64,000 nucleotides of DNA from Sphingomonas sp. R647 (GTDB lineage: Bacteria; Pseudomonadota; Alphaproteobacteria; Sphingomonadales; Sphingomonadaceae): positions 124,001 through 188,000 of the forward strand of contig NZ_JAIQXT010000001.1 of assembly GCF_020177055.1 (NCBI RefSeq). Direction: 5' to 3'. This document shows positions 1 to 64,000 of this stretch, one piece after another. Under the pieces are notes generated by a model, which was not told the origin of the DNA, did no database searches, and worked only from the letters and a program-made list of their open reading frames with translations. Made by a program: the position numbers and the translations under genes. The first letter of the stretch is position 1. Each line of letters opens with the position of its first letter.

Positions 1-814
1 GTGCCATCATAGCACCCGGACCAAAGGGTTCCCAGACGATATAGCCGAGGGTCTTTCCGGTGCGATCGACGAGCGGCGCCGCACGGTCCGATCCGACTGG
101 ATCGAGCGCGGTTGCGAAACGCGCATCGGCCAGCTGATAGGCCTCGGCAAGTTCCTTGAGGAAACTGCCGTCAAGGCGACGCACGCTGACATGAAAGGGC
201 GGCTTCATCCCCGGCGTGATGCTCCCCTCTTCGTCGAGGATGGCCTTTACGCTCACAATCGCGGGATGCCCGCCGACGCGGTCGATGGCGTAGCTGTCAG
301 GTGTGCGCTGCGGTACAGCAATGGAGTGAGGGAGGGGCCGGGTGAGCTTGCGGACAAGGTTCTGAACCAAGGGGGCTGCGACCGCGCCGAGGCGTTGACG
401 ATATCCGTCCGGCGACATCCGCTTGCCGTCGCGCATCGCGTAGATCGGCTCGCCCGAGACATCGAGAACATAGGCCTCATCATGCCCGTAATAGCTGTGC
501 AGCCAGACCCCGAGATTATCATCGAGCCATTTGAAATCGGTGCGGGGCGCGGTCACGTGCCGTAGCGCCTCATTCCAGATCGTCACTCCTTCCTGATCAT
601 GCGCGATGGCAGCTGAGCGCTGCTTCAATACGGTCTCGATCAGCGCTTGCTGGCGATCACCCGCGAGCTTGTTCGCCTGACTCGCCGAAAGAAGCACCAC
701 GGCGGTCAGGGCGATGGCGAGCGTCGCAACGGCCGCGATTGCAGGCAAGGCTACACGGGCCAGAAAGGACTGGTCCTGCCGCTTGTCGAGCCTGAAGTTC
801 GCGGATTTGGACAT
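1..814 (-). CDS. CHASE4-domain signalling protein, N-terminal part (cut by window edge)
   Basis: The minus-strand frame is open from an ATG at 814 to the window edge, giving 271 residues and no stop. The protein starts with a cytoplasmic basic stretch, then one hydrophobic segment at about residues 19-44, then an extracytoplasmic region with HDEAYVLDVSGEPIYAMRDG and GKTLGYIVWEPFGPG, which is the pattern of CHASE4 sensor domains. In proteobacteria this domain usually precedes GGDEF and EAL output domains, so a membrane cyclic-di-GMP enzyme is likely, but the output part lies outside the window. The domain call is from pattern memory. It is divergent from the porin gene that starts near 904. 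Confidence 0.75.
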   Translation of the reverse strand, partial: MSKSANFRLDKRQDQSFLARVALPAIAAVATLAIALTAVVLLSASQANKLAGDRQQALIETVLKQRSAAIAHDQEGVTIWNEALRHVTAPRTDFKWLDDNLGVWLHSYYGHDEAYVLDVSGEPIYAMRDGKRMSPDGYRQRLGAVAAPLVQNLVRKLTRPLPHSIAVPQRTPDSYAIDRVGGHPAIVSVKAILDEEGSITPGMKPPFHVSVRRLDGSFLKELAEAYQLADARFATALDPVGSDRAAPLVDRTGKTLGYIVWEPFGPGAMMA

Positions 815-903
815 GCTCCGGACAGCTAGGCCATTATCCTTTCCAAAGGATGAAATCGGACCCCTGTGTTCGCACGATACTATAAGTTTTGCAGTAACTT
901 AAC

Positions 904-1608
904 GTGATGTTATTGTGGCCGATTGCATGCCCGGGCACCATGATCCCGCTGCCTTTTCGTCCCCTCATTTGGCTCGCTGCGATTTTTCCGGTCGCGGCTG
1001 CGGGTCCGAGTCACGCGCGCGATGTGAGCGCCGAAGTTGCGATCGTCACCGACTATCGCTTTCGCGGCCTCAGCCTGTCCGACCATATGCCCGTGATCCA
1101 GGGCGGCGTCGATGTCGAACAGGATGGGTGGCAGGCGCAACTGTGGGGCTCCACCCGGGCGGATGGGGACGCGGAGGGGCGCGAGATCGATCTGTATGTT
1201 GGCCGAGCCGATTCGGTTGGTGCCTTCAGTTATGAGGTCGGCGCGCGCGCCTATTTCGTCAGAGGGGCTCCCGCCTATCTCGAAGTGACGGGGCAATTCA
1301 GCCGGCAGCTCGGCCCCGTGCAGATTGTGACGGAGCTGAGCTATGCGCCCGAGCAGGCCGGACTTCGCGACAACCTCTACGGGGCGGTCACATTGTTCGT
1401 GTCGCCCTTGGCCGGGCTCACGCTGAGCGGGCGGGCCGGGATCGAGGATAGCGCGGCCTATGGGCCGAAAAGCGACTGGGAAGTCCGCGCCGCATTCGAG
1501 GCGAAGCCACTGTTGCTCAGCGTCGCGATCGTTCAGGCGCGCGGCCAAACGCTGAACTCCGAAGAACGCGCCCCGGCGGGCGTCTTTGCGCTCCAGCTCG
1601 GATTTTGA
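904..1608 (+). CDS. TorF-family putative outer-membrane porin
   Basis: A 234-residue protein with an N-terminal signal peptide ending near SHARD, then an all-beta, aromatic-rich barrel. The motif VTDYRFRGLSLSD just after the signal peptide is typical of the TorF/TIGR02001 porin family, and the last residue is Phe, as in many outer-membrane barrels. Start choice is uncertain: GTG 904, ATG 907 and ATG 940 are all possible, and 940 alone still leaves a full signal peptide. No good Shine-Dalgarno is seen for any of them. The stop overlaps the start of the next gene (TGATG), so porin and TonB receptor are probably co-translated and may handle the same solute. The substrate cannot be read from sequence. 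Confidence 0.75.
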   Translation: MMLLWPIACPGTMIPLPFRPLIWLAAIFPVAAAGPSHARDVSAEVAIVTDYRFRGLSLSDHMPVIQGGVDVEQDGWQAQLWGSTRADGDAEGREIDLYVGRADSVGAFSYEVGARAYFVRGAPAYLEVTGQFSRQLGPVQIVTELSYAPEQAGLRDNLYGAVTLFVSPLAGLTLSGRAGIEDSAAYGPKSDWEVRAAFEAKPLLLSVAIVQARGQTLNSEERAPAGVFALQLGF

Positions 1609-3893
1609 TGATGAAGTTTGAAATTGCCTCTATGGCGTTCACGATTGCCGCTTCCGGGGCATCGCCAGAGGAGATACCCCAAGCGGCTCCTGTAGAGGAG
1701 ATCGTGGTCACCGCGCAGCATCGTCGCGAACCGATCGGCGACACGCCGATCGCGATGAGCGCCTTTGACGGCAGCTTCGTTCATCGTGCCCGGCTCGACG
1801 ACATCAAGGACCTGGTGGCCTTCGCCCCCGGTTTCGCGGGAGCCTCGGACGACAGCTATATCGAGGATCTGGCGGTACGCGGCATTGCGTCGAACGACTA
1901 TGGCATCGGCGGCGAGCCATCGATCGGGATTTTCAAGGACGGCATCCATCAGGGCCGCACCGGCTCCGCGGTGACCTCGCTCTACGATATCGAGCACGGC
2001 GAGGCGCTGCGGGGACCGCAGGGATTTCTGTTCGGGCGCAACGCAATCTCCGGCGCGATCAGCGTCGTGACGCGCAAGCCCGAGTTGAACCGGTGGAGCG
2101 GGGACCTGACCGCAGGTCATGGCGAACCCGACCGGGTTGAACTCGACGGGGCGGTGAACATACCGCTGGGGGCGAACTGGGCGATGCGGATGGCGGCCTA
2201 TCTGCTCGACACCGACGGCTGGATCGACAATGCGGCGACCCTGGGCCACGACCGGATCATGCGCCAGTTCAAGGCCGCGGGTCGAGTCAGCTTGCGCTAC
2301 GAACAGGGCGCACTCAGTGCCTGGGTCATCGGCGAGCATGAGCACCGGCGCCTGGACGGTACGCCCTATCGCGCCGCCAATTCCGACCGCGAAGTCATCG
2401 ACGCGATCGATGCGGCGCTGGGAACCCGGATCGTCGTACGCGGCGACGGACGGTCGATCGACAGCGATCTGCTTAACCCGCGGGACGATGGCGATATCAG
2501 CAGCGTTACGGCGCAGGCCGATCTCGATCTGGGCTTTGCGACGCTGACCGGGATCGCGGGCTATCGCGGCCACCGCTTCGTCTATGAGGAGGATTATGAC
2601 GGCACCGCCGAGCCCTTCGGTATCTATCGCCAGTTTCAGTCGGGTACCTATGCCAGCGGCGAGCTGAGGCTGGTCTCAAGCGCTAAAGGCTCGCTGAGCT
2701 GGACGGCCGGCCTGTCCGCATATCGCGAGACGGTGAAGGCCCGCTTCACGGATGAGGCGGACGAGCGCTACATCTGCCTTGCCGGCTATGGCTATGCGAG
2801 TTGTGACGAGCTAACACAGGACCTGTTCGGCATGGTCTACACCCCTTCCGCCGACGGCATGTTCGTTCAGCCCAATCATGCGCGGAACATCGCGACCGGA
2901 TTTTCGGCCTATGGCGACATCAACCACTGGGTGTTCCCGCGCCTGCAGCTGGGAGCCGGGCTCCGCTACAGCTGGGATCGCAAGCGCTTTGCGCTCGACG
3001 TGCCGCAAACGACGAGCAGCCTCGGCAATATCTGGACCTTCACTTATCGTACCGACGGGTTCGTCGAGGATGCGCGGAGCTGGCAGGGTGTCACGCCGCG
3101 CCTGTATCTGCGCTGGAAGCCCCAAGAGCGCGTCAGCATCTACGCCAGCGTATCGCGCGGTTACAAGGCTGGCGGCTTCGGCACGTTCACACTCGAGGCA
3201 CCGTCGCCGATCGACGATTCCGGGCTGGTTCCGATGGGCACGCGGCCGGACGCGTTCGATCCCGAGACCGTCTGGAGCAAGGAGCTGGGGGTCAAGGCAA
3301 GCCTCGCGCAGGGCCGGTTGCACCTTGATATCGCCGCCTTCCACTATCTTTACACGAACCTACAGACCAACTTCTACAACACCGAAACCCGCGCGCAGGA
3401 GGTGATCAATATCGGCGAAGTGCGCGGGCGGGGAGTCGAGGCGGCACTCACCGCGCGGCCCGCGGCCTGGTTCGACTTGCGCACTTCGCTCACCTGGACA
3501 CGGACACGCACACGCGGCAATCGAGGCTGCACCCTTGATGATTGTGGCGGGCTGACCAATCCCGAATGGGCGTCGAGCGGTGTGGCGACCTTCCGCCATC
3601 CGTTCGGTGCAGACGAGGCGAGCCTGTCGATTGAGTGGATGTGGCAGGGCAAGTCGCGCGAAGCCTGGGACTTTCGTGGCATCGTCCGGCGCGACCCGAC
3701 TTTCGTTGCCAACCTGCTGCTCGGCTACCGCTGGGGGGATCGGGTCGAAGCTAACATCTATGTCCAGAATGTGTTCGATAGGTTGTGGTATCAGGGCGCG
3801 CTCAACGGGGGAGACCTCGACCCCGCATCCGTTTGGGGCGGGTCGCAGCCGCGCAATGGGGGAATCAATTTGCGCGTCAAACTCGGCGACTAG
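1608..3893 (+). CDS. TonB-dependent receptor
   Basis: About 761 residues, typical length for a receptor without an STN domain. A short signal peptide is followed by a TonB-box-like segment EEIVVTAQHRREP, a plug domain (about residues 50-165, with LRGPQGFLFGRNAISGAISV) and a 22-strand-type barrel that ends in VKLGD. The protein would import a large ligand across the outer membrane using TonB energy. It overlaps the TorF-like porin gene upstream, so the pair forms one unit. No sigma/anti-sigma pair adjoins it. Resemblance of the plug to polyphenol/siderophore-type receptors of sphingomonads is general and does not fix a substrate. ATG 1608 and ATG 1611 are equally possible starts. Confidence 0.9.
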   Translation: MMKFEIASMAFTIAASGASPEEIPQAAPVEEIVVTAQHRREPIGDTPIAMSAFDGSFVHRARLDDIKDLVAFAPGFAGASDDSYIEDLAVRGIASNDYGIGGEPSIGIFKDGIHQGRTGSAVTSLYDIEHGEALRGPQGFLFGRNAISGAISVVTRKPELNRWSGDLTAGHGEPDRVELDGAVNIPLGANWAMRMAAYLLDTDGWIDNAATLGHDRIMRQFKAAGRVSLRYEQGALSAWVIGEHEHRRLDGTPYRAANSDREVIDAIDAALGTRIVVRGDGRSIDSDLLNPRDDGDISSVTAQADLDLGFATLTGIAGYRGHRFVYEEDYDGTAEPFGIYRQFQSGTYASGELRLVSSAKGSLSWTAGLSAYRETVKARFTDEADERYICLAGYGYASCDELTQDLFGMVYTPSADGMFVQPNHARNIATGFSAYGDINHWVFPRLQLGAGLRYSWDRKRFALDVPQTTSSLGNIWTFTYRTDGFVEDARSWQGVTPRLYLRWKPQERVSIYASVSRGYKAGGFGTFTLEAPSPIDDSGLVPMGTRPDAFDPETVWSKELGVKASLAQGRLHLDIAAFHYLYTNLQTNFYNTETRAQEVINIGEVRGRGVEAALTARPAAWFDLRTSLTWTRTRTRGNRGCTLDDCGGLTNPEWASSGVATFRHPFGADEASLSIEWMWQGKSREAWDFRGIVRRDPTFVANLLLGYRWGDRVEANIYVQNVFDRLWYQGALNGGDLDPASVWGGSQPRNGGINLRVKLGD

Positions 3894-4347
3894 TGGCCAT
3901 CAGCGATAGCCTTGCTTCGAGGTATAATTGTCGTCGCACTATTCTCAGAGGTCAGGCGAACATTAGGGATCGTTCGCGGGGCTGGCCCGGCTCGCGACCG
4001 GGCGGCTATAAGTCCCCACATCGGTCGCTCGGACGTCGACTGCCGCTGCACGAGCCCCCGTCTACTTTTTCTCGCAGCGGCGCCATAAGATCAGCTCGAA
4101 CTGATTGATAGGTGACCAAGCGAGACAGTCGTCGTCGTGAGGTTGCTCTCACGCAACCAGCAATGCGCTAAGCGATTGCATCGTTTTCGGAACTTTCGCG
4201 TTACTGCGGCCATGCCGCGCAACAAACGACCCGTCTCTGAACAGCGACGAGCTTGTAATTTTGCTAAGGGATCGGACATGAATCAGCGCCAGGTGACGCA
4301 GTCAAGCACCGGAGGGAACTATTAACGTCGATTTCGCCCGCGACGTT
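3894..4347. other. 454-base gap before the histidine kinase
   Basis: No supported gene. Short frames such as 4137-4325 have no family resemblance. A strong GGAGGG sequence at 4311-4316 lies 31 bases before the first ATG of the kinase (4348), too far to serve it. It is well placed for ATT 4321, which is in the kinase frame. The frame between 4321 and 4348 reads INVDFARDVLEN, which would complete the start of the PAS domain. Confidence 0.5.
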
Positions 4348-6780
4348 TTGGAAAACATGTCCGAAGCGTTCTTCCTCCTGGATCGCGAGTACCGGCTGCT
4401 GGATGTGAACCGGGCTGCGTTAACTCTCGACGGCCGACCAAAAGTGGCGTTGATCGGCAGGACATTGTGGGAGCTTACACCCGGACTGGACCGAACTGAA
4501 CTCGGAGCGCAGTTCGTGGAAGTCATGGAAGGTCGCCAACCGGTGACGCAAGTTCATTACCAGGCGTGGGAGGCGGGACATAGCGCCTGGCTCGAGTCCC
4601 GCATCGTTCCAGTGCAGGCCGGGGTAGCGGCATTCTATCGCGACGTGACAGCCGAGCTCCTGGCTCAGGGACGATTGCGCGAGACTAGCCAGCGGCTCGA
4701 TGCGATCCTCGCGAACACGAAGATGGCTGTGTTCCTGATGGATCATCAGCAGCAGTGCATCTATGCGAATGCCGCCGCCGAAAAACTGACCGGATATTCG
4801 TTCGAGCAGATGCGAGGTCGGCCTCTGCATGACGTCGTGCATCACACAAAGCCCGATGGGTCCCGCTATCCACTTGAGGAATGTCCAATTGATCGGGCAT
4901 TTCCAAAGCGTGCACAAACTGAAGGCGAAGAGGTCTTCGTTGCACCTGACGGCGGCTTCTACCCCGTGGCATTTACAGCCAGTCCGCTGCTGGACGAAGA
5001 TGGCGCACCCGTTGGTACGGTCATAGAAGCTCGCAATGTGGAGCAGGAAAAGGCCGAGCAGGCCCGGTTCGACGTTCTCAATCGTACGGGGCAGTCGCTT
5101 GCTGCCGAGCTTGACCTCGAGCGCATCGTCCAGACCGTGACGGACGCGGGCGTCCAGATTACCGGCGCCAAGTTTGGGTCGTTCTTCTACAATGTGACAA
5201 ACGAGGTCGGCGAAAGTCTCCTGCTTTATTCTCTGTCGGGCGCCGACCGAGCCGACTTCGACAGCTTTGGCCATCCCCGGGCAACGGAGGTCTTCGCGCC
5301 CACCTTCAAGGGTGATAGTGTGGTCCGCTCTCCCGACATAACCAAAGACCCGCGCTATGGCAGAAACGTGCCGCATCGTGGGATGCCGCACGGGCATCTC
5401 CCCGTGCGTAGTTACCTTGCCGTCCCGGTCCTGTCCCGTTCTGGTGAGGTGATCGGTGGCCTCTTTTTCGGGCATCCGGATCCTGATGTGTTCGGTGAGG
5501 AGTCGGAGCGGCTTCTTCTCGGACTCGCCGGCCAGGCGGCGGTTGCCATCGACAATGCCCGCCTCTTCGAAACTGCCCGGCGCGCAAAACAAAACCTGGA
5601 GAAGCGCGTCGCCGAGCGCACACAGGAGCTCGAGATCGCCAACGACGCGCTGCGTCAAAGTCAGAAAATGGAGGCCATCGGTCAGCTGACCGGAGGCATA
5701 GCGCACGACTTTAACAACTTGTTGACGGTCATCCGCGGTTCGGCCGACGTCCTCAGACGCCACGGGCTGAGCGACGAGAAGAAACAGCGCTACATCGATG
5801 CGATCTCGGAAACAGCGGACCGAGCCGCCCGGCTGACGGGACAATTGCTGGCGTTCGCGCGTCGTCAGGCACTTAGGCCCGAAGTCTTCGATGCGGAGCA
5901 GCGCATTACGGCCATTGCCGAGATGCTGAGGAGCGTGCTCGGCTCTAGGATAACCCTGACGATACATGGGGAGTGCCCGGACTGCTTCCTGGAAGCGGAT
6001 ATCGCGCAATTTGAGACGGCGCTCGTCAACATGGCGATCAACGCCCGGGACGCGATGGACGGCGAGGGTGAGCTGACGATCGCCATTCGACGGCAGGCGG
6101 AGGCCGATCCCGCCTTAGTCTGCATTGAGGTGGCGGACACGGGGCACGGAATAGACCCCGAAATGATCGACCGGATCTTTGAACCTTTCTTCACGACAAA
6201 GGAAGTCGGAAAGGGCACTGGATTGGGCCTTAGCCAGGTCTATGGATTTATTAAACAATCGGGTGGTGAAATCAGGGTCGAGAGCCAGGTCGGCGGCGGA
6301 ACCAAGTTCCAGCTACTACTACCAGCGCACGATGAAAGGCCTCATGCCGCGTCCGAGGGCTACAGCGTGGAGCCGGTGCGGACAGGGGGGCGGATCCTAG
6401 TGGTCGAAGACAATGCAGACGTTGGTAGCTTCGCCCTCGCCCTTCTGCAGGACCTCGGCTTTCAAGCTGAACTCGCTGAAAATGCCAGCGCCGCTTTGGA
6501 GAAGCTCTCGGTTGATTCTGCGTTCGATGTCATCTTCAGCGACGTTGTGATGCCTGGAATGAGCGGGATTGAATTTGGCAAGCTTGTTAGGGTTCGGTTC
6601 CCAGATATACGGGTCGTACTCACCAGCGGTTACAGCCATGTCTTGGTTGAAGAGGGGCGGCACGGTTTCCCCCTGCTCCACAAGCCATATTCGGCCGACG
6701 ACCTTGCCCGAGCCTTGCAAGAGGCACAGGGCTCGCGCGATGCTTCAGTCGAGGGCCGTCGAGAAAAGTCGCATCGCTGA
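4348..6780 (+). CDS. Hybrid sensor histidine kinase (PAS-PAS-GAF-HisKA-HATPase-REC)
   Basis: 810 residues with no membrane segment, so a cytoplasmic sensor. Domains in order: PAS about 1-105, PAS about 115-235, GAF about 245-405, a coiled linker, HisKA with the phospho-acceptor His453 in GGIAHDFNNLL, HATPase_c about 500-670 with the DTGHGI and GTGLGL boxes, and a C-terminal receiver with VVEDN and phospho-acceptor Asp732 in FSDVVMPG. It should autophosphorylate and pass phosphate to its own receiver; no separate response regulator is adjacent. The annotated ATG lacks a nearby Shine-Dalgarno, and the PAS domain seems to begin upstream (see the gap entry). The last dozen or so residues are encoded by DNA belonging to a chrA remnant read antisense, so the natural C-terminus may have been replaced. 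Confidence 0.9.
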   Translation: MENMSEAFFLLDREYRLLDVNRAALTLDGRPKVALIGRTLWELTPGLDRTELGAQFVEVMEGRQPVTQVHYQAWEAGHSAWLESRIVPVQAGVAAFYRDVTAELLAQGRLRETSQRLDAILANTKMAVFLMDHQQQCIYANAAAEKLTGYSFEQMRGRPLHDVVHHTKPDGSRYPLEECPIDRAFPKRAQTEGEEVFVAPDGGFYPVAFTASPLLDEDGAPVGTVIEARNVEQEKAEQARFDVLNRTGQSLAAELDLERIVQTVTDAGVQITGAKFGSFFYNVTNEVGESLLLYSLSGADRADFDSFGHPRATEVFAPTFKGDSVVRSPDITKDPRYGRNVPHRGMPHGHLPVRSYLAVPVLSRSGEVIGGLFFGHPDPDVFGEESERLLLGLAGQAAVAIDNARLFETARRAKQNLEKRVAERTQELEIANDALRQSQKMEAIGQLTGGIAHDFNNLLTVIRGSADVLRRHGLSDEKKQRYIDAISETADRAARLTGQLLAFARRQALRPEVFDAEQRITAIAEMLRSVLGSRITLTIHGECPDCFLEADIAQFETALVNMAINARDAMDGEGELTIAIRRQAEADPALVCIEVADTGHGIDPEMIDRIFEPFFTTKEVGKGTGLGLSQVYGFIKQSGGEIRVESQVGGGTKFQLLLPAHDERPHAASEGYSVEPVRTGGRILVVEDNADVGSFALALLQDLGFQAELAENASAALEKLSVDSAFDVIFSDVVMPGMSGIEFGKLVRVRFPDIRVVLTSGYSHVLVEEGRHGFPLLHKPYSADDLARALQEAQGSRDASVEGRREKSHR

Positions 6781-7134
6781 TCCAGCCGCGCGCCACGGGA
6801 TCCGTCCGGACATTGGGACTTGCGGTATAGGCGCCGCCAAAGGTCAGAAGCTCGCCCTTGAGACCGGCGATGAACAGGGCTGTGAGCGTTACCGAGTGCG
6901 GCGTCAGGCCGGCGGGGCCGGCGTTGGCGAGATCGAGGTGCTGGGCGCCCATCGCGAGGACCATCGCAATGATGGTCACGCTCAATGCAGCCAGCCTGCG
7001 GCGTGACAACGCAAAGGAAAGCCCTCCGAATGCGAGCGGAATCCAGAAGGGGACGCCAGCCAGTGTCGCCAACAGGCTCGCGAGCGCGATCGCACCTAAC
7101 AGGGAGGTTTCGAGGATATGTCCCCGATCCTGAC
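6753..7134 (-). pseudogene. chrA (chromate transporter) internal fragment
   Basis: On the minus strand this stretch encodes an internal part of ChrA closely matching the intact gene at 38876-40066. Shared segments include GVPFWIPL, TALFIAGLKG, LLTFGGAYTA and GWISDATFLDG. DNA similarity to the intact gene starts abruptly near 7134 and stops near 6753. The piece has no start, no stop and lacks both ends. Near 7115 one base is missing relative to the intact gene (CATATCC against CGAGCACATCC), which shifts the frame. The right edge is five bases from the stop of the radical SAM gene; the left edge lies inside the coding end of the histidine kinase. It cannot make a functional transporter. Confidence 0.88.
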
Positions 7135-7138
7135 GAAT

Positions 7139-8683
7139 TCATGCGTTAACCGGTGCGGGGAGTATACCAGGTTTCGCGAGCTGGCCGCGATCCATGTCCA
7201 GATAGAATCGCGACTGAGCGTAGTGGCTCAGAAAGTACAGAATGCTGGGGAGGGCTCCGGGCTTCTGCGCTCCGGCTTTCAGCACGGTTCGAACCATCAG
7301 TTCTTCTGCTTCGCCAAGGGATGAGATATATCGCAGGATCTTAGGAAGCATGTGGCTTCGTGGGTCTCGCGCGCGTGCAGTGCGACGTGGCGTGGACACG
7401 TGACTAGCTGGGAACTTCGCCAAGAAGTTCATGATCCGCTGTTCGAAGGAATTTGGTTCAAAGCAGTATCGCGCAAGTTCGACAGTGCGGGCGACGAGAT
7501 CCTCCCGCGGCATGAGCGCCGGAACGATATTGGTCGCAAACGGACCCTGAATCGCACTTGTCCAGATCGGCCCGTCGATCCGCCCTTCGCGTTCCAGGCG
7601 GTGGTAGAGATCGGTCCCCTGCGGTGCGGTCAGCACGCCGACCGCGACTTCAGGTAAAGGCGAATCCTGGAGGAATTGCCGCATTTCCTCGAACGTATCG
7701 ACACTGTCATGGTCAAAGCCGAGGATAATGCCCGCGTGAACGCCGATACCGTGCCCGACGATCGCGTCGATCGCCTGGTGCATCGGTTGGATCAGGTTCT
7801 GCCGCTTTCCCGCTTCGCGCAGGCTCGCCTCGTTGATCGTCTCGACGCCCATGAAGAACATCTTGAATCCCGCTTCGCGGCATAAAACGAGCATCTCGGT
7901 GTCGCGCGCGATATCCAGTGACGCCTGGGTGATGAACGACACGCGCTCATCGCCACGTGCGGCGTTCCACGCGGCGAGCTCGAGCAAGACTGCACGCGCC
8001 CAGCTGCGGTGCACAGTGAAATTATCGTCGACGATGAAGATGCTGCGGAAGCCGACGGCATGAAGCTGATCGAGTTCGCGGAGAATCTGATCGGTGTCCT
8101 TATGGCGCTGCTTGCGACCCTGATACTGAATCACGTCACAAAACTCGCAGTTGAACGGGCATCCTCGCGTGGTCTGCAGCGCTCCCGACTGAGCGCGATC
8201 GACGGGGTACAAGTCCCAGCGCGGGATCGGCGACTTGCGAATATCCGCAAATCCGCCGTTATACTGATTTTGCCAGCGTCCCGCGGCGAGATCGGCAAAC
8301 AGTTCGTCTGCGATCTCCTCGATCTCTCCGGTGACCAGGATGTCTGCATGAGGGCGCATGTCCTGAGGGCTGAGCGAGGCGAAGGGGCCGCCGATTAGTA
8401 CGGTCCGACCGCGCGCCCTGAACCCCTCCGCCAGTGCGATCATGCGTCCCCGCTGCGACACCTTGCCTGTGATCGCGACGAAATCGACCTGCGCGTCCAG
8501 ATCAACCGGCGAGATCGCCTCGTCCGTCAGGCGAATATCCCAGCCCTCGGGGACAAAACCAGCGAGCGTCGCCGTGGTCAGGTCGGCGACGGACACATAG
8601 CCGCCGTCCGCCTCGTCAAGTACCTCGAACCCGTAATAGCTGGCATGCTCGGCGGCAGGATTGATGATGTAGATTGACGGCAT
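7139..8683 (-). CDS. B12-binding-type radical SAM protein
   Basis: 514 residues. An N-terminal Rossmann-like cobalamin-binding-type domain (about 1-140, with VLIGGPFASLSP and DILVTGEIEE) precedes a radical SAM barrel with the iron-sulfur cysteines C175, C179 and C182 (CPFNCEFC). A helical C-terminal part with NFLAKFP resembles DUF4070, which is found in this family with HpnP-like hopanoid methylases. The base-off DxHxxG cobalamin motif is not evident, as in several relatives. It likely performs a radical methylation or rearrangement on an unknown substrate. It is the last gene of an ACP / acyl-AMP ligase / radical SAM operon, starting three bases after the ligase stop, so an acyl chain carried on the ACP is the natural candidate substrate (inference). 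Confidence 0.82.
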   Translation of the reverse strand: MPSIYIINPAAEHASYYGFEVLDEADGGYVSVADLTTATLAGFVPEGWDIRLTDEAISPVDLDAQVDFVAITGKVSQRGRMIALAEGFRARGRTVLIGGPFASLSPQDMRPHADILVTGEIEEIADELFADLAAGRWQNQYNGGFADIRKSPIPRWDLYPVDRAQSGALQTTRGCPFNCEFCDVIQYQGRKQRHKDTDQILRELDQLHAVGFRSIFIVDDNFTVHRSWARAVLLELAAWNAARGDERVSFITQASLDIARDTEMLVLCREAGFKMFFMGVETINEASLREAGKRQNLIQPMHQAIDAIVGHGIGVHAGIILGFDHDSVDTFEEMRQFLQDSPLPEVAVGVLTAPQGTDLYHRLEREGRIDGPIWTSAIQGPFATNIVPALMPREDLVARTVELARYCFEPNSFEQRIMNFLAKFPASHVSTPRRTARARDPRSHMLPKILRYISSLGEAEELMVRTVLKAGAQKPGALPSILYFLSHYAQSRFYLDMDRGQLAKPGILPAPVNA

Positions 8684-8686
8684 GCC

Positions 8687-10357
8687 TCAACTCACAACTT
8701 GCGCTGAGCCGACGCGGGCCGCGTCCCGACGTGCCTGGTAGCTCAACAAGGGTTCAAGGCGTCCCGCCAAAAATCTTGCGCGTGATGCGGCTCTTCGCAC
8801 CTTGCCGCTGGTCGTCCGAGGGATGGCGCCGGGGGCGAGCAGGATCAGGTCATTGAGCCGCAATCCCTGGGCGTCGGCTACAGCGATCATCCCCGCCCGG
8901 ATCATCTCGTCCATCGTCTCCCGCGACGTCCCGCGCTCAACCTCGAACAATGCGATCACGGTCTCTTCGCCGTTGCGCTGGATCGAGAAGACCGCACCCA
9001 TTGCGCCGTATCCCCCACTGCTCGCTCGGATTACGACTTCGATATCGTCGGGGTGAATATTCTCGCCGTGATGGACGATGACATCCTTGAGTCTGCCGGT
9101 GACGAAGAGCTCGCCCTCGAGTTGGAAACCGAGATCGCCGGTGCGCAAATAGGTGGCGCTGGCGTCTCCTTGGATTTGAGCGGCGAAGACGTCGCGGTCG
9201 TCGTCGCTCGACTCGTATCCCTCGGCGACATGCTCCCCCTTGACCCAGATTTCTCCCTCGATGCCGTCCGCGACAAGCTGCCGGCTGGAGGGGTCGACGA
9301 TCTCGACACGCGCACCGGGTGTACCGCAACTGGCGACCTCGGGTGCCGCGCCATCTTGGGCCCGAACACGAAGCCCGGACCCTGCGGGACCGCCGCTTAC
9401 ATAGACCGTGGCTTCCGCGAGGCCATAGCACGGGAACAGCGATAGAGGATCGAACCCGTTCGCGTCGAAGCGGGTGGCAAAGGCGCGCAGGGTCTCGGGC
9501 CGGACCTTCTCGGCGCCGCAAAAGGCGACCCGCCAGCGTGAAAGGTCGCAAGGCTGTACCACCCGGTCCGCACGCCGTGTCACCAGGTCATAGGCGAAAT
9601 TAGGTGCTCCGCTCACGGTCACTGAATGCTCGCCAACCGCCTGGATCCAGGTTTCCGGCCGTCGCACGAAGGAGAGCGGCGTCATCATCAGCAGCGTCGC
9701 ACCGCTCGAGATCGCAAGGAGCAACTGTCCCACCAGACCCATGTCGTGATGCATGGGCAGCCAGGTGAGGACCCGGCTGTCCTCATCGACCTTCATCGCG
9801 GTTCGCAGCATGGCGAGGTTTGCGACGAGGTTGGCGTGGGTCACCCGCACGCCTTTCGGCGCTGCCGTCGAGCCGGAAGTGTATTGAAGCAGTGCAAGAG
9901 CCGCGGGATCGTGACGATACGGCTCCCCTGACGGTGCGGAGCGGCCAAGACGACCGTCGGTAGTCGGATCAAACCAGTCTAGCTCAGCGAGCGCGCCGGC
10001 GAGCGCCGCCGAGCCGGACAAGCGCAGTGCGTGCGCAACTCCGGCAGTCTCCACGATTGCGCGAAGGCGCTCGATGGCGCGCGGGCGCGATGAGGTCGGT
10101 ACGGGAACCGGCACGGCGTGCGCGCCCATCGTCCCAAGCAGCGCAGCGGCAAATTCAGGCGAGGATTCTGCGGGAAGCAGGATGCGCCGAGCGCGCATGC
10201 CTAAGCGGTCAAGCAATGCGCCAATGCGCCGTGCTTCCAATCGCAACGCACTATAGCTGAGGGTGGTCGAGACTGCACCGCGTGAGTCAAGCAACGCGAC
10301 GGCCACGGCGTTCGGCTTTTGCTCCGCCCATCGCTCGAGATCCGCAAGGATCGTCAT
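8687..10357 (-). CDS. Fatty acyl-AMP ligase (FAAL-type adenylating enzyme)
   Basis: 556 residues of the ANL superfamily. The P-loop LQYTSGSTAAPKGV, the segment WLPMHHDMGLVG and the core CYGLAEATVYV are the signature of FAAL enzymes, which form acyl-adenylates and hand the acyl group to an acyl carrier protein rather than to CoA. The C-terminal domain has the hinge TGRLKD and lysine segment TTSGKVRR. The ATG at 10357 overlaps the ACP stop (ATGA), which fixes this start over the longer frame to 10393. It should load a fatty acid on the ACP encoded just upstream. The acyl chain and final acceptor are unknown. Confidence 0.88.
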   Translation of the reverse strand: MTILADLERWAEQKPNAVAVALLDSRGAVSTTLSYSALRLEARRIGALLDRLGMRARRILLPAESSPEFAAALLGTMGAHAVPVPVPTSSRPRAIERLRAIVETAGVAHALRLSGSAALAGALAELDWFDPTTDGRLGRSAPSGEPYRHDPAALALLQYTSGSTAAPKGVRVTHANLVANLAMLRTAMKVDEDSRVLTWLPMHHDMGLVGQLLLAISSGATLLMMTPLSFVRRPETWIQAVGEHSVTVSGAPNFAYDLVTRRADRVVQPCDLSRWRVAFCGAEKVRPETLRAFATRFDANGFDPLSLFPCYGLAEATVYVSGGPAGSGLRVRAQDGAAPEVASCGTPGARVEIVDPSSRQLVADGIEGEIWVKGEHVAEGYESSDDDRDVFAAQIQGDASATYLRTGDLGFQLEGELFVTGRLKDVIVHHGENIHPDDIEVVIRASSGGYGAMGAVFSIQRNGEETVIALFEVERGTSRETMDEMIRAGMIAVADAQGLRLNDLILLAPGAIPRTTSGKVRRAASRARFLAGRLEPLLSYQARRDAARVGSAQVVS

Positions 10358-10596
10358 GCAGCGCGTTGCCCGCCCTTGATATCCTCGATCCACACCGCCA
10401 GACCTGCAGCGCTGGTTACCTCTTCCAGAAGGTCGAGTGGGATCTCGATCCTGAATTCGTCCTCCAGCATCAGGCCGAAGGTCACAGCCATGTTCGAATC
10501 ACCACCTAGATCGTAAAAATCTGCGTTCAATTCGATGCTTCTGTCCTGAAACAACTCGTGGAACAGGGCGAGGACGCGCTGTTCGATGTCGGTCAT
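10354..10596 (-). CDS. Acyl carrier protein
   Basis: 80 residues, normal length for a stand-alone ACP. The phosphopantetheine attachment serine is Ser34 in DLGGDSNMA. The surrounding acidic helices (ADFYDLGG, LMLEDEFRIEIPLDLLEE) fit the four-helix ACP fold. The GGDS form is typical of carrier proteins that serve FAAL, NRPS or PKS enzymes rather than the housekeeping DSL form of fatty acid synthesis. It is the first gene of a three-gene operon with a FAAL-type ligase and a radical SAM protein. A holo-ACP synthase is not present in the window and would be supplied elsewhere. Confidence 0.88.
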   Translation of the reverse strand: MTDIEQRVLALFHELFQDRSIELNADFYDLGGDSNMAVTFGLMLEDEFRIEIPLDLLEEVTSAAGLAVWIEDIKGGQRAA

Positions 10597-10650
10597 TGGA
10601 TATGTAACCTCTCAAAGATGCTGACCAGCAGCTTGTAATACCGAAATTTT

Positions 10651-10660
10651 GAGCTAGCTC
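10651..10660. promoter_or_regulatory. Perfect palindrome in the divergent promoter gap
   Basis: GAGCTAGCTC lies in the 93-base gap between the divergent ACP operon and the gene at 10690. A ten-base perfect palindrome centred in a divergent gap is a reasonable operator candidate, but it is short enough to occur by chance and no local regulator gene is present. Confidence 0.3.
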
Positions 10661-10689
10661 GACCATATAGTCTGACCACATAAGCGTCC

Positions 10690-11946
10690 ATGATGGTTCA
10701 CCAGATTCGAGTTTTTCTCGATCGAGTGCTGCTAGGGCTGGTTGCCCGAACGCTCGGTCGGCACCATCGCAGCGCGCTCAGTGCGCTCATTTCGTGTGCC
10801 CGGTCGCATTACGCCTTGGTGCTTTTTCCTTTGATCTACCGCGCACAGTTGCATTGGTCTCGCGGCGACGCGGAGGCCGCCGACCTGCTATGGCAACGGC
10901 TTGAAAGTGCAATGCCCGGCTCAAGCCTGTGGCCGCTTGCCCGTGCCAATGCGGCGCGCCTCTCGGGGGACCTCGTCGCGCAGGGAGAAATCCTCGCGCG
11001 AGCACAAGCACGCGGGGTGCGTGATCCAATGATCGAAGCGTCGATCGACTCATCGCGCCCAGGCGGCAAGGTCGCTGCCGATGCGCGAGCACTGATCGAC
11101 GAAACCTCGACGCCTCCAGCGACAGTGTTTCAGGCCAGTATCCACCTTTCGGCTGACGGACAGCTGACGGAGGCGCGTCGGGGGCTCGATCGCCTCTTAT
11201 CAGACCCTCGCCTGGGGTGGGAAGCACAGGTGCAACTGCTCGCGCTGGATCTGGTAGAGAGATTCGGGACCGTCTCGACCCTTCCGGGGTGGTTCTCGCC
11301 GAAGCGGGGTTCGGCGTTGATCCGCACGGACTCCGACACGCTGCTTGTCGTATTCCTGCAACCTGGCGGCACGTTTGGCGTCTCGGCCAACGCGATCCAC
11401 GCGCTACTCGGCGCTGCGCCTCCTAACATTCTCTATCTCTACGATAGCAAAGCCCTCTTTCATCTTGCGGGCACGGATCGGTTCGGAGCTGGATATCGCG
11501 AGATGATCCACGGCATTAGGCTTTGTGCGGCGGAAATCGGGGCAAAACGGATCATGACTTTCGGGCGATGCGCCCCTGGCTTCACCGCGATCAAGGCGGG
11601 CCTCGATCTGGCTGCCATGCGTGTCATAGCGATTTCCCCGGTCACGACGATGGTGACCAGCCAGATGAGCGAAGACGCCCGCGCGCCGGTGCTCCAACGC
11701 AGGCTGGCGGAGGCGCTTTCCGAACATGAGCGGGACGTGCTGCCACAATTGATGCAGCAAGACCGCACCAGTTTTGATATTTTCTATAACCGGGCGCATC
11801 GCCGCGACAACGATTATGCGCAGCGCATAGCGGCGGCTCAGCGCGTCAGCCTATATCCTCTGGACGAGCCGGACCGGCGCGATCCGATCGAGCGGCTGCT
11901 TGTGCCACCGCTAGGCCGTGTCTCCAACCGCCTTGACGAAACCTAG
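10690..11946 (+). CDS. Helical-repeat protein with alpha/beta-hydrolase-like domain, Cys at the nucleophile elbow
   Basis: 418 residues. Residues about 1-190 are helical with TPR-like spacing (AQLHWSRGDAEAADLLWQRL). Residues about 215-345 read as an alpha/beta-hydrolase-like core: strand TLLVVFLQPGG, then NILYLYDS, a helix, and an elbow FGRCAPGF followed by AMRVIAISPVTTM. In relatives I recall this elbow reads G-x-S-x-G-G; here it is Gly292-Arg293-Cys294-Ala295-Pro296-Gly297, so Ser is replaced by Cys. No signal peptide is obvious. The gene is divergent from the ACP operon and converges on the peptide gene. Its position suggests a role in the peptide/acyl pathway, possibly acyl transfer or proteolysis, but function is not established. 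Confidence 0.6.
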   Translation: MMVHQIRVFLDRVLLGLVARTLGRHHRSALSALISCARSHYALVLFPLIYRAQLHWSRGDAEAADLLWQRLESAMPGSSLWPLARANAARLSGDLVAQGEILARAQARGVRDPMIEASIDSSRPGGKVAADARALIDETSTPPATVFQASIHLSADGQLTEARRGLDRLLSDPRLGWEAQVQLLALDLVERFGTVSTLPGWFSPKRGSALIRTDSDTLLVVFLQPGGTFGVSANAIHALLGAAPPNILYLYDSKALFHLAGTDRFGAGYREMIHGIRLCAAEIGAKRIMTFGRCAPGFTAIKAGLDLAAMRVIAISPVTTMVTSQMSEDARAPVLQRRLAEALSEHERDVLPQLMQQDRTSFDIFYNRAHRRDNDYAQRIAAAQRVSLYPLDEPDRRDPIERLLVPPLGRVSNRLDET

Positions 11947-11950
11947 GCTG

Positions 11951-11972
11951 GGACAGTCGCGATCGACTGGCC
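11951..11972. terminator. Hairpin between convergent genes
   Basis: CAGTCG (11954-11959), loop CGAT, CGACTG (11964-11969) forms a perfect six-base stem that can extend by two GG:CC pairs beyond one mismatch. It lies in the 35-base gap between the convergent stop codons at 11946 and 11982. There is no T-tract, so it could slow polymerase from either side but is not a classical intrinsic terminator. Confidence 0.45.
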
Positions 11973-11981
11973 TGGCCGATC

Positions 11982-12125
11982 TCAGCTGCAATCGACCTGG
12001 CCGTCATTGGATCCCGGAACGCTCGTGAAATTTGCGGTCTCGCGCAGATCAAGCTCCTGCAGCACCGGGGCCGTCCATGCCTCTTTTTCCGAAGCGATAT
12101 CGCGAACTTGGCTACTCTGAGACAT
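11982..12125 (-). CDS. Small ribosomal peptide precursor with lasso-type leader (47 aa)
   Basis: A short gene. ATG 12125 is preceded by AGGA at eight bases; longer in-frame starts at 12134 and 12155 lack such a site. The peptide has a leader with W17-x-x-P20-x-x-x-x-L25-D26-x-x-x-T30, the pattern and spacing of paeninodin-type lasso precursors that bind a PqqD-like B1 protein and end with Thr at the penultimate leader position. The remaining segment is NFTSVPGSNDGQVDCS and ends in Ser47. If cleavage follows the Thr rule (after A31), there is no Asp/Glu at ring positions 7-9; Asp41 would be residue 10, or residue 9 if Phe33 were first. The gene sits between the helical-repeat gene and the cyclase homologue, on the opposite strand to both. 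A terminal Ser fits phosphorylation by the HprK-type kinase encoded nearby. Confidence 0.72.
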   Translation of the reverse strand: MSQSSQVRDIASEKEAWTAPVLQELDLRETANFTSVPGSNDGQVDCS

Positions 12126-12259
12126 GGTCGTCATCCTGCTGATTTTTTCCGCCATCGGCGGATATGTCAGCTATGGACACAAAGTCATTGCAATCTCAAT
12201 AGCAAAAGGGCTGGGCAATGGCTTTGAGTGGCCGCGCCGATAGAGTGAAGGGGTGGTTC

Positions 12260-12310
12260 ATGAAGCAATCGGCTAAGCGTCGGCTGCTGCGCGAGGCCGG
12301 CTCGCGATGA
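12260..12310 (+). CDS. Possible 16-residue coupled peptide before the cyclase gene
   Basis: ATG 12260 follows AAGGGG at eight bases and opens a very basic 16-residue frame (MKQSAKRRLLREAGSR) whose TGA overlaps the ATG of the next gene (ATGA). This is the arrangement of a translational coupling leader. The frame is too short to judge as a product, so it may only deliver ribosomes to the asparagine-synthetase-like gene. Confidence 0.3.
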   Translation: MKQSAKRRLLREAGSR

Positions 12311-14151
12311 CGTCGATCGCGGCAACATCGGGTGGTGGATCGACGGGCAATTTGTGTCGGCGGATCTTGGCCGGGCTGCGTCTATATGGGGCGGATGGGG
12401 AATCGTGTGCGGACCTGGACGCGGCCGCAATGGGCGTCGTCTATGCGCGCCGCACGCCGGAGGACCGGTTTGATCGCCAGCCGATTGACCTTGCGGGAGG
12501 GCGATACACGCTGGTTGCGGATTGCCGGGTCGACAATCGTTCGGATCTGATCGCGGCTCTGTCCCTGGGCGGCGCGGCAGCGCGCCTGAGCGACGCGGCG
12601 ATCATCGCACATGCCTTCGAGACCTGGGGCGTTGCAAGTTTCGACCGTCTACGCGGCGATTTTGCAATCGCGATCTGGGACCGAACCGATCGCCGATTTA
12701 TCGTCGCACGCGATCCGGCCGGTTGTGCCCCCCTCTTCTTTCATGCGCGCGATGGCGTCGTTGCGCTCGCATCAATGCCGCGCGCGCTCCATGCGATCGA
12801 GACGGTTCCGCGCCGGGCGGATACCGCGTTTATTACCAATGCGATCCGCGCGGGTGGCATGTTCGACGCCTCAAGTTTCTGGGATGGCATCGGGAGGGTG
12901 CTACCGGGTCATTTTGGTTATCTCGATTCCGATGGTCTGAAACAGGAGCGTTACTGGTACCCGCCTCAACTGCGCAGTCTTGGCACGAGCTTCGACGACT
13001 ATGTGGAAGGCTTGAAGGAACAGGTCGAACGAGCAGTTTCGCGACGTCTGCGCGGAGAGCTGAACGTTGCTACGCATTTGAGCGCGGGCCTCGATAGCGG
13101 CTCCGTCACTGGTGCGGCGGCGAGCATTCTTCGCGATCACGGGCGTGTGATTGCGTTTACCGCCGGTCCGCGAGAAGGATTCGCCGCACACAACGGGACG
13201 CGCATCGAGGATGAAACGACGCTGGCGGCGGCGACCGCCCGACTTCATTCCAATGTCGAACATGTAGTCGTGCGCCCGGGGCCCGACTGGGCGACCTCCG
13301 CGATCGAGACTGTCTTTGAATATTGGCAGGCGCCGACGACCAATATCTGCAACCTGGGCTGGAACGAACAAATCAACGCAGACGCTCAGGCCCGCGGGTT
13401 GCGCGTTCTGATGCCCGCGACGCTTGGAAATCTCGCATTGAGCTACGGCGGTGAACATATCTTCTCGGACCCGATTGCACAGCAAGACTGGGGGCAGCTT
13501 GCGAAGAACATTCTGGGGGAGCTTCACGCGCCGATCGGCGTCGCGCGCGCCTTTGCGCGCATGGCCCGCGACTCTCTCAGGCGCCGCTTCAGGCCGGGAC
13601 GGGTGGGGAAGAGCTGGACCTATTTCCCTGGAAGTGAGCCGTTTGCGGACATCGTCCTTGAACCGACCTATCGCGATATTCTGATGCGATCGGTCGCGCG
13701 AGCTGATCGAGGCAATATGCACAAGGGAACATGGGGCAAATGGGGGATCGACATCCGTGACCCCAGTACCGATCGCGACCTGATGGACTATGTCGCCTCG
13801 GTGCCGCTCGCAATGTTTCGAACGGGGGGCGTCGAACGTGCGTTAATCAAGGCCGCAGCCGTTGGCTGGATCGCGCCCGAGGCACTGACCGAACGGCGCA
13901 AGGGGCTCCAATCGGCCGATTGGTACGAGCAGGTCGCGGCGCATCGGGACTGGCTGCACCATCAGCTTGATGCGATTGCCGATCATGAGGAGGCGGCAGG
14001 GATGGTGGGCATCGACCGGCTACGCCGGATTCTGAACGAGAGTCCGGGAGATTGGCGAGATCCTGAGGTTTTCGCGCAATATCGTCACGCGCTGCTGCGG
14101 GGAATTTCCGCCGGTCACTTTATTCGCCGGGCGAGCGGAGGGAACCGCTAG
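12307..14151 (+). CDS. Asparagine synthetase-like peptide cyclase (lasso C-protein type)
   Basis: 614 residues. The N-terminal half has the fold of a class II glutamine amidotransferase (DRLRGDFAIAIWDRTDRRF, ARDPAG) but lacks the catalytic Cys at position 2, so it should not use glutamine. The C-terminal half has the ATP-pyrophosphatase loop SAGLDS at 259-264 and the helical end DLMDYVASVPLAMF seen in lasso cyclases. Such enzymes adenylate an Asp or Glu side chain and close a macrolactam on the peptide N-terminus. The neighbours (peptide with lasso-type leader, PqqD-like protein, HprK-type kinase) support a RiPP role over asparagine synthesis. GAGG about ten bases upstream and ATGA coupling to a tiny frame support this start. 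Confidence 0.82.
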   Translation: MTSIAATSGGGSTGNLCRRILAGLRLYGADGESCADLDAAAMGVVYARRTPEDRFDRQPIDLAGGRYTLVADCRVDNRSDLIAALSLGGAAARLSDAAIIAHAFETWGVASFDRLRGDFAIAIWDRTDRRFIVARDPAGCAPLFFHARDGVVALASMPRALHAIETVPRRADTAFITNAIRAGGMFDASSFWDGIGRVLPGHFGYLDSDGLKQERYWYPPQLRSLGTSFDDYVEGLKEQVERAVSRRLRGELNVATHLSAGLDSGSVTGAAASILRDHGRVIAFTAGPREGFAAHNGTRIEDETTLAAATARLHSNVEHVVVRPGPDWATSAIETVFEYWQAPTTNICNLGWNEQINADAQARGLRVLMPATLGNLALSYGGEHIFSDPIAQQDWGQLAKNILGELHAPIGVARAFARMARDSLRRRFRPGRVGKSWTYFPGSEPFADIVLEPTYRDILMRSVARADRGNMHKGTWGKWGIDIRDPSTDRDLMDYVASVPLAMFRTGGVERALIKAAAVGWIAPEALTERRKGLQSADWYEQVAAHRDWLHHQLDAIADHEEAAGMVGIDRLRRILNESPGDWRDPEVFAQYRHALLRGISAGHFIRRASGGNR

Positions 14152-14176
14152 ATCAGGTCCTGCAAACTCTACGAGA

Positions 14177-15079
14177 TTACCCAAGCGCGGCGAGTTGCGT
14201 GACGATCCGATCAGCCGTTTCATCAATACGGCGACTGTCCCAAGGGCGCTGAAGCTCGAAAATCGGAACATGTTGTGCGAGCTTTAGGCAGGTTTGAAAA
14301 TGAAGCGATGGGTCGCCGATTACCGGCAGGAAACTGGCGCGATAGGTATTGGCGGCGAGCGCCTCAACTGCGCTGAAGCCGTGCAGCGAACACGCGCAGA
14401 CATCAGGCCCATCTGAACCAATCACGAAGATCCCCCTTAGAGGCAAGGCATGTTCGGGCTGGGAGGCGCGGGTCGGCACAACGAACTTGTCCATGCCGCT
14501 CCGCACGCGCCTCAAGGTAGAGGCATCGCGCCCGGAGCGCTCGATTGCATCGCTCCACAGTCGCACGCGTGGAATGCCCGGCTGGGCGACAAACGCCCCG
14601 TCGATGCCGCTGCTGATCACGCAGATGTCGTCGCTCAGAATTGCATGACCTCGGTCCAGAAATGCAGCGGCTAGCGTCGATTTTCCGGCCCGTGACGGCC
14701 CGGCGAATGCAACGGCCTGACCCTCGATAACAATCGCATTGGCGTGAAGCGGGAACATCCTGCGTTGGCAGAATATTGCCCCCATGGCTGTGCCCATGAG
14801 AAAAAGACGGATTGTGGCCTCGTCAGCTGAGGGATCCGGATCGATCCGGATCTGCGTGCCCCCAGACACTTGAAACCGAGCCACCGATTTGACCGAAACG
14901 GTGGCTCCGTACTCGGTCACGGATAACCCATAGGGATCTTTTGTGGCGACCGCCGGGGGCACGTGTCCCCAACTGACCGTGACGTCAGGCCGCGTTTCCT
15001 CAAGTGAGGAGCGAAGCTCGGGAAGCTCGATTTCAGAGCTGAGCGTGAGGCCGAACACGCGATAGACATGCGTCGTCAT
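14177..15079 (-). CDS. HprK-related serine kinase of RiPP type
   Basis: 300 residues from ATG 15079; a GTG at 15094 would add five. After an N-terminal beta-rich part (VYRVFGLTLSSEIELPEL), the P-loop GPSRAGKST (127-135) and paired acidic residues Asp150-Asp151 match the C-terminal kinase domain of HPr kinase. No HPr, EI or other PTS gene is present. Homologues such as PadeK and ThcoK phosphorylate the C-terminal serine of lasso peptide precursors, and the peptide encoded at 11982-12125 ends in serine. It follows the PqqD-like gene after 42 bases, so the two form an operon. It converges on the cyclase homologue with 25 bases between stops. Confidence 0.85.
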   Translation of the reverse strand: MTTHVYRVFGLTLSSEIELPELRSSLEETRPDVTVSWGHVPPAVATKDPYGLSVTEYGATVSVKSVARFQVSGGTQIRIDPDPSADEATIRLFLMGTAMGAIFCQRRMFPLHANAIVIEGQAVAFAGPSRAGKSTLAAAFLDRGHAILSDDICVISSGIDGAFVAQPGIPRVRLWSDAIERSGRDASTLRRVRSGMDKFVVPTRASQPEHALPLRGIFVIGSDGPDVCACSLHGFSAVEALAANTYRASFLPVIGDPSLHFQTCLKLAQHVPIFELQRPWDSRRIDETADRIVTQLAALG

Positions 15080-15121
15080 GAGCGGCGACGGCACCCGGTT
15101 GCTCGGGTACGCAAGGTTGAG

Positions 15122-15442
15122 CTAAGCATCGATCATTCTGACCATTTTTCGCACAGAAAGCTGCTCGATGAGGGTCGCGACGTCGCGCGCGCAGCGTTCG
15201 GCATCGACCTCGTAATGCCTTTCGAGCCGCTTTACCAAGTCAGGGACTGTCACTGGCGATGCGAGATACTCCCAAATCCGCGCCCCGATGGGGTCAAGCC
15301 CGTAATAGACACCCCTCTCTGCGTCGAGCATCAGCATTTCGCCGTCCATCGAGGCGGTAATTAGTCCTTCAGCCCGAATCCAATGTTTCGACCTGCGTCC
15401 AGATTCATTAAGCACGCGAACCTCCGCTACTAGCAACGCCAT
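15122..15442 (-). CDS. PqqD-like peptide recognition protein
   Basis: 106 residues with the PqqD fold pattern: TASMDGEMLMLDAERGVYYGLDPIGARIWEYL, then a helical C-terminus (VPDLVKRLERHYEV, VATLIEQL). PqqD-like domains bind leader peptides in many RiPP systems and act as the B1 protein of lasso pathways. The likely partner is the leader with the W-x-x-P motif encoded at 11982-12125. It is first in an operon with the HprK-type kinase. A B2-type transglutaminase-like protease, usually next to B1, is absent here. The type often seen beside HprK-related kinases was named PqqD_rel_X in TIGRFAMs (from memory). Confidence 0.82.
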   Translation of the reverse strand: MALLVAEVRVLNESGRRSKHWIRAEGLITASMDGEMLMLDAERGVYYGLDPIGARIWEYLASPVTVPDLVKRLERHYEVDAERCARDVATLIEQLSVRKMVRMIDA

Positions 15443-15670
15443 AGATGCTCACCTCGGTGGCGATCAATGACGATCTGGCACCAGAACCACCCTAGGTAAC
15501 CGACTGCCGACCATCATCTCGTCGTTGTTTAGAGAGACTACGTGGCCATCGCCAATTCAAGCCGTGAAGATCATTTGGTAGGGAAGTCGCGACACAGTCC
15601 GCGTCCCAGCTTCTTGCTCACAACGGGCTGCATGGAAGAGGTCGCAGCATGATGCCCGCAGAGACGGGTT

Positions 15671-16366
15671 GTGGGAATCGGACTCGTCGCCGGCCTGTTG
15701 GCGCTAGCTGGCTGCGGTCTGTCTTACCCGAGCGAGACCATCCGCTATCGCATGACCGTTGATATCAACACCCCCGACGGTCTCCGAAGCGGATCGAACG
15801 TGATCGCATCTACGATCACCGCCGGTCCGGGCTTCGGCGATGCCAGCGGGATCGCGTATCGTCTTAGGGGCGAAGCCGTGGCCGTGCCCCTGCCGAGCGG
15901 CAGAATGCTGTTTGCAGTGCCGGCGCCAGAAAAGGGCGGCGATGCTGGAGCCTATCACGCCGGCCTGATGCAGCGCGCTGCGTGCAGAAAGGGCCGGCCC
16001 ACGGCTCGACCCGACCCTAGGCTCTGCGGAAAAACGTTCCGACGGTGGGCGCGGGAGCAGACGCTTGCAGTCGAATTAAGTCCGTCGGACTATCCGATCC
16101 TCTTGATCTTCCGTGACGGCACCGATCCGAAATCGTTTCAGAGGGTTAGCCCTGCGGATTTCGCTTCCGTATTCGGGCCCGGCTATGCGCTGCGCGGCGT
16201 CACATTGCGGGTGACGGACGAGGACATAACCACCGGAATCGAGAAGAAGTTGGGATGGATTGGCGGCTATCGGAATAAGACTTTCGCGGGTAACCGATTT
16301 GGGGTGGATAACTCACCTGCGGATAGTCTGGGAACTGGAAGCTTTTCGATGGAGCTCGGCGAATAA
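15671..16366 (+). CDS. Predicted lipoprotein of unknown function
   Basis: 231 residues from GTG 15671. A hydrophobic start ends in LLALAGCG, a lipobox with Cys15, so the mature protein is probably lipid-anchored. The remainder alternates beta strands with YRMTVDINTPDGLRSGSNVIAS and has a C-terminal segment FAGNRFGVDNSPADSLGTG. I do not recognise a named domain; similar lipoproteins recur in sphingomonad genomes as hypothetical proteins. It lies next to the PqqD/kinase operon on the opposite strand, with no clear link to it. In-frame ATG codons upstream are absent, which makes GTG the best start. Confidence 0.65.
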   Translation: MGIGLVAGLLALAGCGLSYPSETIRYRMTVDINTPDGLRSGSNVIASTITAGPGFGDASGIAYRLRGEAVAVPLPSGRMLFAVPAPEKGGDAGAYHAGLMQRAACRKGRPTARPDPRLCGKTFRRWAREQTLAVELSPSDYPILLIFRDGTDPKSFQRVSPADFASVFGPGYALRGVTLRVTDEDITTGIEKKLGWIGGYRNKTFAGNRFGVDNSPADSLGTGSFSMELGE

Positions 16367-16706
16367 CAGGTAAACCGGTCCTGGACGGGCCCGGCAGCAT
16401 GCGCGACTTGAGCGGTGAGAATTTACCACGGAAACTTGTACACTACACGGGCCAGTCAGCTTTCCACCCAGCTACAGTCATCGAGCGTTCTGCGGGGGCT
16501 ATCTGAAAGCCGACCTGCGACTTTCCCGCATTTCTGGCGAGGACCTGTCATTCAGCAACCGGTCCAAAAGCTGCCGCGCTGTGGTGGTTATCAGTTCAAG
16601 ACCCGAAAAAAATGCTCAAATCGGCCAGTTGAATTAGTCTGTCGCCGTCGTTTCATCTGTAGTTCGTTACGCAACTGGCGCGCACCCCCGGCGGTGGATG
16701 ACCGGT
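16367..16706. other. 340-base gap, no gene seen
   Basis: Lies between the lipoprotein gene and the end of the M16 peptidase gene. It is somewhat richer in A and T than its surroundings. No reading frame resembles a known family, and no strong hairpin with a T-tract was found. Confidence 0.5.
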
Positions 16707-19472
16707 TCAGCGCAGCCTTTTGCCGTCAGAATCCCAGACTTCGACTGGCCCGAGGTTGAGGGCGCGAACCCCAGTCTCGATCTTCGAGAGGTCTCCGACG
16801 ACGACCCATGTCATCGCATCGGGGTTCAGCATTTTTGCAGTGTCCGCCAACGTCTCCGGCGTCAGCGCGGTGTAGCGCTGGGGCAGGGTGGTCAGCCAGT
16901 CATAGGGCCGATTGTACTGGTCGACCCAGCGCAGATAGCCGACCATCGCATTGTTCGTTTCGAACTGGTCGGGTAGCGTCAGCACCTGGCCGCGCACAAA
17001 CAGGTTGAGCTCCTGCGCAGTCGCCGGTCGCGTGCCGGTGATAGCCTGCAATTCCTTGGCGATCTCCGACAATGCAGGCGCGGTCTGGTCCGTCTGCACG
17101 CTGGTATTGACGGTAAAGGTTTGCGGGCCGACCCCGCCGCCAATCCCGCTGCCTGCGCCATAGGTCCAGCCCTTGTCCTCCCGCAGGTTCATGTTGAGCC
17201 GCGCGGTGAAGCCGCCTCCCAGCACCCCGTTCAATGCCTCCAGATCGAAATTGGCGGGATCGAGACCGTTGGGCATGATCTGCCCGACGCGGATCACCGA
17301 CTGGATCGCACCGGGCTTGTCGACCAGCACAACGCGCGGGGCGGTCTGCGCGGGCAGCGGGACGAGTGTCTTGCTGCCCTTGGCCGATGCATGCGCTTTC
17401 CAGGTACCGATGTGCCGTTCCAGCGTCGCGACCAGCGTGTCGAAGTCGACATCGCCCGAAGCGTAGATCGTGCCGTTGTCAGGACGGATCCAGCGGTCGT
17501 GAAAGGCGGTGAGATCCGCGCGGCTGTACGACGCGATCGTGTCGGCACGACCGGCAAGGCGGATGCCATAGGCATGGTCAGGACCGTACATCGCATATCG
17601 GTAGATGTTCGCAGCAATGCTGCCGGGGTCGGCCTTGGCCTGTTGAAGCCCGTTGAGCGCGTTCTGTCGGTCGCGTTCGAGGTCGGTGTCGCGAAAGCCT
17701 GGGCTTGCGATCATGTCGGCCCATAGGGAGATGGTTTCGTCGAGCGCGGGAACCAGCGCCGAGGCTGCGAAATTGCTCGTATCCGAATCGCCATGGGCAT
17801 AGATCCGCGCGCCCAGCATTTCGCTGCGCTCGGCGAACTGACTGCCTGTCAGCGCCTGCGTGCCGTCGCCCATCACATCGAGCGTGAAGCCCTGCAACCC
17901 CGGCTTGGCGGTCAGATCGGCAGCACCGCCCGCGTCGAAGGTCGCGACCAGCTCGACCGTCGGCGTGCCCTTTTTGTGCGAGAAGACGACGCGCATGCCA
18001 TTGGAGAGCCTGGCCTCGCGCCGCTCTGGCAGGGTGAAGGAGGTCATGTCGGCGAGCGCAGGCAGCTTGCTGCGATCGGCGCCGTCGGCGATCGAGCGAT
18101 ACTGGCCGAACGGCTCGACCGTCAGCCGGTGATTAGGCCGCGTGACCCACTCCTGCGCCGCGCCCTGCACCCTGGCGGCGGTCAGCGCGGCAAACTCCGC
18201 TTCCGAGGCGGCGTAGCGACCGGGATCGTTGTTGAAGATCATTCCGCCCGACAGCATCATGGCGCGGATGAACAATGACTCGCGTGAGCGGACATTGTCG
18301 CCATAGGCGATCATCTTGTAGCGCTTGAGTTCCGCCGGGGTCGGACCCTTTGCAATGAAGTGGTCGAGCTCGCGCTGGAGCGCAGCCTCGGCTTCGGCGC
18401 GATCGACGCCGGGCTTCAGCCGCATGTCGATCGTGAACATGCCGGCAATCGCCGCACCCTGATAATTGACGTCCACATTGGTGGCATAGGGATGGTCGAT
18501 CACCAGCGCCTGATTGAGCCGCGACAACCGTCCGCGCCCCAGCACCATTGCTGCCATGCGCAGCGCGGCGCTTTCCGGCGCGTCATTGCCCGGAACTGCC
18601 CAGGTCCATGACAACGCGGTTTGGGGGACATTGTCCTGTACCGTTTCAGTTCGCACGCGATCGAGCGTGGGAACCCAGGCCTGGACGCGCGATACCGGGC
18701 GGCCTTCGGGCACGCTGCCGAAATATTTGGTGACCATCGCGCGCGCCTGATCGAGCGTCACATCGCCCGCGATCGTCACCACGGCGTTGGTCGCGCCATA
18801 ATAGCTGCGGAACCATTCCTTGACGTCGTCGAGCTTGGCGGCGTCAAGATCGGCCATCGATCCGATAATCGGATGGTAATAGGGGTGGTTTGCCGGGAAC
18901 AGCCCGCGTGCCCGCATTTCCGGGATCATCGAATAGGGCTGGTTTTCATAAGTGCGCTTCTCGTTCTTCACGACGCCACGCTGCTCGTCGAGCTTGGCCT
19001 GGGTCACTGCGCCGAGCAGATAGCCCATCCGGTCGCTTTCGAGCCACAACACGCGTTCAAGCCCGCCGGTGGGTACGACCTCGTAATAATAGGTCTGGTC
19101 AAGGGATGTGGCGCCGTTGACGCTGGACACGCCGATCTCCTGCAGCGGCGGCATATATTCCTCGTCATGATGTTCCGATCCGTTGAACATCAGATGCTCA
19201 AACAGATGCGCGAAGCCACTCTTGCCCGCCGGCTCGTTCATCGATCCCACGCGATACCAGACGGCAACCGCGACCTTCGGCACCGAATGATCCTCGTGCA
19301 CCACGACGCGCAGACCATTGGGCAGGGTGAAGGTCTGGTAGGGGATCGATGCGCTCGCCACCGGGGATACTGCTGTCACCCCGGCCTTCTGCTTCGGCAT
19401 GGTCTGCGCGGTGGCCGTCGGCATGATGAGCGCCGCCGCCGTCGAAGCGAGCAGAAACTTGGGCAAGGTCAT
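16707..19472 (-). CDS. M16 (pitrilysin/insulinase) family zinc peptidase, exported
   Basis: 921 residues from ATG 19472, which begins a clean signal peptide (MTLPKFLLASTAAALIMPTA). The inverted zinc motif HLFEH gives ligands His89 and His93 with catalytic Glu92; a distal acidic helix (QRGVVKNEKRTYENQPY) supplies the further ligand. A second, inactive M16 half follows in the C-terminal part (GVLGGGFTARLNMNLREDKGW), so this is the fused two-domain form, acting in the periplasm on small peptides. It is the last gene of the ECF sigma / FecR / TonB receptor series and probably degrades the peptide imported by that receptor (inference). The longer frame to 19538 adds residues ahead of the signal peptide and is unlikely. 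Confidence 0.9.
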   Translation of the reverse strand: MTLPKFLLASTAAALIMPTATAQTMPKQKAGVTAVSPVASASIPYQTFTLPNGLRVVVHEDHSVPKVAVAVWYRVGSMNEPAGKSGFAHLFEHLMFNGSEHHDEEYMPPLQEIGVSSVNGATSLDQTYYYEVVPTGGLERVLWLESDRMGYLLGAVTQAKLDEQRGVVKNEKRTYENQPYSMIPEMRARGLFPANHPYYHPIIGSMADLDAAKLDDVKEWFRSYYGATNAVVTIAGDVTLDQARAMVTKYFGSVPEGRPVSRVQAWVPTLDRVRTETVQDNVPQTALSWTWAVPGNDAPESAALRMAAMVLGRGRLSRLNQALVIDHPYATNVDVNYQGAAIAGMFTIDMRLKPGVDRAEAEAALQRELDHFIAKGPTPAELKRYKMIAYGDNVRSRESLFIRAMMLSGGMIFNNDPGRYAASEAEFAALTAARVQGAAQEWVTRPNHRLTVEPFGQYRSIADGADRSKLPALADMTSFTLPERREARLSNGMRVVFSHKKGTPTVELVATFDAGGAADLTAKPGLQGFTLDVMGDGTQALTGSQFAERSEMLGARIYAHGDSDTSNFAASALVPALDETISLWADMIASPGFRDTDLERDRQNALNGLQQAKADPGSIAANIYRYAMYGPDHAYGIRLAGRADTIASYSRADLTAFHDRWIRPDNGTIYASGDVDFDTLVATLERHIGTWKAHASAKGSKTLVPLPAQTAPRVVLVDKPGAIQSVIRVGQIMPNGLDPANFDLEALNGVLGGGFTARLNMNLREDKGWTYGAGSGIGGGVGPQTFTVNTSVQTDQTAPALSEIAKELQAITGTRPATAQELNLFVRGQVLTLPDQFETNNAMVGYLRWVDQYNRPYDWLTTLPQRYTALTPETLADTAKMLNPDAMTWVVVGDLSKIETGVRALNLGPVEVWDSDGKRLR

Positions 19473-19544
19473 GTTGGAGAACTTTCCAGAACAGGACCGG
19501 CCGACGCGCCATCGCTGCGCCGGCCGGTCGGACATCAAGGACGA

Positions 19545-22500
19545 TCAGAAATTGGCAGAAGCGCCGATCTTGAAACCGCGGCCACCAAGATAGGTGGCCT
19601 GAGTGAACACCTTGGGCGACCCGCGCTCGCCGCCGAATGTCTGCTCGACATCGGGGTCGCGCGTCCCGTTGAGGAGATCGGTGCCCTCGATATAGATCCG
19701 GAACTTCCCGAATTTCGGGCGGAGATAATATTCAGCGCGCAGGTCCAGCGTCTGCACCCCTTCGTTATAGACGCTGAGCGCACGGGGGCGGAACTGGGCA
19801 AGCGAGCGCGACTGGAAGCCATAGGTCAGCGTCGCGTCGATATCATATTTGTTGTAGGTCAGCGCCGCCGTACCCGAATGCCTGGGCTGCTGAGTATAGG
19901 CGAGGCCCGGAAACTCGAAGACGTGATCGGGATCGGGATCGTAGTTCCATTTATACCGGTCGGTTCGCGAGCTGTGCGTGTAGGTATAGTTCAGAAAGAC
20001 GCCAAAGCCGCTCAAGATCCCCGGCAAGAAGTCCAGACGCCGCTCGGCCTGCGCTTCGATCCCCCACAATGTCGCGGGAGCGTCGCTGTTCGCCGGCGTG
20101 CCACCGGTGACAAAGACCGCCCCGGGATTGGCGGGGTCGAAATAGGGTGCTCCCTGAAAATAGGGATGATCAGGAAGCGTGACCGCTTCGAGTGCCGCCG
20201 GGCCATTGGTGATGTTGGTCTGCAGCAGATTGTTGGTCCGCTTGTAAAAACCGCTCAGTTTGAAGATCCCGATCCCAGAATAATATTCGGCGCTGAGGTC
20301 GAAATTATGGGTGATTGCAGGCTTCAGGTCGGGGTTGCCGCTGTTGATCTGCAGGATCGGCTTGACGCCTTCGGGTCCTGGTATCGGGAAGTTGATGAAG
20401 GCGATCCGCGTCTCGCTCGAAAGCTGGCCGATCGAGGGACGCGCGACCGACAGGAAATAGCCACCGCGGAAGATCAGGTCGTCGCTCTCGCGATAATTGA
20501 ACAGGATACGGGGGAGAAAATCCTCTGCCACCGCGCTGTTTGTCACAAGCTTTGAGAATTGCGCCTGAAAATCGGTGTCGTTGCCAATCATCCCGTTCAG
20601 CATCGGGCCGATATAGCTTGGAAAATTGAGATTGGTCGCGGCCAGCTTCGTGCGATTGTAGCGAACGCCGCCGATCACCTCCAGCTTGCCGAACTGCAGC
20701 TTGCTCTGCAGATATGCAGCAAAGTTGGTTTCCTTTGTGTTCTCCTCGTCCTGGCCAGGGATCGGAGCGATCGGGCTGAGCGTCAGACCGGTCGTATTGG
20801 CCAGTGTCGTGATGTTCGCAACGAAGTTGCGCAGTGATGCTTCGCTGATCACCGTCAGGCCCGGATTGCGAATTCCGATGCGCGTCAGATCCGACGGCGC
20901 GAACTCCAGGCCAACAGACTCCGCCGGCACATTGCCCCCGATTTGCGTCCGCCTGACATCGCTCTGGAACGACGTCCGCTCGTAATAAGCGCCAAGTTCG
21001 ACATAGGAAAGCGGGCCGGCATTTGCGTCCCAGCGGACGCTGCCGCTCGCGGTGTAGCGGTCGTTGCTACCCATCGCGTCGTCGATCTGGCCGCTGGCGT
21101 TGTCGATCGTGAAGTTGCTGGGATCGTTGATCAACGCCCAGCCGGCCGCGCTCAACAGCGGCAAGGGGATGCCGCTGCCCGCGCGCGGCGCGAACCCGGT
21201 GACGATCCGGCCGGTCAACGGGTCGACCGCCTCGGGCAGGAACAGCGCCGCGCTCGCATCGCTGTCCGCCATGCGCAACTCGGTCGTAAAGCTGCGCGGG
21301 CTCCGTTCGGTTCCCCTGGCATAGCCGGCCAGATACTTGATCTCGATCGCACCGAGCCGCGTCTTGCCGTTCAGGCTGTAGGTGTCAGTGACCTTTTTGG
21401 AGTCCGGATTGTACGAATAGGTCTGCGACCGGAAAATGCCCTGGTTGCCGGGCGTGAGGTCGAGGTTCAATTCGGCGTTCGGGGAGCCGCCCGGGATAAC
21501 CGAATATTCAGCGGCCGTGGCAAAGGTGTCAGTGAGCGAGAAGAAGCTGTTGATCGATTCCGAGTGCTGGGCATCGAACTTCAGGTTGGTGTGGTCGCCA
21601 AGGCGCCATTCGGCCGAGAGCGTCGCCGCGAACACTTCATTCTCATTATGATAGAATTTCGTCGCCAGGCCGCTGGGATAATATTGGTCGGATCCCGCAA
21701 CGAATGGGAAGTCGAGCAGGGGGTCGACCGCTTCCTCCGTCAGCGCAGGGACGCCGCCGGGACCGACCGGCAGATAACGCCCGAAGTTCATCCGACCGCC
21801 ATTGCTACCCGCATCATACGCGATCGAGCGCGTATTGTGACGCCGATATTGTCCTGAGGCGCTGATGCCGAAATTGTCGGTCAACCTGGCCGACACCGTT
21901 CCCGAGGCGAGAAAGTCCGTGCCGAAATCCTGCGGGATGCCGCCGCCTTCGACCAGGAGGTTCGCATAGCGCTTGGGGCGATCCAGTGGTGACATCGTCT
22001 CGATCTCGATCAGGCCACCGGTGCCTGAGCTGTCCTGGCTAGGCATCAGCGACTTGTGGATGGTGATGCGACTGACTGAATCTGCGAGCAGGTTGGACAG
22101 GTCGGCCGAACGCCCTACGCCGTTGCCGACCGGGAGATTGAGCCCGTTGAGCTTCACTGCGTTCATGTCCGGCTCCATGCCGCGGACGATCACGTTCGTG
22201 CCGTCGCCCGTCACGGTGTTGCGCTCGAACGAGATGCCGGGTGCGCGTCGCAGTGCCTCGGAAAAGGTGGTTCCGGTGAAATTGCCGAGATCGTCAGCCG
22301 AGATCACATCGGCGCTGTTCTCTGCTGTCCGCTGGATGTTGAGCGCGGTGGCGCGTGCGCTGCGCGATCCGTAGATTACGATCGGCGCATCGCTATCGTC
22401 GACTGCCTCGGCGAGCGCGAGCGTAAGCTGGGCGCGATCACCGCCAGTCACGGTTACGGTGCGGGTCAGGGGGGCATAGCCCAGATAGGTGATTTCCAAT

Positions 22501-22979
22501 GTGTAGGAGCCGGCGCGGATCGCCGGGAACCGGAAATTGCCAAAATCGTCGACGCGGGTCGTCTCACCGGTCTCGACGATCCGGACCAGGGCGCCAGTGA
22601 TGGGCGAGGTGCCGTCGGGCCCGGTGACATGGCCACTAAGGGCGCCGTCGCCCGCTTGCGCCGCCCGTGCCGGTGCAGGCGCGGCGGCAACGACAAAGGA
22701 ACCGCCACCGGTGACGGTCAGCGACAGGCCGGTACCGCTGATCAGCGCCTCATAGGCGGACCGTGCGGTATGGGCTCCGCGCAGTGCCACTGCCTTGTGA
22801 TTGCGCACCGCATCGCCCGAAAAGACGATGTTCGTATTGGTGCGCGCCGCGACTGCGCGCAACGAGATCTCGAGCGACTGGGCTGGAAGGTCGAAATTGT
22901 AACGGGCCTGCGCCTGAGCGACGGGAATGGTCAGCGCGCTCGTGGCCACGGCAAGCACGGCGATAGTCAGTTTGGACAC
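19545..22979 (-). CDS. TonB-dependent receptor with STN and carboxypeptidase-like domains
   Basis: 1144 residues from GTG 22979, which follows GGGGGGAA at a good distance; a TTG at 22997 is possible. After the signal peptide (cleavage near AQA) comes an STN signalling domain (about 28-100, YNFDLPAQSLEISLRAVA), a carboxypeptidase regulatory-like beta-sandwich (about 120-195), the plug (RRAPGISFERNTVTGDGTN, VRGMEPDMNAV) and a large barrel ending in GASANF. STN domains talk to FecR-type anti-sigma factors, and a FecI/FecR pair lies just upstream on the same strand. The ligand is probably a peptide or glycoconjugate, judged from the M16 peptidase downstream (inference). Confidence 0.92.
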   Translation of the reverse strand: MSKLTIAVLAVATSALTIPVAQAQARYNFDLPAQSLEISLRAVAARTNTNIVFSGDAVRNHKAVALRGAHTARSAYEALISGTGLSLTVTGGGSFVVAAAPAPARAAQAGDGALSGHVTGPDGTSPITGALVRIVETGETTRVDDFGNFRFPAIRAGSYTLEITYLGYAPLTRTVTVTGGDRAQLTLALAEAVDDSDAPIVIYGSRSARATALNIQRTAENSADVISADDLGNFTGTTFSEALRRAPGISFERNTVTGDGTNVIVRGMEPDMNAVKLNGLNLPVGNGVGRSADLSNLLADSVSRITIHKSLMPSQDSSGTGGLIEIETMSPLDRPKRYANLLVEGGGIPQDFGTDFLASGTVSARLTDNFGISASGQYRRHNTRSIAYDAGSNGGRMNFGRYLPVGPGGVPALTEEAVDPLLDFPFVAGSDQYYPSGLATKFYHNENEVFAATLSAEWRLGDHTNLKFDAQHSESINSFFSLTDTFATAAEYSVIPGGSPNAELNLDLTPGNQGIFRSQTYSYNPDSKKVTDTYSLNGKTRLGAIEIKYLAGYARGTERSPRSFTTELRMADSDASAALFLPEAVDPLTGRIVTGFAPRAGSGIPLPLLSAAGWALINDPSNFTIDNASGQIDDAMGSNDRYTASGSVRWDANAGPLSYVELGAYYERTSFQSDVRRTQIGGNVPAESVGLEFAPSDLTRIGIRNPGLTVISEASLRNFVANITTLANTTGLTLSPIAPIPGQDEENTKETNFAAYLQSKLQFGKLEVIGGVRYNRTKLAATNLNFPSYIGPMLNGMIGNDTDFQAQFSKLVTNSAVAEDFLPRILFNYRESDDLIFRGGYFLSVARPSIGQLSSETRIAFINFPIPGPEGVKPILQINSGNPDLKPAITHNFDLSAEYYSGIGIFKLSGFYKRTNNLLQTNITNGPAALEAVTLPDHPYFQGAPYFDPANPGAVFVTGGTPANSDAPATLWGIEAQAERRLDFLPGILSGFGVFLNYTYTHSSRTDRYKWNYDPDPDHVFEFPGLAYTQQPRHSGTAALTYNKYDIDATLTYGFQSRSLAQFRPRALSVYNEGVQTLDLRAEYYLRPKFGKFRIYIEGTDLLNGTRDPDVEQTFGGERGSPKVFTQATYLGGRGFKIGASANF

Positions 22980-23090
22980 CTGCAAAATTCCCCCCAATCC
23001 GGAGCGACCCCCATGATGCTCCGATCAGGTAGACGATGCTGCAGCGCAAAACCGACATCGCATCGTTATAAAAATGCAATGTCGGCCAGT

Positions 23091-24065
23091 TCAGGGTACG
23101 ATTTGTAGCGTTTCGCCCTCTTTCCGGACATGAAGTCCATGGAGCGCTGCCATTGCCTCGGCGAAATCGCGCGTCTCGTTGGTGGCGAAAACGCCGGAGA
23201 TGGGAAGTGCCGCCAACCTTGGGTCCGTGACCTCGAGCTTTGCACCACCATAGCGATTGAGCTCGGCAACCGCCTCGACCATCGGCGTATCGCGGAAAAT
23301 CGCCTGCCCGCGCCGCCACGCTGTGGCGACTTCTGCAGATTCGGTGTCGATGACGGGCTGTCTCGCTCCCGATGCAGTGAACCGCTCGCCCGGCGCGAGG
23401 ATCGCGCTCGCTTTTGCCGCCGTGCCGGTCCGGGGCGACAATTCCGTAACCGAAACCTTGCCGTCAATCAGCGTGACGGTGACTAAATCCCCCTCGCGTC
23501 GGACGAGGAACACCGTTCCAAGCGCGCGCACCTGCTTGTCGCCTGCCGTGACGATGAAAGGCCGCGCGGCGTTATGAGCAACTTCGAACATTGCCTCGCC
23601 ATGGTCGAGGCGGATGGTGCGCGTTCCCGGCGTGAATTCGATGTCGACCCGGCTATTGGTATTGAGCGCAATGCGGCTGCCGTCCTCCAGCACCGCGACC
23701 TTCTGCTCGCCGACTGCGGTCGCATAGCCTTGCTCGGGGGCGAGCGACATCCAGATCGTGCCGATGCCGAACGCAACCAGCACCGACGCTGCGAGCGCCA
23801 GCGCCGAACGGCGCGTCAGCGACCGCCGGGCCGGGCCTTCCGGCGCGCGCGCGTGCATGCTGCGTTCTGCGTCCATGCACTGCACCGCGCCCGGCAGCAT
23901 CGTCCATATTTCGGTTGCACGCTCAAAGGCAGCGCAATGTGCCGGATCGGCCTCGAGCCAGGCGTGTAGTCCGCGCTCGATACCGTTGGTCCGCTCGCCT
24001 TGGAGACGCGCAACCCACGCCGCAGCTTCAGCGTCGATCGACGCGGGGTGGATTTTTCCGCTCAC
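23091..24065 (-). CDS. FecR-type transmembrane anti-sigma regulator
   Basis: 324 residues. An N-terminal cytoplasmic DUF4880 domain (AAAWVARLQGERTNGIERGL, ADPAHCAAFERATEIW), one membrane helix at about 85-105 (LALAASVLVAFGIGTIW), the periplasmic FecR domain (VAVLEDGSRIALNTNS, LDHGEAMFEVAHN) and a C-terminal STN-like DUF4974 part (LPISGVFATNETRDFAEAMAA). It holds the FecI-like sigma until the TonB receptor is occupied. Its start overlaps the sigma stop by four bases (ATGA), so stoichiometric synthesis is likely. Confidence 0.93.
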   Translation of the reverse strand: MSGKIHPASIDAEAAAWVARLQGERTNGIERGLHAWLEADPAHCAAFERATEIWTMLPGAVQCMDAERSMHARAPEGPARRSLTRRSALALAASVLVAFGIGTIWMSLAPEQGYATAVGEQKVAVLEDGSRIALNTNSRVDIEFTPGTRTIRLDHGEAMFEVAHNAARPFIVTAGDKQVRALGTVFLVRREGDLVTVTLIDGKVSVTELSPRTGTAAKASAILAPGERFTASGARQPVIDTESAEVATAWRRGQAIFRDTPMVEAVAELNRYGGAKLEVTDPRLAALPISGVFATNETRDFAEAMAALHGLHVRKEGETLQIVP

Positions 24066-24538
24066 CAGCTCGCCATCCAGTCCATCAATTGCAGCGTAGC
24101 GCGAGCGACCTGTTTCTCCACGGCGGCCACGCTCATCTGCTCTGCCCTGGCGATATCGGCATAGCTCATATTGTCCAGCCGCCGGCTCAGCAGAATGCGG
24201 CGCGTGCGTTCAGGAAGCCGTTCCAGCCCGCGCGCAACATGACGCAGCCGCGCCTGCTCCTCGACGATCTCCGCCGGACCGGGCGCGCTGTCTGCGATAG
24301 CGTGGAGATCGTCGCGATGCGCAAAGGGCGCGCGCGCATTACGGCGATGGCGGTCGATCGACAGGTTGACCGCGGCAGTGATCAGCAGCGCTTCCTGCGA
24401 GCGCCCGACAGTCGTTTGCTGATACTGCTCCACCTTGAGAAATGCGTCTTGAACCAATTCGTCGGCGTCCTGATCTGAGATGCCCTGCCGCAGCACGGCG
24501 CGCCGGGCCTTTGCCATCATCTCTGCCAATGTCGGCAT
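24062..24538 (-). CDS. FecI-like ECF sigma factor
   Basis: 158 residues with region 2 (DADELVQDAFLKVEQY) and region 4 (RLPERTRRILLSRRLDNMSYADIARAEQMSVAAVEKQV). It is first in a same-strand series with FecR, TonB receptor and M16 peptidase, and should direct RNA polymerase to the receptor promoter when the receptor signals. The gap between fecR and the receptor (22980-23090) is where its target promoter would be expected; no consensus could be assigned by eye. Confidence 0.92.
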   Translation of the reverse strand: MPTLAEMMAKARRAVLRQGISDQDADELVQDAFLKVEQYQQTTVGRSQEALLITAAVNLSIDRHRRNARAPFAHRDDLHAIADSAPGPAEIVEEQARLRHVARGLERLPERTRRILLSRRLDNMSYADIARAEQMSVAAVEKQVARATLQLMDWMASW

Positions 24539-25081
24539 CGACCAGACGCCCTCAGCTACTCAGACGACCGAGCAGGCGAAATCCGACATCCTGTATCGCG
24601 GTAGCGGGTAATGACTCGAACACACCGACATAGTGACGTCGCTTGAACAGGATGCAAGCGGGCATCCCGCCTGACGGGTCGCGCGCGATGGTCGTCAAAC
24701 TGGTGTTTGGCGTGGCGCTTGGCGCTTCTTGTGGTCATAGTTGGCTAGCGGGTATGCCGTGGCAGCCTCCAGGCTCACGGCAGCGAACCACCTGGTTTCG
24801 GTCATTGCGCACCTGAGCCGCCTCGCCAATTGCGGCCCGACCGCAAACGCCCCCGCGTTGGTCGTTCGTTCGATCGTGCCCCGATCCCAATAATTACCGT
24901 TCAATCGCGCTGCATAGGATCCTGCTCGTCTATAATGAAAATCGCCCACATTTGGGCGCCGGAAAAAAGCAGGTATCGGCACCGGTATCCATAATAGACC
25001 AGGTTGCGACGTCGGGTGTGATGATGTGTCTAGAGCGATGCGCCACTGTCAGTTCCATTCTCCTGCCGTCGGAGAACATCC
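24539..25081. other. 543-base divergent gap, no gene seen
   Basis: Between the ECF sigma gene and the HD-GYP gene, which are divergent. A 95-codon minus-strand frame at 24695-24982 has no family resemblance and no Shine-Dalgarno was assigned. Promoters for both neighbours must lie here. Confidence 0.45.
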
Positions 25082-26284
25082 TTGCTTAAATCAATCAGGT
25101 CGGAGCAGGCTGTCCTTGGGATGTACGTCCACTCATTCTCCGGCGGCTGGCTTTCACACCCCCTGTGGCGATCGCGGCTTCTGATATCGTCGGAGCGGGA
25201 CCTTGCGCGGATCCGCTCCAGCAATTGCGAGATCATCATCGATACGTCAAAGGGGCGGGATATCCCGCCGCCCCCTTCCATCCGTGCATCGGTCAGCCCT
25301 GCGCCCATGCGGGCTTCCGGGCGCTTCGGCCGGGCGGATAAGGTGCGAGCGTCCGAACTCGCGCAGCGCTCAAAAACCATCGTCGACGCGATGTTTGCCG
25401 ACTGCCGACTTGGCAAGGGTGTGCCCACCACCGAGATTCTGGCGGTTGTCGAGGACATTGCAAGCTCGCTCAACAATATGGCGGCCTTTATCAGCGTCAC
25501 GCGCCTGAAAGCGCAGGACGACCAGACTTATACGCACTCGGTTGCCGTCTGCGCCTTGATGATCAACCTGGCCCGCGAGATCGGTTGTACTGCCGAGGCC
25601 GCGCGGGACCTTGGTATGGCGGGGCTACTTCACGACATCGGCAAGTCGACAATCCCTCCGGACATCCTGCTCAAGGCCGGCCCGTTAAATGAGGCGGAGA
25701 CGATCGAGATGCGCCGACATCCGGGTCAGGGCCACGCCATTCTCTCGGCTACCACCGGGGTGCCCGCAGTGGCGCTGGACGTCTGCCTGCATCATCACGA
25801 GCGCCTTGACGGATCGGGATATCCGTTTGGCCTAAAAGGCGAGGCTATCAGCATAGCGACGCGAATGGCCAGCATCTGCGACGCCTACGATGCCATGACG
25901 TCGATCCGCCCCCATGCCGCTGGCAAATCGCCATTGGAAGCCGTCACACAGATGGAGGCGGCCGACGGACAGTTCGACCGCGCGTTGCTGTTTCACTTCA
26001 TGGGCAGCATCGGCGTCTATCCGGCGGGCAAGCTTGTCCGCATCCTGGGCGATCGGCTCGCAGTGACGTTGCCGCACAAGGGTCAAGGCATGGATCCGGT
26101 CTTTCGCACCTTTTACTCGACGGTCGAGACGCGCTTCCTCCACCACCGCGATGTGATACTGAGCGATTGCCTCGGCGAAGGGACCACGGTTATTGCCGAA
26201 GATCCCGGCAGTTGGTTCTCCGAATCTTGGCCCATGATGGCGGCGCGCATCATGGCGGGTGAACGCCCTGTCAGACCAAACTGA
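25082..26284 (+). CDS. HD-GYP cyclic-di-GMP phosphodiesterase
   Basis: 400 residues from TTG 25082, supported by GGAG about seven bases upstream. The N-terminal part (LGMYVHSFSGGWLSHPLWRS, IIIDTSKGRD) matches DUF3391, which commonly precedes HD-GYP domains. The catalytic domain carries the metal pair His184-Asp185 in HDIGK, the following PxxIL, and the HHERLDGSGYP box with the GYP signature. It should hydrolyse c-di-GMP in the cytoplasm; there are no membrane segments. It stands alone, with no operon partner. Confidence 0.92.
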   Translation: MLKSIRSEQAVLGMYVHSFSGGWLSHPLWRSRLLISSERDLARIRSSNCEIIIDTSKGRDIPPPPSIRASVSPAPMRASGRFGRADKVRASELAQRSKTIVDAMFADCRLGKGVPTTEILAVVEDIASSLNNMAAFISVTRLKAQDDQTYTHSVAVCALMINLAREIGCTAEAARDLGMAGLLHDIGKSTIPPDILLKAGPLNEAETIEMRRHPGQGHAILSATTGVPAVALDVCLHHHERLDGSGYPFGLKGEAISIATRMASICDAYDAMTSIRPHAAGKSPLEAVTQMEAADGQFDRALLFHFMGSIGVYPAGKLVRILGDRLAVTLPHKGQGMDPVFRTFYSTVETRFLHHRDVILSDCLGEGTTVIAEDPGSWFSESWPMMAARIMAGERPVRPN

Positions 26285-26623
26285 CCCCCGAATAAGGTGG
26301 CGGAGGTCCACCCAAATATGCCGTGGTTCGAAAGGCAATCGGCCGGGTCCGTTTCGCTATTGCAATGCTCGCCCGAGGCGTTCTGCCTGGCGGTGGTGAC
26401 CTGATCGCTGTTCCCGCTATCGTCGCGGAGTGATGCTGGCTTGACGTCCGCTGCTCGCCCGCCAGCCGCTAAAGGCAGTCGCTCTGCCAACCGCCCAGTT
26501 TTCGCAATTCGTGCGCTTTCATCTGCGGCCCGCCAGCGATCGGGCCGGAAGCGACTGCGTGCCCGATTGCGGTCCTCAAAGCTCTGCTCGGATTCGCCCG
26601 AGCTGCCATTGGCCTGCTACTGG
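26285..26623. other. 339-base gap between convergent genes
   Basis: No gene recognised. A small hairpin GGCAG (26474-26478), loop TCGCT, CTGCC (26484-26488) could aid termination from either side but lacks a T-tract. Confidence 0.45.
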
Positions 26624-27523
26624 TTAGGCTAATGCGCGAGCGAACTTTCCTGGCGGATATCCCAGGCGTCTACGAAACGCCGTGCTGAACGCGCTGGCTG
26701 ATTCATAGCCGATTTCTTCTGCGATCCGATCATGCGTCTTGTTACCACGAGCCAGCGCATCCTTGGCGATCGCCATGCGCCAGCGTGCCAGATACTCGAT
26801 TGGAGCACATCCCAGCACCTCGCCGAACCGGGCCGAGAAGGCAGAGCGGGACATGCCCGCAATGCGCGCCAGTCCCGCCACCGTCCATCTGGCGCTGACA
26901 TCGGAATGGATCGCCTGCAGCACGCGCGCGATCACCGGGTCCTGCATGCCGCTCAACAGGCCTGCCGTAACCGCATCGGTGGCAAAGGCGCGCCAGCGGA
27001 GCGCCTCGACCAGCAAGGCCTCCAGCATGCGCTGAATGATCAGCTCTTTGCCGGGATAGTCGGTAGCGCACTCCTCGGCCAGCAGACCGATAAAGCGTCC
27101 AAACCGCGTCGAGCGCCCCTCTGAGGCCGGGATATGGATACGCGAGGGTAGAAGCGACATCAGCAACGGGCGGTTGACCCGCTCGAAGTCGAAGCTTCCA
27201 CCCAGCGCCGCAAATTGCGGCGCACCATCGGGGTCGCCGTGCCGGACGGCATCGGCACGTGGCGTTGCCCGCGTACCGCGACGATGAGGCTCGCTCCCCA
27301 GCGAGAAGGCGGGCGTTGTCGGCAATAGCAGAAAATCACCCTGAGCGAGGCGCAGCGGGTCTTCGCCGTCAAGGGTCAGCCACGCCTCTCCCGTGATGAT
27401 GAACGTAAAGCCCGGCGCGTCATATGCGTCATAGGCGACAGCCCAATGCCCGCGTCCCGAAATGGGCTTCGACACTGCGGCACGCGGACGCAGCAAGGTA
27501 ATAACATCACTGAGAGGATCCAT
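26624..27523 (-). CDS. AraC-family transcriptional regulator with cupin domain
   Basis: 299 residues from ATG 27523 (MDPLSDVITLLRPRA), the usual start of this group; the frame extends to 27577 without support. An N-terminal cupin_6 domain (about 1-190, FIITGEAWLTLDGEDPLRLAQGDF) is followed by two helix-turn-helix units (WTVAGLARIAGMSRSAFSARF and RIAEEIGYESASAFSTAFRR). It is divergent from an SDR gene; in many proteobacteria such regulators control the adjacent oxidoreductase. The inducer is unknown. Confidence 0.9.
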   Translation of the reverse strand: MDPLSDVITLLRPRAAVSKPISGRGHWAVAYDAYDAPGFTFIITGEAWLTLDGEDPLRLAQGDFLLLPTTPAFSLGSEPHRRGTRATPRADAVRHGDPDGAPQFAALGGSFDFERVNRPLLMSLLPSRIHIPASEGRSTRFGRFIGLLAEECATDYPGKELIIQRMLEALLVEALRWRAFATDAVTAGLLSGMQDPVIARVLQAIHSDVSARWTVAGLARIAGMSRSAFSARFGEVLGCAPIEYLARWRMAIAKDALARGNKTHDRIAEEIGYESASAFSTAFRRRLGYPPGKFARALA

Positions 27524-27557
27524 GATCCTGGACGATCTGTAAATAGGAATGGATGAT

Positions 27558-27570
27558 CGATTATATATCG
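27558..27570. promoter_or_regulatory. Inverted repeat in the AraC/SDR divergent gap
   Basis: CGAT-TATAT-ATCG is a four-base inverted repeat in an A/T-rich patch between the divergent regulator (27523) and SDR (27619) genes. It could be an operator or overlap a -10 region. The arms are short, so the call is tentative. Confidence 0.3.
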
Positions 27571-27618
27571 TATGCAAGGAGCTGTCTATCTCCAGGCCTT
27601 CAACACATGGAGACTGAC

Positions 27619-28368
27619 ATGACCAAAACCATTCTCATTACCGGGACCTCGTCGGGCTATGGCAAGGCGATCGCCGAGCATTTCCTTTCGCAGGGCTGGG
27701 ACGTGATTGCCACGATGCGGCGGCCCGAGGCGGGCGCTTTCGCTGGAGACACCCGCCGTCTGCGCGTTCTGCCGCTCGACGTCACCGACGAAGCGAGCAT
27801 TGCCGCGTTGTTTGAGACCGCTGGTCCGATCGATGTGTTGGTGAACAATGCCGGCATCGGCGCGGTTGGCGCCTTTGAGGTGACGCCGATGTCGCTGGTG
27901 CGCAAGTTGCTCGAGACCAATACGATTGGCGTGATGGCGATGTGCCAGGCGGTCATCCCACAGATGCGTGCGCGCCGTTCGGGCATTATTGTCAATGTGA
28001 CCTCGAGCGTCACGTTGGGCGCCTTTCCGCTGGCCGCAGCCTATACCGCAAGCAAGCAGGCGATCGAAGGCTTTACTGGTTCGCTTGCCCACGAGCTCGC
28101 CTATTTCGATATCTCTGTGAAGCTGGTCGAGCCCGGCTATGCGCCGACCACCAGGTTCGGCACGAACGCAATCATACCGTTCGATCAACTGCTCCCGGTG
28201 GAGTATGCCGACTTCGCCAGGCCAATCATGGAAGCCTTTGCCAAGCCGGCGCTGACGACCCGCGAGCTCGACGTGGCCAAGGGCGTCTGGAATGCTGTGC
28301 ACGATTCAGAAGCACGGCTCAGGTTTCCCGCAGGGCCTGACGCTGTGGCGCTCGCGAAAGGGCGGTGA
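27619..28368 (+). CDS. Short-chain dehydrogenase/reductase
   Basis: 249 residues of the classical SDR family. The cofactor motif TGTSSGYGKAIA is at the start, NNAG at about 80, and the active-site YTASK follows a serine (NVTSSVTLG). ATG 27619 has GGAG close upstream and starts directly before the first beta strand, so the longer frame from 27553 is rejected. It is divergent from the AraC-type regulator, which probably controls it. The substrate cannot be predicted. Confidence 0.9.
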   Translation: MTKTILITGTSSGYGKAIAEHFLSQGWDVIATMRRPEAGAFAGDTRRLRVLPLDVTDEASIAALFETAGPIDVLVNNAGIGAVGAFEVTPMSLVRKLLETNTIGVMAMCQAVIPQMRARRSGIIVNVTSSVTLGAFPLAAAYTASKQAIEGFTGSLAHELAYFDISVKLVEPGYAPTTRFGTNAIIPFDQLLPVEYADFARPIMEAFAKPALTTRELDVAKGVWNAVHDSEARLRFPAGPDAVALAKGR

Positions 28369-28853
28369 GGGCTGGCCTCGGCTCAGGGGGCACGAAATCA
28401 TTCTTCCGTGCCCGTCCTGTCCGCAACGTCCGCTCTCAGATCAATCGCGCAGCGGGTTGCACGTCTATGGTGACGCGCAGCCGCTTGCGCAGCTGAACGG
28501 CCCCTCGCGCACAATCGGCGCGTCGAATCAAACTGCTTGCTGGTGCTCAAAGCGCTCCCGAGCCGCCTCGGCACAATCCGCCGCTGTGCACGGCGCCTTG
28601 ATCACGCTCGTTCCGGCGGGCAGCGCGCCGCCTGTGTGGAGGCAGCCATGTCGCTGTTGCGGCGCGGCAGGTCGCCAAGGGCCTTAGGCAACGCTCGCAC
28701 GTGGGCCCGAAGCGGTTTCTGGCTCTGTCAGGCCCTGTGCGGGTCCGGTGGGGGCAATGGGGAGGTGTGTCGCACGATCGAGGAAGCTGCTTAATCGCGC
28801 CAACCCTCAAATTGCTGCAAAAGAAGGGCGGAGAACTCGATGCCGTGCGTCTA
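28369..28853. other. 485-base gap, no gene recognised
   Basis: Lies between the SDR gene and the second ECF sigma gene. Several frames of 60-130 codons cross it on both strands without family resemblance. A minus-strand frame ending near 28544 has coding-like composition but no domain could be named. The promoter for the sigma operon should be at the right end. Confidence 0.4.
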
Positions 28854-29393
28854 ATGGCCCACGGGATAGCGATGAGAGGTTGTGTGGCCGCTGCGTATGG
28901 AAAGGATGTGGTTGAGCTCAGCCGGGAACTTCGTCCTGCGCTGATGGCGTTCTTTCTGCGGCGCGTGCACGATCATGCCGAGGCCGAGGACCTGACGCAG
29001 GAAGTGTTCTCGCGGATCGCGGCCCAGCCGGACGTGGCGATGCGGTCGGGCAGCGCCTACCTGTTTCAGGTTGCAGCGAACCTGTTGCGCGATCGCGCGC
29101 GGCGTCAGCAAGTGCGGCGCAACTACCGTGAAACCCTCGGGCAGATCGACGGCGAGGCGATCGAACTGATCGATCCGTTCCGCGTCACCGCAGCGCGCGG
29201 CTCGATCGCGATGCTGCGCACTGCGCTGGATGAACTCGATCCGACGACATCGGCGATTTTCGTTCTGTATCGACTGGAATATATGAGCAAGGACGTGATC
29301 GCGGAGAGGTTCGGGATTAGCGTGCGAACCGTCGAGAAGCACTTGGCCAAGGCATTGGCGCGGCTGACGATACAGATGGGGGATGCACTTTGA
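28854..29393 (+). CDS. FecI-like ECF sigma factor
   Basis: 179 residues from ATG 28854; ATG 28872 is an alternative. Region 2 reads FFLRRVHDHAEAEDLTQEVFSRI and region 4 LDELDPTTSAIFVLYRLEYMSKDVIAERFGISVRTVEKHL. It is coupled to a FecR-type gene by a four-base overlap and precedes a TonB receptor with STN domain, so it belongs to a surface-signalling relay. The longer frame to 28701 reads through unrelated sequence and is not used. Confidence 0.9.
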   Translation: MAHGIAMRGCVAAAYGKDVVELSRELRPALMAFFLRRVHDHAEAEDLTQEVFSRIAAQPDVAMRSGSAYLFQVAANLLRDRARRQQVRRNYRETLGQIDGEAIELIDPFRVTAARGSIAMLRTALDELDPTTSAIFVLYRLEYMSKDVIAERFGISVRTVEKHLAKALARLTIQMGDAL

Positions 29394-30415
29394 GCCCGCG
29401 CGGACCTTCGCCCGAACGGTTCGAAGCCGCTGCGGTGTGGTGCCTGGCGTTGGCGGAAGGGCCATTGTCGGATGAGCGGCAGCGCGCGTTTGACGAATGG
29501 TTGGCCGCTAACCCCGACAACCTGACCGCATTCGAGCGGTCAACGGTTCTTTGGCAGCAGATGGGCGCGGCAGCGTCTTCACCCGAGCTGGCGGACGCGC
29601 GTCAGCGCGCGCTGGCAACATTCCGCCGCCGCAACCAGTGGCGCTGGGCACGGCAACCGGTTGCCGGTCGGGTGATCACAGCTGCACTTGCGATGCTGAT
29701 TGCACTGAGCGGCATCGGGTGGTGGTGGCAGAGCGTTCCGGAAATCTACCGAACCGGCGTTGGCGAGCGCCGCGTGGTGATGCTTGACGACGGATCGCGC
29801 GCGTCGCTGGATGCAGCAACCGAAGTGGATGTGCGGATGCGTGGCGACCAGCGCGAGCTGCACCTGGTAGCCGGGCGGGCCAAGTTCGACGTCGCAAAGG
29901 ACCCCTTGAAGCCGTTCAGCGTGCGGGTAGGGGACAAGCTGGTCGTGGCCACGGGTACGTCTTTCAGCGTGGAGATCGTAGGCGGCAAGCTCCGCGTCAT
30001 TCTTTATGAAGGCAGGGTCGTCGTGCTCGACCGTCCGATGGGGGCGGAGTTTCCCGTCGCGGTGGCGCCCGCGTCGCGCGATGTCGATGAACTGATGGCC
30101 TTGACCCCGGGTCGCGAGTTGGTGGTGGACATCGCGGGTCGGTCGAAATCGCGTTTGACCAGGGCGGACCCGGTCCGCTCACTGTCCTGGGAGGGGGGGC
30201 AGCTGGTGTTCGAGGATGAACCGCTGAGCCTCGCCGTAAACCGGATCAACCGATACTCGACGCGACGCATCGTGCTCAAGGGCGCAACCGGCTGGATGCG
30301 CGTGAACGGGGTATTCAACACCGGTGATGTCGAGGCCTTTGCTACCGGGGTCGAGGAAACGTTGCCCGTGCGCGTCATTCGCGAACGCGATGTCGTGACG
30401 ATCACACCGCAATAG
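29390..30415 (+). CDS. FecR-type transmembrane anti-sigma regulator
   Basis: 341 residues. DUF4880 domain at the N-terminus (FEAAAVWCLALAEGPLSDERQ, DEWLAANPDNLTAFERSTVLW), membrane helix about 90-110 (AALAMLIALSGIGWWW), FecR domain (VVMLDDGSRASLDAATEVDV) and a C-terminal DUF4974/STN-like part (VNRINRYSTRRIVLKGAT). The likely start is TTG 29390, overlapping the sigma stop (TTGA). It should restrain the sigma factor encoded upstream until the receptor downstream signals. Confidence 0.9.
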   Translation: MSPRGPSPERFEAAAVWCLALAEGPLSDERQRAFDEWLAANPDNLTAFERSTVLWQQMGAAASSPELADARQRALATFRRRNQWRWARQPVAGRVITAALAMLIALSGIGWWWQSVPEIYRTGVGERRVVMLDDGSRASLDAATEVDVRMRGDQRELHLVAGRAKFDVAKDPLKPFSVRVGDKLVVATGTSFSVEIVGGKLRVILYEGRVVVLDRPMGAEFPVAVAPASRDVDELMALTPGRELVVDIAGRSKSRLTRADPVRSLSWEGGQLVFEDEPLSLAVNRINRYSTRRIVLKGATGWMRVNGVFNTGDVEAFATGVEETLPVRVIRERDVVTITPQ

Positions 30416-30527
30416 CGCTGCGTTTTTTGGCCCGTTCGCTTTTCTTGGATTGGCCCGGGCGGGAATTCCAGCATGGCGCGTCTTATCCCCCCAGGCGCAC
30501 CACGATGCCGGTTCAGGGGGACTTGCA

Positions 30528-33515
30528 ATGACCATGACACGCACCATCAAGCCGGCAATCTGCTCGATTGCGGCGATCGCGCTGGCTCTGCCTGTGGCAG
30601 CGGTCGCGCAGGTTCAGACCTATAGCTTCAACATTCCCGCGCAGGATCTGGCTTCCGCGTTGCGACAGTTTGCGCAAACCTCTCGGCAGCAGGTTTCCTT
30701 CAGCGGCGTGACCGTGCGGGGACTCCGCAGTGTGCCCTTGCATGGCGCGTACAGTGTCGATGGAGGGTTGGGTATTCTGCTGCGCGGCAGCGGCCTGACC
30801 GTTCGCCGCGCGGGGCGGGTTCTGGTGATCCAGAAGGCAGATGCAACTATCTCGCCCGTGTCGACGCAGCCCTCGGGCGGGCGTACGCCGGGTGACACGG
30901 CCCAACAACAGGAGGCGGCGAGCGAGGCCGAAATCCGCGATACCGAGATCGTCATCTCGGGCTCACGCATCGACCGTCCGGGATTTGAATCTCCCACCCC
31001 GCTTACCCGCGTCAGTGCCCAGGAGTTGAGCGTCGCAAGTCGCGCCAATGTCGGTGCAGCGCTTGCGGACTTGCCGCAGTTCAAGGCGGGGCAGTCGCCC
31101 CAGACCTCGGGCACCAACGCCCAGGCCGGGCGGATGCCGGTGGACTTGCGCGGCTTGGGCGCGGCGCGCACGCTGGTCCTGCTCGACGGACGCCGGTTTG
31201 CGAGTGATAATGATCTCAGCACCATTCCCTCGGTGCTGGTGAAGGATGTCGACATCGTGACCGGCGGCGCATCGGCCGCCTGGGGTTCGGGCGCGGTTGC
31301 TGGCGTGGTCAACGTTCTGCTCGACCATGACTTTGACGGGGTGAAGCTCGGCGCGGAAGCCGGCATCTCCACCTATGGCGATGCGGGGCAGCGTCGACTG
31401 GAAGCCGCGTTCGGGACCGAATTCGACGGCGGTCGTGGTCACTTCATGGTCGGTGGCGAATATCTCGAAAATGACGGCCTGATGACCAAGACGGCGCGCG
31501 AGAATACCGGCCGCTGGGTGCTGCTCACTCAAAATGGCGCGTCCACGCTTACGCCCAATGTCGGCTACGCCAACGCCTTTATCGGCGGGATCATCACGTC
31601 CGGCGTGCTCAAGGACAGGGGGTTCAATCCCGACGGCAGCCTGCGCACCCCCTCGCTCGGTGTCGCCATCGGCGCCAATATGATCGGCGGTGAATCGCCC
31701 TCTGACGACAATTACAGCCCGCTCGCCACGCCGCAGAAGCGGATCGCCGCGCTCGCCAATGTCTCCTACGAAGTCTTCGACAATGCAACGCTGACGGTCG
31801 AGGGGCGCTATTCGCGCTATTGGGGCAATTATACGTGGTTTGGTGACCATAACCGCGGCAACATCACGATCCAGCGGGACAACGCATTCCTGCGTCCCGA
31901 AATTCGCGCGCAGCTCGATGCTGCGGGCCAGACGAGCTTTACGATGGGCCGGTATAATTCGGACCTGTCGTACACCTCGATCGACGTCGCACGTGAGGCG
32001 TATCAGGGCACGATCGCGCTGGATGGCAGCTTGGGCGGTGGCAAGTGGCGCTACGGCGCCTATTACAGCTATGGCGAATACCGCAACGACATCGACACGC
32101 CCGGCTTCCGCAAGACGGTTGAATTTGCCAATGCGGTTGACTCGGTGATCGGGCCGGGCGGAACGCCCGTCTGCCGGATCGCGCTGACCAATCCCGCGAC
32201 CAGTTGCGTGCCGCTGAATCTGTTCGGCGAAGGCGCGCCGTCGGCCGCCGCCATCGCCTATGTCACGGGTACGCCGAGCCTGCGTTCCACCACGCGGATG
32301 CACACGGTCGGCGCCGACTTGCGCGGCGAGCCGATCGAGCTGCCCGCGGGGCCGGTGTCGATCGCCGTGGGCGTGGAAGGCCGTTGGGAATCGATCGACT
32401 CGTTCGCCGGCGCATTGGACCGCCAGCGCGCATTCGCGACATTCCAGTTCGGCGACCTGTCCGGCAAGGATTCGGTCAAGGAAGCATTCGGCGAGGTCGT
32501 GATCCCGATCCTCAAGAACGTGCCCTTGTTCAACAAGCTCGAGTTCAATGGCGCCGCCCGTTATTCGGACTATCGCAACAGCGGCGGCATCTGGTCGTGG
32601 AAGCTGGGCGCCACGAACGAATTCCTGCCCGGCGTAATCGGCCGCGTGACGCGCTCGCGCGATATTCGGGCGCCCGGCCTGAGCGACCTCTACACCACCC
32701 GGACGCAGAGCTATGTCGGCGTGGTCGATGTAAATCCGGTGACGGGCGTAAGCCAGAGCGTGACCGCGCAGGTCATTGGTGGCGGAAACGCCAATCTGCT
32801 GCCCGAGGCGGCTGACACCTGGACGGCGGGCATTACCACCTCGCCGCTGCGCGGCCTGACCGCGTCGCTCGATTACTTCGACATCACGATCAATGGCGTG
32901 ATTGCGTCGGTGGGGGCCCAGGACGTGATCAATCGCTGCCGTGCCGGAAACCAGGATTTGTGCGCGCGCATCAGCCGCGATGCCGGCGGAAACCTGATCG
33001 AGGTGCGGGCGGTCCCGGCCAACCTTCAGCAATACCAGACCAACGGCGTCGACGGCGACATCGCCTACACCACCGCGCTGGGCGGCGATCCGGGCAAAAG
33101 GCTAAGCTTTCGGCTCGTCGGCACATGGGTAAACAGCCTCACGATCGATGACGGCATTACCTCGCTCGAATATGTGAAGAACACCAGCTACGCCTTCGTC
33201 ACCGGCATGCCCGATTGGCGGATCAACGGCAGCATCGGCTATGCCGACAACGGCTTCAACGCCGTGGTGCGCGGTCGCTATATCGCCCCGGGCTATTACA
33301 ACCGGAACCAGAACATCACGAACAACCAGGTTCCAGCCTATGCCTATGTCGATCTGCAGTTGAGCCAGACGATCAAGGCGGGCGGGCGCGAGCTGGATAT
33401 CTACGCCAACGTGTCGAACCTGCTCGACAAGGATCCGCCGATCGCCTCACTGTTTTCGCCCTTCTACGATACGGTGGGCCGGTTCGTCACGGTCGGCGCC
33501 CGTATCCGGCTTTAA
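30528..33515 (+). CDS. TonB-dependent receptor with STN domain
   Basis: 995 residues from ATG 30528; earlier in-frame codons to 30450 precede the signal peptide and are rejected. Signal peptide, STN domain (about 30-105, YSFNIPAQDLASALRQFAQ), TonB-box region (EIVISGSRIDRPGF), plug (LRGLGAARTLVLLDGRRF, VVNVLLDHDFDG) and barrel ending in GARIRL. The receptor follows the ECF sigma/FecR pair and is followed after 13 bases by a TolB-propeller amidohydrolase and then an amidase. The set therefore looks like import and hydrolysis of an amide or peptide (inference). Confidence 0.92.
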   Translation: MTMTRTIKPAICSIAAIALALPVAAVAQVQTYSFNIPAQDLASALRQFAQTSRQQVSFSGVTVRGLRSVPLHGAYSVDGGLGILLRGSGLTVRRAGRVLVIQKADATISPVSTQPSGGRTPGDTAQQQEAASEAEIRDTEIVISGSRIDRPGFESPTPLTRVSAQELSVASRANVGAALADLPQFKAGQSPQTSGTNAQAGRMPVDLRGLGAARTLVLLDGRRFASDNDLSTIPSVLVKDVDIVTGGASAAWGSGAVAGVVNVLLDHDFDGVKLGAEAGISTYGDAGQRRLEAAFGTEFDGGRGHFMVGGEYLENDGLMTKTARENTGRWVLLTQNGASTLTPNVGYANAFIGGIITSGVLKDRGFNPDGSLRTPSLGVAIGANMIGGESPSDDNYSPLATPQKRIAALANVSYEVFDNATLTVEGRYSRYWGNYTWFGDHNRGNITIQRDNAFLRPEIRAQLDAAGQTSFTMGRYNSDLSYTSIDVAREAYQGTIALDGSLGGGKWRYGAYYSYGEYRNDIDTPGFRKTVEFANAVDSVIGPGGTPVCRIALTNPATSCVPLNLFGEGAPSAAAIAYVTGTPSLRSTTRMHTVGADLRGEPIELPAGPVSIAVGVEGRWESIDSFAGALDRQRAFATFQFGDLSGKDSVKEAFGEVVIPILKNVPLFNKLEFNGAARYSDYRNSGGIWSWKLGATNEFLPGVIGRVTRSRDIRAPGLSDLYTTRTQSYVGVVDVNPVTGVSQSVTAQVIGGGNANLLPEAADTWTAGITTSPLRGLTASLDYFDITINGVIASVGAQDVINRCRAGNQDLCARISRDAGGNLIEVRAVPANLQQYQTNGVDGDIAYTTALGGDPGKRLSFRLVGTWVNSLTIDDGITSLEYVKNTSYAFVTGMPDWRINGSIGYADNGFNAVVRGRYIAPGYYNRNQNITNNQVPAYAYVDLQLSQTIKAGGRELDIYANVSNLLDKDPPIASLFSPFYDTVGRFVTVGARIRL

Positions 33516-33528
33516 GGGGGCCAGAGCG

Positions 33529-36500
33529 ATGAAGCGCCGTTTGTGGATTTACACGGCCATCGCCGGGATGGCGGCCGCCGCCGCCGCCCCGGGCATGGTC
33601 CAGGGGCAGCCGGTCGAGCGACTGCAGTTCGAAGCACGCGAGGCGACATGGATGGCGCCGGATGTGTCGCCCGACGGGCGCACGATCCTGTTCGACGTGC
33701 TCGGCGACATCTATGCGCTCGACGCCGCCGGCGGTGCGGCGCGGCCGCTGCTGACCGGCGATGCGCTCGAGACCCAGCCGGTGTTTTCACCCGATGGCCG
33801 GCAGATCGCCTTTATTTCCGACAAGTCGGGGGCGGCAAATCTGTGGGTAGCCAATGCCGACGGGAGCAACGCGCGCAGATTGTCGAGCGACACCGATCCG
33901 GCGATCTATTCCTCGCCAGCCTGGTCGCCGGACGGACGCTTCATCTATGTCTCGCGCACGGTCCACAATATTCTGGCGTTCGAACTCTATGCCTATGGCG
34001 CGCAGGGCGGATCGGGGATCAAGGTCACGCAAGCGCGACCGACCGGAACCGAGAGCCATGCCGACCGCGTCAATACGTTGGGCGCGGTGGCGTCGCCCGA
34101 GGGAAGCTATCTCTATTACGCGCGCAAGATCGGCGGGTTGTGGTCGGACAAAGTGTTACCGCATTGGGAGATCGTGCGGCGCACGCTCGCGACCGGAGTG
34201 GAGGACCGCATCATTACCTCGCCTGGCGCGGCAATGCGGCCTGCTTTGTCACATGACGGCAAGCAGATCGTTTATGCCAGTCGCTCGGGCGCACAGACCG
34301 GATTGCGCATCCGCGACCTCGTTACCGGAGCGGATCGCTGGCTGAGCTTTCCGATTGATCCGGACAGCCAGATGGGCGGTTACTATAACGACCTCGTCCC
34401 GCGCGTCGCGTTTCTGCCTGGCGACAAGGAAGTTCTGACAGCGATCGATGGCAGATTGACGCGCATCCGCGTCGCCGATGGTGTGCGAACGGCAGTGCCG
34501 TTCACGGCGCCAGTCGATCTTGCGGTGCGCCCGAACACGCGGGTCGAGGTGCCGGACGAGACCGGGCCGGTGCGGGTGCGTGTGATCCAGGCCCCGCGTC
34601 TGTCGCCGGATGGCCGGTTGATCGCGTTTGGGGCGCTCGGCACGCTCTACATACAGGATCGCGCAGGCGGCATGCCGCGTGCGGTGGCGGGCGTCGAGGG
34701 CATGGCCTTTCAGCCGGCCTGGTCGCCCGACGGCCGGACGTTGGTGTATGTGACCTGGAGCGGCGAGGGCGCTGGCGGGGGCGCGCTATGGGCGATCCCG
34801 GCATCAGGGGGCAAGCCGCGGCGGCTATCGCAGGCTCCTGCCTATTACAGCGAGCCGAGCGTATCGCCCGATGGGAAGTCGGTAGCGGTGCTGCGCGCAA
34901 CCAGTATCGAGCGCCTGCAATCTGCGTCCGACCTTCAGGCCAGTCGGCCGACCGACATCGTGCTGCTCCCGATGGCGGGCGGCGAGGGGCGGGTGGTTGC
35001 CAGCAAATCGGGCATGAAGGCGCTGTCGTTTGATGCGACGGGCGGATGGCTGCGCTATATGAGCGGGCCGTCGGTCGAGGCGGTGGCGGTGCAAAGCGGC
35101 GCGCTGCGACGCATCTTCGACCTGCGCGTGCCCAACGCCAATCGCTATTTCAACAACATCCAGACCCCGCCGGAAGATATCCGACTGAGCCCGGATGGGA
35201 CGCGGATGCTGGTCAAGGCGGCATCCCAGGCCTGGCTGCTCGACGTGCCGCCAACCTTCTCCGCCGATCCGCCAACGCTCGAGCTTGCACGGCCCGCTGT
35301 GGGCGGGGTGCGGTTGACCGATATCGGCGCCGATTATGTCGACTGGTCGCGCGATGGGAGGACCGTGATGTGGTCGCTCGGGGCGACCATACGCACGATC
35401 GATGTGGCGCAGGCGGCAGGCCTGGCAAAGGGCGTCGCCGAGAAGCAGGCGGCACGGATCGAGGCGCGGGTGGAGCTGCCGCGCGACGTGCCCCAGGGCA
35501 GTGTGGTACTGCGCGGCGGCACTGCGATCACGATGCGCGGCGACGAAACGATCGCGGGCGCCGATGTGGTAGTGACCGGCAATCGCATCATCGCGGTCGG
35601 CAAGACGGGTGAAGTGGCCGTGCCGCCCGGCGCCACGATCGTCGATGCGACCGGCAAATATCTCACGCCTGGCTTCGTCGATACGCATGCCCACTGGTTC
35701 GAACTGCCGCGCCAGGTGCTCGAGGCGAATCATTGGAGCCTGCTCGCCAATCTCGCTTATGGCGTGACCAGCGGGCTCGACGTGCAGCCATTCACCGTCG
35801 ATGTGTTCGGCTATCAGGACATGATCGACGCCGGCATCATGGTGGGGCCGCGCGCTTTCTCGACCGGACCGGGCATCTTCGTGAACAGCGAGATCAATTC
35901 GGAGGCGGAGGCCGAAGCTGTGCTGACCCGCTATCGCGACTATTATCGCACGCACAATCTGAAGGCGTATCTTGTCGGCAACCGGACGCAGCGCAAGCTG
36001 GTGGTCGAGGCATCGGGCAAGATGGGGATGATGGCGACGACCGAGGGCGCCAGCGACTTCAACCTCAATCTGACCCATGCGATCGATGGCATGGCAGGCA
36101 ATGAACATAATCTGCCGCTGACGCCGCTGCGCGAGGATGTCGTGAAGCTCTATGCATCGTCACGGATCGGATACTCGCCGACCTTCGGAGTGCTCTATGG
36201 CGGATTTGCGCCCTATGATGGCCAGGTGATCGCGGGGGCGATCGACCAGGATGCCAAGCTTGCGCGCTTCGTTCCTCCAGGCATCATCGAGGGCAAATTG
36301 CGAAACCGCGTGTGGACGCCGGCAATCGACCGGTCCTCCGCTTCGTTCGCCGCCGACGCATTGCGGATCCGCAACGCCGGCGGACTGGTCGGAATGGGCA
36401 GCCACGCGGTCATCCAGGGTCTTGGCTATCATTACGAGATGCGCGCCTATGCGCAGGGCGGCGCGACGCCCCATGAGGTGCTCCGCGCGGCGACGCTCGA

Positions 36501-36729
36501 CAGCGCCGAGGTGATCGGTCGCAAGGCGCAGATCGGCAGCCTCGCGCCGGGCAAATATGCCGACATCCTGATCCTGAGCGCAAATCCGCTGGAGGCGATC
36601 GAGAACGCGGCGGCGATCGACAAAGTGGTGAAAAACGGTCGCATCTATGACGCGGGGACGCTCACCGAACTATGGCCGCGCAAGAAGGCACTTCCGGATC
36701 GCTGGTTCACCAAGGCACGGCGCAACTGA
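33529..36729 (+). CDS. Exported TolB-like beta-propeller / amidohydrolase fusion
   Basis: 1066 residues with a signal peptide (cleaved near VQGQP). Residues about 30-640 contain repeated PD40/WD40-like blades (SPDGRTILFDVLGD, SPDGRQIAFISDKSG, SPDGRLIAFGALG, SPDGKSVAVLRAT). Residues about 660-1060 are an amidohydrolase-superfamily barrel with metal site DTHAHW, later histidines in NLTHAIDGMAGNEHN and GMGSHAVIQGLGYHYEM, and the closing GSLAPGKYADILIL. This architecture occurs in imidazolonepropionase-like exported hydrolases. It lies in the operon of a TonB receptor and an amidase, so a peptide or cyclic amide substrate in the periplasm is likely. Confidence 0.9.
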   Translation: MKRRLWIYTAIAGMAAAAAAPGMVQGQPVERLQFEAREATWMAPDVSPDGRTILFDVLGDIYALDAAGGAARPLLTGDALETQPVFSPDGRQIAFISDKSGAANLWVANADGSNARRLSSDTDPAIYSSPAWSPDGRFIYVSRTVHNILAFELYAYGAQGGSGIKVTQARPTGTESHADRVNTLGAVASPEGSYLYYARKIGGLWSDKVLPHWEIVRRTLATGVEDRIITSPGAAMRPALSHDGKQIVYASRSGAQTGLRIRDLVTGADRWLSFPIDPDSQMGGYYNDLVPRVAFLPGDKEVLTAIDGRLTRIRVADGVRTAVPFTAPVDLAVRPNTRVEVPDETGPVRVRVIQAPRLSPDGRLIAFGALGTLYIQDRAGGMPRAVAGVEGMAFQPAWSPDGRTLVYVTWSGEGAGGGALWAIPASGGKPRRLSQAPAYYSEPSVSPDGKSVAVLRATSIERLQSASDLQASRPTDIVLLPMAGGEGRVVASKSGMKALSFDATGGWLRYMSGPSVEAVAVQSGALRRIFDLRVPNANRYFNNIQTPPEDIRLSPDGTRMLVKAASQAWLLDVPPTFSADPPTLELARPAVGGVRLTDIGADYVDWSRDGRTVMWSLGATIRTIDVAQAAGLAKGVAEKQAARIEARVELPRDVPQGSVVLRGGTAITMRGDETIAGADVVVTGNRIIAVGKTGEVAVPPGATIVDATGKYLTPGFVDTHAHWFELPRQVLEANHWSLLANLAYGVTSGLDVQPFTVDVFGYQDMIDAGIMVGPRAFSTGPGIFVNSEINSEAEAEAVLTRYRDYYRTHNLKAYLVGNRTQRKLVVEASGKMGMMATTEGASDFNLNLTHAIDGMAGNEHNLPLTPLREDVVKLYASSRIGYSPTFGVLYGGFAPYDGQVIAGAIDQDAKLARFVPPGIIEGKLRNRVWTPAIDRSSASFAADALRIRNAGGLVGMGSHAVIQGLGYHYEMRAYAQGGATPHEVLRAATLDSAEVIGRKAQIGSLAPGKYADILILSANPLEAIENAAAIDKVVKNGRIYDAGTLTELWPRKKALPDRWFTKARRN

Positions 36730-36750
36730 ACGCGTGAGGATAGACGAGAG

Positions 36751-38286
36751 ATGAAGATGACCCGGCGTACGCTCTTATCCGCCGCTCCGGCAGCAACAAT
36801 TGCAAGCCAGCTATCGGCTCGCCACGCCGGTGCGGCCGAGACCGGGAGCGAAATCCTTGCAATGACGGCCGTTGATCTGGCGGCGGCGATCCGGCGGCGC
36901 GACGTGTCGAGTCGCGAGGTGATGACCGCGCATCTGGCCCGCGTCGACGCGCTCAATCCGCGCTTCAACGCCATCGTCTCGCGCGTTGACCGCGAACAGC
37001 TGTTGCGCGAAGCGGCAGCGCAGGACGAGGACGCGGCAAAGGGCACGTTCCGCGGCCCATTGCATGGCTTTCCACATGCCGTGAAGGACACAGCGCCAGC
37101 GAGAGGGATCGCGCACACACAGGGCTCGCCTCTGCTGCGCGACAACATCGCAGTGGCGGACTCGCTGGTGGTCGGACGGATGCGCGCGGCTGGAGCGATC
37201 TTCACGGGCAAGACCAATGTACCGGAATTTGCGCTCGGCTCGCACAGTTTCAACCCGGTGTTCGGCGTCACGCGGAACGCCTACGACCCGAGCAGGTCGG
37301 CGGGGGGCAGTTCAGGCGGCGCCGCGGTCGCGCTGGCGCTGCGCATGATGCCGCTGGCCGACGGCAGTGATTTTGGCGGTTCGCTACGCAATCCGGCGGC
37401 GTGGAACAACGTCTTTGGCTTCCGCCCATCATTTGGACGGGTGCCGTCGGCGCCCTCAAGCGACGTGTTTGGCCAGACCTTTGCGACCTCGGGGCCAATG
37501 GCACGCACGGTGCGCGACACTGCGCTGTTGCTCTCTGTTCAGGCGGGAGCAGATCCACGGGCGCCCTTCTCCCTCAGGGAGGATCCCGCGATCTTCGCGA
37601 AGTCGCTCGAGCGCGAATGGACGGGCAAGCGGATCGGCTGGCTGGGCGACCTGCAGGGTGCCTTGCCGATGGAGGCGGGTGTGCTTGAAACGTGCGAGAA
37701 GGCGCTGGCGGCGTTCCGGGCAATCGGGATGCGGGTCGACGCGGCGAAGCTGGACGAGCCCGCCGATGCAATGTGGCGTACCGCTGTGACGTTGCGCTAT
37801 GGCTCCGTCGGCCCCGATCTGATTGCCTTTGCCGAGCGGCCCGAGCACCGCGCGCAGATGAAGCCGGAAGCGCTTTGGGAGGTCGACGGGTATCGCAAAC
37901 TGACCGCGATCCAGATCACACAGGCCCAGATGGGCCGCACGCGCATCTATGAGGCGTTCCGCAAGGCGTTTGCAACGTTCGATTTCCTCATCCTTCCCAC
38001 CGCGCAGGTTTTTCCGTTCAGCGTCGAGCAGCGATGGCCGACTGAGATCGCCGGACGGACAATGGACAGCTATCATCGGTGGATGGAAGTCACGTTGCCT
38101 GTAACGATGGCTGGATTGCCTGCGCTGTCAGTGCCAGCGGGCTTTGGCGGGCGCGACGGATTACCGATCGGGATGCAGATCATTGGGCCGGCGCACGCTG
38201 ATCTTGCCGTTCTGCAAGTCGGCCATGCCTATGAGCTTGCCTCGCCCTGGATCAAACGTGCCTTGCCGATTGAACGCGGGATTTGA
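36751..38286 (+). CDS. Amidase-signature family amidase, Tat-exported
   Basis: 511 residues. The N-terminus MTRRTLLSAAPA fits a twin-arginine signal. The amidase-signature triad is complete: Lys112 in HAVKDTA, cis-Ser187 in GGSSGG and nucleophile Ser211 in SDFGGS; the 24-residue spacing between the serines matches FAAH-type enzymes. It hydrolyses carboxamide bonds, and its place after the propeller amidohydrolase suggests sequential breakdown of one imported compound in the periplasm. Spacing to the upstream stop is 21 bases, consistent with one operon from the sigma gene to here. Confidence 0.93.
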   Translation: MKMTRRTLLSAAPAATIASQLSARHAGAAETGSEILAMTAVDLAAAIRRRDVSSREVMTAHLARVDALNPRFNAIVSRVDREQLLREAAAQDEDAAKGTFRGPLHGFPHAVKDTAPARGIAHTQGSPLLRDNIAVADSLVVGRMRAAGAIFTGKTNVPEFALGSHSFNPVFGVTRNAYDPSRSAGGSSGGAAVALALRMMPLADGSDFGGSLRNPAAWNNVFGFRPSFGRVPSAPSSDVFGQTFATSGPMARTVRDTALLLSVQAGADPRAPFSLREDPAIFAKSLEREWTGKRIGWLGDLQGALPMEAGVLETCEKALAAFRAIGMRVDAAKLDEPADAMWRTAVTLRYGSVGPDLIAFAERPEHRAQMKPEALWEVDGYRKLTAIQITQAQMGRTRIYEAFRKAFATFDFLILPTAQVFPFSVEQRWPTEIAGRTMDSYHRWMEVTLPVTMAGLPALSVPAGFGGRDGLPIGMQIIGPAHADLAVLQVGHAYELASPWIKRALPIERGI

Positions 38287-38342
38287 CTTGCTTTGCAATC
38301 AACGGGCGCGCTGGCACGTAACCCTGACAGGTACGTTGCCTC

Positions 38343-38800
38343 ATGCTCGATGCTGCAATGTTGCATTTCCTTCCCCAAGCCAGTGATGAGATGGCAGCTT
38401 ATAGCGGTCCGAAGGGTCTGACCCGCATCCGGGCGGGACGGCATCGCTAATGAGCTGCGCGTGGGAAGATCTATGCTGCACATTGGCAGGAGCCGCCGCA
38501 GCGCGGTTTGACGCCACGGTTGTGCTGAAATCGTCATGCACCTGGATCGCGATGTCGGGCCAGCCCAGCCTACTATACAACGAGCGTAGTTCCCGTCTTG
38601 CCAGCGCGGGATCGGTCGATTTTCTGGCCGGGGCCGTTGGTGGCCTGCTCGCGCGAAACGTGCCGGCGTACGAAGCCGCTGCTTGGGGCGTATGGCTTCA
38701 TGGGGAAACGGGCCGCAAACTTGCCGGCGACGTTGGCGTGGTCGGATTCCTGGCGCGCGAAGTTCTTCCACCGGTTTCTTCACTGCTGAGCTACGAGTAG
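38343..38800 (+). pseudogene. nnrD (NAD(P)H-hydrate dehydratase) C-terminal remnant
   Basis: A frame from 38450 to 38800 reads ATVVLKSSCTWIA, LASAGSVDFLAGAVGGLLAR, AAWGVWLHGETGRKLAGD, which is the end of the YjeF C-terminal/NnrD domain. The family motif GTGDVLAG is GSVDFLAG here. The frame is closed by TAG at 38402. A second frame from 38343 contains GPKGLTRIRAG, like the KLTR-R-A segment that precedes this part in the family, and stops at TAA 38449. So only about the last third survives, with a frameshift between two pieces and damaged active-site residues. The rest of the gene is missing, and the 3' end abuts the chrA region. Confidence 0.68.
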
Positions 38801-38875
38801 CGGGCACGTCCCATCGATCGTGCTGAGACCTAGCCCCGGCCGACCTCAGTACGCGACACCTGCAAGCTTTATCCC

Positions 38876-40066
38876 CTAGAAGTGAAGCAGCAGGCCGATG
38901 GCTGCTCCCGCCGCAATGACCGCTGGCGTGACCCAACTGCTCTTGACGCGCCATACGACGAGCAGTGCACCGCCGAACAGGATCGCGGGCAGGGCGGGAT
39001 TGGTGATGCGGGCAGCGGTCGCCACCCCCAGGTCGATGCAGGTAGCGGCGATTACACCGACCACCGCGGCGGCGACACCTGCGAGCAGCATGTGCAGCGC
39101 CGGATTTTCAACCAGCGCTTCGAGGCGCTCGAACAGGACGAGCGAGAATGCAAACGCGGGCAGGAACATGCCTGCGGTGATCGCCAGTGCCCCGCCCAGA
39201 CCGCCGGCCACAAAGCCGATAAAGGTTGCGAAGATCACGAGCGGGGCGGGCAACACACCCGCCAGCGCGACCCCGTCGAGGAAGGTCGCGTCACTGATCC
39301 AGCCGCGCCCCACGGTATCCGCCCGGACATAGGGGATTGCGGTGTAGGCGCCGCCAAAGGTCAAAAGCCCGCCCTTGAGACCGGCGATGAACAGGGCGGT
39401 GAGCGTTACCGGGTCCCGCGTCAGATCCGGGGGTGCGACTGCGGACATGTCGACGTATTGAGTGCCAATCACGGTAAGGACCGCAACGATCACGGTGCCC
39501 CATGCAGCCACCGGACGGTGTGCGAGCGCGTAGCCCAACCCGCCGGCCACCAGCGGAATCCAGAAGGGAACCCCGACAAGTGTCGCGACAAGGCTGACGA
39601 GCGCGATCCCGCCAAGCAGCCAGGTTTCGAGGATGTGCTCGCCGATCCTGACAACTGCGCGCACGATGATTGCGAGCACCACGACCTGAACACCCAACAA
39701 GGCGCCCGACAGACCGGGATTGCCGGCGACCCAGTTCACATAGAGCCAGCCAGCCGCCAGCATCAGCAAGAGGCCGGGCAGCATGAAACCCAGCCCCGCG
39801 AGCAGGCCTCCGATGCGCCCCCGCGCGATCATGCCGAGATGGACGCACAGTTCATGCGCCTCGGGACCGGGCAACACCTGCAGCACAGCAAGAAGCCGGT
39901 TGAACCGCGCGGAATCGATCCAGCGCTCCTGCTCGACCAGCGCCTGCCGCAGCATGGCGATCTGTGCCACCGGACCGCCAAAAGCGAGCGCACCGAACCG
40001 CAGGAATTTGAAGAACAGGGCGGCGAGAGTGAGCGGCGGCGGGCTGGTGCCGTCTGGTCCGATCAT
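38876..40066 (-). CDS. chrA: Chromate transporter ChrA
   Basis: 396 residues of the CHR family in its full two-domain form. Each half has the signature PGP or GG-TFGGAY type motif: LRFGALAFGGPVAQIAML and VLPGPEAHELC in the N-terminal half, GGLLTFGGAYTAIPYV in the C-terminal half. About ten membrane helices are visible. It exports chromate across the inner membrane. No chrB regulator is adjacent. An internal fragment of a close paralogue is present at 6753-7134. Start ATG 40066 begins directly before the first CHR motif region. Confidence 0.92.
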   Translation of the reverse strand: MIGPDGTSPPPLTLAALFFKFLRFGALAFGGPVAQIAMLRQALVEQERWIDSARFNRLLAVLQVLPGPEAHELCVHLGMIARGRIGGLLAGLGFMLPGLLLMLAAGWLYVNWVAGNPGLSGALLGVQVVVLAIIVRAVVRIGEHILETWLLGGIALVSLVATLVGVPFWIPLVAGGLGYALAHRPVAAWGTVIVAVLTVIGTQYVDMSAVAPPDLTRDPVTLTALFIAGLKGGLLTFGGAYTAIPYVRADTVGRGWISDATFLDGVALAGVLPAPLVIFATFIGFVAGGLGGALAITAGMFLPAFAFSLVLFERLEALVENPALHMLLAGVAAAVVGVIAATCIDLGVATAARITNPALPAILFGGALLVVWRVKSSWVTPAVIAAGAAIGLLLHF

Positions 40067-40591
40067 GCGCGTCCGCCCTGCGGAACATGTGCGGTCCAGT
40101 CAAGCGTTTGGCCGCATGCGGCGCAACACCATCGATACAGCGCGTCGGAGATCGGCATGCACATCCAAATATTCGCCGGACGATAGGGAACGAGCTCTCG
40201 TCGCAAGTGTCATGCTTTTCGGGGCCTTTCTCAATCGCAAAATCGATTCCGACGCTGTTTGTCCCTCGGACCGTTCCCGCTGTCTGGGCGAACTTCCTTT
40301 CTCATCCTTCGCCGGCGTTTTCCCCCCGCTGGATGGTGGATAAAACAGCCGGCGTTTTTCGATCATGCTCACTTCTGTCCAGAAGCCTGAAACGGGTGCT
40401 ACCCATTTGTAAATTCACCATCGCGCCGATGGGGTCGCTGCGCGTGATCTCGGCCCGCAGCGGGTGGGGGCGGTTAGGGGCTTATACGACGCATTGCTGC
40501 GGATCTTGAGCGAAACTGACGCCTGAAAGTCGAAGGCGCGCACGCTTTAGACCCCGCATCTTTGCGCGAAGTTGCGTGTCGTTTGGCCCCA
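40067..40591. other. 525-base gap, no gene recognised
   Basis: Upstream of chrA and downstream of the small basic protein gene. A 90-codon minus-strand frame (40100-40372) shows no family. The sequence GCCGGCGTTTT occurs twice close together near 40310 and 40350, the second within AAAACAGCCGGCGTTTTT, a possible hairpin with a T-run reading rightward. Confidence 0.4.
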
Positions 40592-40888
40592 TTAACGCGC
40601 GGCGCGTTTTCGCCGCGTTTCCCAGCCCTTCTTTGCTGCTGCTGAACGATCCGCGGCACTCCTGCTCGAGCTGCTCTTTCGGCCGCCTGTCCGCGCGCTG
40701 TCGTGACTGTCTTTACTTTCCCGACCTGAACCAGACTTGTTTCCACCACCCGAGTCCTTGTTCACGGTCGCCCAAGCTCGGCTTTCGGCCTCCTTTTTGG
40801 ACACCCCGCGCTGTTCATAGCCTTCCTCGATGTGCTCAGCCTTGCGCTTTTGCTTTTCCGTATACGTGTCTTTGTCACCTCGCGGCAT
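40592..40888 (-). CDS. Small basic stress-type protein (plasmid-stabilization-like)
   Basis: 98 residues from ATG 40888 (ATG 40891 is adjacent), preceded by AGGAGA. The opening MPRGDKDTYTEKQKRKAEHI, followed by ERGVSKKEAESRAWATVN-type sequence (EQRGVSKKEAE, AWATVNK) and a Lys/Ser/Gly-rich low-complexity tail, matches small proteins often labelled plasmid stabilization protein in alphaproteobacteria, which are linked to general stress regulons. Function is not established. It is probably cytoplasmic and may bind nucleic acid through its basic tail (inference). Confidence 0.75.
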   Translation of the reverse strand: MPRGDKDTYTEKQKRKAEHIEEGYEQRGVSKKEAESRAWATVNKDSGGGNKSGSGRESKDSHDSARTGGRKSSSSRSAADRSAAAKKGWETRRKRAAR

Positions 40889-40891
40889 CAT

Positions 40892-41263
40892 CGTTCTCCT
40901 GCTACGGCTCGCGCAGAAAAAACCGACGAACAAGCTCAAGGTTTCCGGTTCAGCCCTCGGCAGCACAAGCGGGGCGCCGGGCAATAGTCGTTGCAGCCGA
41001 GTTTGGGGTATCGGCGTTGGCGCGAATTGAGCAACGAAGATATCTCAAGCAAGCGACAGAGAAAGAATATCGGCTGTCCCACGCTCAAAGCACGATTAGC
41101 GTCGGGCATGGTGACACTAACGCTCGCGCGTTGTGCGGCCCGCCAAGATCGTTTTGGGCCATTGCGAGCAGGACGTGTTCCGTGACCGGGCGCTAACATA
41201 GGCTAATGCCGGAGTGTGCGTGAATGCTTAAAGAATCTGGGGCAGAATAGCGGAGTAGCGCCA
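40892..41263. other. 372-base gap, no gene seen
   Basis: Divergent gap between the small basic protein and a short gene at 41264. No frame of note and no clear repeat. Promoters for both neighbours are expected here. Confidence 0.4.
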
Positions 41264-41464
41264 TTGTCCCACTCGATCGACGAAGCCACTTCCCAGTCCG
41301 CAGCATTCTATCTGGATCAGGCAAGGGACCAGATCCGCCTTGCTGAGCTGTCCGAGCTTCCCGCCCGCGTCACCATTCATCTGGATGCAGCCAAACGTTG
41401 GATACAGATTGCTCAGGTCGCGCGCCGGGTCGAAACGTCACGCCGCAAAAGCATCGATCGGTAA
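41264..41464 (+). CDS. Small helical protein of unknown function
   Basis: 66 residues from TTG 41264, which has GGAG at eight bases. The sequence is amphipathic helical: AAFYLDQARDQIRLAELSEL, PARVTIHLDAAKRWIQIAQV, ending in a basic tail. Similar short proteins with LPAR-x-x-IHL-x-AA-x-RW are common as hypothetical proteins in sphingomonads. An alternative GTG at 41216 would add 16 residues of unlike composition. No function can be assigned. Confidence 0.55.
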   Translation: MSHSIDEATSQSAAFYLDQARDQIRLAELSELPARVTIHLDAAKRWIQIAQVARRVETSRRKSIDR

Positions 41465-41906
41465 CTTCGGCGTGAGAACGGACCATCTCCTTTCGGCATC
41501 GGTTAGCCTCGCGATTTTGGGCAGATCCAGCGAGGCATAGAGCGTTGGGGAAGGCGCATTGGATGTTCCGGGGATCGGGTCGGCCCGGGAGCAGGCTGAC
41601 GGTGCTGGTCTTGCCGACATCATCACGCCGAGCGGCGCGGTGATCTGGCTGCCCGGTGAACACTCGTCAGCGCAATGCTCCCCATTCCGCCAGGATCGTT
41701 CACAAAACATGCTTCTTAGCGATGCGCCATATACCAACGCCCGGGAAAATGCCTGTTAAACTGTTGTTGTAGTTGAGTTATTTTCGAGAAGGATAAGTCC
41801 GCTTCGGCATGGCCAGAATTTGTTGCCTGTGCGTCGGATAACCGGTCAATTTCGATCCTATAAGTCTCTTAGCGCAGTGTGGCCAACCGGCTTGGAGGAC
41901 ATGGGG
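41465..41906. other. 442-base gap before the chemoreceptor gene
   Basis: No supported gene. Frames of 66-100 codons on both strands lack family resemblance. The right end, from about 41750, is A/T-rich and probably holds the promoter of the chemoreceptor gene. Confidence 0.4.
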
Positions 41907-43283
41907 ATGATGAAGTGGTTCGAGGCGGAGGCGCCTATCAGACAAAAGACGCTGGTCGCTTTTGGCGCGCTCGTCTGCCTGATGATCATCAATGCGCTCG
42001 TTGGGTTGGTTCTGGGCGCGTGGGTCACCGCTGCGGTATGCGCGGTGTCGGCGGCGGTTGGCGCAGCGCTCAGCTTCCGGTTCCGAACCGCGATCTGCGA
42101 TCCCTATGTCAACACGGTGGTTCGCATGGAGGCGCTGGCCGCAGGCGATCTTGACGCTCCGATTGCATACACCGAGTACAAGGATTGCGTCGGCCGGATG
42201 ACGAAGGCGATGTTCACGTTCCGTGACACCGCCCAGGAACAGCTGCGTGCCGCCCGTGAGCAGGAAGAGGTGGTAGCGGAGCTTCGTACGGGCCTGAATT
42301 CGTTGACCCAGGGGGATTTCACTCAGGAGATCAAGGCGGAGTTCCCGCCCGCCTATGCCGAGCTCAAGACCAATTTCAACTCTGCGCTGACCGCGCTGCG
42401 TCACCTGATCGGTTCGGTCCTGGAGAGCACCGGGACAATCACAAACGGATCAGTGGAAATCGCGCAGGCGTCCGAAGATCTCGCTCGCCGCACCGAGGCC
42501 AATGCGGCGAGCTTGGAAGAGACTACCGCGGCCGTCTCGCAGATCGAAGGCCGACTGAAGACGAACGCCGAAGCTGCCGAGCGCACCGTCTCGCGCGCAG
42601 ATGGCGCAATCCAGAGCGTCGCGTCTGGCCGGATCACCACGGGCGAGGCTGTGGAAGCGATGACCCGCGTCAGCGACAGCGCCAAGGGCATCGATTCAGT
42701 GATCGAAGGCCTCGACAAGATCGCATTCCAGACGCGCGTTCTCGCCATGAACGCAGCGGTTGAGGCAGGCCGCGCCGGGGAGTCCGGGCGCGGGTTCGCC
42801 GTCGTGGCGGACCTGGTCTCCGCTCTCGCCATGCGCGCCGAGGAAGAGGCGGGGCGAGCGCGGGACCAGTTGACGGCCACGCAGACTGACGTGGTTGCGG
42901 CAGTGGAGATGGTGCAGAAGGTCGATACCGCGTTCAGCGACATCGCTGGTGATGTGGGCGAGGTCCATGTCTTGCTCGCGGATATGGCCAGCGCGAACGA
43001 CGCCCAATCTTCGGCAATCAGTCAGATCAGTGCCGCGATCGCCGCGATGGATCAGTCGACCCAGCAAAATGCGGCGATGGTCGAGGAAACGTCCGCCGCT
43101 GCACGCAGCCTTTCAACCGAAGTGGCGACGCTGGCTGGCCAGGCCGAGCAGTTCAAGGTCACGGAGTCTTCTGCGCGCGGCGGCCCGAGCTTAAAGTCAT
43201 CGAACAAGCCTCGCCAGAACAGCCTCCAGGTGTCTGCTGCCCGACCGCCGGTTCGGATGGTTCCCAGTGTGGTTGGGTTCTAG
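41907..43283 (+). CDS. Methyl-accepting chemotaxis-like protein, atypical signalling tip
   Basis: 458 residues from ATG 41907, placed by GGAGG about ten bases upstream. Two membrane helices (about 15-60) are joined by only a few residues, so there is no periplasmic ligand domain. A HAMP segment follows (DPYVNTVVRMEALAAGDLD), then a long coiled coil. The signalling hairpin reads IAFQTRVLAMNAAVEAGRAGE and GRGFAVVADLVSALAMR. In most receptors the second part is A-x-E-V-R-x-L-A-x-R-S; here the near-invariant Glu and Arg are Leu and Ser. No other chemotaxis gene is in the window. It may work with a distant array or have another role. Confidence 0.82.
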   Translation: MMKWFEAEAPIRQKTLVAFGALVCLMIINALVGLVLGAWVTAAVCAVSAAVGAALSFRFRTAICDPYVNTVVRMEALAAGDLDAPIAYTEYKDCVGRMTKAMFTFRDTAQEQLRAAREQEEVVAELRTGLNSLTQGDFTQEIKAEFPPAYAELKTNFNSALTALRHLIGSVLESTGTITNGSVEIAQASEDLARRTEANAASLEETTAAVSQIEGRLKTNAEAAERTVSRADGAIQSVASGRITTGEAVEAMTRVSDSAKGIDSVIEGLDKIAFQTRVLAMNAAVEAGRAGESGRGFAVVADLVSALAMRAEEEAGRARDQLTATQTDVVAAVEMVQKVDTAFSDIAGDVGEVHVLLADMASANDAQSSAISQISAAIAAMDQSTQQNAAMVEETSAAARSLSTEVATLAGQAEQFKVTESSARGGPSLKSSNKPRQNSLQVSAARPPVRMVPSVVGF

Positions 43284-43793
43284 GCGACCCTGGATATTCG
43301 TGTGGCCACGCCCCCGCGCGAATATCTGCCGGGCCCTGTCCGGAAACGCTGCCGTTAGCACCAAGGTCCAGCTCCAATCCAGCGTCGGATCCCTGGACGG
43401 AAGATCGTAGCTGATGCAATTGTACTGACGGTCGATCAGCGCCTCGACGCGCTGATAGATCACGCCGCGATTGATCGTGAATGGTCGAGCCCGCGCAAAT
43501 GACTTCTTCGCAATCGAGATCTGGCCGAAGGTGTCGCGGCTCGTCCGCCGGCCAGGCTCGGCGAGCTGCGGCGTAACCGAATTTGCGCATCATGGCGGCC
43601 GCATCTGTATCGACGTCAGGGACGGCGAGCGTCCACACAGGCGTGTTGTGGCGCGCAGGTCGACCGGAAGATTCGCGTCATGTCGCGCATCGCTGCGGCG
43701 CGGTGTCGCCTCCAGCACCCTTGCAACGTCGAATTCACCCGGGAACAGAAAGCCTGCGCGATCTTCGCATGCAGCGCCGGTTATCAGCAACAC
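43197..43793 (-). pseudogene. Interrupted frame with coding-like sequence
   Basis: A minus-strand frame from GTG 43793 (LLITGAACEDRAGFLFPGEF) is stopped by TGA at 43590-43592 and continues in the same frame to 43197 with coding-like sequence (TFGQISIAKKSFARARPFTI, NCISYDLPSRDPTLDWSWTL). A second frame overlapping the stop (NTPVWTLAVPDVDTDAAAMM) also looks coding, so either a nonsense change or two compensating frameshifts may be present. No family was recognised. The gap 43284-43919 holds nothing else that I can support. Confidence 0.35.
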
Positions 43794-43919
43794 GATGTGC
43801 AGGATTATCGAGCATAGGGCTGAGCGGCGTGGAGCATTTTGCTCTCCAGAAAACGGTCGGTGAAGTCCCGGTTTCGCCTGAGGCGCTCTTGGTCGTCGTC
43901 AGTCAGCGACCGCGGATCA

Positions 43920-44573
43920 TCAGGCGATCGTCTGCCCCGTCTTCGCCCAGTCGGCCATGAACCCCTCGATCCCCTTGTCGGTCAGCGGATGCTTGACCAG
44001 CTGGCGGATCACCGAAGGCGGCGCGGTCATCACGTCCGCCCCGAGCTTCGCCGCCTCAAGGATGTGGATCGGGTGACGCACGCTGGCGACCAGGATCTCG
44101 GTCTCGAACGCATAATTGTCATAGATCAGGCGGATGTCGCCGATCAGGTCCATACCATCAAAGCCGATATCGTCATGCCGCCCAACGAACGGCGAGATGA
44201 AGGTCGCCCCAGCCTTCGCCGCGAGCAGTGCCTGATTGGCCGAGAAGCACAAGGTCACATTGACCATCGTCCCGTCGCTGGTCAGCGCCTTGCACGCCTT
44301 GAGCCCCTCGATCGTCAGCGGCAGCTTGACCGCGACATTGTCGGCGATCTTCCGCACGATCTCCGCCTCGCGCATCATGCCGTCATAGTCGAGCGCGACG
44401 ACTTCGGCCGACACCGGACCATCGACGATGCCGCAGATTTCGGCGACCACCTCGAGGAAGTTGCGCCCCGCCTTGTGGATCAACGACGGGTTGGTTGTCA
44501 CGCCATCCAGCAGCCCGGCATCCGCCAGCTCGCGAATATCGTTGGTGTCGGCGGTGTCGGCAAAGAACTTCAC
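43920..44573 (-). CDS. Transaldolase-like fructose-6-phosphate aldolase (TalC/FSA type)
   Basis: 217 residues, the short transaldolase form. DGVTTNPSL at the N-terminus and the Schiff-base lysine Lys83 in VAVKLPLT match FSA/TalC enzymes, which cleave or form six- or seven-carbon sugar phosphates with dihydroxyacetone or similar donors. The C-terminal region [23 protein letters not shown] is also typical. It is the last gene of a minus-strand operon, overlapping the FAD oxidoreductase by ATGA. In this setting it probably acts in breakdown of an unusual sugar rather than the pentose phosphate pathway. Confidence 0.88.
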
Positions 44574-46003
44574 GCGGCTTGGGCCTTAGTCATGCGCGAT
44601 CCATCGGGATTGCGCAGATAGACGCCGTGCTCAAGCTGCTGGCGGCGCAATTCGGCGACATCGATATCGGCCGGCGCGCGATTGCCGCGCACCGATATCT
44701 TCGCAGCGCGGCCGGCGGCCTCGCCCATCGCCATGCACGTGGCCATCACCCGGATGGCACCCATGGCCTCGTGGGTGCAGGAAATGCTGCGGCCCGCGAC
44801 CAGCAGGTTGCTGACTCCCTGTGGTACCAGCGAGCGATAGGGAATGTCGTAGCAGTCGCCGCACCAGATCAGCGTGCAATCCTCATCGCCCGGCCGATGG
44901 ATGTCAATCGGATAGCTCGCCACTGCAATCGCATCGTCGAAATGACGGCACGACAGCACGTCGTCCTGGTCCATGACGTACTGCCCGACAATGCGTCGCG
45001 TCTCACGTATGCCGAGGAACGGGGCGGTCTTGGTGAAATAGGCGTTCTCGAACCCGGCAACATAGTTGGTGAGATAGGTGACGATGTCGTCGATCTGGCG
45101 GCGCCCCTCGATCTCGCCTTCGGTAAGACTGCGCGCGTCGGTGCCGTCGGTGCCTTTGACGCGCGTCATGTTGATCCACACCTCACCCTTTTTCAGGCCG
45201 GTGATGATGATCGTGCGCTCGTTCGGGATTTCCAGCCCGCGCTCCTCGCGCGCCTTGGCGATCAGTTCACGCAGGCCGACGACGATGAACTGGTGATTCT
45301 GGCCGAAATACTCGGCTGGAATGAAGTCCGTCAGATAGGTACGCGCCGCCGGCGGGGATTCAGCAATGGTATTGCGCAATTTGTCGGTATCCACGCCAGC
45401 GAGGCAGAACATCAGCGTTGGCGGCTGCATCCCGCCTTCGCTATTGCCTTTCTCGGTCGGCACACCGGCCTGGAACGCGACATCGGCGTCTCCGGTGCAA
45501 TCGATCACGACCTTGGCGAGGATTGCGCTGCGCCCGCTCTTGCTCTCGGTGATGACGCCGCGGATCGTGCCGTCCTCGACGAGGGTCCCGGCAAGGAACG
45601 TGTAGAACAGGATGTCGACCCCCGCCTCGGTCAGCATTTCGAGCGCGACGGTCTTGACGGCTTCGGGTTCGACCAGCGTAATCCCCATGTGCAGCGGGCA
45701 GGGACGATGCTCGCTCGCGCCGTCGCGTTCGCGGCGCAGCCGCTCGATGAACTTCTGTGGCAGGCCATCGATGATCTGATTGCCCTTCTGGCCGAGGAAG
45801 CCGAGCACCGGCAGACCGATCGTCATATTGCCGCCCACGAAGCTGCGGCTCTCGATCAACCCGACGCTCAGGCCGTCTTCAGCCGCCGCCAGCGCTGCGG
45901 TCAGCCCCGACGGACCGCCACCGACGACGAGAACCTCGTAGTTCGCCGTGACCGCCAGGGTGCGGGCGGGTTCCTGAATGGTGCTGACGAACTGCGCTGA
46001 CAT
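44570..46003 (-). CDS. FAD-dependent oxidoreductase (FAD_oxidored family)
   Basis: 477 residues from ATG 46003; the frame runs upstream to 46357 but that part is antisense to the MFS gene's end and is rejected. The FAD-binding Rossmann motif is [20 protein letters not shown] with Glu at the end of strand 2 (GLIES). Further signatures are [32 protein letters not shown] and [20 protein letters not shown], all typical of PF12831 oxidoreductases found in sugar and sugar-acid gene clusters. It may oxidise a hydroxyl of the imported substrate. No signal peptide is present. Confidence 0.87.
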
Positions 46004-46046
46004 GATGGGTTTGTCCTGATGTTGAAGGGGTAAGGTGTCGGAGTGA

Positions 46047-47300
46047 TTATGAGAGGGCGCGTGCGGGTGACTGTGGCACGCGCTCCTCGCGGACCATGGT
46101 CCACAAGATGACGATCGCAATCGGATGGAGCAGCGCCATGACGAGGAAGATCTGATGCGCGCCGACGCTGCCGATGAGCTGGCCGACGAAATAGTTGAAT
46201 ACCACCGCGCCCGCCGCGCCGCAGCCGCCGGCGATGCCGAGCACGCTCGCGGCATTGGCGACCGGGAAGGATTCAGCAATGACGACGCTGATCGTGAACA
46301 GCCAGCTGAGTGCCGCGACAGCGACCAGACTGAACACCAGCAATGTCGTGAATGCACTGGGCAGATACGGTGTCAGCGCGCACAGCGGGGCGAGCAAGCC
46401 GACGACCGTCAGCATCCGCTTGCGGCTGAGCAATGGAGTGCCGCCGCGCCGGACCATCCGGTCGGACCATGCCGCCGTGGCGATCGCGCCGATATCGGCC
46501 GCAAGGAACGGGATCCAGCCCACCATGCCGACCTGTTGCAGCGTCAGGCCGGAATCCTCCTGCAGATAGCCGGGGAGCCAGAACAGGCAGAAATACCATA
46601 CGGGATCGCTGACGAAGCGGATGAGCAAGATGCCCCACAGGCTGCGCGTGCGCCACAGCTGTGGCCAGGTGAACTTGGCGCCGTCGCCGGTTTTCGCGGC
46701 TGACGCTTCCACATCGCGTCGGATCGACTCCGGCGGGTCGCGATAGACCAGCCACCAGGCGAGAGCGATCATCAGGCCGATCGCGCCGGCGATGAAGAAC
46801 ACGTTGCGCCAGCCAAAAGAGATGGCGACCCAGGCGATCAGCGGCGGCGCGATGATCGCGCCGATCGACCCGCCGGCAACGCACAGGCTGTTGGCGGTCG
46901 CACGCAGGCGTCCCGGGAACCAGATTGCGACGACCTTGAGCTGCGCGGGATAATTGGTGGGCTCGGCGGCTCCGAGCATCGCGCGTGAGAGGCCGAACAT
47001 CCCGATCGTGCGCGCCATGCCGCCGCCGATGCACGCGAGCGACCAGCCGATGATGCCGATGCCCATGACGTTGCGCGGCCCGAAACGATCGACCAGCCAG
47101 CCCCCGATCGGGTACATCACTGCATAGCTGATGGTGAACAGGTTGAGCAGCATCGCATAGCCGCTGTCATCGAGCTGATACTCGCTCTTCAGCACGGGCT
47201 TGAGGATCGCCACGATCTGGCGGTCGAGATAGTTGAAGACGAGCGCCACGAAAATGACGGCGACGATCAGCCAGCGGCGGCGTTCCGGAGTGAGGATCAT
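46047..47300 (-). CDS. MFS permease, hexuronate/anion-cation symporter type
   Basis: 417 residues from ATG 47300, which overlaps the aldolase stop by ATGA. Twelve membrane helices; helix 1 has FNYLDRQIVAILKP and the loop 2-3 motif DRFGPRNVMG, both typical of the ACS family that includes hexuronate transporters. It imports an organic acid or sugar acid by proton or sodium symport. It lies between the class II aldolase and the FAD oxidoreductase, so its solute is probably their substrate. Confidence 0.88.
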   Translation of the reverse strand: MILTPERRRWLIVAVIFVALVFNYLDRQIVAILKPVLKSEYQLDDSGYAMLLNLFTISYAVMYPIGGWLVDRFGPRNVMGIGIIGWSLACIGGGMARTIGMFGLSRAMLGAAEPTNYPAQLKVVAIWFPGRLRATANSLCVAGGSIGAIIAPPLIAWVAISFGWRNVFFIAGAIGLMIALAWWLVYRDPPESIRRDVEASAAKTGDGAKFTWPQLWRTRSLWGILLIRFVSDPVWYFCLFWLPGYLQEDSGLTLQQVGMVGWIPFLAADIGAIATAAWSDRMVRRGGTPLLSRKRMLTVVGLLAPLCALTPYLPSAFTTLLVFSLVAVAALSWLFTISVVIAESFPVANAASVLGIAGGCGAAGAVVFNYFVGQLIGSVGAHQIFLVMALLHPIAIVILWTMVREERVPQSPARALS

Positions 47301-48313
47301 AGCATGGTGCTCCGTGGGGCCGGCGTCGCCATTGCCTGGCGATAGCGTTCTGCGTCCCAGTCGATCAGCGCGTCGACGTCCGCCGCGCACAGCGGTGCGA
47401 TCGGCGCGCCCGGCGGGATGCGCGTGGCCACGTCGGCGAGGCAGCGCAGCATCGCTTCGCTCCCGCGCAACGCATCGTGCGCAAGCAGCACCGCGCTGCC
47501 ACGCACGATGATCCAGCGGATCGGTGAGCGGTGATTCCGGCACACATCTGCAAGCGCGGCGTCGATCTCGTCATGGGAATCGACCACCAGCGGTGCCCGA
47601 CCGAGAAAGACGACATGGTCTGGGTATAGCGGCCCACCGGTTACGACGGCGAGGCTGGTGGGGTCGACTGCCAGGCTGATCACGTGCGGATCGGACACTG
47701 CACGGAAACCGGCGATTGACGTTGCGGATGGCGTCCCCGGCGGCGCGACAGGGGGACGGGGGCCGATCGATAGCCGTGAGACGACTTCGCGCAACAGCGT
47801 GTCAGCCTGTCCCACATCGTCGGCGGCGACGATGAGGCCATGGTTGGCGAGGATGAAAATGTCAACCGAGGTTGCGGCGTGCGCGTGCTGCACCGCCGCT
47901 GCGAGTTTTGGGCCGGGCTTGCAATAGGGAACGAAGACCCAGGCAAGCCCCGACAGGCGTTGCGACAGAACCGCCTCGGCATCGCAGCGGACGGCATGGG
48001 CGATCGCGTCGACGCTGTGAACATGAACGACGACGCGGTGCGGCAGCGCTGCATGGACCAGAGTCTCGATCGAGGGGCGCAGGGCGGTCGCGTATCCGTC
48101 CTTAACCCGCGGCACGTCCCCGACCGGCAAGGCGACGGGAACGAGGATGTCTTGCCCAGCCGCGTCGGCGAGCCAGGTGCCCGACGCCTTGATCCACATG
48201 ACATCATCGAGCTTGATCGAAACGTTTCCACCAGCGCCCTGCACGAGGGTCGGGTCGCGTCCCCACTCCGCCGCGCTGGCGCGCAGAGCGGACAGATTGT
48301 CATCGACCATCAT
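47297..48313 (-). CDS. Class II aldolase/adducin-family sugar-phosphate aldolase
   Basis: 338 residues from ATG 48313 (ATG 48310 adjacent; GAGAGGA upstream). N-terminal aldolase domain with VQGAGGNVSIKLDD, catalytic Glu in RPSIETLVHAALP, zinc ligands in VVHVHSVDAIAH and a later His (ILANHGLIVA). The C-terminal extension (TGGPLYPDHVVFLG) resembles the aldolase half of bifunctional rhamnulose-1-phosphate aldolase/dehydrogenase proteins, but the dehydrogenase half is absent; a separate SDR is encoded at 52761. It should split a ketose phosphate to dihydroxyacetone phosphate and an aldehyde. First gene of the minus-strand operon. Confidence 0.85.
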   Translation of the reverse strand: MMVDDNLSALRASAAEWGRDPTLVQGAGGNVSIKLDDVMWIKASGTWLADAAGQDILVPVALPVGDVPRVKDGYATALRPSIETLVHAALPHRVVVHVHSVDAIAHAVRCDAEAVLSQRLSGLAWVFVPYCKPGPKLAAAVQHAHAATSVDIFILANHGLIVAADDVGQADTLLREVVSRLSIGPRPPVAPPGTPSATSIAGFRAVSDPHVISLAVDPTSLAVVTGGPLYPDHVVFLGRAPLVVDSHDEIDAALADVCRNHRSPIRWIIVRGSAVLLAHDALRGSEAMLRCLADVATRIPPGAPIAPLCAADVDALIDWDAERYRQAMATPAPRSTML

Positions 48314-48371
48314 CAATCCTCTCCCGCATCGACGTGTCACAGCGCCGGTTCTTCGACCGGGTCGCTTAGCT

Positions 48372-48446
48372 GCCACATATGACGTATTTGCGTCAACAGA
48401 TGATCGAATACAATCATTTTAAGATTGAATAACGTCATTATGTGGC
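48372..48446. promoter_or_regulatory. Paired operator-like inverted repeats in the divergent gap
   Basis: GCCACATATGACGT (48372-48385) is repeated in inverse orientation as ACGTCATTATGTGGC (48432-48446), with one extra base. The first copy overlaps a second symmetric site, TGACG-N6-CGTCA (48380-48395). The pair lies midway between the divergent aldolase operon and the DeoR-type regulator gene, in an A/T-rich stretch. The natural reading is two binding sites for that regulator, one for each promoter. Confidence 0.65.
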
Positions 48447-48480
48447 GTAGTTCGATCACAACAGGGGTGGGGAGGCGAAG

Positions 48481-49260
48481 TTGAGCGATTCGGATCGACA
48501 TCATCGGATCCTGGAGTTATTGCGGTCTTCGCCATTCGCTTCGGCGCGCGACCTTTCCGAAAATCTCCAGGTCTCCGTCGCCACGGTACGCCGCGACATC
48601 GACAAACTGGATGAGCAAGGTCTCGCCCGGAAGGTCTATGGCGGCATTTCCGCGATCGACGGTGCCACTGCACATGGCGTGTTTGCGCGCACCTATGCCG
48701 AGCGCAGCGCCGTCGATGTCACCGTCAAGGACGCGATTGCCGCTGAGGCTGCGACCATGGTGCAGGACGGCGATGCCGTGATCGTCCATGGCGGGTCGAC
48801 GTGCTTCCGGCTGGGCGAGCGCCTCGCCCGACGCAACATCCGGCTGTTCACGAATTCAATGCCGCTCGCCGCGGTGATCGGTGAAACCGGCACGTGCGCG
48901 CTGACCATAGCCGGCGGCGAGTTGCACCGCGAGCCGCTGATCCTGCATGGCGCGGGCAGTGCCGAGCCGTTCTTTGCCTCGAAATTCTTCCTGAGCGCGC
49001 AGGGCGCCGACGAGCGCGGGTTGCTCGAATCGCATCCGCTGCTGGTCGATGTCGCGGCGCGCTACGCAGCTTGCGCCGATCGTATCGTCGCGCTGGTCGC
49101 CAGTTCGAAATTCGTGGTGGGCGCGCGGCAGGTGTCGCTGCCGTGGAGCCGGATCGACACGATCATCGTCGATGATGGCCTGTCGTCCGAGCATCGCAAG
49201 ATGCTGGAGGATATGGGCGTCGAACTGCGGATCGTCGCCACGGGTTCGGGCGAGGCGTGA
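48481..49260 (+). CDS. DeoR-family transcriptional regulator
   Basis: 259 residues from TTG 48481. N-terminal winged helix-turn-helix (about 5-57, RILELLRSSPFASARDLSEN, VSVATVRRDIDKLDEQG) and a C-terminal DeoRC sugar-phosphate sensor domain of ISOCOT fold with VIVHGGSTCFRLGERLA, LFTNSMPLAAVI and ADRIVALVASSKFV. Such proteins are usually repressors released by a sugar phosphate of the pathway. It is divergent from the aldolase operon and heads the kinase operon, with paired inverted repeats in the gap. It overlaps the next gene by four bases or less. Confidence 0.92.
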   Translation: MSDSDRHHRILELLRSSPFASARDLSENLQVSVATVRRDIDKLDEQGLARKVYGGISAIDGATAHGVFARTYAERSAVDVTVKDAIAAEAATMVQDGDAVIVHGGSTCFRLGERLARRNIRLFTNSMPLAAVIGETGTCALTIAGGELHREPLILHGAGSAEPFFASKFFLSAQGADERGLLESHPLLVDVAARYAACADRIVALVASSKFVVGARQVSLPWSRIDTIIVDDGLSSEHRKMLEDMGVELRIVATGSGEA

Positions 49261-50630
49261 TGATCGCCGTTCTCGACTTCGGCAAGACCAACTCGAAGTT
49301 GCTCGTCTTTACGGCCGACGGTCAGATCAGCTTCAGTGCGCGCACGCGTCCAGTTTGGCGCGCTGTCGACGGCATATCCGTCCTCGACGCCGATGCGCTG
49401 GCGCAGTGGGCGAATGCGGCGCTGGTTACCGCCGATGCGGCACATCCCGGCCAGATCCAGGGGGTGATGGTCGCGGCCCATGGCTGCACATTCGCGCTGA
49501 CCGATGCCGACGGCCTGGTGCGTCCCATCCTGGACTATGAGCAGGAGCTGCCCGGTCCATTCGCCAGCGCGGTCCGGGCGGGCTTGCCGCCCTACGCCGA
49601 AACCTTTGCGCCGCCCCGGCCGCAGGGGTTCAACTACGGCCGGCATCTTTTGTGGCTCCAGCATCTCGAGCCGCAAGCGCTGGCCCGGACCACCGCGATC
49701 CTCGGCTATCCGCAATATTGGAGCTGGCGCCTCGGCGGCCGGCAGGTTGCAGAATACAGCTATATGGGGTGCCACTCGCATATCTGGGCGCCTGCCCAGC
49801 GCGATTACGCGTCGGTCGTGTCCGCGAATGGCTGGCGCGAGAAGATGCCCGATTTCGCCCCGGCGGGAAGCGTGATCGGGGAGCATCCGCTCGCCGGTCG
49901 ATCGATCGCGGTGCACAATGGCGTTCACGACAGCAATGCCGCGCTTCATGCCTATCGCAGCGTGTCGGATGCGCCGTTCACGCTGATTTCCAGCGGTACC
50001 TGGGTGGTCATCTTCAACCCGGACTGTCCGCTCGACGCACTTGACGCGCGGTGCGATCATTACTGCAACGTCGATGTGAACGGCGCTCCGGTGCCTACGA
50101 TCGGGTTCATGGGCGGGCGCGAGTTCGACGTGATTGCGGGCGAAACCGTCGTCGCGGTGGAGCGCGCGCGCATTCAGCGGGCGATCGACGCGCGCATCAT
50201 GGCCTTTCCGGCGTTTGCCGCCGCCGGCCCGTTTGGACACGTCCCGACGCCGGACCTGCCAGCCATGGCCGATGCCGCCGAGCGGGCTGCCGTTGCGATG
50301 CTCTACGTCGCGCTGATGACCGACTTCTGCCTGGATTCGATCCAGTCGCGCAACGATCTCGTGATCGATGGCGGGCTCGCCGCCGGGGGTGTGCTGGCGG
50401 AATTGCTGGCGCAACTGCGGCCCGGGCAGATGGTGAAGCAAGCCAAGCTGAGCGAGGGCACTGCAGCGGGCGCTGCAGCATTGGCCTTCGCCGCGCATGG
50501 GACCAGCATGGCGCTTGCGCGCCCGCAGCCGGTCGCGCCGGCCGCGTTCGTCGGTCTTGATGACTATCGGCGCCAGTGGCGCGCCGGTCTGCCGTCGATC
50601 GATGGTGAACTGGCCGAGTGCGCTGCATGA
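49260..50630 (+). CDS. FGGY-family carbohydrate kinase (rhamnulokinase-like)
   Basis: 456 residues from ATG 49260; GTG 49257 is also possible. The N-terminal phosphate-binding segment is VLDFGKTNSKLLVF, with GVMVAAHGCTFAL and a C-terminal VIDGGLAAGGVLAELLAQL. These belong to the FGGY group that includes RhaK-type rhamnulokinases. It phosphorylates a ketose with ATP. It is in an operon with the DeoR regulator, a second FGGY kinase, a HAD phosphatase and an SDR, all joined by overlaps. The exact sugar is unknown. Confidence 0.87.
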   Translation: MIAVLDFGKTNSKLLVFTADGQISFSARTRPVWRAVDGISVLDADALAQWANAALVTADAAHPGQIQGVMVAAHGCTFALTDADGLVRPILDYEQELPGPFASAVRAGLPPYAETFAPPRPQGFNYGRHLLWLQHLEPQALARTTAILGYPQYWSWRLGGRQVAEYSYMGCHSHIWAPAQRDYASVVSANGWREKMPDFAPAGSVIGEHPLAGRSIAVHNGVHDSNAALHAYRSVSDAPFTLISSGTWVVIFNPDCPLDALDARCDHYCNVDVNGAPVPTIGFMGGREFDVIAGETVVAVERARIQRAIDARIMAFPAFAAAGPFGHVPTPDLPAMADAAERAAVAMLYVALMTDFCLDSIQSRNDLVIDGGLAAGGVLAELLAQLRPGQMVKQAKLSEGTAAGAAALAFAAHGTSMALARPQPVAPAAFVGLDDYRRQWRAGLPSIDGELAECAA

Positions 50631-51904
50631 GCAGGGCAGTGGTTCTGGGGATCGACGTCGGAACGTCGGGCATCCGTTGCGTGGCGATGGACGCCGCCGG
50701 GGAGCCGATCGCGGCGGCCTCGCACAGGTTCGTCGACCGGCAGATCAACTCGCGCGATCCGCTGGGCTGGGCGGTGCTGGTCGACCGGACGCTGGCGGAC
50801 GTGCTGTTGCAGATCGACCGTGACGCCGTGCAGGGCATCGCGATCGACGGGACCTCCGGTTCGTTGCTGGCGATCGATGCGCAGGGCAGGCCGCTGGCAC
50901 CGCCGCTGATGTACAATGATGCCGTGGCTGACGCGGCCATCGTCCGGCGGATCGCAGCGATCGCGCCGGCCGCCAGCGCCGCGCACGGCCCCACATCCGG
51001 GCTGGCCAAGGCGATCGTCCTTCAGGCGACATCGGGCGTTGTCCGCCTGTTGCATCAGGCCGACTGGCTGGCCGCGCGCCTGACCGGCGAATGGGATGTG
51101 GGCGACGAGAACAACGCGCTGAAGACCGGATATGATTGTGTGACCGGGTGTTGGGGCGCGTGGATAGGCGAATCCGGATTGCGCGAAAACTTGCTGCCGC
51201 GCATCGTCCCTGCCGGCACGCCGATCGCACCCATCCTGCCCGTGCTGGCGGACCGGTTCGGGTTGAGCAGGCAGGTGACCATCGTCGCCGGCACGACCGA
51301 TGGCTGCGCCTCGTTTCTCGCGACCGGCGCGCGTGAGATCGGCGACGGCGTGACTGCGCTTGGATCCTCGCTCACGCTCAAGGTGCTTGCGGATCGACCG
51401 ATCTGCTCGCCAGAACATGGCATCTACAGCCACCGTATTGCCGGTGGCTGGCTCGCAGGCGGCGCATCCAATACCGGCGGCCGGGTTCTCGCCGCCTATT
51501 TTGATCGCGATCGGCTCGCCGAATTGTCCGAACATATCGATCCCGACCGCGAAGCGCGGTTTGACTATTATCCGCTCCTGGCTGTGGGCGAGCGGTTTCC
51601 GTTCGCCGATCCTGGCCTGTCGCCGCGCCTGTCGCCGCGTCCGGTAAACGAGACCGATTTCCTGCACGAACTGCTCGCAGGGATCGCGGCAATCGAGGCG
51701 GAGGGTTATTCGCGCCTGACGCAACTTGGCGCGCCAATGCTGCGCTCGGTTCGCAGTGTGGGCGGAGGCGCTGCCAACCCGAACTGGACGCTGATGCGCC
51801 AGCGGCTGCTCGGCGCGCCCTTCCTTCCCGCGCGATCGGTCGAGGCGGCAAGTGGCGTCGCGCGGCTCGCATTGCAGGGCATCGGCTTGGGGGTCCCGGC
51901 ATGA
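50627..51904 (+). CDS. FGGY-family carbohydrate kinase (xylulokinase/ribulokinase-like)
   Basis: 425 residues from ATG 50627, overlapping the previous stop (ATGA). The N-terminal motif is GIDVGTSGIRCVAMD, followed by GIAIDGTSGSLLAID, VAGTTDGCASFLATGA and a C-terminal SVGGGAANPNW. These match the D-ribulose/D-xylulose kinase-like branch of FGGY kinases. Having two FGGY kinases in tandem suggests two ketoses, or two phosphorylation steps, in one pathway. Sequence alone does not fix the substrate. Confidence 0.87.
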   Translation: MSRAVVLGIDVGTSGIRCVAMDAAGEPIAAASHRFVDRQINSRDPLGWAVLVDRTLADVLLQIDRDAVQGIAIDGTSGSLLAIDAQGRPLAPPLMYNDAVADAAIVRRIAAIAPAASAAHGPTSGLAKAIVLQATSGVVRLLHQADWLAARLTGEWDVGDENNALKTGYDCVTGCWGAWIGESGLRENLLPRIVPAGTPIAPILPVLADRFGLSRQVTIVAGTTDGCASFLATGAREIGDGVTALGSSLTLKVLADRPICSPEHGIYSHRIAGGWLAGGASNTGGRVLAAYFDRDRLAELSEHIDPDREARFDYYPLLAVGERFPFADPGLSPRLSPRPVNETDFLHELLAGIAAIEAEGYSRLTQLGAPMLRSVRSVGGGAANPNWTLMRQRLLGAPFLPARSVEAASGVARLALQGIGLGVPA

Positions 51905-52740
51905 CCGCGCCGTGTACCCTGAAGCCGGTCGCGGGCCTGGCCAGCCTTGTCGATCGCTACGACGCAGTCTTTATCGACCAGTTCGGCGTGTTGCACGACG
52001 GCTCCGCGCCCTATCACGGCGCGGTCGACACCCTCGCTGCGCTGGCCGATTGCGGAAAGCGGGTCGTGCTGCTGTCCAATTCGGGCAAACGATCGGCGAG
52101 CAATGTCGCGCGGCTCGACCGCCTCGGTATCCCCGCCAGCCTGTATTCGGGGATCGTGACGTCAGGCGAGGTCGGCTGGTCGATCCTGCGTGACCTGGAC
52201 CCCGGCCAACGCTGCCTGCTCATCGCGCGCGATGGCGACCGGATGGCGATCGATGGCCTGCCGATCACGCTGGTGGACGACGCCGCCGAGTGCGACATCG
52301 TCCTGATCGCGGGGAGCGAGGGCGATCGCATGACGATCGATGCGTATCGCGCGCTGCTCGCGCCCGCCGCACGGCGCGGGGTGCCGGCCTATTGCACCAA
52401 TCCCGATAACCAGATGCTGACGCCAAACGGGCTGCGCTTCGGCGCGGGAGCGATTGCGTCGAGCTATGTCGAATTGGGGGGAGCGGTGACCTGGATCGGC
52501 AAGCCCTATCCGGCCATCTACGCCGCGGCGCGCGCGCTGGTCCCCGACATCCCCGCCGACCGCATCCTGTGCATCGGCGACAGCATCGAACACGATATCG
52601 GCGGCGCGGCGCAGGCGGGCATCGCCAGCTGTCTCGTGCGCACCGGCATCATCGCCGACGCCACTGACGCCGAACTCGAAACGCAGTTCGCGCAGGCCGA
52701 CGCCAGACCTGACTTCATCCTATCCCAATTGCGGTGGTGA
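51901..52740 (+). CDS. HAD-superfamily IIA phosphatase (TIGR01459-like)
   Basis: 279 residues from ATG 51901 (ATGA overlap). Motif I reads FIDQFGVLHDG: the nucleophile Asp is present, and the position of the second Asp holds Phe, as is usual in the TIGR01459 group, where Trp or Phe is found. Motif II LLSNSGKR and the last motifs IGKPYPAIY and CIGDSIEHDIGGAAQAG complete a class IIA HAD hydrolase. It may remove phosphate from a dead-end sugar phosphate of this pathway. Confidence 0.87.
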   Translation: MTAPCTLKPVAGLASLVDRYDAVFIDQFGVLHDGSAPYHGAVDTLAALADCGKRVVLLSNSGKRSASNVARLDRLGIPASLYSGIVTSGEVGWSILRDLDPGQRCLLIARDGDRMAIDGLPITLVDDAAECDIVLIAGSEGDRMTIDAYRALLAPAARRGVPAYCTNPDNQMLTPNGLRFGAGAIASSYVELGGAVTWIGKPYPAIYAAARALVPDIPADRILCIGDSIEHDIGGAAQAGIASCLVRTGIIADATDAELETQFAQADARPDFILSQLRW

Positions 52741-52760
52741 CCATGCCCCAGGAGACGAAC

Positions 52761-53492
52761 ATGCAGACCCAGTCGCTCGACGGCAAGATCGCCGCAATCA
52801 CCGGAGGCGCATCCGGCATCGGGCTGGAAACCGCACGTGCGCTGATTGCGGCGGGGGCGGTCGTCCATTTGCTGGACCGCGACCAGGCCGCGCTGGATGC
52901 AGCGGTGGCCGAGCTCGGATCGCAGTGCCGGTCGGTGGTGGTCGACCTGTTCGACTATCCCGCCGTTCAGCAGGCGATCGACGCGATCGTCGCTGCGCAC
53001 GGCCGGATCGACATCCTCCACGCCAACGCCGGCAGCTATGTCGGCGGCAAGGTGTGGGAAGGCGACGCAAGCCGCTGGGATGCGATGTTGAACCTCAACA
53101 TCAACGCGACCTTTCAGTCGGTCCGCGCGGTGCTACCCGCGATGATGAACCAGGGCAGCGGCGATGTCATCGTCACCAGCTCGATCGCAGGCGCCATCCC
53201 GATCGTGGCTGAGCCGATCTACACCGCCTCGAAACACGCCGTGCAGGCGTTCGTCCACACCGTGCGCCGTCAGGTCGCTCCGCATGGCGTGCGTGTCGCG
53301 GCGGTGCTGCCCGGTCCGGTTCACACGCCCTTGCTCAAGGATTGGGATCCCCAGCGGTTGAAGGACGAAATCGCTTCGGGCGCGCTGATGGAGCCAGCCG
53401 ACGTGGCCGACGCCATCCTGTTCATGGTGACCCGGCGCACCGGCGTGATCGTTCGTGATCTCGTCATCCTGCCGCACGCATTCGACGTGTGA
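52761..53492 (+). CDS. Short-chain dehydrogenase/reductase, ribitol-dehydrogenase-like
   Basis: 243 residues from ATG 52761, chosen because GGAG lies seven bases upstream; ATG 52743 is less well placed. Cofactor motif TGGASGIGLETA with Asp at the end of strand 2 (LLDRD), suggesting NAD preference; ANAG at about 90; Ser in TSSIAGAIP and YTASK. The sequence style resembles ribitol 2-dehydrogenase. It probably oxidises a polyol or sugar intermediate to the ketose that the FGGY kinases then phosphorylate (inference). Last gene of the DeoR-kinase operon. Confidence 0.87.
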   Translation: MQTQSLDGKIAAITGGASGIGLETARALIAAGAVVHLLDRDQAALDAAVAELGSQCRSVVVDLFDYPAVQQAIDAIVAAHGRIDILHANAGSYVGGKVWEGDASRWDAMLNLNINATFQSVRAVLPAMMNQGSGDVIVTSSIAGAIPIVAEPIYTASKHAVQAFVHTVRRQVAPHGVRVAAVLPGPVHTPLLKDWDPQRLKDEIASGALMEPADVADAILFMVTRRTGVIVRDLVILPHAFDV

Positions 53493-53560
53493 CGCCGCAG
53501 CGTCGCGCTCTCTGATCCAACAACAGCCTCAATCATCCTACGCCTTTCAAAGGGGGAAGC

Positions 53561-56500
53561 ATGAAGTTCCGATATCTGAGCGGTAGCGCTGCTGCCGCCG
53601 TCGCAGTGCTGCTCGCGCCCGCCGCGATCGCGCAGTCCCAGTCGCCCGCCAGCTCGGGCAATGCTCAAGCGCCTGACGCAGGTCCGCAACCGGCGTCCCC
53701 GGGCGCGACGAGCACCGCTGGTGAGGGGACGTTGTCGGGCCAGATCCAGAATACCGCTACCGGCGAGTATCTGCGCAATGCGATCATCGAAATCGTCGAT
53801 GCCGCGGGCAAGCGCCGTACCGCAACGTCGGGAGACGCTGGCCGCTACGAGGTCCGGGATCTTCCCGCTGGTGACACGATGGTGCGCGTCGTCTTCACCG
53901 GCTATGCGACCTTGGTCCAGACCGTGCGGATCGCCGCGGGCAGCGCAACGGAGCTCAACGTCGACATGCAGCCGACCGGGCCGCAGAGTGCCGACGGCGA
54001 CGAGATCGTTGTGGTTGGCAGCGTGCGCGAGGGCGATGCACGCGCAATCATGAACCAGCGCCAGTCGATGGATATCAAGAACGTCCTGTCGGCCGAAAGC
54101 TATGGCGATATCGATGACGGGAATCCGGCCGAGTTCCTCAAGTTCATGCCAGGCGTGGACACCGACGGGTCGAACGGCACGGCGGTCAACGCGTTCCTGC
54201 GCGGCATGCCGGCCGATTATACGCAGGTGACGCTCAACGGGGCTGGGCTGGCCACCGCTGACGCGAATACCGGCGCCGGCTCGGCGCGCGTCTTCAGCTT
54301 TGAGTCGATGTCGCTGGCCGGGATCGATTCGATCGAGATCTCCAAGACGACGAGCGCCGACGTTGATGCGAACGCGCCGGCCGGTACGATCAACATCCGC
54401 ACCAAACGGGCGTTCGACCGGCGCAAGCGACTGTTGCAGGTGCGGCTGAGCGGCGCGACGCATGCCGATCTGTTCGACAGCCGCACGCGGACCGGCCCGG
54501 ACGAGGGCGGCTTTGGCGGTGCCCGCTTCCTGCCCAACGCCGATATCCTCTATTCGGAAAGCCTGTTCGGCAAGCGGCTCGGCGTGCTCGCGAGCCTTGG
54601 CTATACCGACACCTATATCGAGCGTGAGGAAATCACCGCCAGCCGCAACTATGTGCCGACGGCGCGCAGTTCTGACCCGCTGGCAATCACGTCGCTTGCC
54701 CTGCAGACCCAGGCGCGCGAGACCTCGCGCCTCGCAGCGACGCTGAACCTCGATTTCCGCGCGACCGATCGGCTGATCCTGTCGCTCGCGACCAACCTCA
54801 ACCGCGGCACCATCTACCAGCAGGAACTGACTCCGACGCTGACCACCGGCGCGCGAACCGCTGGCGTGACCGGCGATGCCGCGCTCGATTTTACCACGAA
54901 CCAGTCAGCAAGCACCCGCACGCTCGCGGTTGCAGGTGCGGTCCAGTACAAGATCAACAAGACCTTCGCCATCACGCCCGGCTTCGAGTGGGAGCATGAG
55001 GGGCTGCGCATCGACGGCTTTGCATCCTATTCGCGCGCGACCAGCCGCTACGACAGCCCGGCCAAGGGGCAGGTCACGTCGCTGACCAGCGCAATCGGCT
55101 CGACGGGCAATTTCTCGGCCAGTCGCGGCAACATTCTGGACGCAGACTGGACGATCGCGCAGCTCAGCGGTCCCGACTGGGGCGATGCCGCGTCCTTCAC
55201 GCTGACCGGCCGGCCGACGCTGCGGACAACCAATGGTGCAACGTCCGAAGTCTCGCTCAAGTCCGGCGCGATGAACATCACCTACGACACCGAAGTCGCC
55301 GGTATCCCGGTGGTGTTCAAGACCGGCTTCAAGGTCCAGGACGCCGAATATGCGTTCGACAACCGCTCGGCGGCGAACCAGTATACCTATGTCGGCGCGA
55401 TGACGAACGCGGAGTTCCTGTCGGCGATCCGCAGCAACAACCAGCTGTCCTTCTCTGACGCCGGTGCCAGCGTCCGGTCGCTGTCGGGCAGCACCGACAT
55501 CTATCTGCCCAGCATGGGCCGGGTGTATGACCTGTTCTCGCAAAATCCGCAGGACTGGCAGCGCAGCTTTACCGCCGCCAACTGGTACAGCGCCAATGTG
55601 GAAAACAACGCACGCTACCGGGAGACAACGGCGGCGGTATACGGCATGGCTACGGCGACGCCGTTCGAGCAGCTTCGCCTGCGCGCCGGGCTACGCTGGG
55701 AGCAGACCCGCACCCGGTCCCGCGCGTTCGATCCGCTCTCGGCGGCGGCAGTGCAGGCTGCCGGCTACGCGGTTTCCGCCAGCACGGGTCGCGCGACGAC
55801 GATCGAAGGGCTCGAATACCAGTATCTCACCAACCCGCGCGTGGATCGAAAGGGGCGGTATGACTTCTTCTTTCCGAGCGCGTCGGCGAAATACCTGTTC
55901 GGCCGCAGCACCGAGCTGCAGCTCGGCTACAGCCGAACCATTTTGCGGCCGCCGGTCAGGGCACTTTCTGGTGCATGGACGATCGATGAAGTCGATAACA
56001 TCATCACCGCGCCCAATCCCAGTCTTGAGCCGGCGATCTCGGACAATTTCTCGGCGCGCCTTGCCCGCTATTTCGAGCCCGTGGGCATCGTCGCGATCAA
56101 TTTCTACCAGAACAAGGTGAAGGGCCTGTTCCAGGAACAGGAGCTGACCGCCGAGGAGTTCGGCTACACCGGCACCGAATATGCGAACTACACCTTCGTA
56201 ACGACGACGACGGTGAGCGGGGATGCGGTGAACATCCGCGGCATCGAGTTCGAGTTCAACCATGCGCTCACCTACCTCCCGTCACCGCTCGATGGCTTGT
56301 CGATCCGCGGTTCCTACATGTACAACCATCCCGAGGTGCCGATCGTGCGGGTCGCCGACCAGGTCGCGTCCTTCTCGCTGACCTACAGCAAGGGACCGCT
56401 CAAGCTCTTCCTCAACAGCGTGTGGACCGGCGACAAATATCGCAGCACCACGCCGACCTGGTTCGAAGAACGGATCGATATGAACCTGTCGGGCAGCTAC

Positions 56501-56671
56501 GCTTTCGCGAAAGGCTGGGAGGCGTTCTTCTCGCTCCGCAACCTGCTGAACGAGCCGATCAACGTGATCGTGCCGGGCAGCCTCGCCACGACGGGCACCG
56601 TGGGCGACCATAGTGCAATCTACATCCACAATGGCCGCAGCGGCACATTTGGCGTGCGCGCGCGCTTCTAG
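53561..56671 (+). CDS. TonB-dependent receptor with carboxypeptidase-like regulatory domain
   Basis: 1036 residues from ATG 53561, preceded by AAGGGGG. Signal peptide, then a Pro/Ala-rich linker, a carboxypeptidase regulatory-like domain (about 52-125, GTLSGQIQNTATGEYLRNAI), TonB-box region (DEIVVVGSVREGD), plug (FLRGMPADYTQVTLNGAGLA) and a barrel ending in GVRARF. It is of the oligosaccharide-receptor type common in sphingomonads and xanthomonads. It follows the sugar-catabolic operon by 68 bases and precedes a PhoD-type phosphatase gene, so the ligand may be a sugar or a phosphorylated glycoconjugate (inference). No FecR pair is adjacent, consistent with lack of an STN domain. Confidence 0.92.
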   Translation: MKFRYLSGSAAAAVAVLLAPAAIAQSQSPASSGNAQAPDAGPQPASPGATSTAGEGTLSGQIQNTATGEYLRNAIIEIVDAAGKRRTATSGDAGRYEVRDLPAGDTMVRVVFTGYATLVQTVRIAAGSATELNVDMQPTGPQSADGDEIVVVGSVREGDARAIMNQRQSMDIKNVLSAESYGDIDDGNPAEFLKFMPGVDTDGSNGTAVNAFLRGMPADYTQVTLNGAGLATADANTGAGSARVFSFESMSLAGIDSIEISKTTSADVDANAPAGTINIRTKRAFDRRKRLLQVRLSGATHADLFDSRTRTGPDEGGFGGARFLPNADILYSESLFGKRLGVLASLGYTDTYIEREEITASRNYVPTARSSDPLAITSLALQTQARETSRLAATLNLDFRATDRLILSLATNLNRGTIYQQELTPTLTTGARTAGVTGDAALDFTTNQSASTRTLAVAGAVQYKINKTFAITPGFEWEHEGLRIDGFASYSRATSRYDSPAKGQVTSLTSAIGSTGNFSASRGNILDADWTIAQLSGPDWGDAASFTLTGRPTLRTTNGATSEVSLKSGAMNITYDTEVAGIPVVFKTGFKVQDAEYAFDNRSAANQYTYVGAMTNAEFLSAIRSNNQLSFSDAGASVRSLSGSTDIYLPSMGRVYDLFSQNPQDWQRSFTAANWYSANVENNARYRETTAAVYGMATATPFEQLRLRAGLRWEQTRTRSRAFDPLSAAAVQAAGYAVSASTGRATTIEGLEYQYLTNPRVDRKGRYDFFFPSASAKYLFGRSTELQLGYSRTILRPPVRALSGAWTIDEVDNIITAPNPSLEPAISDNFSARLARYFEPVGIVAINFYQNKVKGLFQEQELTAEEFGYTGTEYANYTFVTTTTVSGDAVNIRGIEFEFNHALTYLPSPLDGLSIRGSYMYNHPEVPIVRVADQVASFSLTYSKGPLKLFLNSVWTGDKYRSTTPTWFEERIDMNLSGSYAFAKGWEAFFSLRNLLNEPINVIVPGSLATTGTVGDHSAIYIHNGRSGTFGVRARF

Positions 56672-56721
56672 CGCGCGCATCGACCGCTAACACGACCTGA
56701 TTGCGCAAAGGATCCGTCACA

Positions 56722-58284
56722 ATGCACTTCGACCGCCGGACCATGATCCAGACGGCCAGCGGGCTGGTCCTGCTGGCGGGCTTTTCACCGCAGGGACTTT
56801 GGGCCGCGCCGCTCGAGGGCGATCCGTTCACGCTTGGCGTGGCGTCAGGCGACCCCTGGCCCGACGGGTTCGTCCTGTGGACACGCCTGGCACCAAAGCC
56901 GATGGAGCGTGGCGGTGGCATGCCGATGAAGGCAGTGGCGGTCAGCTGGGACGTGGCCGAGGATGCGCGCTTCGCGAAGATCGCGCAGACCGGAGAAGCC
57001 TATGCCCGCCCCGAACTCGGCCACAGCGTCCATGTCGAGGTCGCCGGCCTGAAGCCCGGACGTCGATATTGGTACCGCTTTCGTGTCGGCACCGCGATGA
57101 GCCAGACGGGGACGGTTCGTACCGCCCCGCCGGCCGGCGCACCGGTCGATCGCGTCCGGATCGCGGTTGCGGGATGTCAGCATTGGGAAGGTGGCTATTA
57201 CACCGCCTTCCAGCATCTGGCGCAGGAACCTGAGCTCGACGCCGTGTTCCACTATGGCGACTATATCTACGAACATTGGGCGCAGCGCGTCTGCCCGAAG
57301 ACCGACGGCAAGCCGGTGTGCGTGCGTGAACATATCGGCGATGAAACCTATTCGCTCGACGATTATCGCCGCCGTTATGCGCAGTACAAGTCCGATCCGG
57401 ATCTCCAGGCGGCGCACCGCTCGGTCGCGTTTCTCTCGACCTTTGACGACCATGAAGTCGACAATAACTGGGTAGGCTTTTTCGACGAGACCGGTACGCC
57501 GCGCACCGTCTTCCTGTTGCGCCGTTTTGCAGCGATGCAGGCATGGTATGAGCACATGCCGGTCCGCCGATCGCAGTTCCCACGCGCGCGCGACATGCTC
57601 GCCTATCGGCGGCTGGATTATGGCGGCCTGCTCCGCATCCATGTGCTCGATACCCGAAGCAATCGCAGCGATCAGGTCTGCGAGGATGGCAAGCGCAAGC
57701 CCTGTCCCCCTGCCGCTCACGATGGCGCCACGGTGCTCGGCGAGGGGCAGGAAAAGTGGCTGGACGAGGGGCTGGGCGGCAAGGCGCGGTGGAACCTGCT
57801 GGCCCAGCAAATTCTGGTCATGCCGTTCGACCGGCGCAAGGCCGACCAGAACGACCCCAACCTCGCGACCGATACCTGGGACGGCTATCGCCCGGCGCGC
57901 GCGCGCCTGATCGACAGCATTCGCCGACATCGACTGTCGAACGTCGTCATCGCCTCGGGGGACTATCACAAGCATTTTGCCGGCACCGTGCCGCTGCGCG
58001 AAGACGATCTCGACGGGGACATGGTGGCGACCGAATTTCTCGCGACGTCCATTTCGACCAATGGTGACGGTGGGCCAATCGCAGGCCACGGCACGCTGAT
58101 GCGCAACAATCCGCACGTCGCGCTGTTCGAGGACCGGCGCGGCTACCAGATTTTCGACATCACCAAAGACCGCTGGCTCACCGAGATCAAGGGGGTGGAC
58201 CAGGTCAGCCGGCCCGATGGCAAGCTATCGACCATTGCGCGCTTCGCCGTGACGCCGGATCGGGCCAAGCTCCACAAGGCTTGA
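56722..58284 (+). CDS. PhoD-like alkaline phosphatase/phosphodiesterase, Tat-exported
   Basis: 520 residues from ATG 56722. The signal contains a twin-arginine motif (DRRTMIQTASG). The N-terminal Ig-like PhoD_N domain has GVASGDPWPDGFVLWTRL; the catalytic domain has FHYGDYIYEHW, FDDHEVDNNW and ASGDYHKHF, which carry the iron/calcium ligands of PhoD enzymes. It hydrolyses phosphomonoesters or diesters in the periplasm. The gap to the TonB receptor stop is 50 bases, so the two are likely co-transcribed. Confidence 0.92.
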   Translation: MHFDRRTMIQTASGLVLLAGFSPQGLWAAPLEGDPFTLGVASGDPWPDGFVLWTRLAPKPMERGGGMPMKAVAVSWDVAEDARFAKIAQTGEAYARPELGHSVHVEVAGLKPGRRYWYRFRVGTAMSQTGTVRTAPPAGAPVDRVRIAVAGCQHWEGGYYTAFQHLAQEPELDAVFHYGDYIYEHWAQRVCPKTDGKPVCVREHIGDETYSLDDYRRRYAQYKSDPDLQAAHRSVAFLSTFDDHEVDNNWVGFFDETGTPRTVFLLRRFAAMQAWYEHMPVRRSQFPRARDMLAYRRLDYGGLLRIHVLDTRSNRSDQVCEDGKRKPCPPAAHDGATVLGEGQEKWLDEGLGGKARWNLLAQQILVMPFDRRKADQNDPNLATDTWDGYRPARARLIDSIRRHRLSNVVIASGDYHKHFAGTVPLREDDLDGDMVATEFLATSISTNGDGGPIAGHGTLMRNNPHVALFEDRRGYQIFDITKDRWLTEIKGVDQVSRPDGKLSTIARFAVTPDRAKLHKA

Positions 58285-58511
58285 GTGAGCGCGCCCCCTG
58301 CATTGAGGCGCACGACTCAAGCTTCACCGCGCAGTTGCCGCAGGCTGTAAGGAAATTCGCAACTGATCAGCTGAACGAAGCTGCTGCCGGGCTGTGGCAA
58401 CCAGGGCCCCCGGAACACTCAGGAGGACGTCTGCGGCAGCACGCCGGATGGAACCTGCCGCCTCGCGTGCATCAGCGTGAATTCACATTCCGATGCACGC
58501 CGCCTGCTCGA

Positions 58512-59291
58512 TCAGGTTCTTTTACGGATTTGACGACGCGCTTCGTCGGCGATCGGATGCAGCAGGTCGGCTGCCTCTGGCCCGCCGACCATGCCATAGC
58601 CCATGCCATTGTCGGCCCAGACATATCCGACGACCTCGCCGTCACGATGTCTGGCCATCGGTGCATTCTCGTCGCGCTGCTTCATCGGCCGCATCAACAT
58701 GGCGATGCGCCCCCCCTTTGCGTCATCGTACATGAGCAGGCCAGCCGGTCCGTTCCGGGTGGCTACGACACGCCCGCCCATGAGGCGATAGCCCGATCCC
58801 GACAGGTCCGGCAACGAAATCGGCATTGCGAGACGTTGCTCGACCCAGCGTACAAGGGCGTCGCTGTCCGCCGCCGCGATCTCGACGGGGTGGCCACCAT
58901 CCGGACCGAACACCGCATAGGCATAGGACGCCTCCTGAGCGAGCGCGTCGATACCGGCGGGGTGATCCATGCCGATACCGCGCAGCATCCAGCCACCGCC
59001 GCCCCCGGCGACAAGGAGAAGGCAAGCCGCCGCAGCCGCCCGCCAGCCGGTCCAGTGCGACCGGCGGCGAGCCGCCACAAGGTGGCCCAGATCAAGCTTC
59101 AGCGGCACAGGCTCGGCCGCGATCGGCCCGAGCTCGGCGCGCAGTGCCTCGCCCAGAGCGCCGAACCGCGCATAGCGCTCGGCGATCTCGGGATTGCTCT
59201 CAAGATAGGTTTCCACCTCCAACCGGCGGTCATCGGGCAACGCCCCGTCGACAAGCGCGTGAAGATCGTCTTCTGAGATCGGACGGCTCAT
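58512..59291 (-). CDS. Transmembrane anti-sigma factor
   Basis: 259 residues. The N-terminal cytoplasmic part (EDDLHALVDGALPDDRRLEV) has the anti-sigma helical pattern but lacks the HxxxCxxC of zinc-binding anti-sigma factors. One membrane helix follows (about 85-105, AAAAACLLLVAGGGGGW), then a periplasmic domain with GYRLMGGRVVATRNGPAGLL and YVWADNGMGYGMVGG. It is typical of ChrR-independent, RsiW-like regulators beside ECF sigma genes. It overlaps the sigma gene by four bases (ATGA). Confidence 0.85.
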   Translation of the reverse strand: MSRPISEDDLHALVDGALPDDRRLEVETYLESNPEIAERYARFGALGEALRAELGPIAAEPVPLKLDLGHLVAARRRSHWTGWRAAAAACLLLVAGGGGGWMLRGIGMDHPAGIDALAQEASYAYAVFGPDGGHPVEIAAADSDALVRWVEQRLAMPISLPDLSGSGYRLMGGRVVATRNGPAGLLMYDDAKGGRIAMLMRPMKQRDENAPMARHRDGEVVGYVWADNGMGYGMVGGPEAADLLHPIADEARRQIRKRT

Positions 59292-59818
59292 TTGACCCTC
59301 CTAAGCACAGTTCCAGTCGCCGCCAACCGATCAGGGCCATTGTCGAGCAACTGCGCCAGCCGATGTCGCGCCCGCGAGAGCCGGGACATCACCGTTCCGA
59401 CCGGAATGCCAAGCACCACCGCCGTTTCCGCATAGGAAAGCTCCTCGACCGAGACGAGCAGCAACACGCTGCGCTGGTCGTCGGGCAGCCATGCAAGCGC
59501 ATCGAGAATTCCGCGATGATGAAGCCGGTGTTCCTGCGCAGGAGCCGTCGCGAACGCGGCTTCATCCACGTCCTCGACCGTGACATGGACCCCGCGACGG
59601 GCGGTCTGCTTCAGCCGGTTGATCGCCAGATTGTGCAGGATGGTGAAGACCCATGTCCGCGCGTTGCCGTCAGACCGGCGCTGGTGCCAGCGGCTGATGA
59701 CGCGCTCCAGGCAATCCTGCACCAGATCGTCGGCGGCGCTCTGGTCGCGCAGCAGACTGCGCGCATAGCGGCGCAGCGCAGGGATCAACGGTTCGACCAG
59801 CGCCATCATGTCCTGCAC
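59288..59818 (-). CDS. ECF sigma factor
   Basis: 176 residues. Region 2: RSLLRDQSAADDLVQDCLERV and ARTWVFTILHNLAINRLKQ; region 4: LPDDQRSVLLLVSVEELSYAE and GIPVGTVMSRLSRARHRL. It follows the DUF305/propeller gene after 24 bases and is followed by its anti-sigma gene, so all three form one operon. The promoter of that operon and the divergent one share an exact GGGAATAAT-N13-TGTCT element, so this sigma factor probably reads both and controls its own synthesis. Confidence 0.92.
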   Translation of the reverse strand: MQDMMALVEPLIPALRRYARSLLRDQSAADDLVQDCLERVISRWHQRRSDGNARTWVFTILHNLAINRLKQTARRGVHVTVEDVDEAAFATAPAQEHRLHHRGILDALAWLPDDQRSVLLLVSVEELSYAETAVVLGIPVGTVMSRLSRARHRLAQLLDNGPDRLAATGTVLRRVK

Positions 59819-59842
59819 GCTCTTCTCCCGGACGCATCGTCG

Positions 59843-61642
59843 TCACGACGCGCGCGATTGCACCTGAACCGGCGGTCCATAGGCGCTCGTGGTACCCGGC
59901 ATGATCACGAGGAACCGCGCGCGATCGCCCGTCGCATCGCGCACGACCTGTCGGATCGGTCCCACCGCGGTGACAACCGCCGCGCCAGCCGGGTTCGTCA
60001 TGAAGCCCGCCAACGGCTCGATCGCGCCGCCGCCATCGGGCCGGGCCGCCAGTGCGAGTACATAAGGCTTGCGTGGTTCCAGTCCGGCGACCGCCGCCTG
60101 CAGCACCTGCGTCAACCCCTGGTCGAACAGCGCGACGCTGGTCGCAGTTGAACCCGATGACGGGCCGACCGGGTCCAGCGTGAGCTGGACAGCCTGCGAC
60201 GCGAGGCCGAGCGGTGTGAGCCCGGTGGTTCCGCTGCCGGAGGGGACCGCATTGGGTACATAGACGACGGCTTGCGGCGCCTGACCGACCGGGATCTGCG
60301 CGACCACGCGCTGGCTTGTCGTGTCGATCGCGGCGATCATGTCGGCATTCTCCAGGCCGACATAAATACGGCTGCCGTCCCCCGAAGGCCAGAGTCCGTG
60401 GGGCAGCTGGCCGACGGGGATCGTCGCGACGTGCGCGAAGCTGTCCGTACGAAACACCTTCACGACATTGAGCCCCCCGATCGTGACATAGGCGAAGGTG
60501 CCGGCCGCCGTTCGGGCGAAATTGACATGGTTGGTCAGCGGCCCGGTGTCGATCGTGCGGATGATGCCAAAGGGCGGGCGCGCGTCAAAGACCATCACGC
60601 GCCCGATGTCCTTCAGCGTCAACCAGACCTGCGTTCCGTCGGGGCTCGCCGCAATGTTCGGACAGAAGGGCGAGTCCTGCTTGATCCGCCCGACGATCTG
60701 ATGATCGGCCAGCCGGATCGCGACCGTCTGCGCGGTGAAGGACGAGCAGACATAGCCATAGACGCCGTCCGGGGAGAAGATCTGCATGCCCGGCCCGGCG
60801 GTCACCCGAATGCGCTTCGTCTCGGCAAATGTCGTGGTATCGAGCACTGCGATATAGTCTTCGCCGCGGACCGTAACCCATAGCTCGCGGCCATCGGGCG
60901 TGAAGAAGGCCTCGTGTGGCGACCGCCCGACATATGTCGTCGCCTTCACCGTGTTGGTCGCGGTGTCGATGAAGGTCACCGAATTGGAGCCGATCGACAC
61001 GACCGCGAGCGTCTTGCCATCCGGCGCAAAGCCAAGGCCGTGGACGAGCAACTGGCCGCGATAGAGCGGGCTGAGACTGGCGGGCTGCGGATCGCCCAGC
61101 CGGATGACGCCGAGCAGGCGGTTCGTCGCTGGCTCGATGACCGATACCGTATTCGAGAATTGGTCGGCGGCATAAACCCGGTCGTTCGAGCTGATCCGCG
61201 TTTCCGCCGCTGGGACGGGCTGCGACGGTTGGCCGGCACGCGACGCGGCTGGCGTTGCGTCGATCCCGACTGCCAGCCGCATCGCCCGGATTTCGTCTTC
61301 CTGGGTGACGATGATTTCCTGCGCGAGCCGTCTGACCGCGACGTTACGGCTCGACCGCAGCACGGCGCGGGCCATATCGATCGCGCCCTGATGATGCGGG
61401 ATCATCATGGTGACGAAATCCTTGTCGATATCGCCGGTCGGCGCGACGTGCATGTCCGCCATCATACGCTCCATCGCCACGTCGTTCTCGGCCAGGAAGG
61501 CGGCGGCCTCGGGCGAGAATTTCGTGCTCGGCCGGTCCGCCGACCCGGCGTGGTGATGGGCATGCTGCGCCGAGGCCGGAGCGAGCGCGATCGCCGCGAT
61601 ACCGATCGCGAACGCTACACCTGCATGTCTTGCACTTTTCAT
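59843..61642 (-). CDS. Exported DUF305 / YVTN beta-propeller fusion protein
   Basis: 599 residues with a signal peptide (cleaved near PASAQ). Residues about 40-135 form a DUF305 ferritin-like helical domain with MMIPHHQGAIDMA, a possible metal site together with upstream histidines (HAHHHAG). Residues about 155-480 contain YVTN-type propeller blades (VYAADQFSNTVSVIEPATN, VTFIDTATNTVKATTYVGRS). The last 120 residues are a beta-sandwich-like end (VQLTLDPVGPSSGSTATSVA). This order of domains is uncommon to my knowledge. It is the first gene of the ECF operon and probably a periplasmic protein that responds to, or deals with, the stress sensed there. Confidence 0.85.
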   Translation of the reverse strand: MKSARHAGVAFAIGIAAIALAPASAQHAHHHAGSADRPSTKFSPEAAAFLAENDVAMERMMADMHVAPTGDIDKDFVTMMIPHHQGAIDMARAVLRSSRNVAVRRLAQEIIVTQEDEIRAMRLAVGIDATPAASRAGQPSQPVPAAETRISSNDRVYAADQFSNTVSVIEPATNRLLGVIRLGDPQPASLSPLYRGQLLVHGLGFAPDGKTLAVVSIGSNSVTFIDTATNTVKATTYVGRSPHEAFFTPDGRELWVTVRGEDYIAVLDTTTFAETKRIRVTAGPGMQIFSPDGVYGYVCSSFTAQTVAIRLADHQIVGRIKQDSPFCPNIAASPDGTQVWLTLKDIGRVMVFDARPPFGIIRTIDTGPLTNHVNFARTAAGTFAYVTIGGLNVVKVFRTDSFAHVATIPVGQLPHGLWPSGDGSRIYVGLENADMIAAIDTTSQRVVAQIPVGQAPQAVVYVPNAVPSGSGTTGLTPLGLASQAVQLTLDPVGPSSGSTATSVALFDQGLTQVLQAAVAGLEPRKPYVLALAARPDGGGAIEPLAGFMTNPAGAAVVTAVGPIRQVVRDATGDRARFLVIMPGTTSAYGPPVQVQSRAS

Positions 61643-61675
61643 GTCACCATCCCTCCGCCATTCGCGATGATCGGT

Positions 61676-61702
61676 AGACAGTCGCGCAAGCCGATTATTC
61701 CC
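61676..61702 (-). promoter_or_regulatory. ECF-type promoter of the DUF305/sigma/anti-sigma operon
   Basis: On the minus strand GGGAATAAT (61702-61694), 13 bases, TGTCT (61680-61676), ending 34 bases before the ATG at 61642. Spacing fits -35 and -10 elements of an ECF promoter. The same element with identical spacing occurs in the divergent orientation. Confidence 0.7.
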
Positions 61703-61755
61703 GCCGTCGAAATTTTATCCCGATTGGCGGGTCCGCGAATTTTCTATTCGGCGTC

Positions 61756-61782
61756 GGGAATAATACTCCGCATCGATTGTCT
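61756..61782 (+). promoter_or_regulatory. ECF-type promoter of the hydrolase/GMC operon
   Basis: GGGAATAAT (61756-61764), 13 bases, TGTCT (61778-61782), 33 bases before the ATG at 61815. It is identical in both boxes and in spacing to the divergent element at 61676-61702. The 13 spacer bases differ, so only the boxes are conserved, which argues for a real binding site. Confidence 0.7.
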
Positions 61783-61814
61783 TTCGTGGATCACAACCAC
61801 GAGGGACTTTGATC

Positions 61815-62603
61815 ATGGTAGCCAGAGCGGCCATCGCGGCCTTGTTTGCGCTTTCCGCTTCGGCGACCGCGCAATCGACACCGGACCCCAAATCAGGAAC
61901 AGCACAGAGGCCGACGCGCAACGTCGTTCTCGTGCACGGCGCCTTTGCCGACGGATCGGGCTGGCGGCGGGTCTATGATGACCTGATCGCGCGCGGCTAT
62001 CGCGTGACCATTGTCCAGAACCCGCTCACCTCGCTGGCGGATGATGTCGCGGCGACCCGCCGTGCCCTTGACCGACAGGATGGCCCGGCCGTGCTGGTCG
62101 GGCATAGCTGGGGCGGGACGGTGATCACCGAAGCGGGCGTGCATCCAAAGGTCAGCGCGCTCGTCTATGTTTCCGCGCTGTCGCCCGATGCCGGGCAGAC
62201 CACTGCGCAGCTCTACAAGGGCTATACCACGCCGCCCGAATTCGTGATCGACACGCACGCCGACGGGTTCGGTTTTATCAGGGCCGAGAATTTTCGCGCG
62301 GGCTTCGCCGCCGATGCCTCCCCGGCGGATGCGGCCTTTTTGCGCGACTCGCAGGTGCCGATCAACATGGCGGCCTTTGGTACGGTGCTCAAACATGCCG
62401 CCTGGCGCGCAAAGCCGAGCTGGGCGGTGATCGCAACTCACGATCGCGCATTCGATCCGCGCATGCTCCACGATATGGCCCGTCGCATCGGCGCCAAGGT
62501 CACCCAAGTTCCTGCGAGCCATGCGGTCTTCATGACCCAGCCAAAGGTCGTCGCCGATGTCATCGACGACGCTGCCCGTCAGGTCTCGGCGGCAAGTACC
62601 TAA
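61815..62603 (+). CDS. Exported alpha/beta hydrolase
   Basis: 262 residues from ATG 61815; TTG 61809 is less likely. A signal peptide (cleaved near ATAQS) precedes an alpha/beta-hydrolase fold with oxyanion segment VLVHGAFADGSGW, nucleophile Ser98 in GHSWGG and a final histidine in VPASHAVFMTQP. Relatives are often annotated as hydrolases or esterases of salicylate-esterase/EstC type. Its promoter matches that of the divergent ECF operon, so it is probably part of a stress response, and it is followed by a GMC oxidoreductase gene. Confidence 0.88.
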   Translation: MVARAAIAALFALSASATAQSTPDPKSGTAQRPTRNVVLVHGAFADGSGWRRVYDDLIARGYRVTIVQNPLTSLADDVAATRRALDRQDGPAVLVGHSWGGTVITEAGVHPKVSALVYVSALSPDAGQTTAQLYKGYTTPPEFVIDTHADGFGFIRAENFRAGFAADASPADAAFLRDSQVPINMAAFGTVLKHAAWRAKPSWAVIATHDRAFDPRMLHDMARRIGAKVTQVPASHAVFMTQPKVVADVIDDAARQVSAAST

Positions 62604-62704
62604 CCACCCCGGTTTCAACCCCGACCCGGATTTCCGATGCGCGTGCGGTGGCGTTTCCACCAGTCGCGCAATGGCGGAGCCGTGTCCGATCGAAAGACAA
62701 TCTC

Positions 62705-64000
62705 ATGACCAATCACGCCAGTCCTGCCCAAATCGCCGATTTCGAGCGCCGCGCACGCGAGAACCAGATGCGGCTCACCGCCAATCTGAAACCATCCTAT
62801 GATTTCATCGTCTGCGGCGGCGGATCCTCCGGCTGCGTTATCGCCCGGCGCCTTGCCGAGAATGCCGACTGCCACGTGCTGCTGATCGAAGCAGGGGGCG
62901 ATGATGCGGCCGAAAGCGTGCTCGACCCGGCGCTGTGGCCGACCAATCTGGGCAGCGCGCGCGACTGGGGCTTTCAGGCCGTGCCGAGCCCGCATCTCGA
63001 CGGCCGCGCGCTGTCGATGGCGATGGGCAAGGGGCTTGGCGGCGGATCGAGCGTCAACGTCATGGTCTGGGCGCATGGCCATCGCAGCGACTGGGACCAT
63101 TATGCCGCTGAATCCGGCGATCCGGCCTGGGGCGCCGATGCGGTCCAGGCGATCTATCGCCGGATCGAGAACTGGCAGGGTGTGCCTGACCCGGATCATC
63201 GCGGCAGCGGCGGCCCCGTCTGGGTGCAGCCTGCCGCCGATCCCAGCCCGCTTGCCGGCGCCCTGCTCGATGCCGCACAGGAACTCGGCATCCCGCGCTT
63301 CGACAGCCCCAATGGGCGGATGATGGCGGGCGCTGGCGGTGCCGCGATTTCCGACATGCTGGTGCGCGACGGGCGCCGCCACTCGCTCTACCGCGCCTAT
63401 CTGCGGCCCTTTGCCGACCGCCCCAACCTGACCATCCTCACCGATACGCTCGTCCGGCGCATCCTGTTCACCGGACGCCGCGCAACCGGTGTCGAGATCG
63501 AGCGGGCGGGCGAAATCCGGTCGATCGGCGTCGGCAGCGAGGTGATCGTGTCGACCGGCGCGATCAACACGCCCAGGCTGCTCATGCTGTCGGGTCTGGG
63601 CAAGCGCCGGGACCTCGCGCGCTTCGACATCCCGCTGGTCGAGCACATTACCGGCGTCGGCCAGAATCTGCAGGATCATGTCGCCTTTTGCTGCACCTGG
63701 GAATATCGCCAGCCGCTTGCCCCGCGCAACAACGGGAGCGAGGCGACGCTCTACTGGAAGTCGCGGCCCGAACTGACCGCGCCCGACCTGCTGTTGTGCC
63801 AGGTGGAATTCCCGGTGCCGAGCGAGCGCACTACCGCGCTCGGCGTGCCCGAGCATGGCTGGACGATGTTCGGCGGGCTTGCCCATCCGCAAAGCCGCGG
63901 CGATGTGCGGCTCGCATCGAGCGATCCGCATGCAGCGCCGGTGGTCGATCCCAGGATGCTGTCCGATCCGGCCGACGTCGCGGCGGCGCGGGCATGCGTC
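62705..64000 (+). CDS. GMC-family FAD-dependent oxidoreductase (cut by window edge)
   Basis: The plus-strand frame is open from ATG 62705 to the window end, 432 codons without a stop. The FAD-binding motif is CGGGSSGCVIARRLAEN with Glu at the end of strand 2 (LLIEAGG). The GMC signatures GKGLGGGSSVNVMVWAHG and STGAINTPRLLMLSGLG follow, then VGQNLQDHV. The catalytic His/Asn of the C-terminus lies beyond the window. Such enzymes oxidise alcohols, choline or aryl alcohols. It lies 101 bases after the alpha/beta hydrolase on the same strand and probably shares its ECF promoter. Confidence 0.9.
   Translation, partial: MTNHASPAQIADFERRARENQMRLTANLKPSYDFIVCGGGSSGCVIARRLAENADCHVLLIEAGGDDAAESVLDPALWPTNLGSARDWGFQAVPSPHLDGRALSMAMGKGLGGGSSVNVMVWAHGHRSDWDHYAAESGDPAWGADAVQAIYRRIENWQGVPDPDHRGSGGPVWVQPAADPSPLAGALLDAAQELGIPRFDSPNGRMMAGAGGAAISDMLVRDGRRHSLYRAYLRPFADRPNLTILTDTLVRRILFTGRRATGVEIERAGEIRSIGVGSEVIVSTGAINTPRLLMLSGLGKRRDLARFDIPLVEHITGVGQNLQDHVAFCCTWEYRQPLAPRNNGSEATLYWKSRPELTAPDLLLCQVEFPVPSERTTALGVPEHGWTMFGGLAHPQSRGDVRLASSDPHAAPVVDPRMLSDPADVAAARACV

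Follow-up and report, generated by a model that had tools for sequence, protein, structure and literature searches.

The window, a 64,000-nucleotide stretch of Sphingomonas sp. R647, carries a real, functional-looking gene cluster that is probably lasso-like in its working. Its product is probably a ribosomal peptide of the phosphorylated-lasso (paeninodin-type) pathway, most likely a macrolactam with the ring closed on Asp41 and a phosphate on Ser47; we give this reading a probability of about 0.55. The features concerned are listed by position in the window and strand; the core and leader boundaries and the acceptor follow the rule that places Thr at position -2 of the core.

7139..10596 (-): genes of a B12-type radical SAM protein, a fatty-acyl-AMP ligase (FAAL) and an acyl carrier protein, possibly associated (Pfam/NCBIfam scans)
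10690..11946 (+): orphan 418-aa protein (orf418), cluster membership uncertain, no Pfam/NCBIfam match
11982..12125 (-): precursor peptide gene, 47 aa, a real frame with leave-one-out profile support
11985..11987 (-): codon of the C-terminal Ser47; the core also holds Cys46
11985..12032 (-): core NFTSVPGSNDGQVDCS
12003..12005 (-): codon of the predicted acceptor Asp41
12033..12125 (-): leader region (W17xxP20, LD, Thr30 at -2, Ala31 at -1)
12134..12137 (-): AGGA, Shine-Dalgarno-like, 8 nt 5' of the ATG at 12125, read from the sequence
12307..14151 (+): lasso-type macrolactam cyclase (C), Asn synthetase family
14177..15094 (-): HprK-type kinase (K)
15122..15442 (-): PqqD-type RRE protein (B1)

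The 47-codon precursor frame is real, and chance is excluded. Its product is MSQSSQVRDIASEKEAWTAPVLQELDLRETANFTSVPGSNDGQVDCS, its stop codon is TGA and the same frame is open upstream to an ATG at 12155, which would give an alternative precursor of 57 aa. A profile built without the window gave the frame 33.8 bits (E 1.4e-9), while the best of 60 dinucleotide-shuffled windows reached 11.8; with the two partners of the Asp10 group (see below) also left out, the frame scored 30.8 bits and the best of 60 shuffles 12.1. The second-best frame in the real window had 6.4 bits. The precursor as noise was rejected on these leave-one-out profiles. The original prediction had picked out a small unannotated frame with a W-x-x-P...LD...T leader, and the residues are as described: Trp17, Pro20, Leu25-Asp26 and Thr30 are all present, which agrees with the [WY]xxP plus Thr(-2) signature of lasso leaders, and the paeninodin-like C-terminal Ser is there as Ser47. 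In the two libraries tried the frame is indeed unannotated, since Pfam gave no match and the score for the paeninodin model NF033524 (NCBIfam), 19.8 bits (E 4.8e-4), fell short of the cut-off, 27.

The same prediction named a cyclase homologue, a PqqD-like protein and an HprK-type kinase as neighbours, with which the Pfam and NCBIfam matches agree. The ATP-dependent macrolactam synthetase of a lasso cluster is represented by the frame at 12307-14151, which matched PF00733 and PF13537 over cut-off and NF033535 with E 2.1e-53 (181.9 bits, below the curated 525-bit cut-off) and contains the motif SAGLDS, presumably the ATP loop. The RRE is provided by B1, which matched PF05402 over cut-off, NF033536 (1.5e-21, 76.3 bits, cut-off 80) and solved lasso RRE chains, e.g. 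PDB 9x90_B (1.5e-12). As in paeninodin-type clusters an HprK-type kinase is present, with weak family matches below cut-off (TIGR04352, 3e-7; PF07475, 1.3e-4) and seven of the eight motif residues of lasso kinases (H, G, G, K, S, D, D), spaced as published (PMC10368454; here and below, papers are cited for the parts of their text that were available). The middle Gly is replaced by Arg, two of the three Gly being kept.

At E <= 1e-60, 12 genomes in a set of 199 mixed relatives had a relative of the cyclase, as did 26 of the 295 genomes of the genus and 9 of the 397 of the family (counting the own genome in each set); others were found in 35 loci of named genomes and, at E 1e-20, in 4 plasmid records. 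The closest, from a Pseudorhodobacter MAG (L016/L153), is 44-45% identical, and no orthologue above 45% identity was found in the mixed, genus, family, named-genome and plasmid searches. The Pseudorhodobacter contig stops just past the cyclase (L016), and the ~18 kb preceding it yielded neither a WxxP precursor nor PqqD or B2. For the neighbourhood count, 55 distinct cyclases were taken and 12 with short flanks set aside; the remaining 43 clusters, with at least 5 kb of flank on both sides, were searched with our own profiles within 8 kb of the cyclase and contained a kinase in 36 cases, PqqD in 37 and the leader peptidase B2 in 21. A FastTree of 64 cyclases, whose root is distorted by one long misaligned branch and whose groups were read without support values, placed the window together with L016, L054 and L105, L051 near them and L095 apart.

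Related frames were sought and their cores aligned, as had been proposed, and this gave 63 WxxP-type precursors. Left out were second copies or near-identical peptides (L116, L117, L118, L119, L089, L109, L110, L147), leaders without WxxP (L022, L032, L039, L040, L041, L049, L051), doubtful WxxP frames (L035, L027 and L112:10981, the end of which is out of register) and noise matches; among the 63 rows, several peptides from different species are nearly identical and hence not independent. The first Asp or Glu within core positions 7-11 is at position 8 in 50 precursors, at 9 in eight, at 7 in two and at 10 in three. These three (the D10 group) are the window, with NFTSVPGSNDGQVDCS, L095, with NTANICVRNDGFSFSDC, and L054, with NAVFSTTGNDGFGTYS; they come from three species and have Asn1, Asn9, Asp10 and Gly11 in common. 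The comparison thus confirmed for the window core what had been noted, namely that it has no Asp or Glu at positions 7-9, the stated ring positions of lasso peptides (PMC10368454), and does not start with Gly; because of the former, the peptide was not filed as an ordinary lasso peptide. Asn1 is present in 8 of the 63 precursors and in 3/3 of the D10 group, with a chance probability of ~0.0014, a guide only, as the question was posed post hoc and on related sequences. Against the preferred reading we count that the D10 group has three firm members, noticed after the fact, and that L095 ends in Cys and has no terminal Ser; the core without an acid at 7-9, the window without a B2 and the contig of the closest cyclase relative, on which no precursor, PqqD or B2 was found, also count against it. 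Ser is the last residue in 61/63 precursors, the other exception being L131 (Val); the profile behind many of the rows was trained mostly on Ser-ending peptides and one precursor search required a final Ser, a demand not made in three others.

With a profile of the three D10 sequences no further D10 member was found in 397 family genomes: six were matched at E 0.01, i.e. the window, L105, the D8 peptides L148 and L149 and two noise matches. Beside the second cyclase of the own genome lies a 48-aa frame (L051:10749-10895) with the Asn1...Asp10-Gly11 spacing and a different leader, tentatively a fourth D10-type precursor. The second own cluster to which this cyclase belongs (L051:8297-15038, contig C1) also has a PqqD protein and a kinase; a P450-like gene and a terpene-cyclase-like protein of 673 aa were recognised in it by eye. 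In L054, PqqD is apparently fused to a TylF-like methyltransferase (L054:6042-7151; by eye, weak profile match). Thr(-2) as a required anchor of the family was rejected, many clusters having Ala-Glu there with Asp8 or Asp9; predicted precursors with Ile, Val or Ala at -2 have already been mentioned (PMC10368454).

The single Cys near the end, to which attention had been drawn, is present but is a family trait: Asp-Cys occurs near the end of 19 of the 63 precursors, 17 of these with Asp8 cores. Such tails, mostly Asp-Cys-x-x-Ser with Asp8, were seen in the Sphingomonadaceae precursors L053, L056, L120-L134, L148 and L149, and with a profile of four Asp-Cys sequences 45 of the 295 genus genomes gave matches at E 0.05, although noise accounts for many of the weaker ones. 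The D10 precursor of L095 (L095:7927-8091) has two Cys, at core position 6 and as last residue, and since a protein that is DsbA-like by eye is encoded nearby (L095:11478-12632), a disulfide is suggested.

From the genes, the motifs, their conservation and their spacing we infer the following steps. B1 would bind the W17xxP20 leader, and the HprK-type kinase would place a phosphate on Ser47 at the C-terminus of the precursor, a site not named in the original prediction; the paeninodin kinase is described to act on the precursor's C-terminal Ser (PMC9266682). The cut after Ala31, with Thr30 at -2, would be made by a B2 from another part of the genome, perhaps the one in the sister cluster on contig C9. 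Asp41, activated by the cyclase, would be linked to the N-terminus exposed by this cut, and the tail of the resulting macrolactam may be threaded.

Where the ring of the window core starts depends on the Thr(-2) rule. The original prediction left the choice between a ring of nine residues from Phe33 and one of ten from Asn32, both to Asp41, and this is the natural reading. A cut after Ala31 would give the ring Asn32-Asp41, and we tentatively prefer this 10-residue ring for the window peptide, at less than even odds. With similar reserve, a lasso-type 10-residue Asn1-Asp10 macrolactam may be proposed for the window, L095, L054 and perhaps L051, made by clusters without a B2 of their own and phosphorylated on the terminal Ser where there is one. 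In the part of the open-access lasso literature available, in which silence is not proof of absence, no 10-residue ring or position-10 acceptor was found, and according to a review a change of ring size by one residue cut production significantly (PMC13352647). It is doubtful, though conceivable, that the leader is instead cut after Asn32, so that Thr is at -3 and Phe33 closes an ordinary 9-residue ring on Asp41. All three D10 precursors would thereby regain a known ring size; moreover, the register is not rigid, a second leader type of the family (T14 rows) having Thr one residue later from Trp, and in four precursors (window, L095, L054 and L105) Asn comes right after RE[T/A]x, in the manner of a leader element. 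Yet for L105, which shares the leader motif and Asn1 but differs in having Asp8 and an adjoining B2, the result would be a 7-residue ring, in a family in which the acid is mostly at position 8. Asn1 also stands with Asp8 or Glu8 in four other precursors (L131, L091, L020b and L135), so Asn can be ring residue 1, and Thr(-3) is not described in the portions of the literature consulted. The 10-residue ring has a precedent for its first residue in metanodin, a published lasso peptide with ring-forming Asn first and Thr two residues upstream; unlike the window peptide, metanodin has the expected ring size, and no kinase is mentioned in the available text (PMC12670498).

A second point absent from the original prediction is that no B2 is encoded in the window: PF13471 was not found there. 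The own genome has two PF13471 proteins, at C1:203453 and C9:31330, both outside the window. One is found in a further lasso-type cluster (L052), where it adjoins a cyclase-like frame, and the other is part of L053, a complete kinase-type cluster on contig C9. Because of these two genes, B2 could possibly be supplied to the window cluster in trans. The sister cluster L053 (C9:23000-41000) holds a cyclase, two kinases, PqqD, B2 and a precursor that resembles the window's in its Thr-Ala leader and has an Asp-Cys tail; an oxygenase-like protein of 401 aa and phage-tail-collar-like proteins were seen by eye. That loss of B2 might mark the D10 group was rejected: not only the window, L051, L054 and L095 lack a nearby B2, but also 18 others of the 43 comparable clusters, B2 being absent in cis from 22 of these, the window included.

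A product that stays unthreaded, i.e. a plain macrolactam or a linear phosphopeptide made by lasso-type enzymes without a dedicated B2, is unlikely. The window has no B2 in cis, and Novispirillum itersonii ATCC 12639 (G212) lacks any PF13471 match and is the sole B2-less genome among 27; its lasso-like cluster (L034) comprises a WxxP precursor, a cyclase, PqqD (B1) and three kinase-like frames. A RiPP family of Bacillota, the LPP RiPPs, likewise combines an RRE with an HprK-type kinase and uses another leader peptidase than B2; according to the available text (PMC13381572) it has a signal-peptidase-like protease, an NTP transferase and a conserved gene set without a macrolactam cyclase. Neither such a peptidase nor an NTP transferase was found among the ten neighbourhood proteins scanned. 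Against an unthreaded product speak the retained cyclase and the Asp, one of three invariant columns in the first alignment of 24 sequences, as well as the two B2 genes of the own genome and the presence of at least one B2 gene in 26/27 and 25/25 other genomes searched, some of which were counted twice. Even less probable, and in our view very unlikely, is that a formerly normal lasso locus has lost B2 and is now drifting. The missing B2 and the lack of a close cyclase orthologue would fit such decay, but the frames of the precursor, the cyclase, the kinase and B1 are all open and as long as is usual in the family, the kinase motif, the leader, the acceptor Asp and the terminal Ser are kept as described above, and the D10 spacing recurs in two other species.

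Two proteins of the window were considered as the missing peptidase. The M16 metalloprotease (16707-19538) was rejected: it belongs to an M16-TonB-FecR unit (window ~16.7-24.6 kb) conserved in three relatives, and homologues at E 1e-150 were found in 48 of 61 genomes, the own included. Neither a model nor sequence searches gave anything in support of orf418: its AlphaFold model had a mean pLDDT of 38.4 and was useless, its best plasmid match was 27% over 191 residues to a hypothetical protein in a capsule/KDO region, and at E 1e-6 it was matched in the own genome only, not in the 198 others of the 199 searched. The other window genes tried, those of the cluster among them, were not found at E 1e-10 in the ~19-kb stretches of the three relatives with the M16-TonB-FecR block, nor was a precursor found in these by profile; the M16 protease thus seems to be resident sequence. 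At E 1e-100 the radical SAM protein (7139-8683) went unmatched in 60 of 61 genomes, and because of its rarity and that of orf418 an insert may span from about 7 kb, an approximate left end, to 15.5 kb. A FAAL-like protein (33%) is encoded next to the precursor in L105, too, and the peptide of the window's cyclase clade may thus also be acylated. The long FAAL-like protein of L105 (L105:819-3755) has ACP and acyltransferase parts by eye and lies directly before the precursor. As a trait of the whole family, FAAL was not supported: the sole matches among the loci examined were that in L105 (L154 denotes the same locus) and a weak one (25%) in L044.

Among known systems, the window most resembles the paeninodin type (PadeK, ThcoK, SyanK, pseudomycoidin; PMC9266682, PMC10368454), with which it shares the WxxP leader, the cyclase, the PqqD-type B1, the HprK-type kinase and the C-terminal Ser. 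It differs in having the acceptor acid at 10 instead of 7-9, B2 outside the cluster, Asn at +1, a precursor below the NF033524 cut-off and scattered gene orientations. Kinase-bearing lasso clusters have been predicted in Sphingomonadales, and BsfA/BsfK of Bradymonas is, like the window, a lasso system with kinase and B1 outside the Bacillota; BsfK, however, phosphorylates Ser3, and BsfA has Ile(-2), Asp8 and a C-terminal Asp, whereas the window precursor has Thr(-2) and a terminal Ser (PMC10368454). The suggestion that the peptide may define a separate class was not supported: leader, cyclase, B1, kinase and C-terminal Ser fit the phosphorylated lasso family and the offset acid occurs in two other species, so that, judged by sequence, the Asp10 core is a shared rare variant inside a known kind.

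If the ring has nine residues, the Thr(-2) rule of genome mining mis-sets the core in the D10 group. If the 10-residue group is true, it would show whether one B2 serves several clusters per cell, and a conserved natural position-10 group would mean a wider lasso scaffold and a cyclase tuned for position 10.
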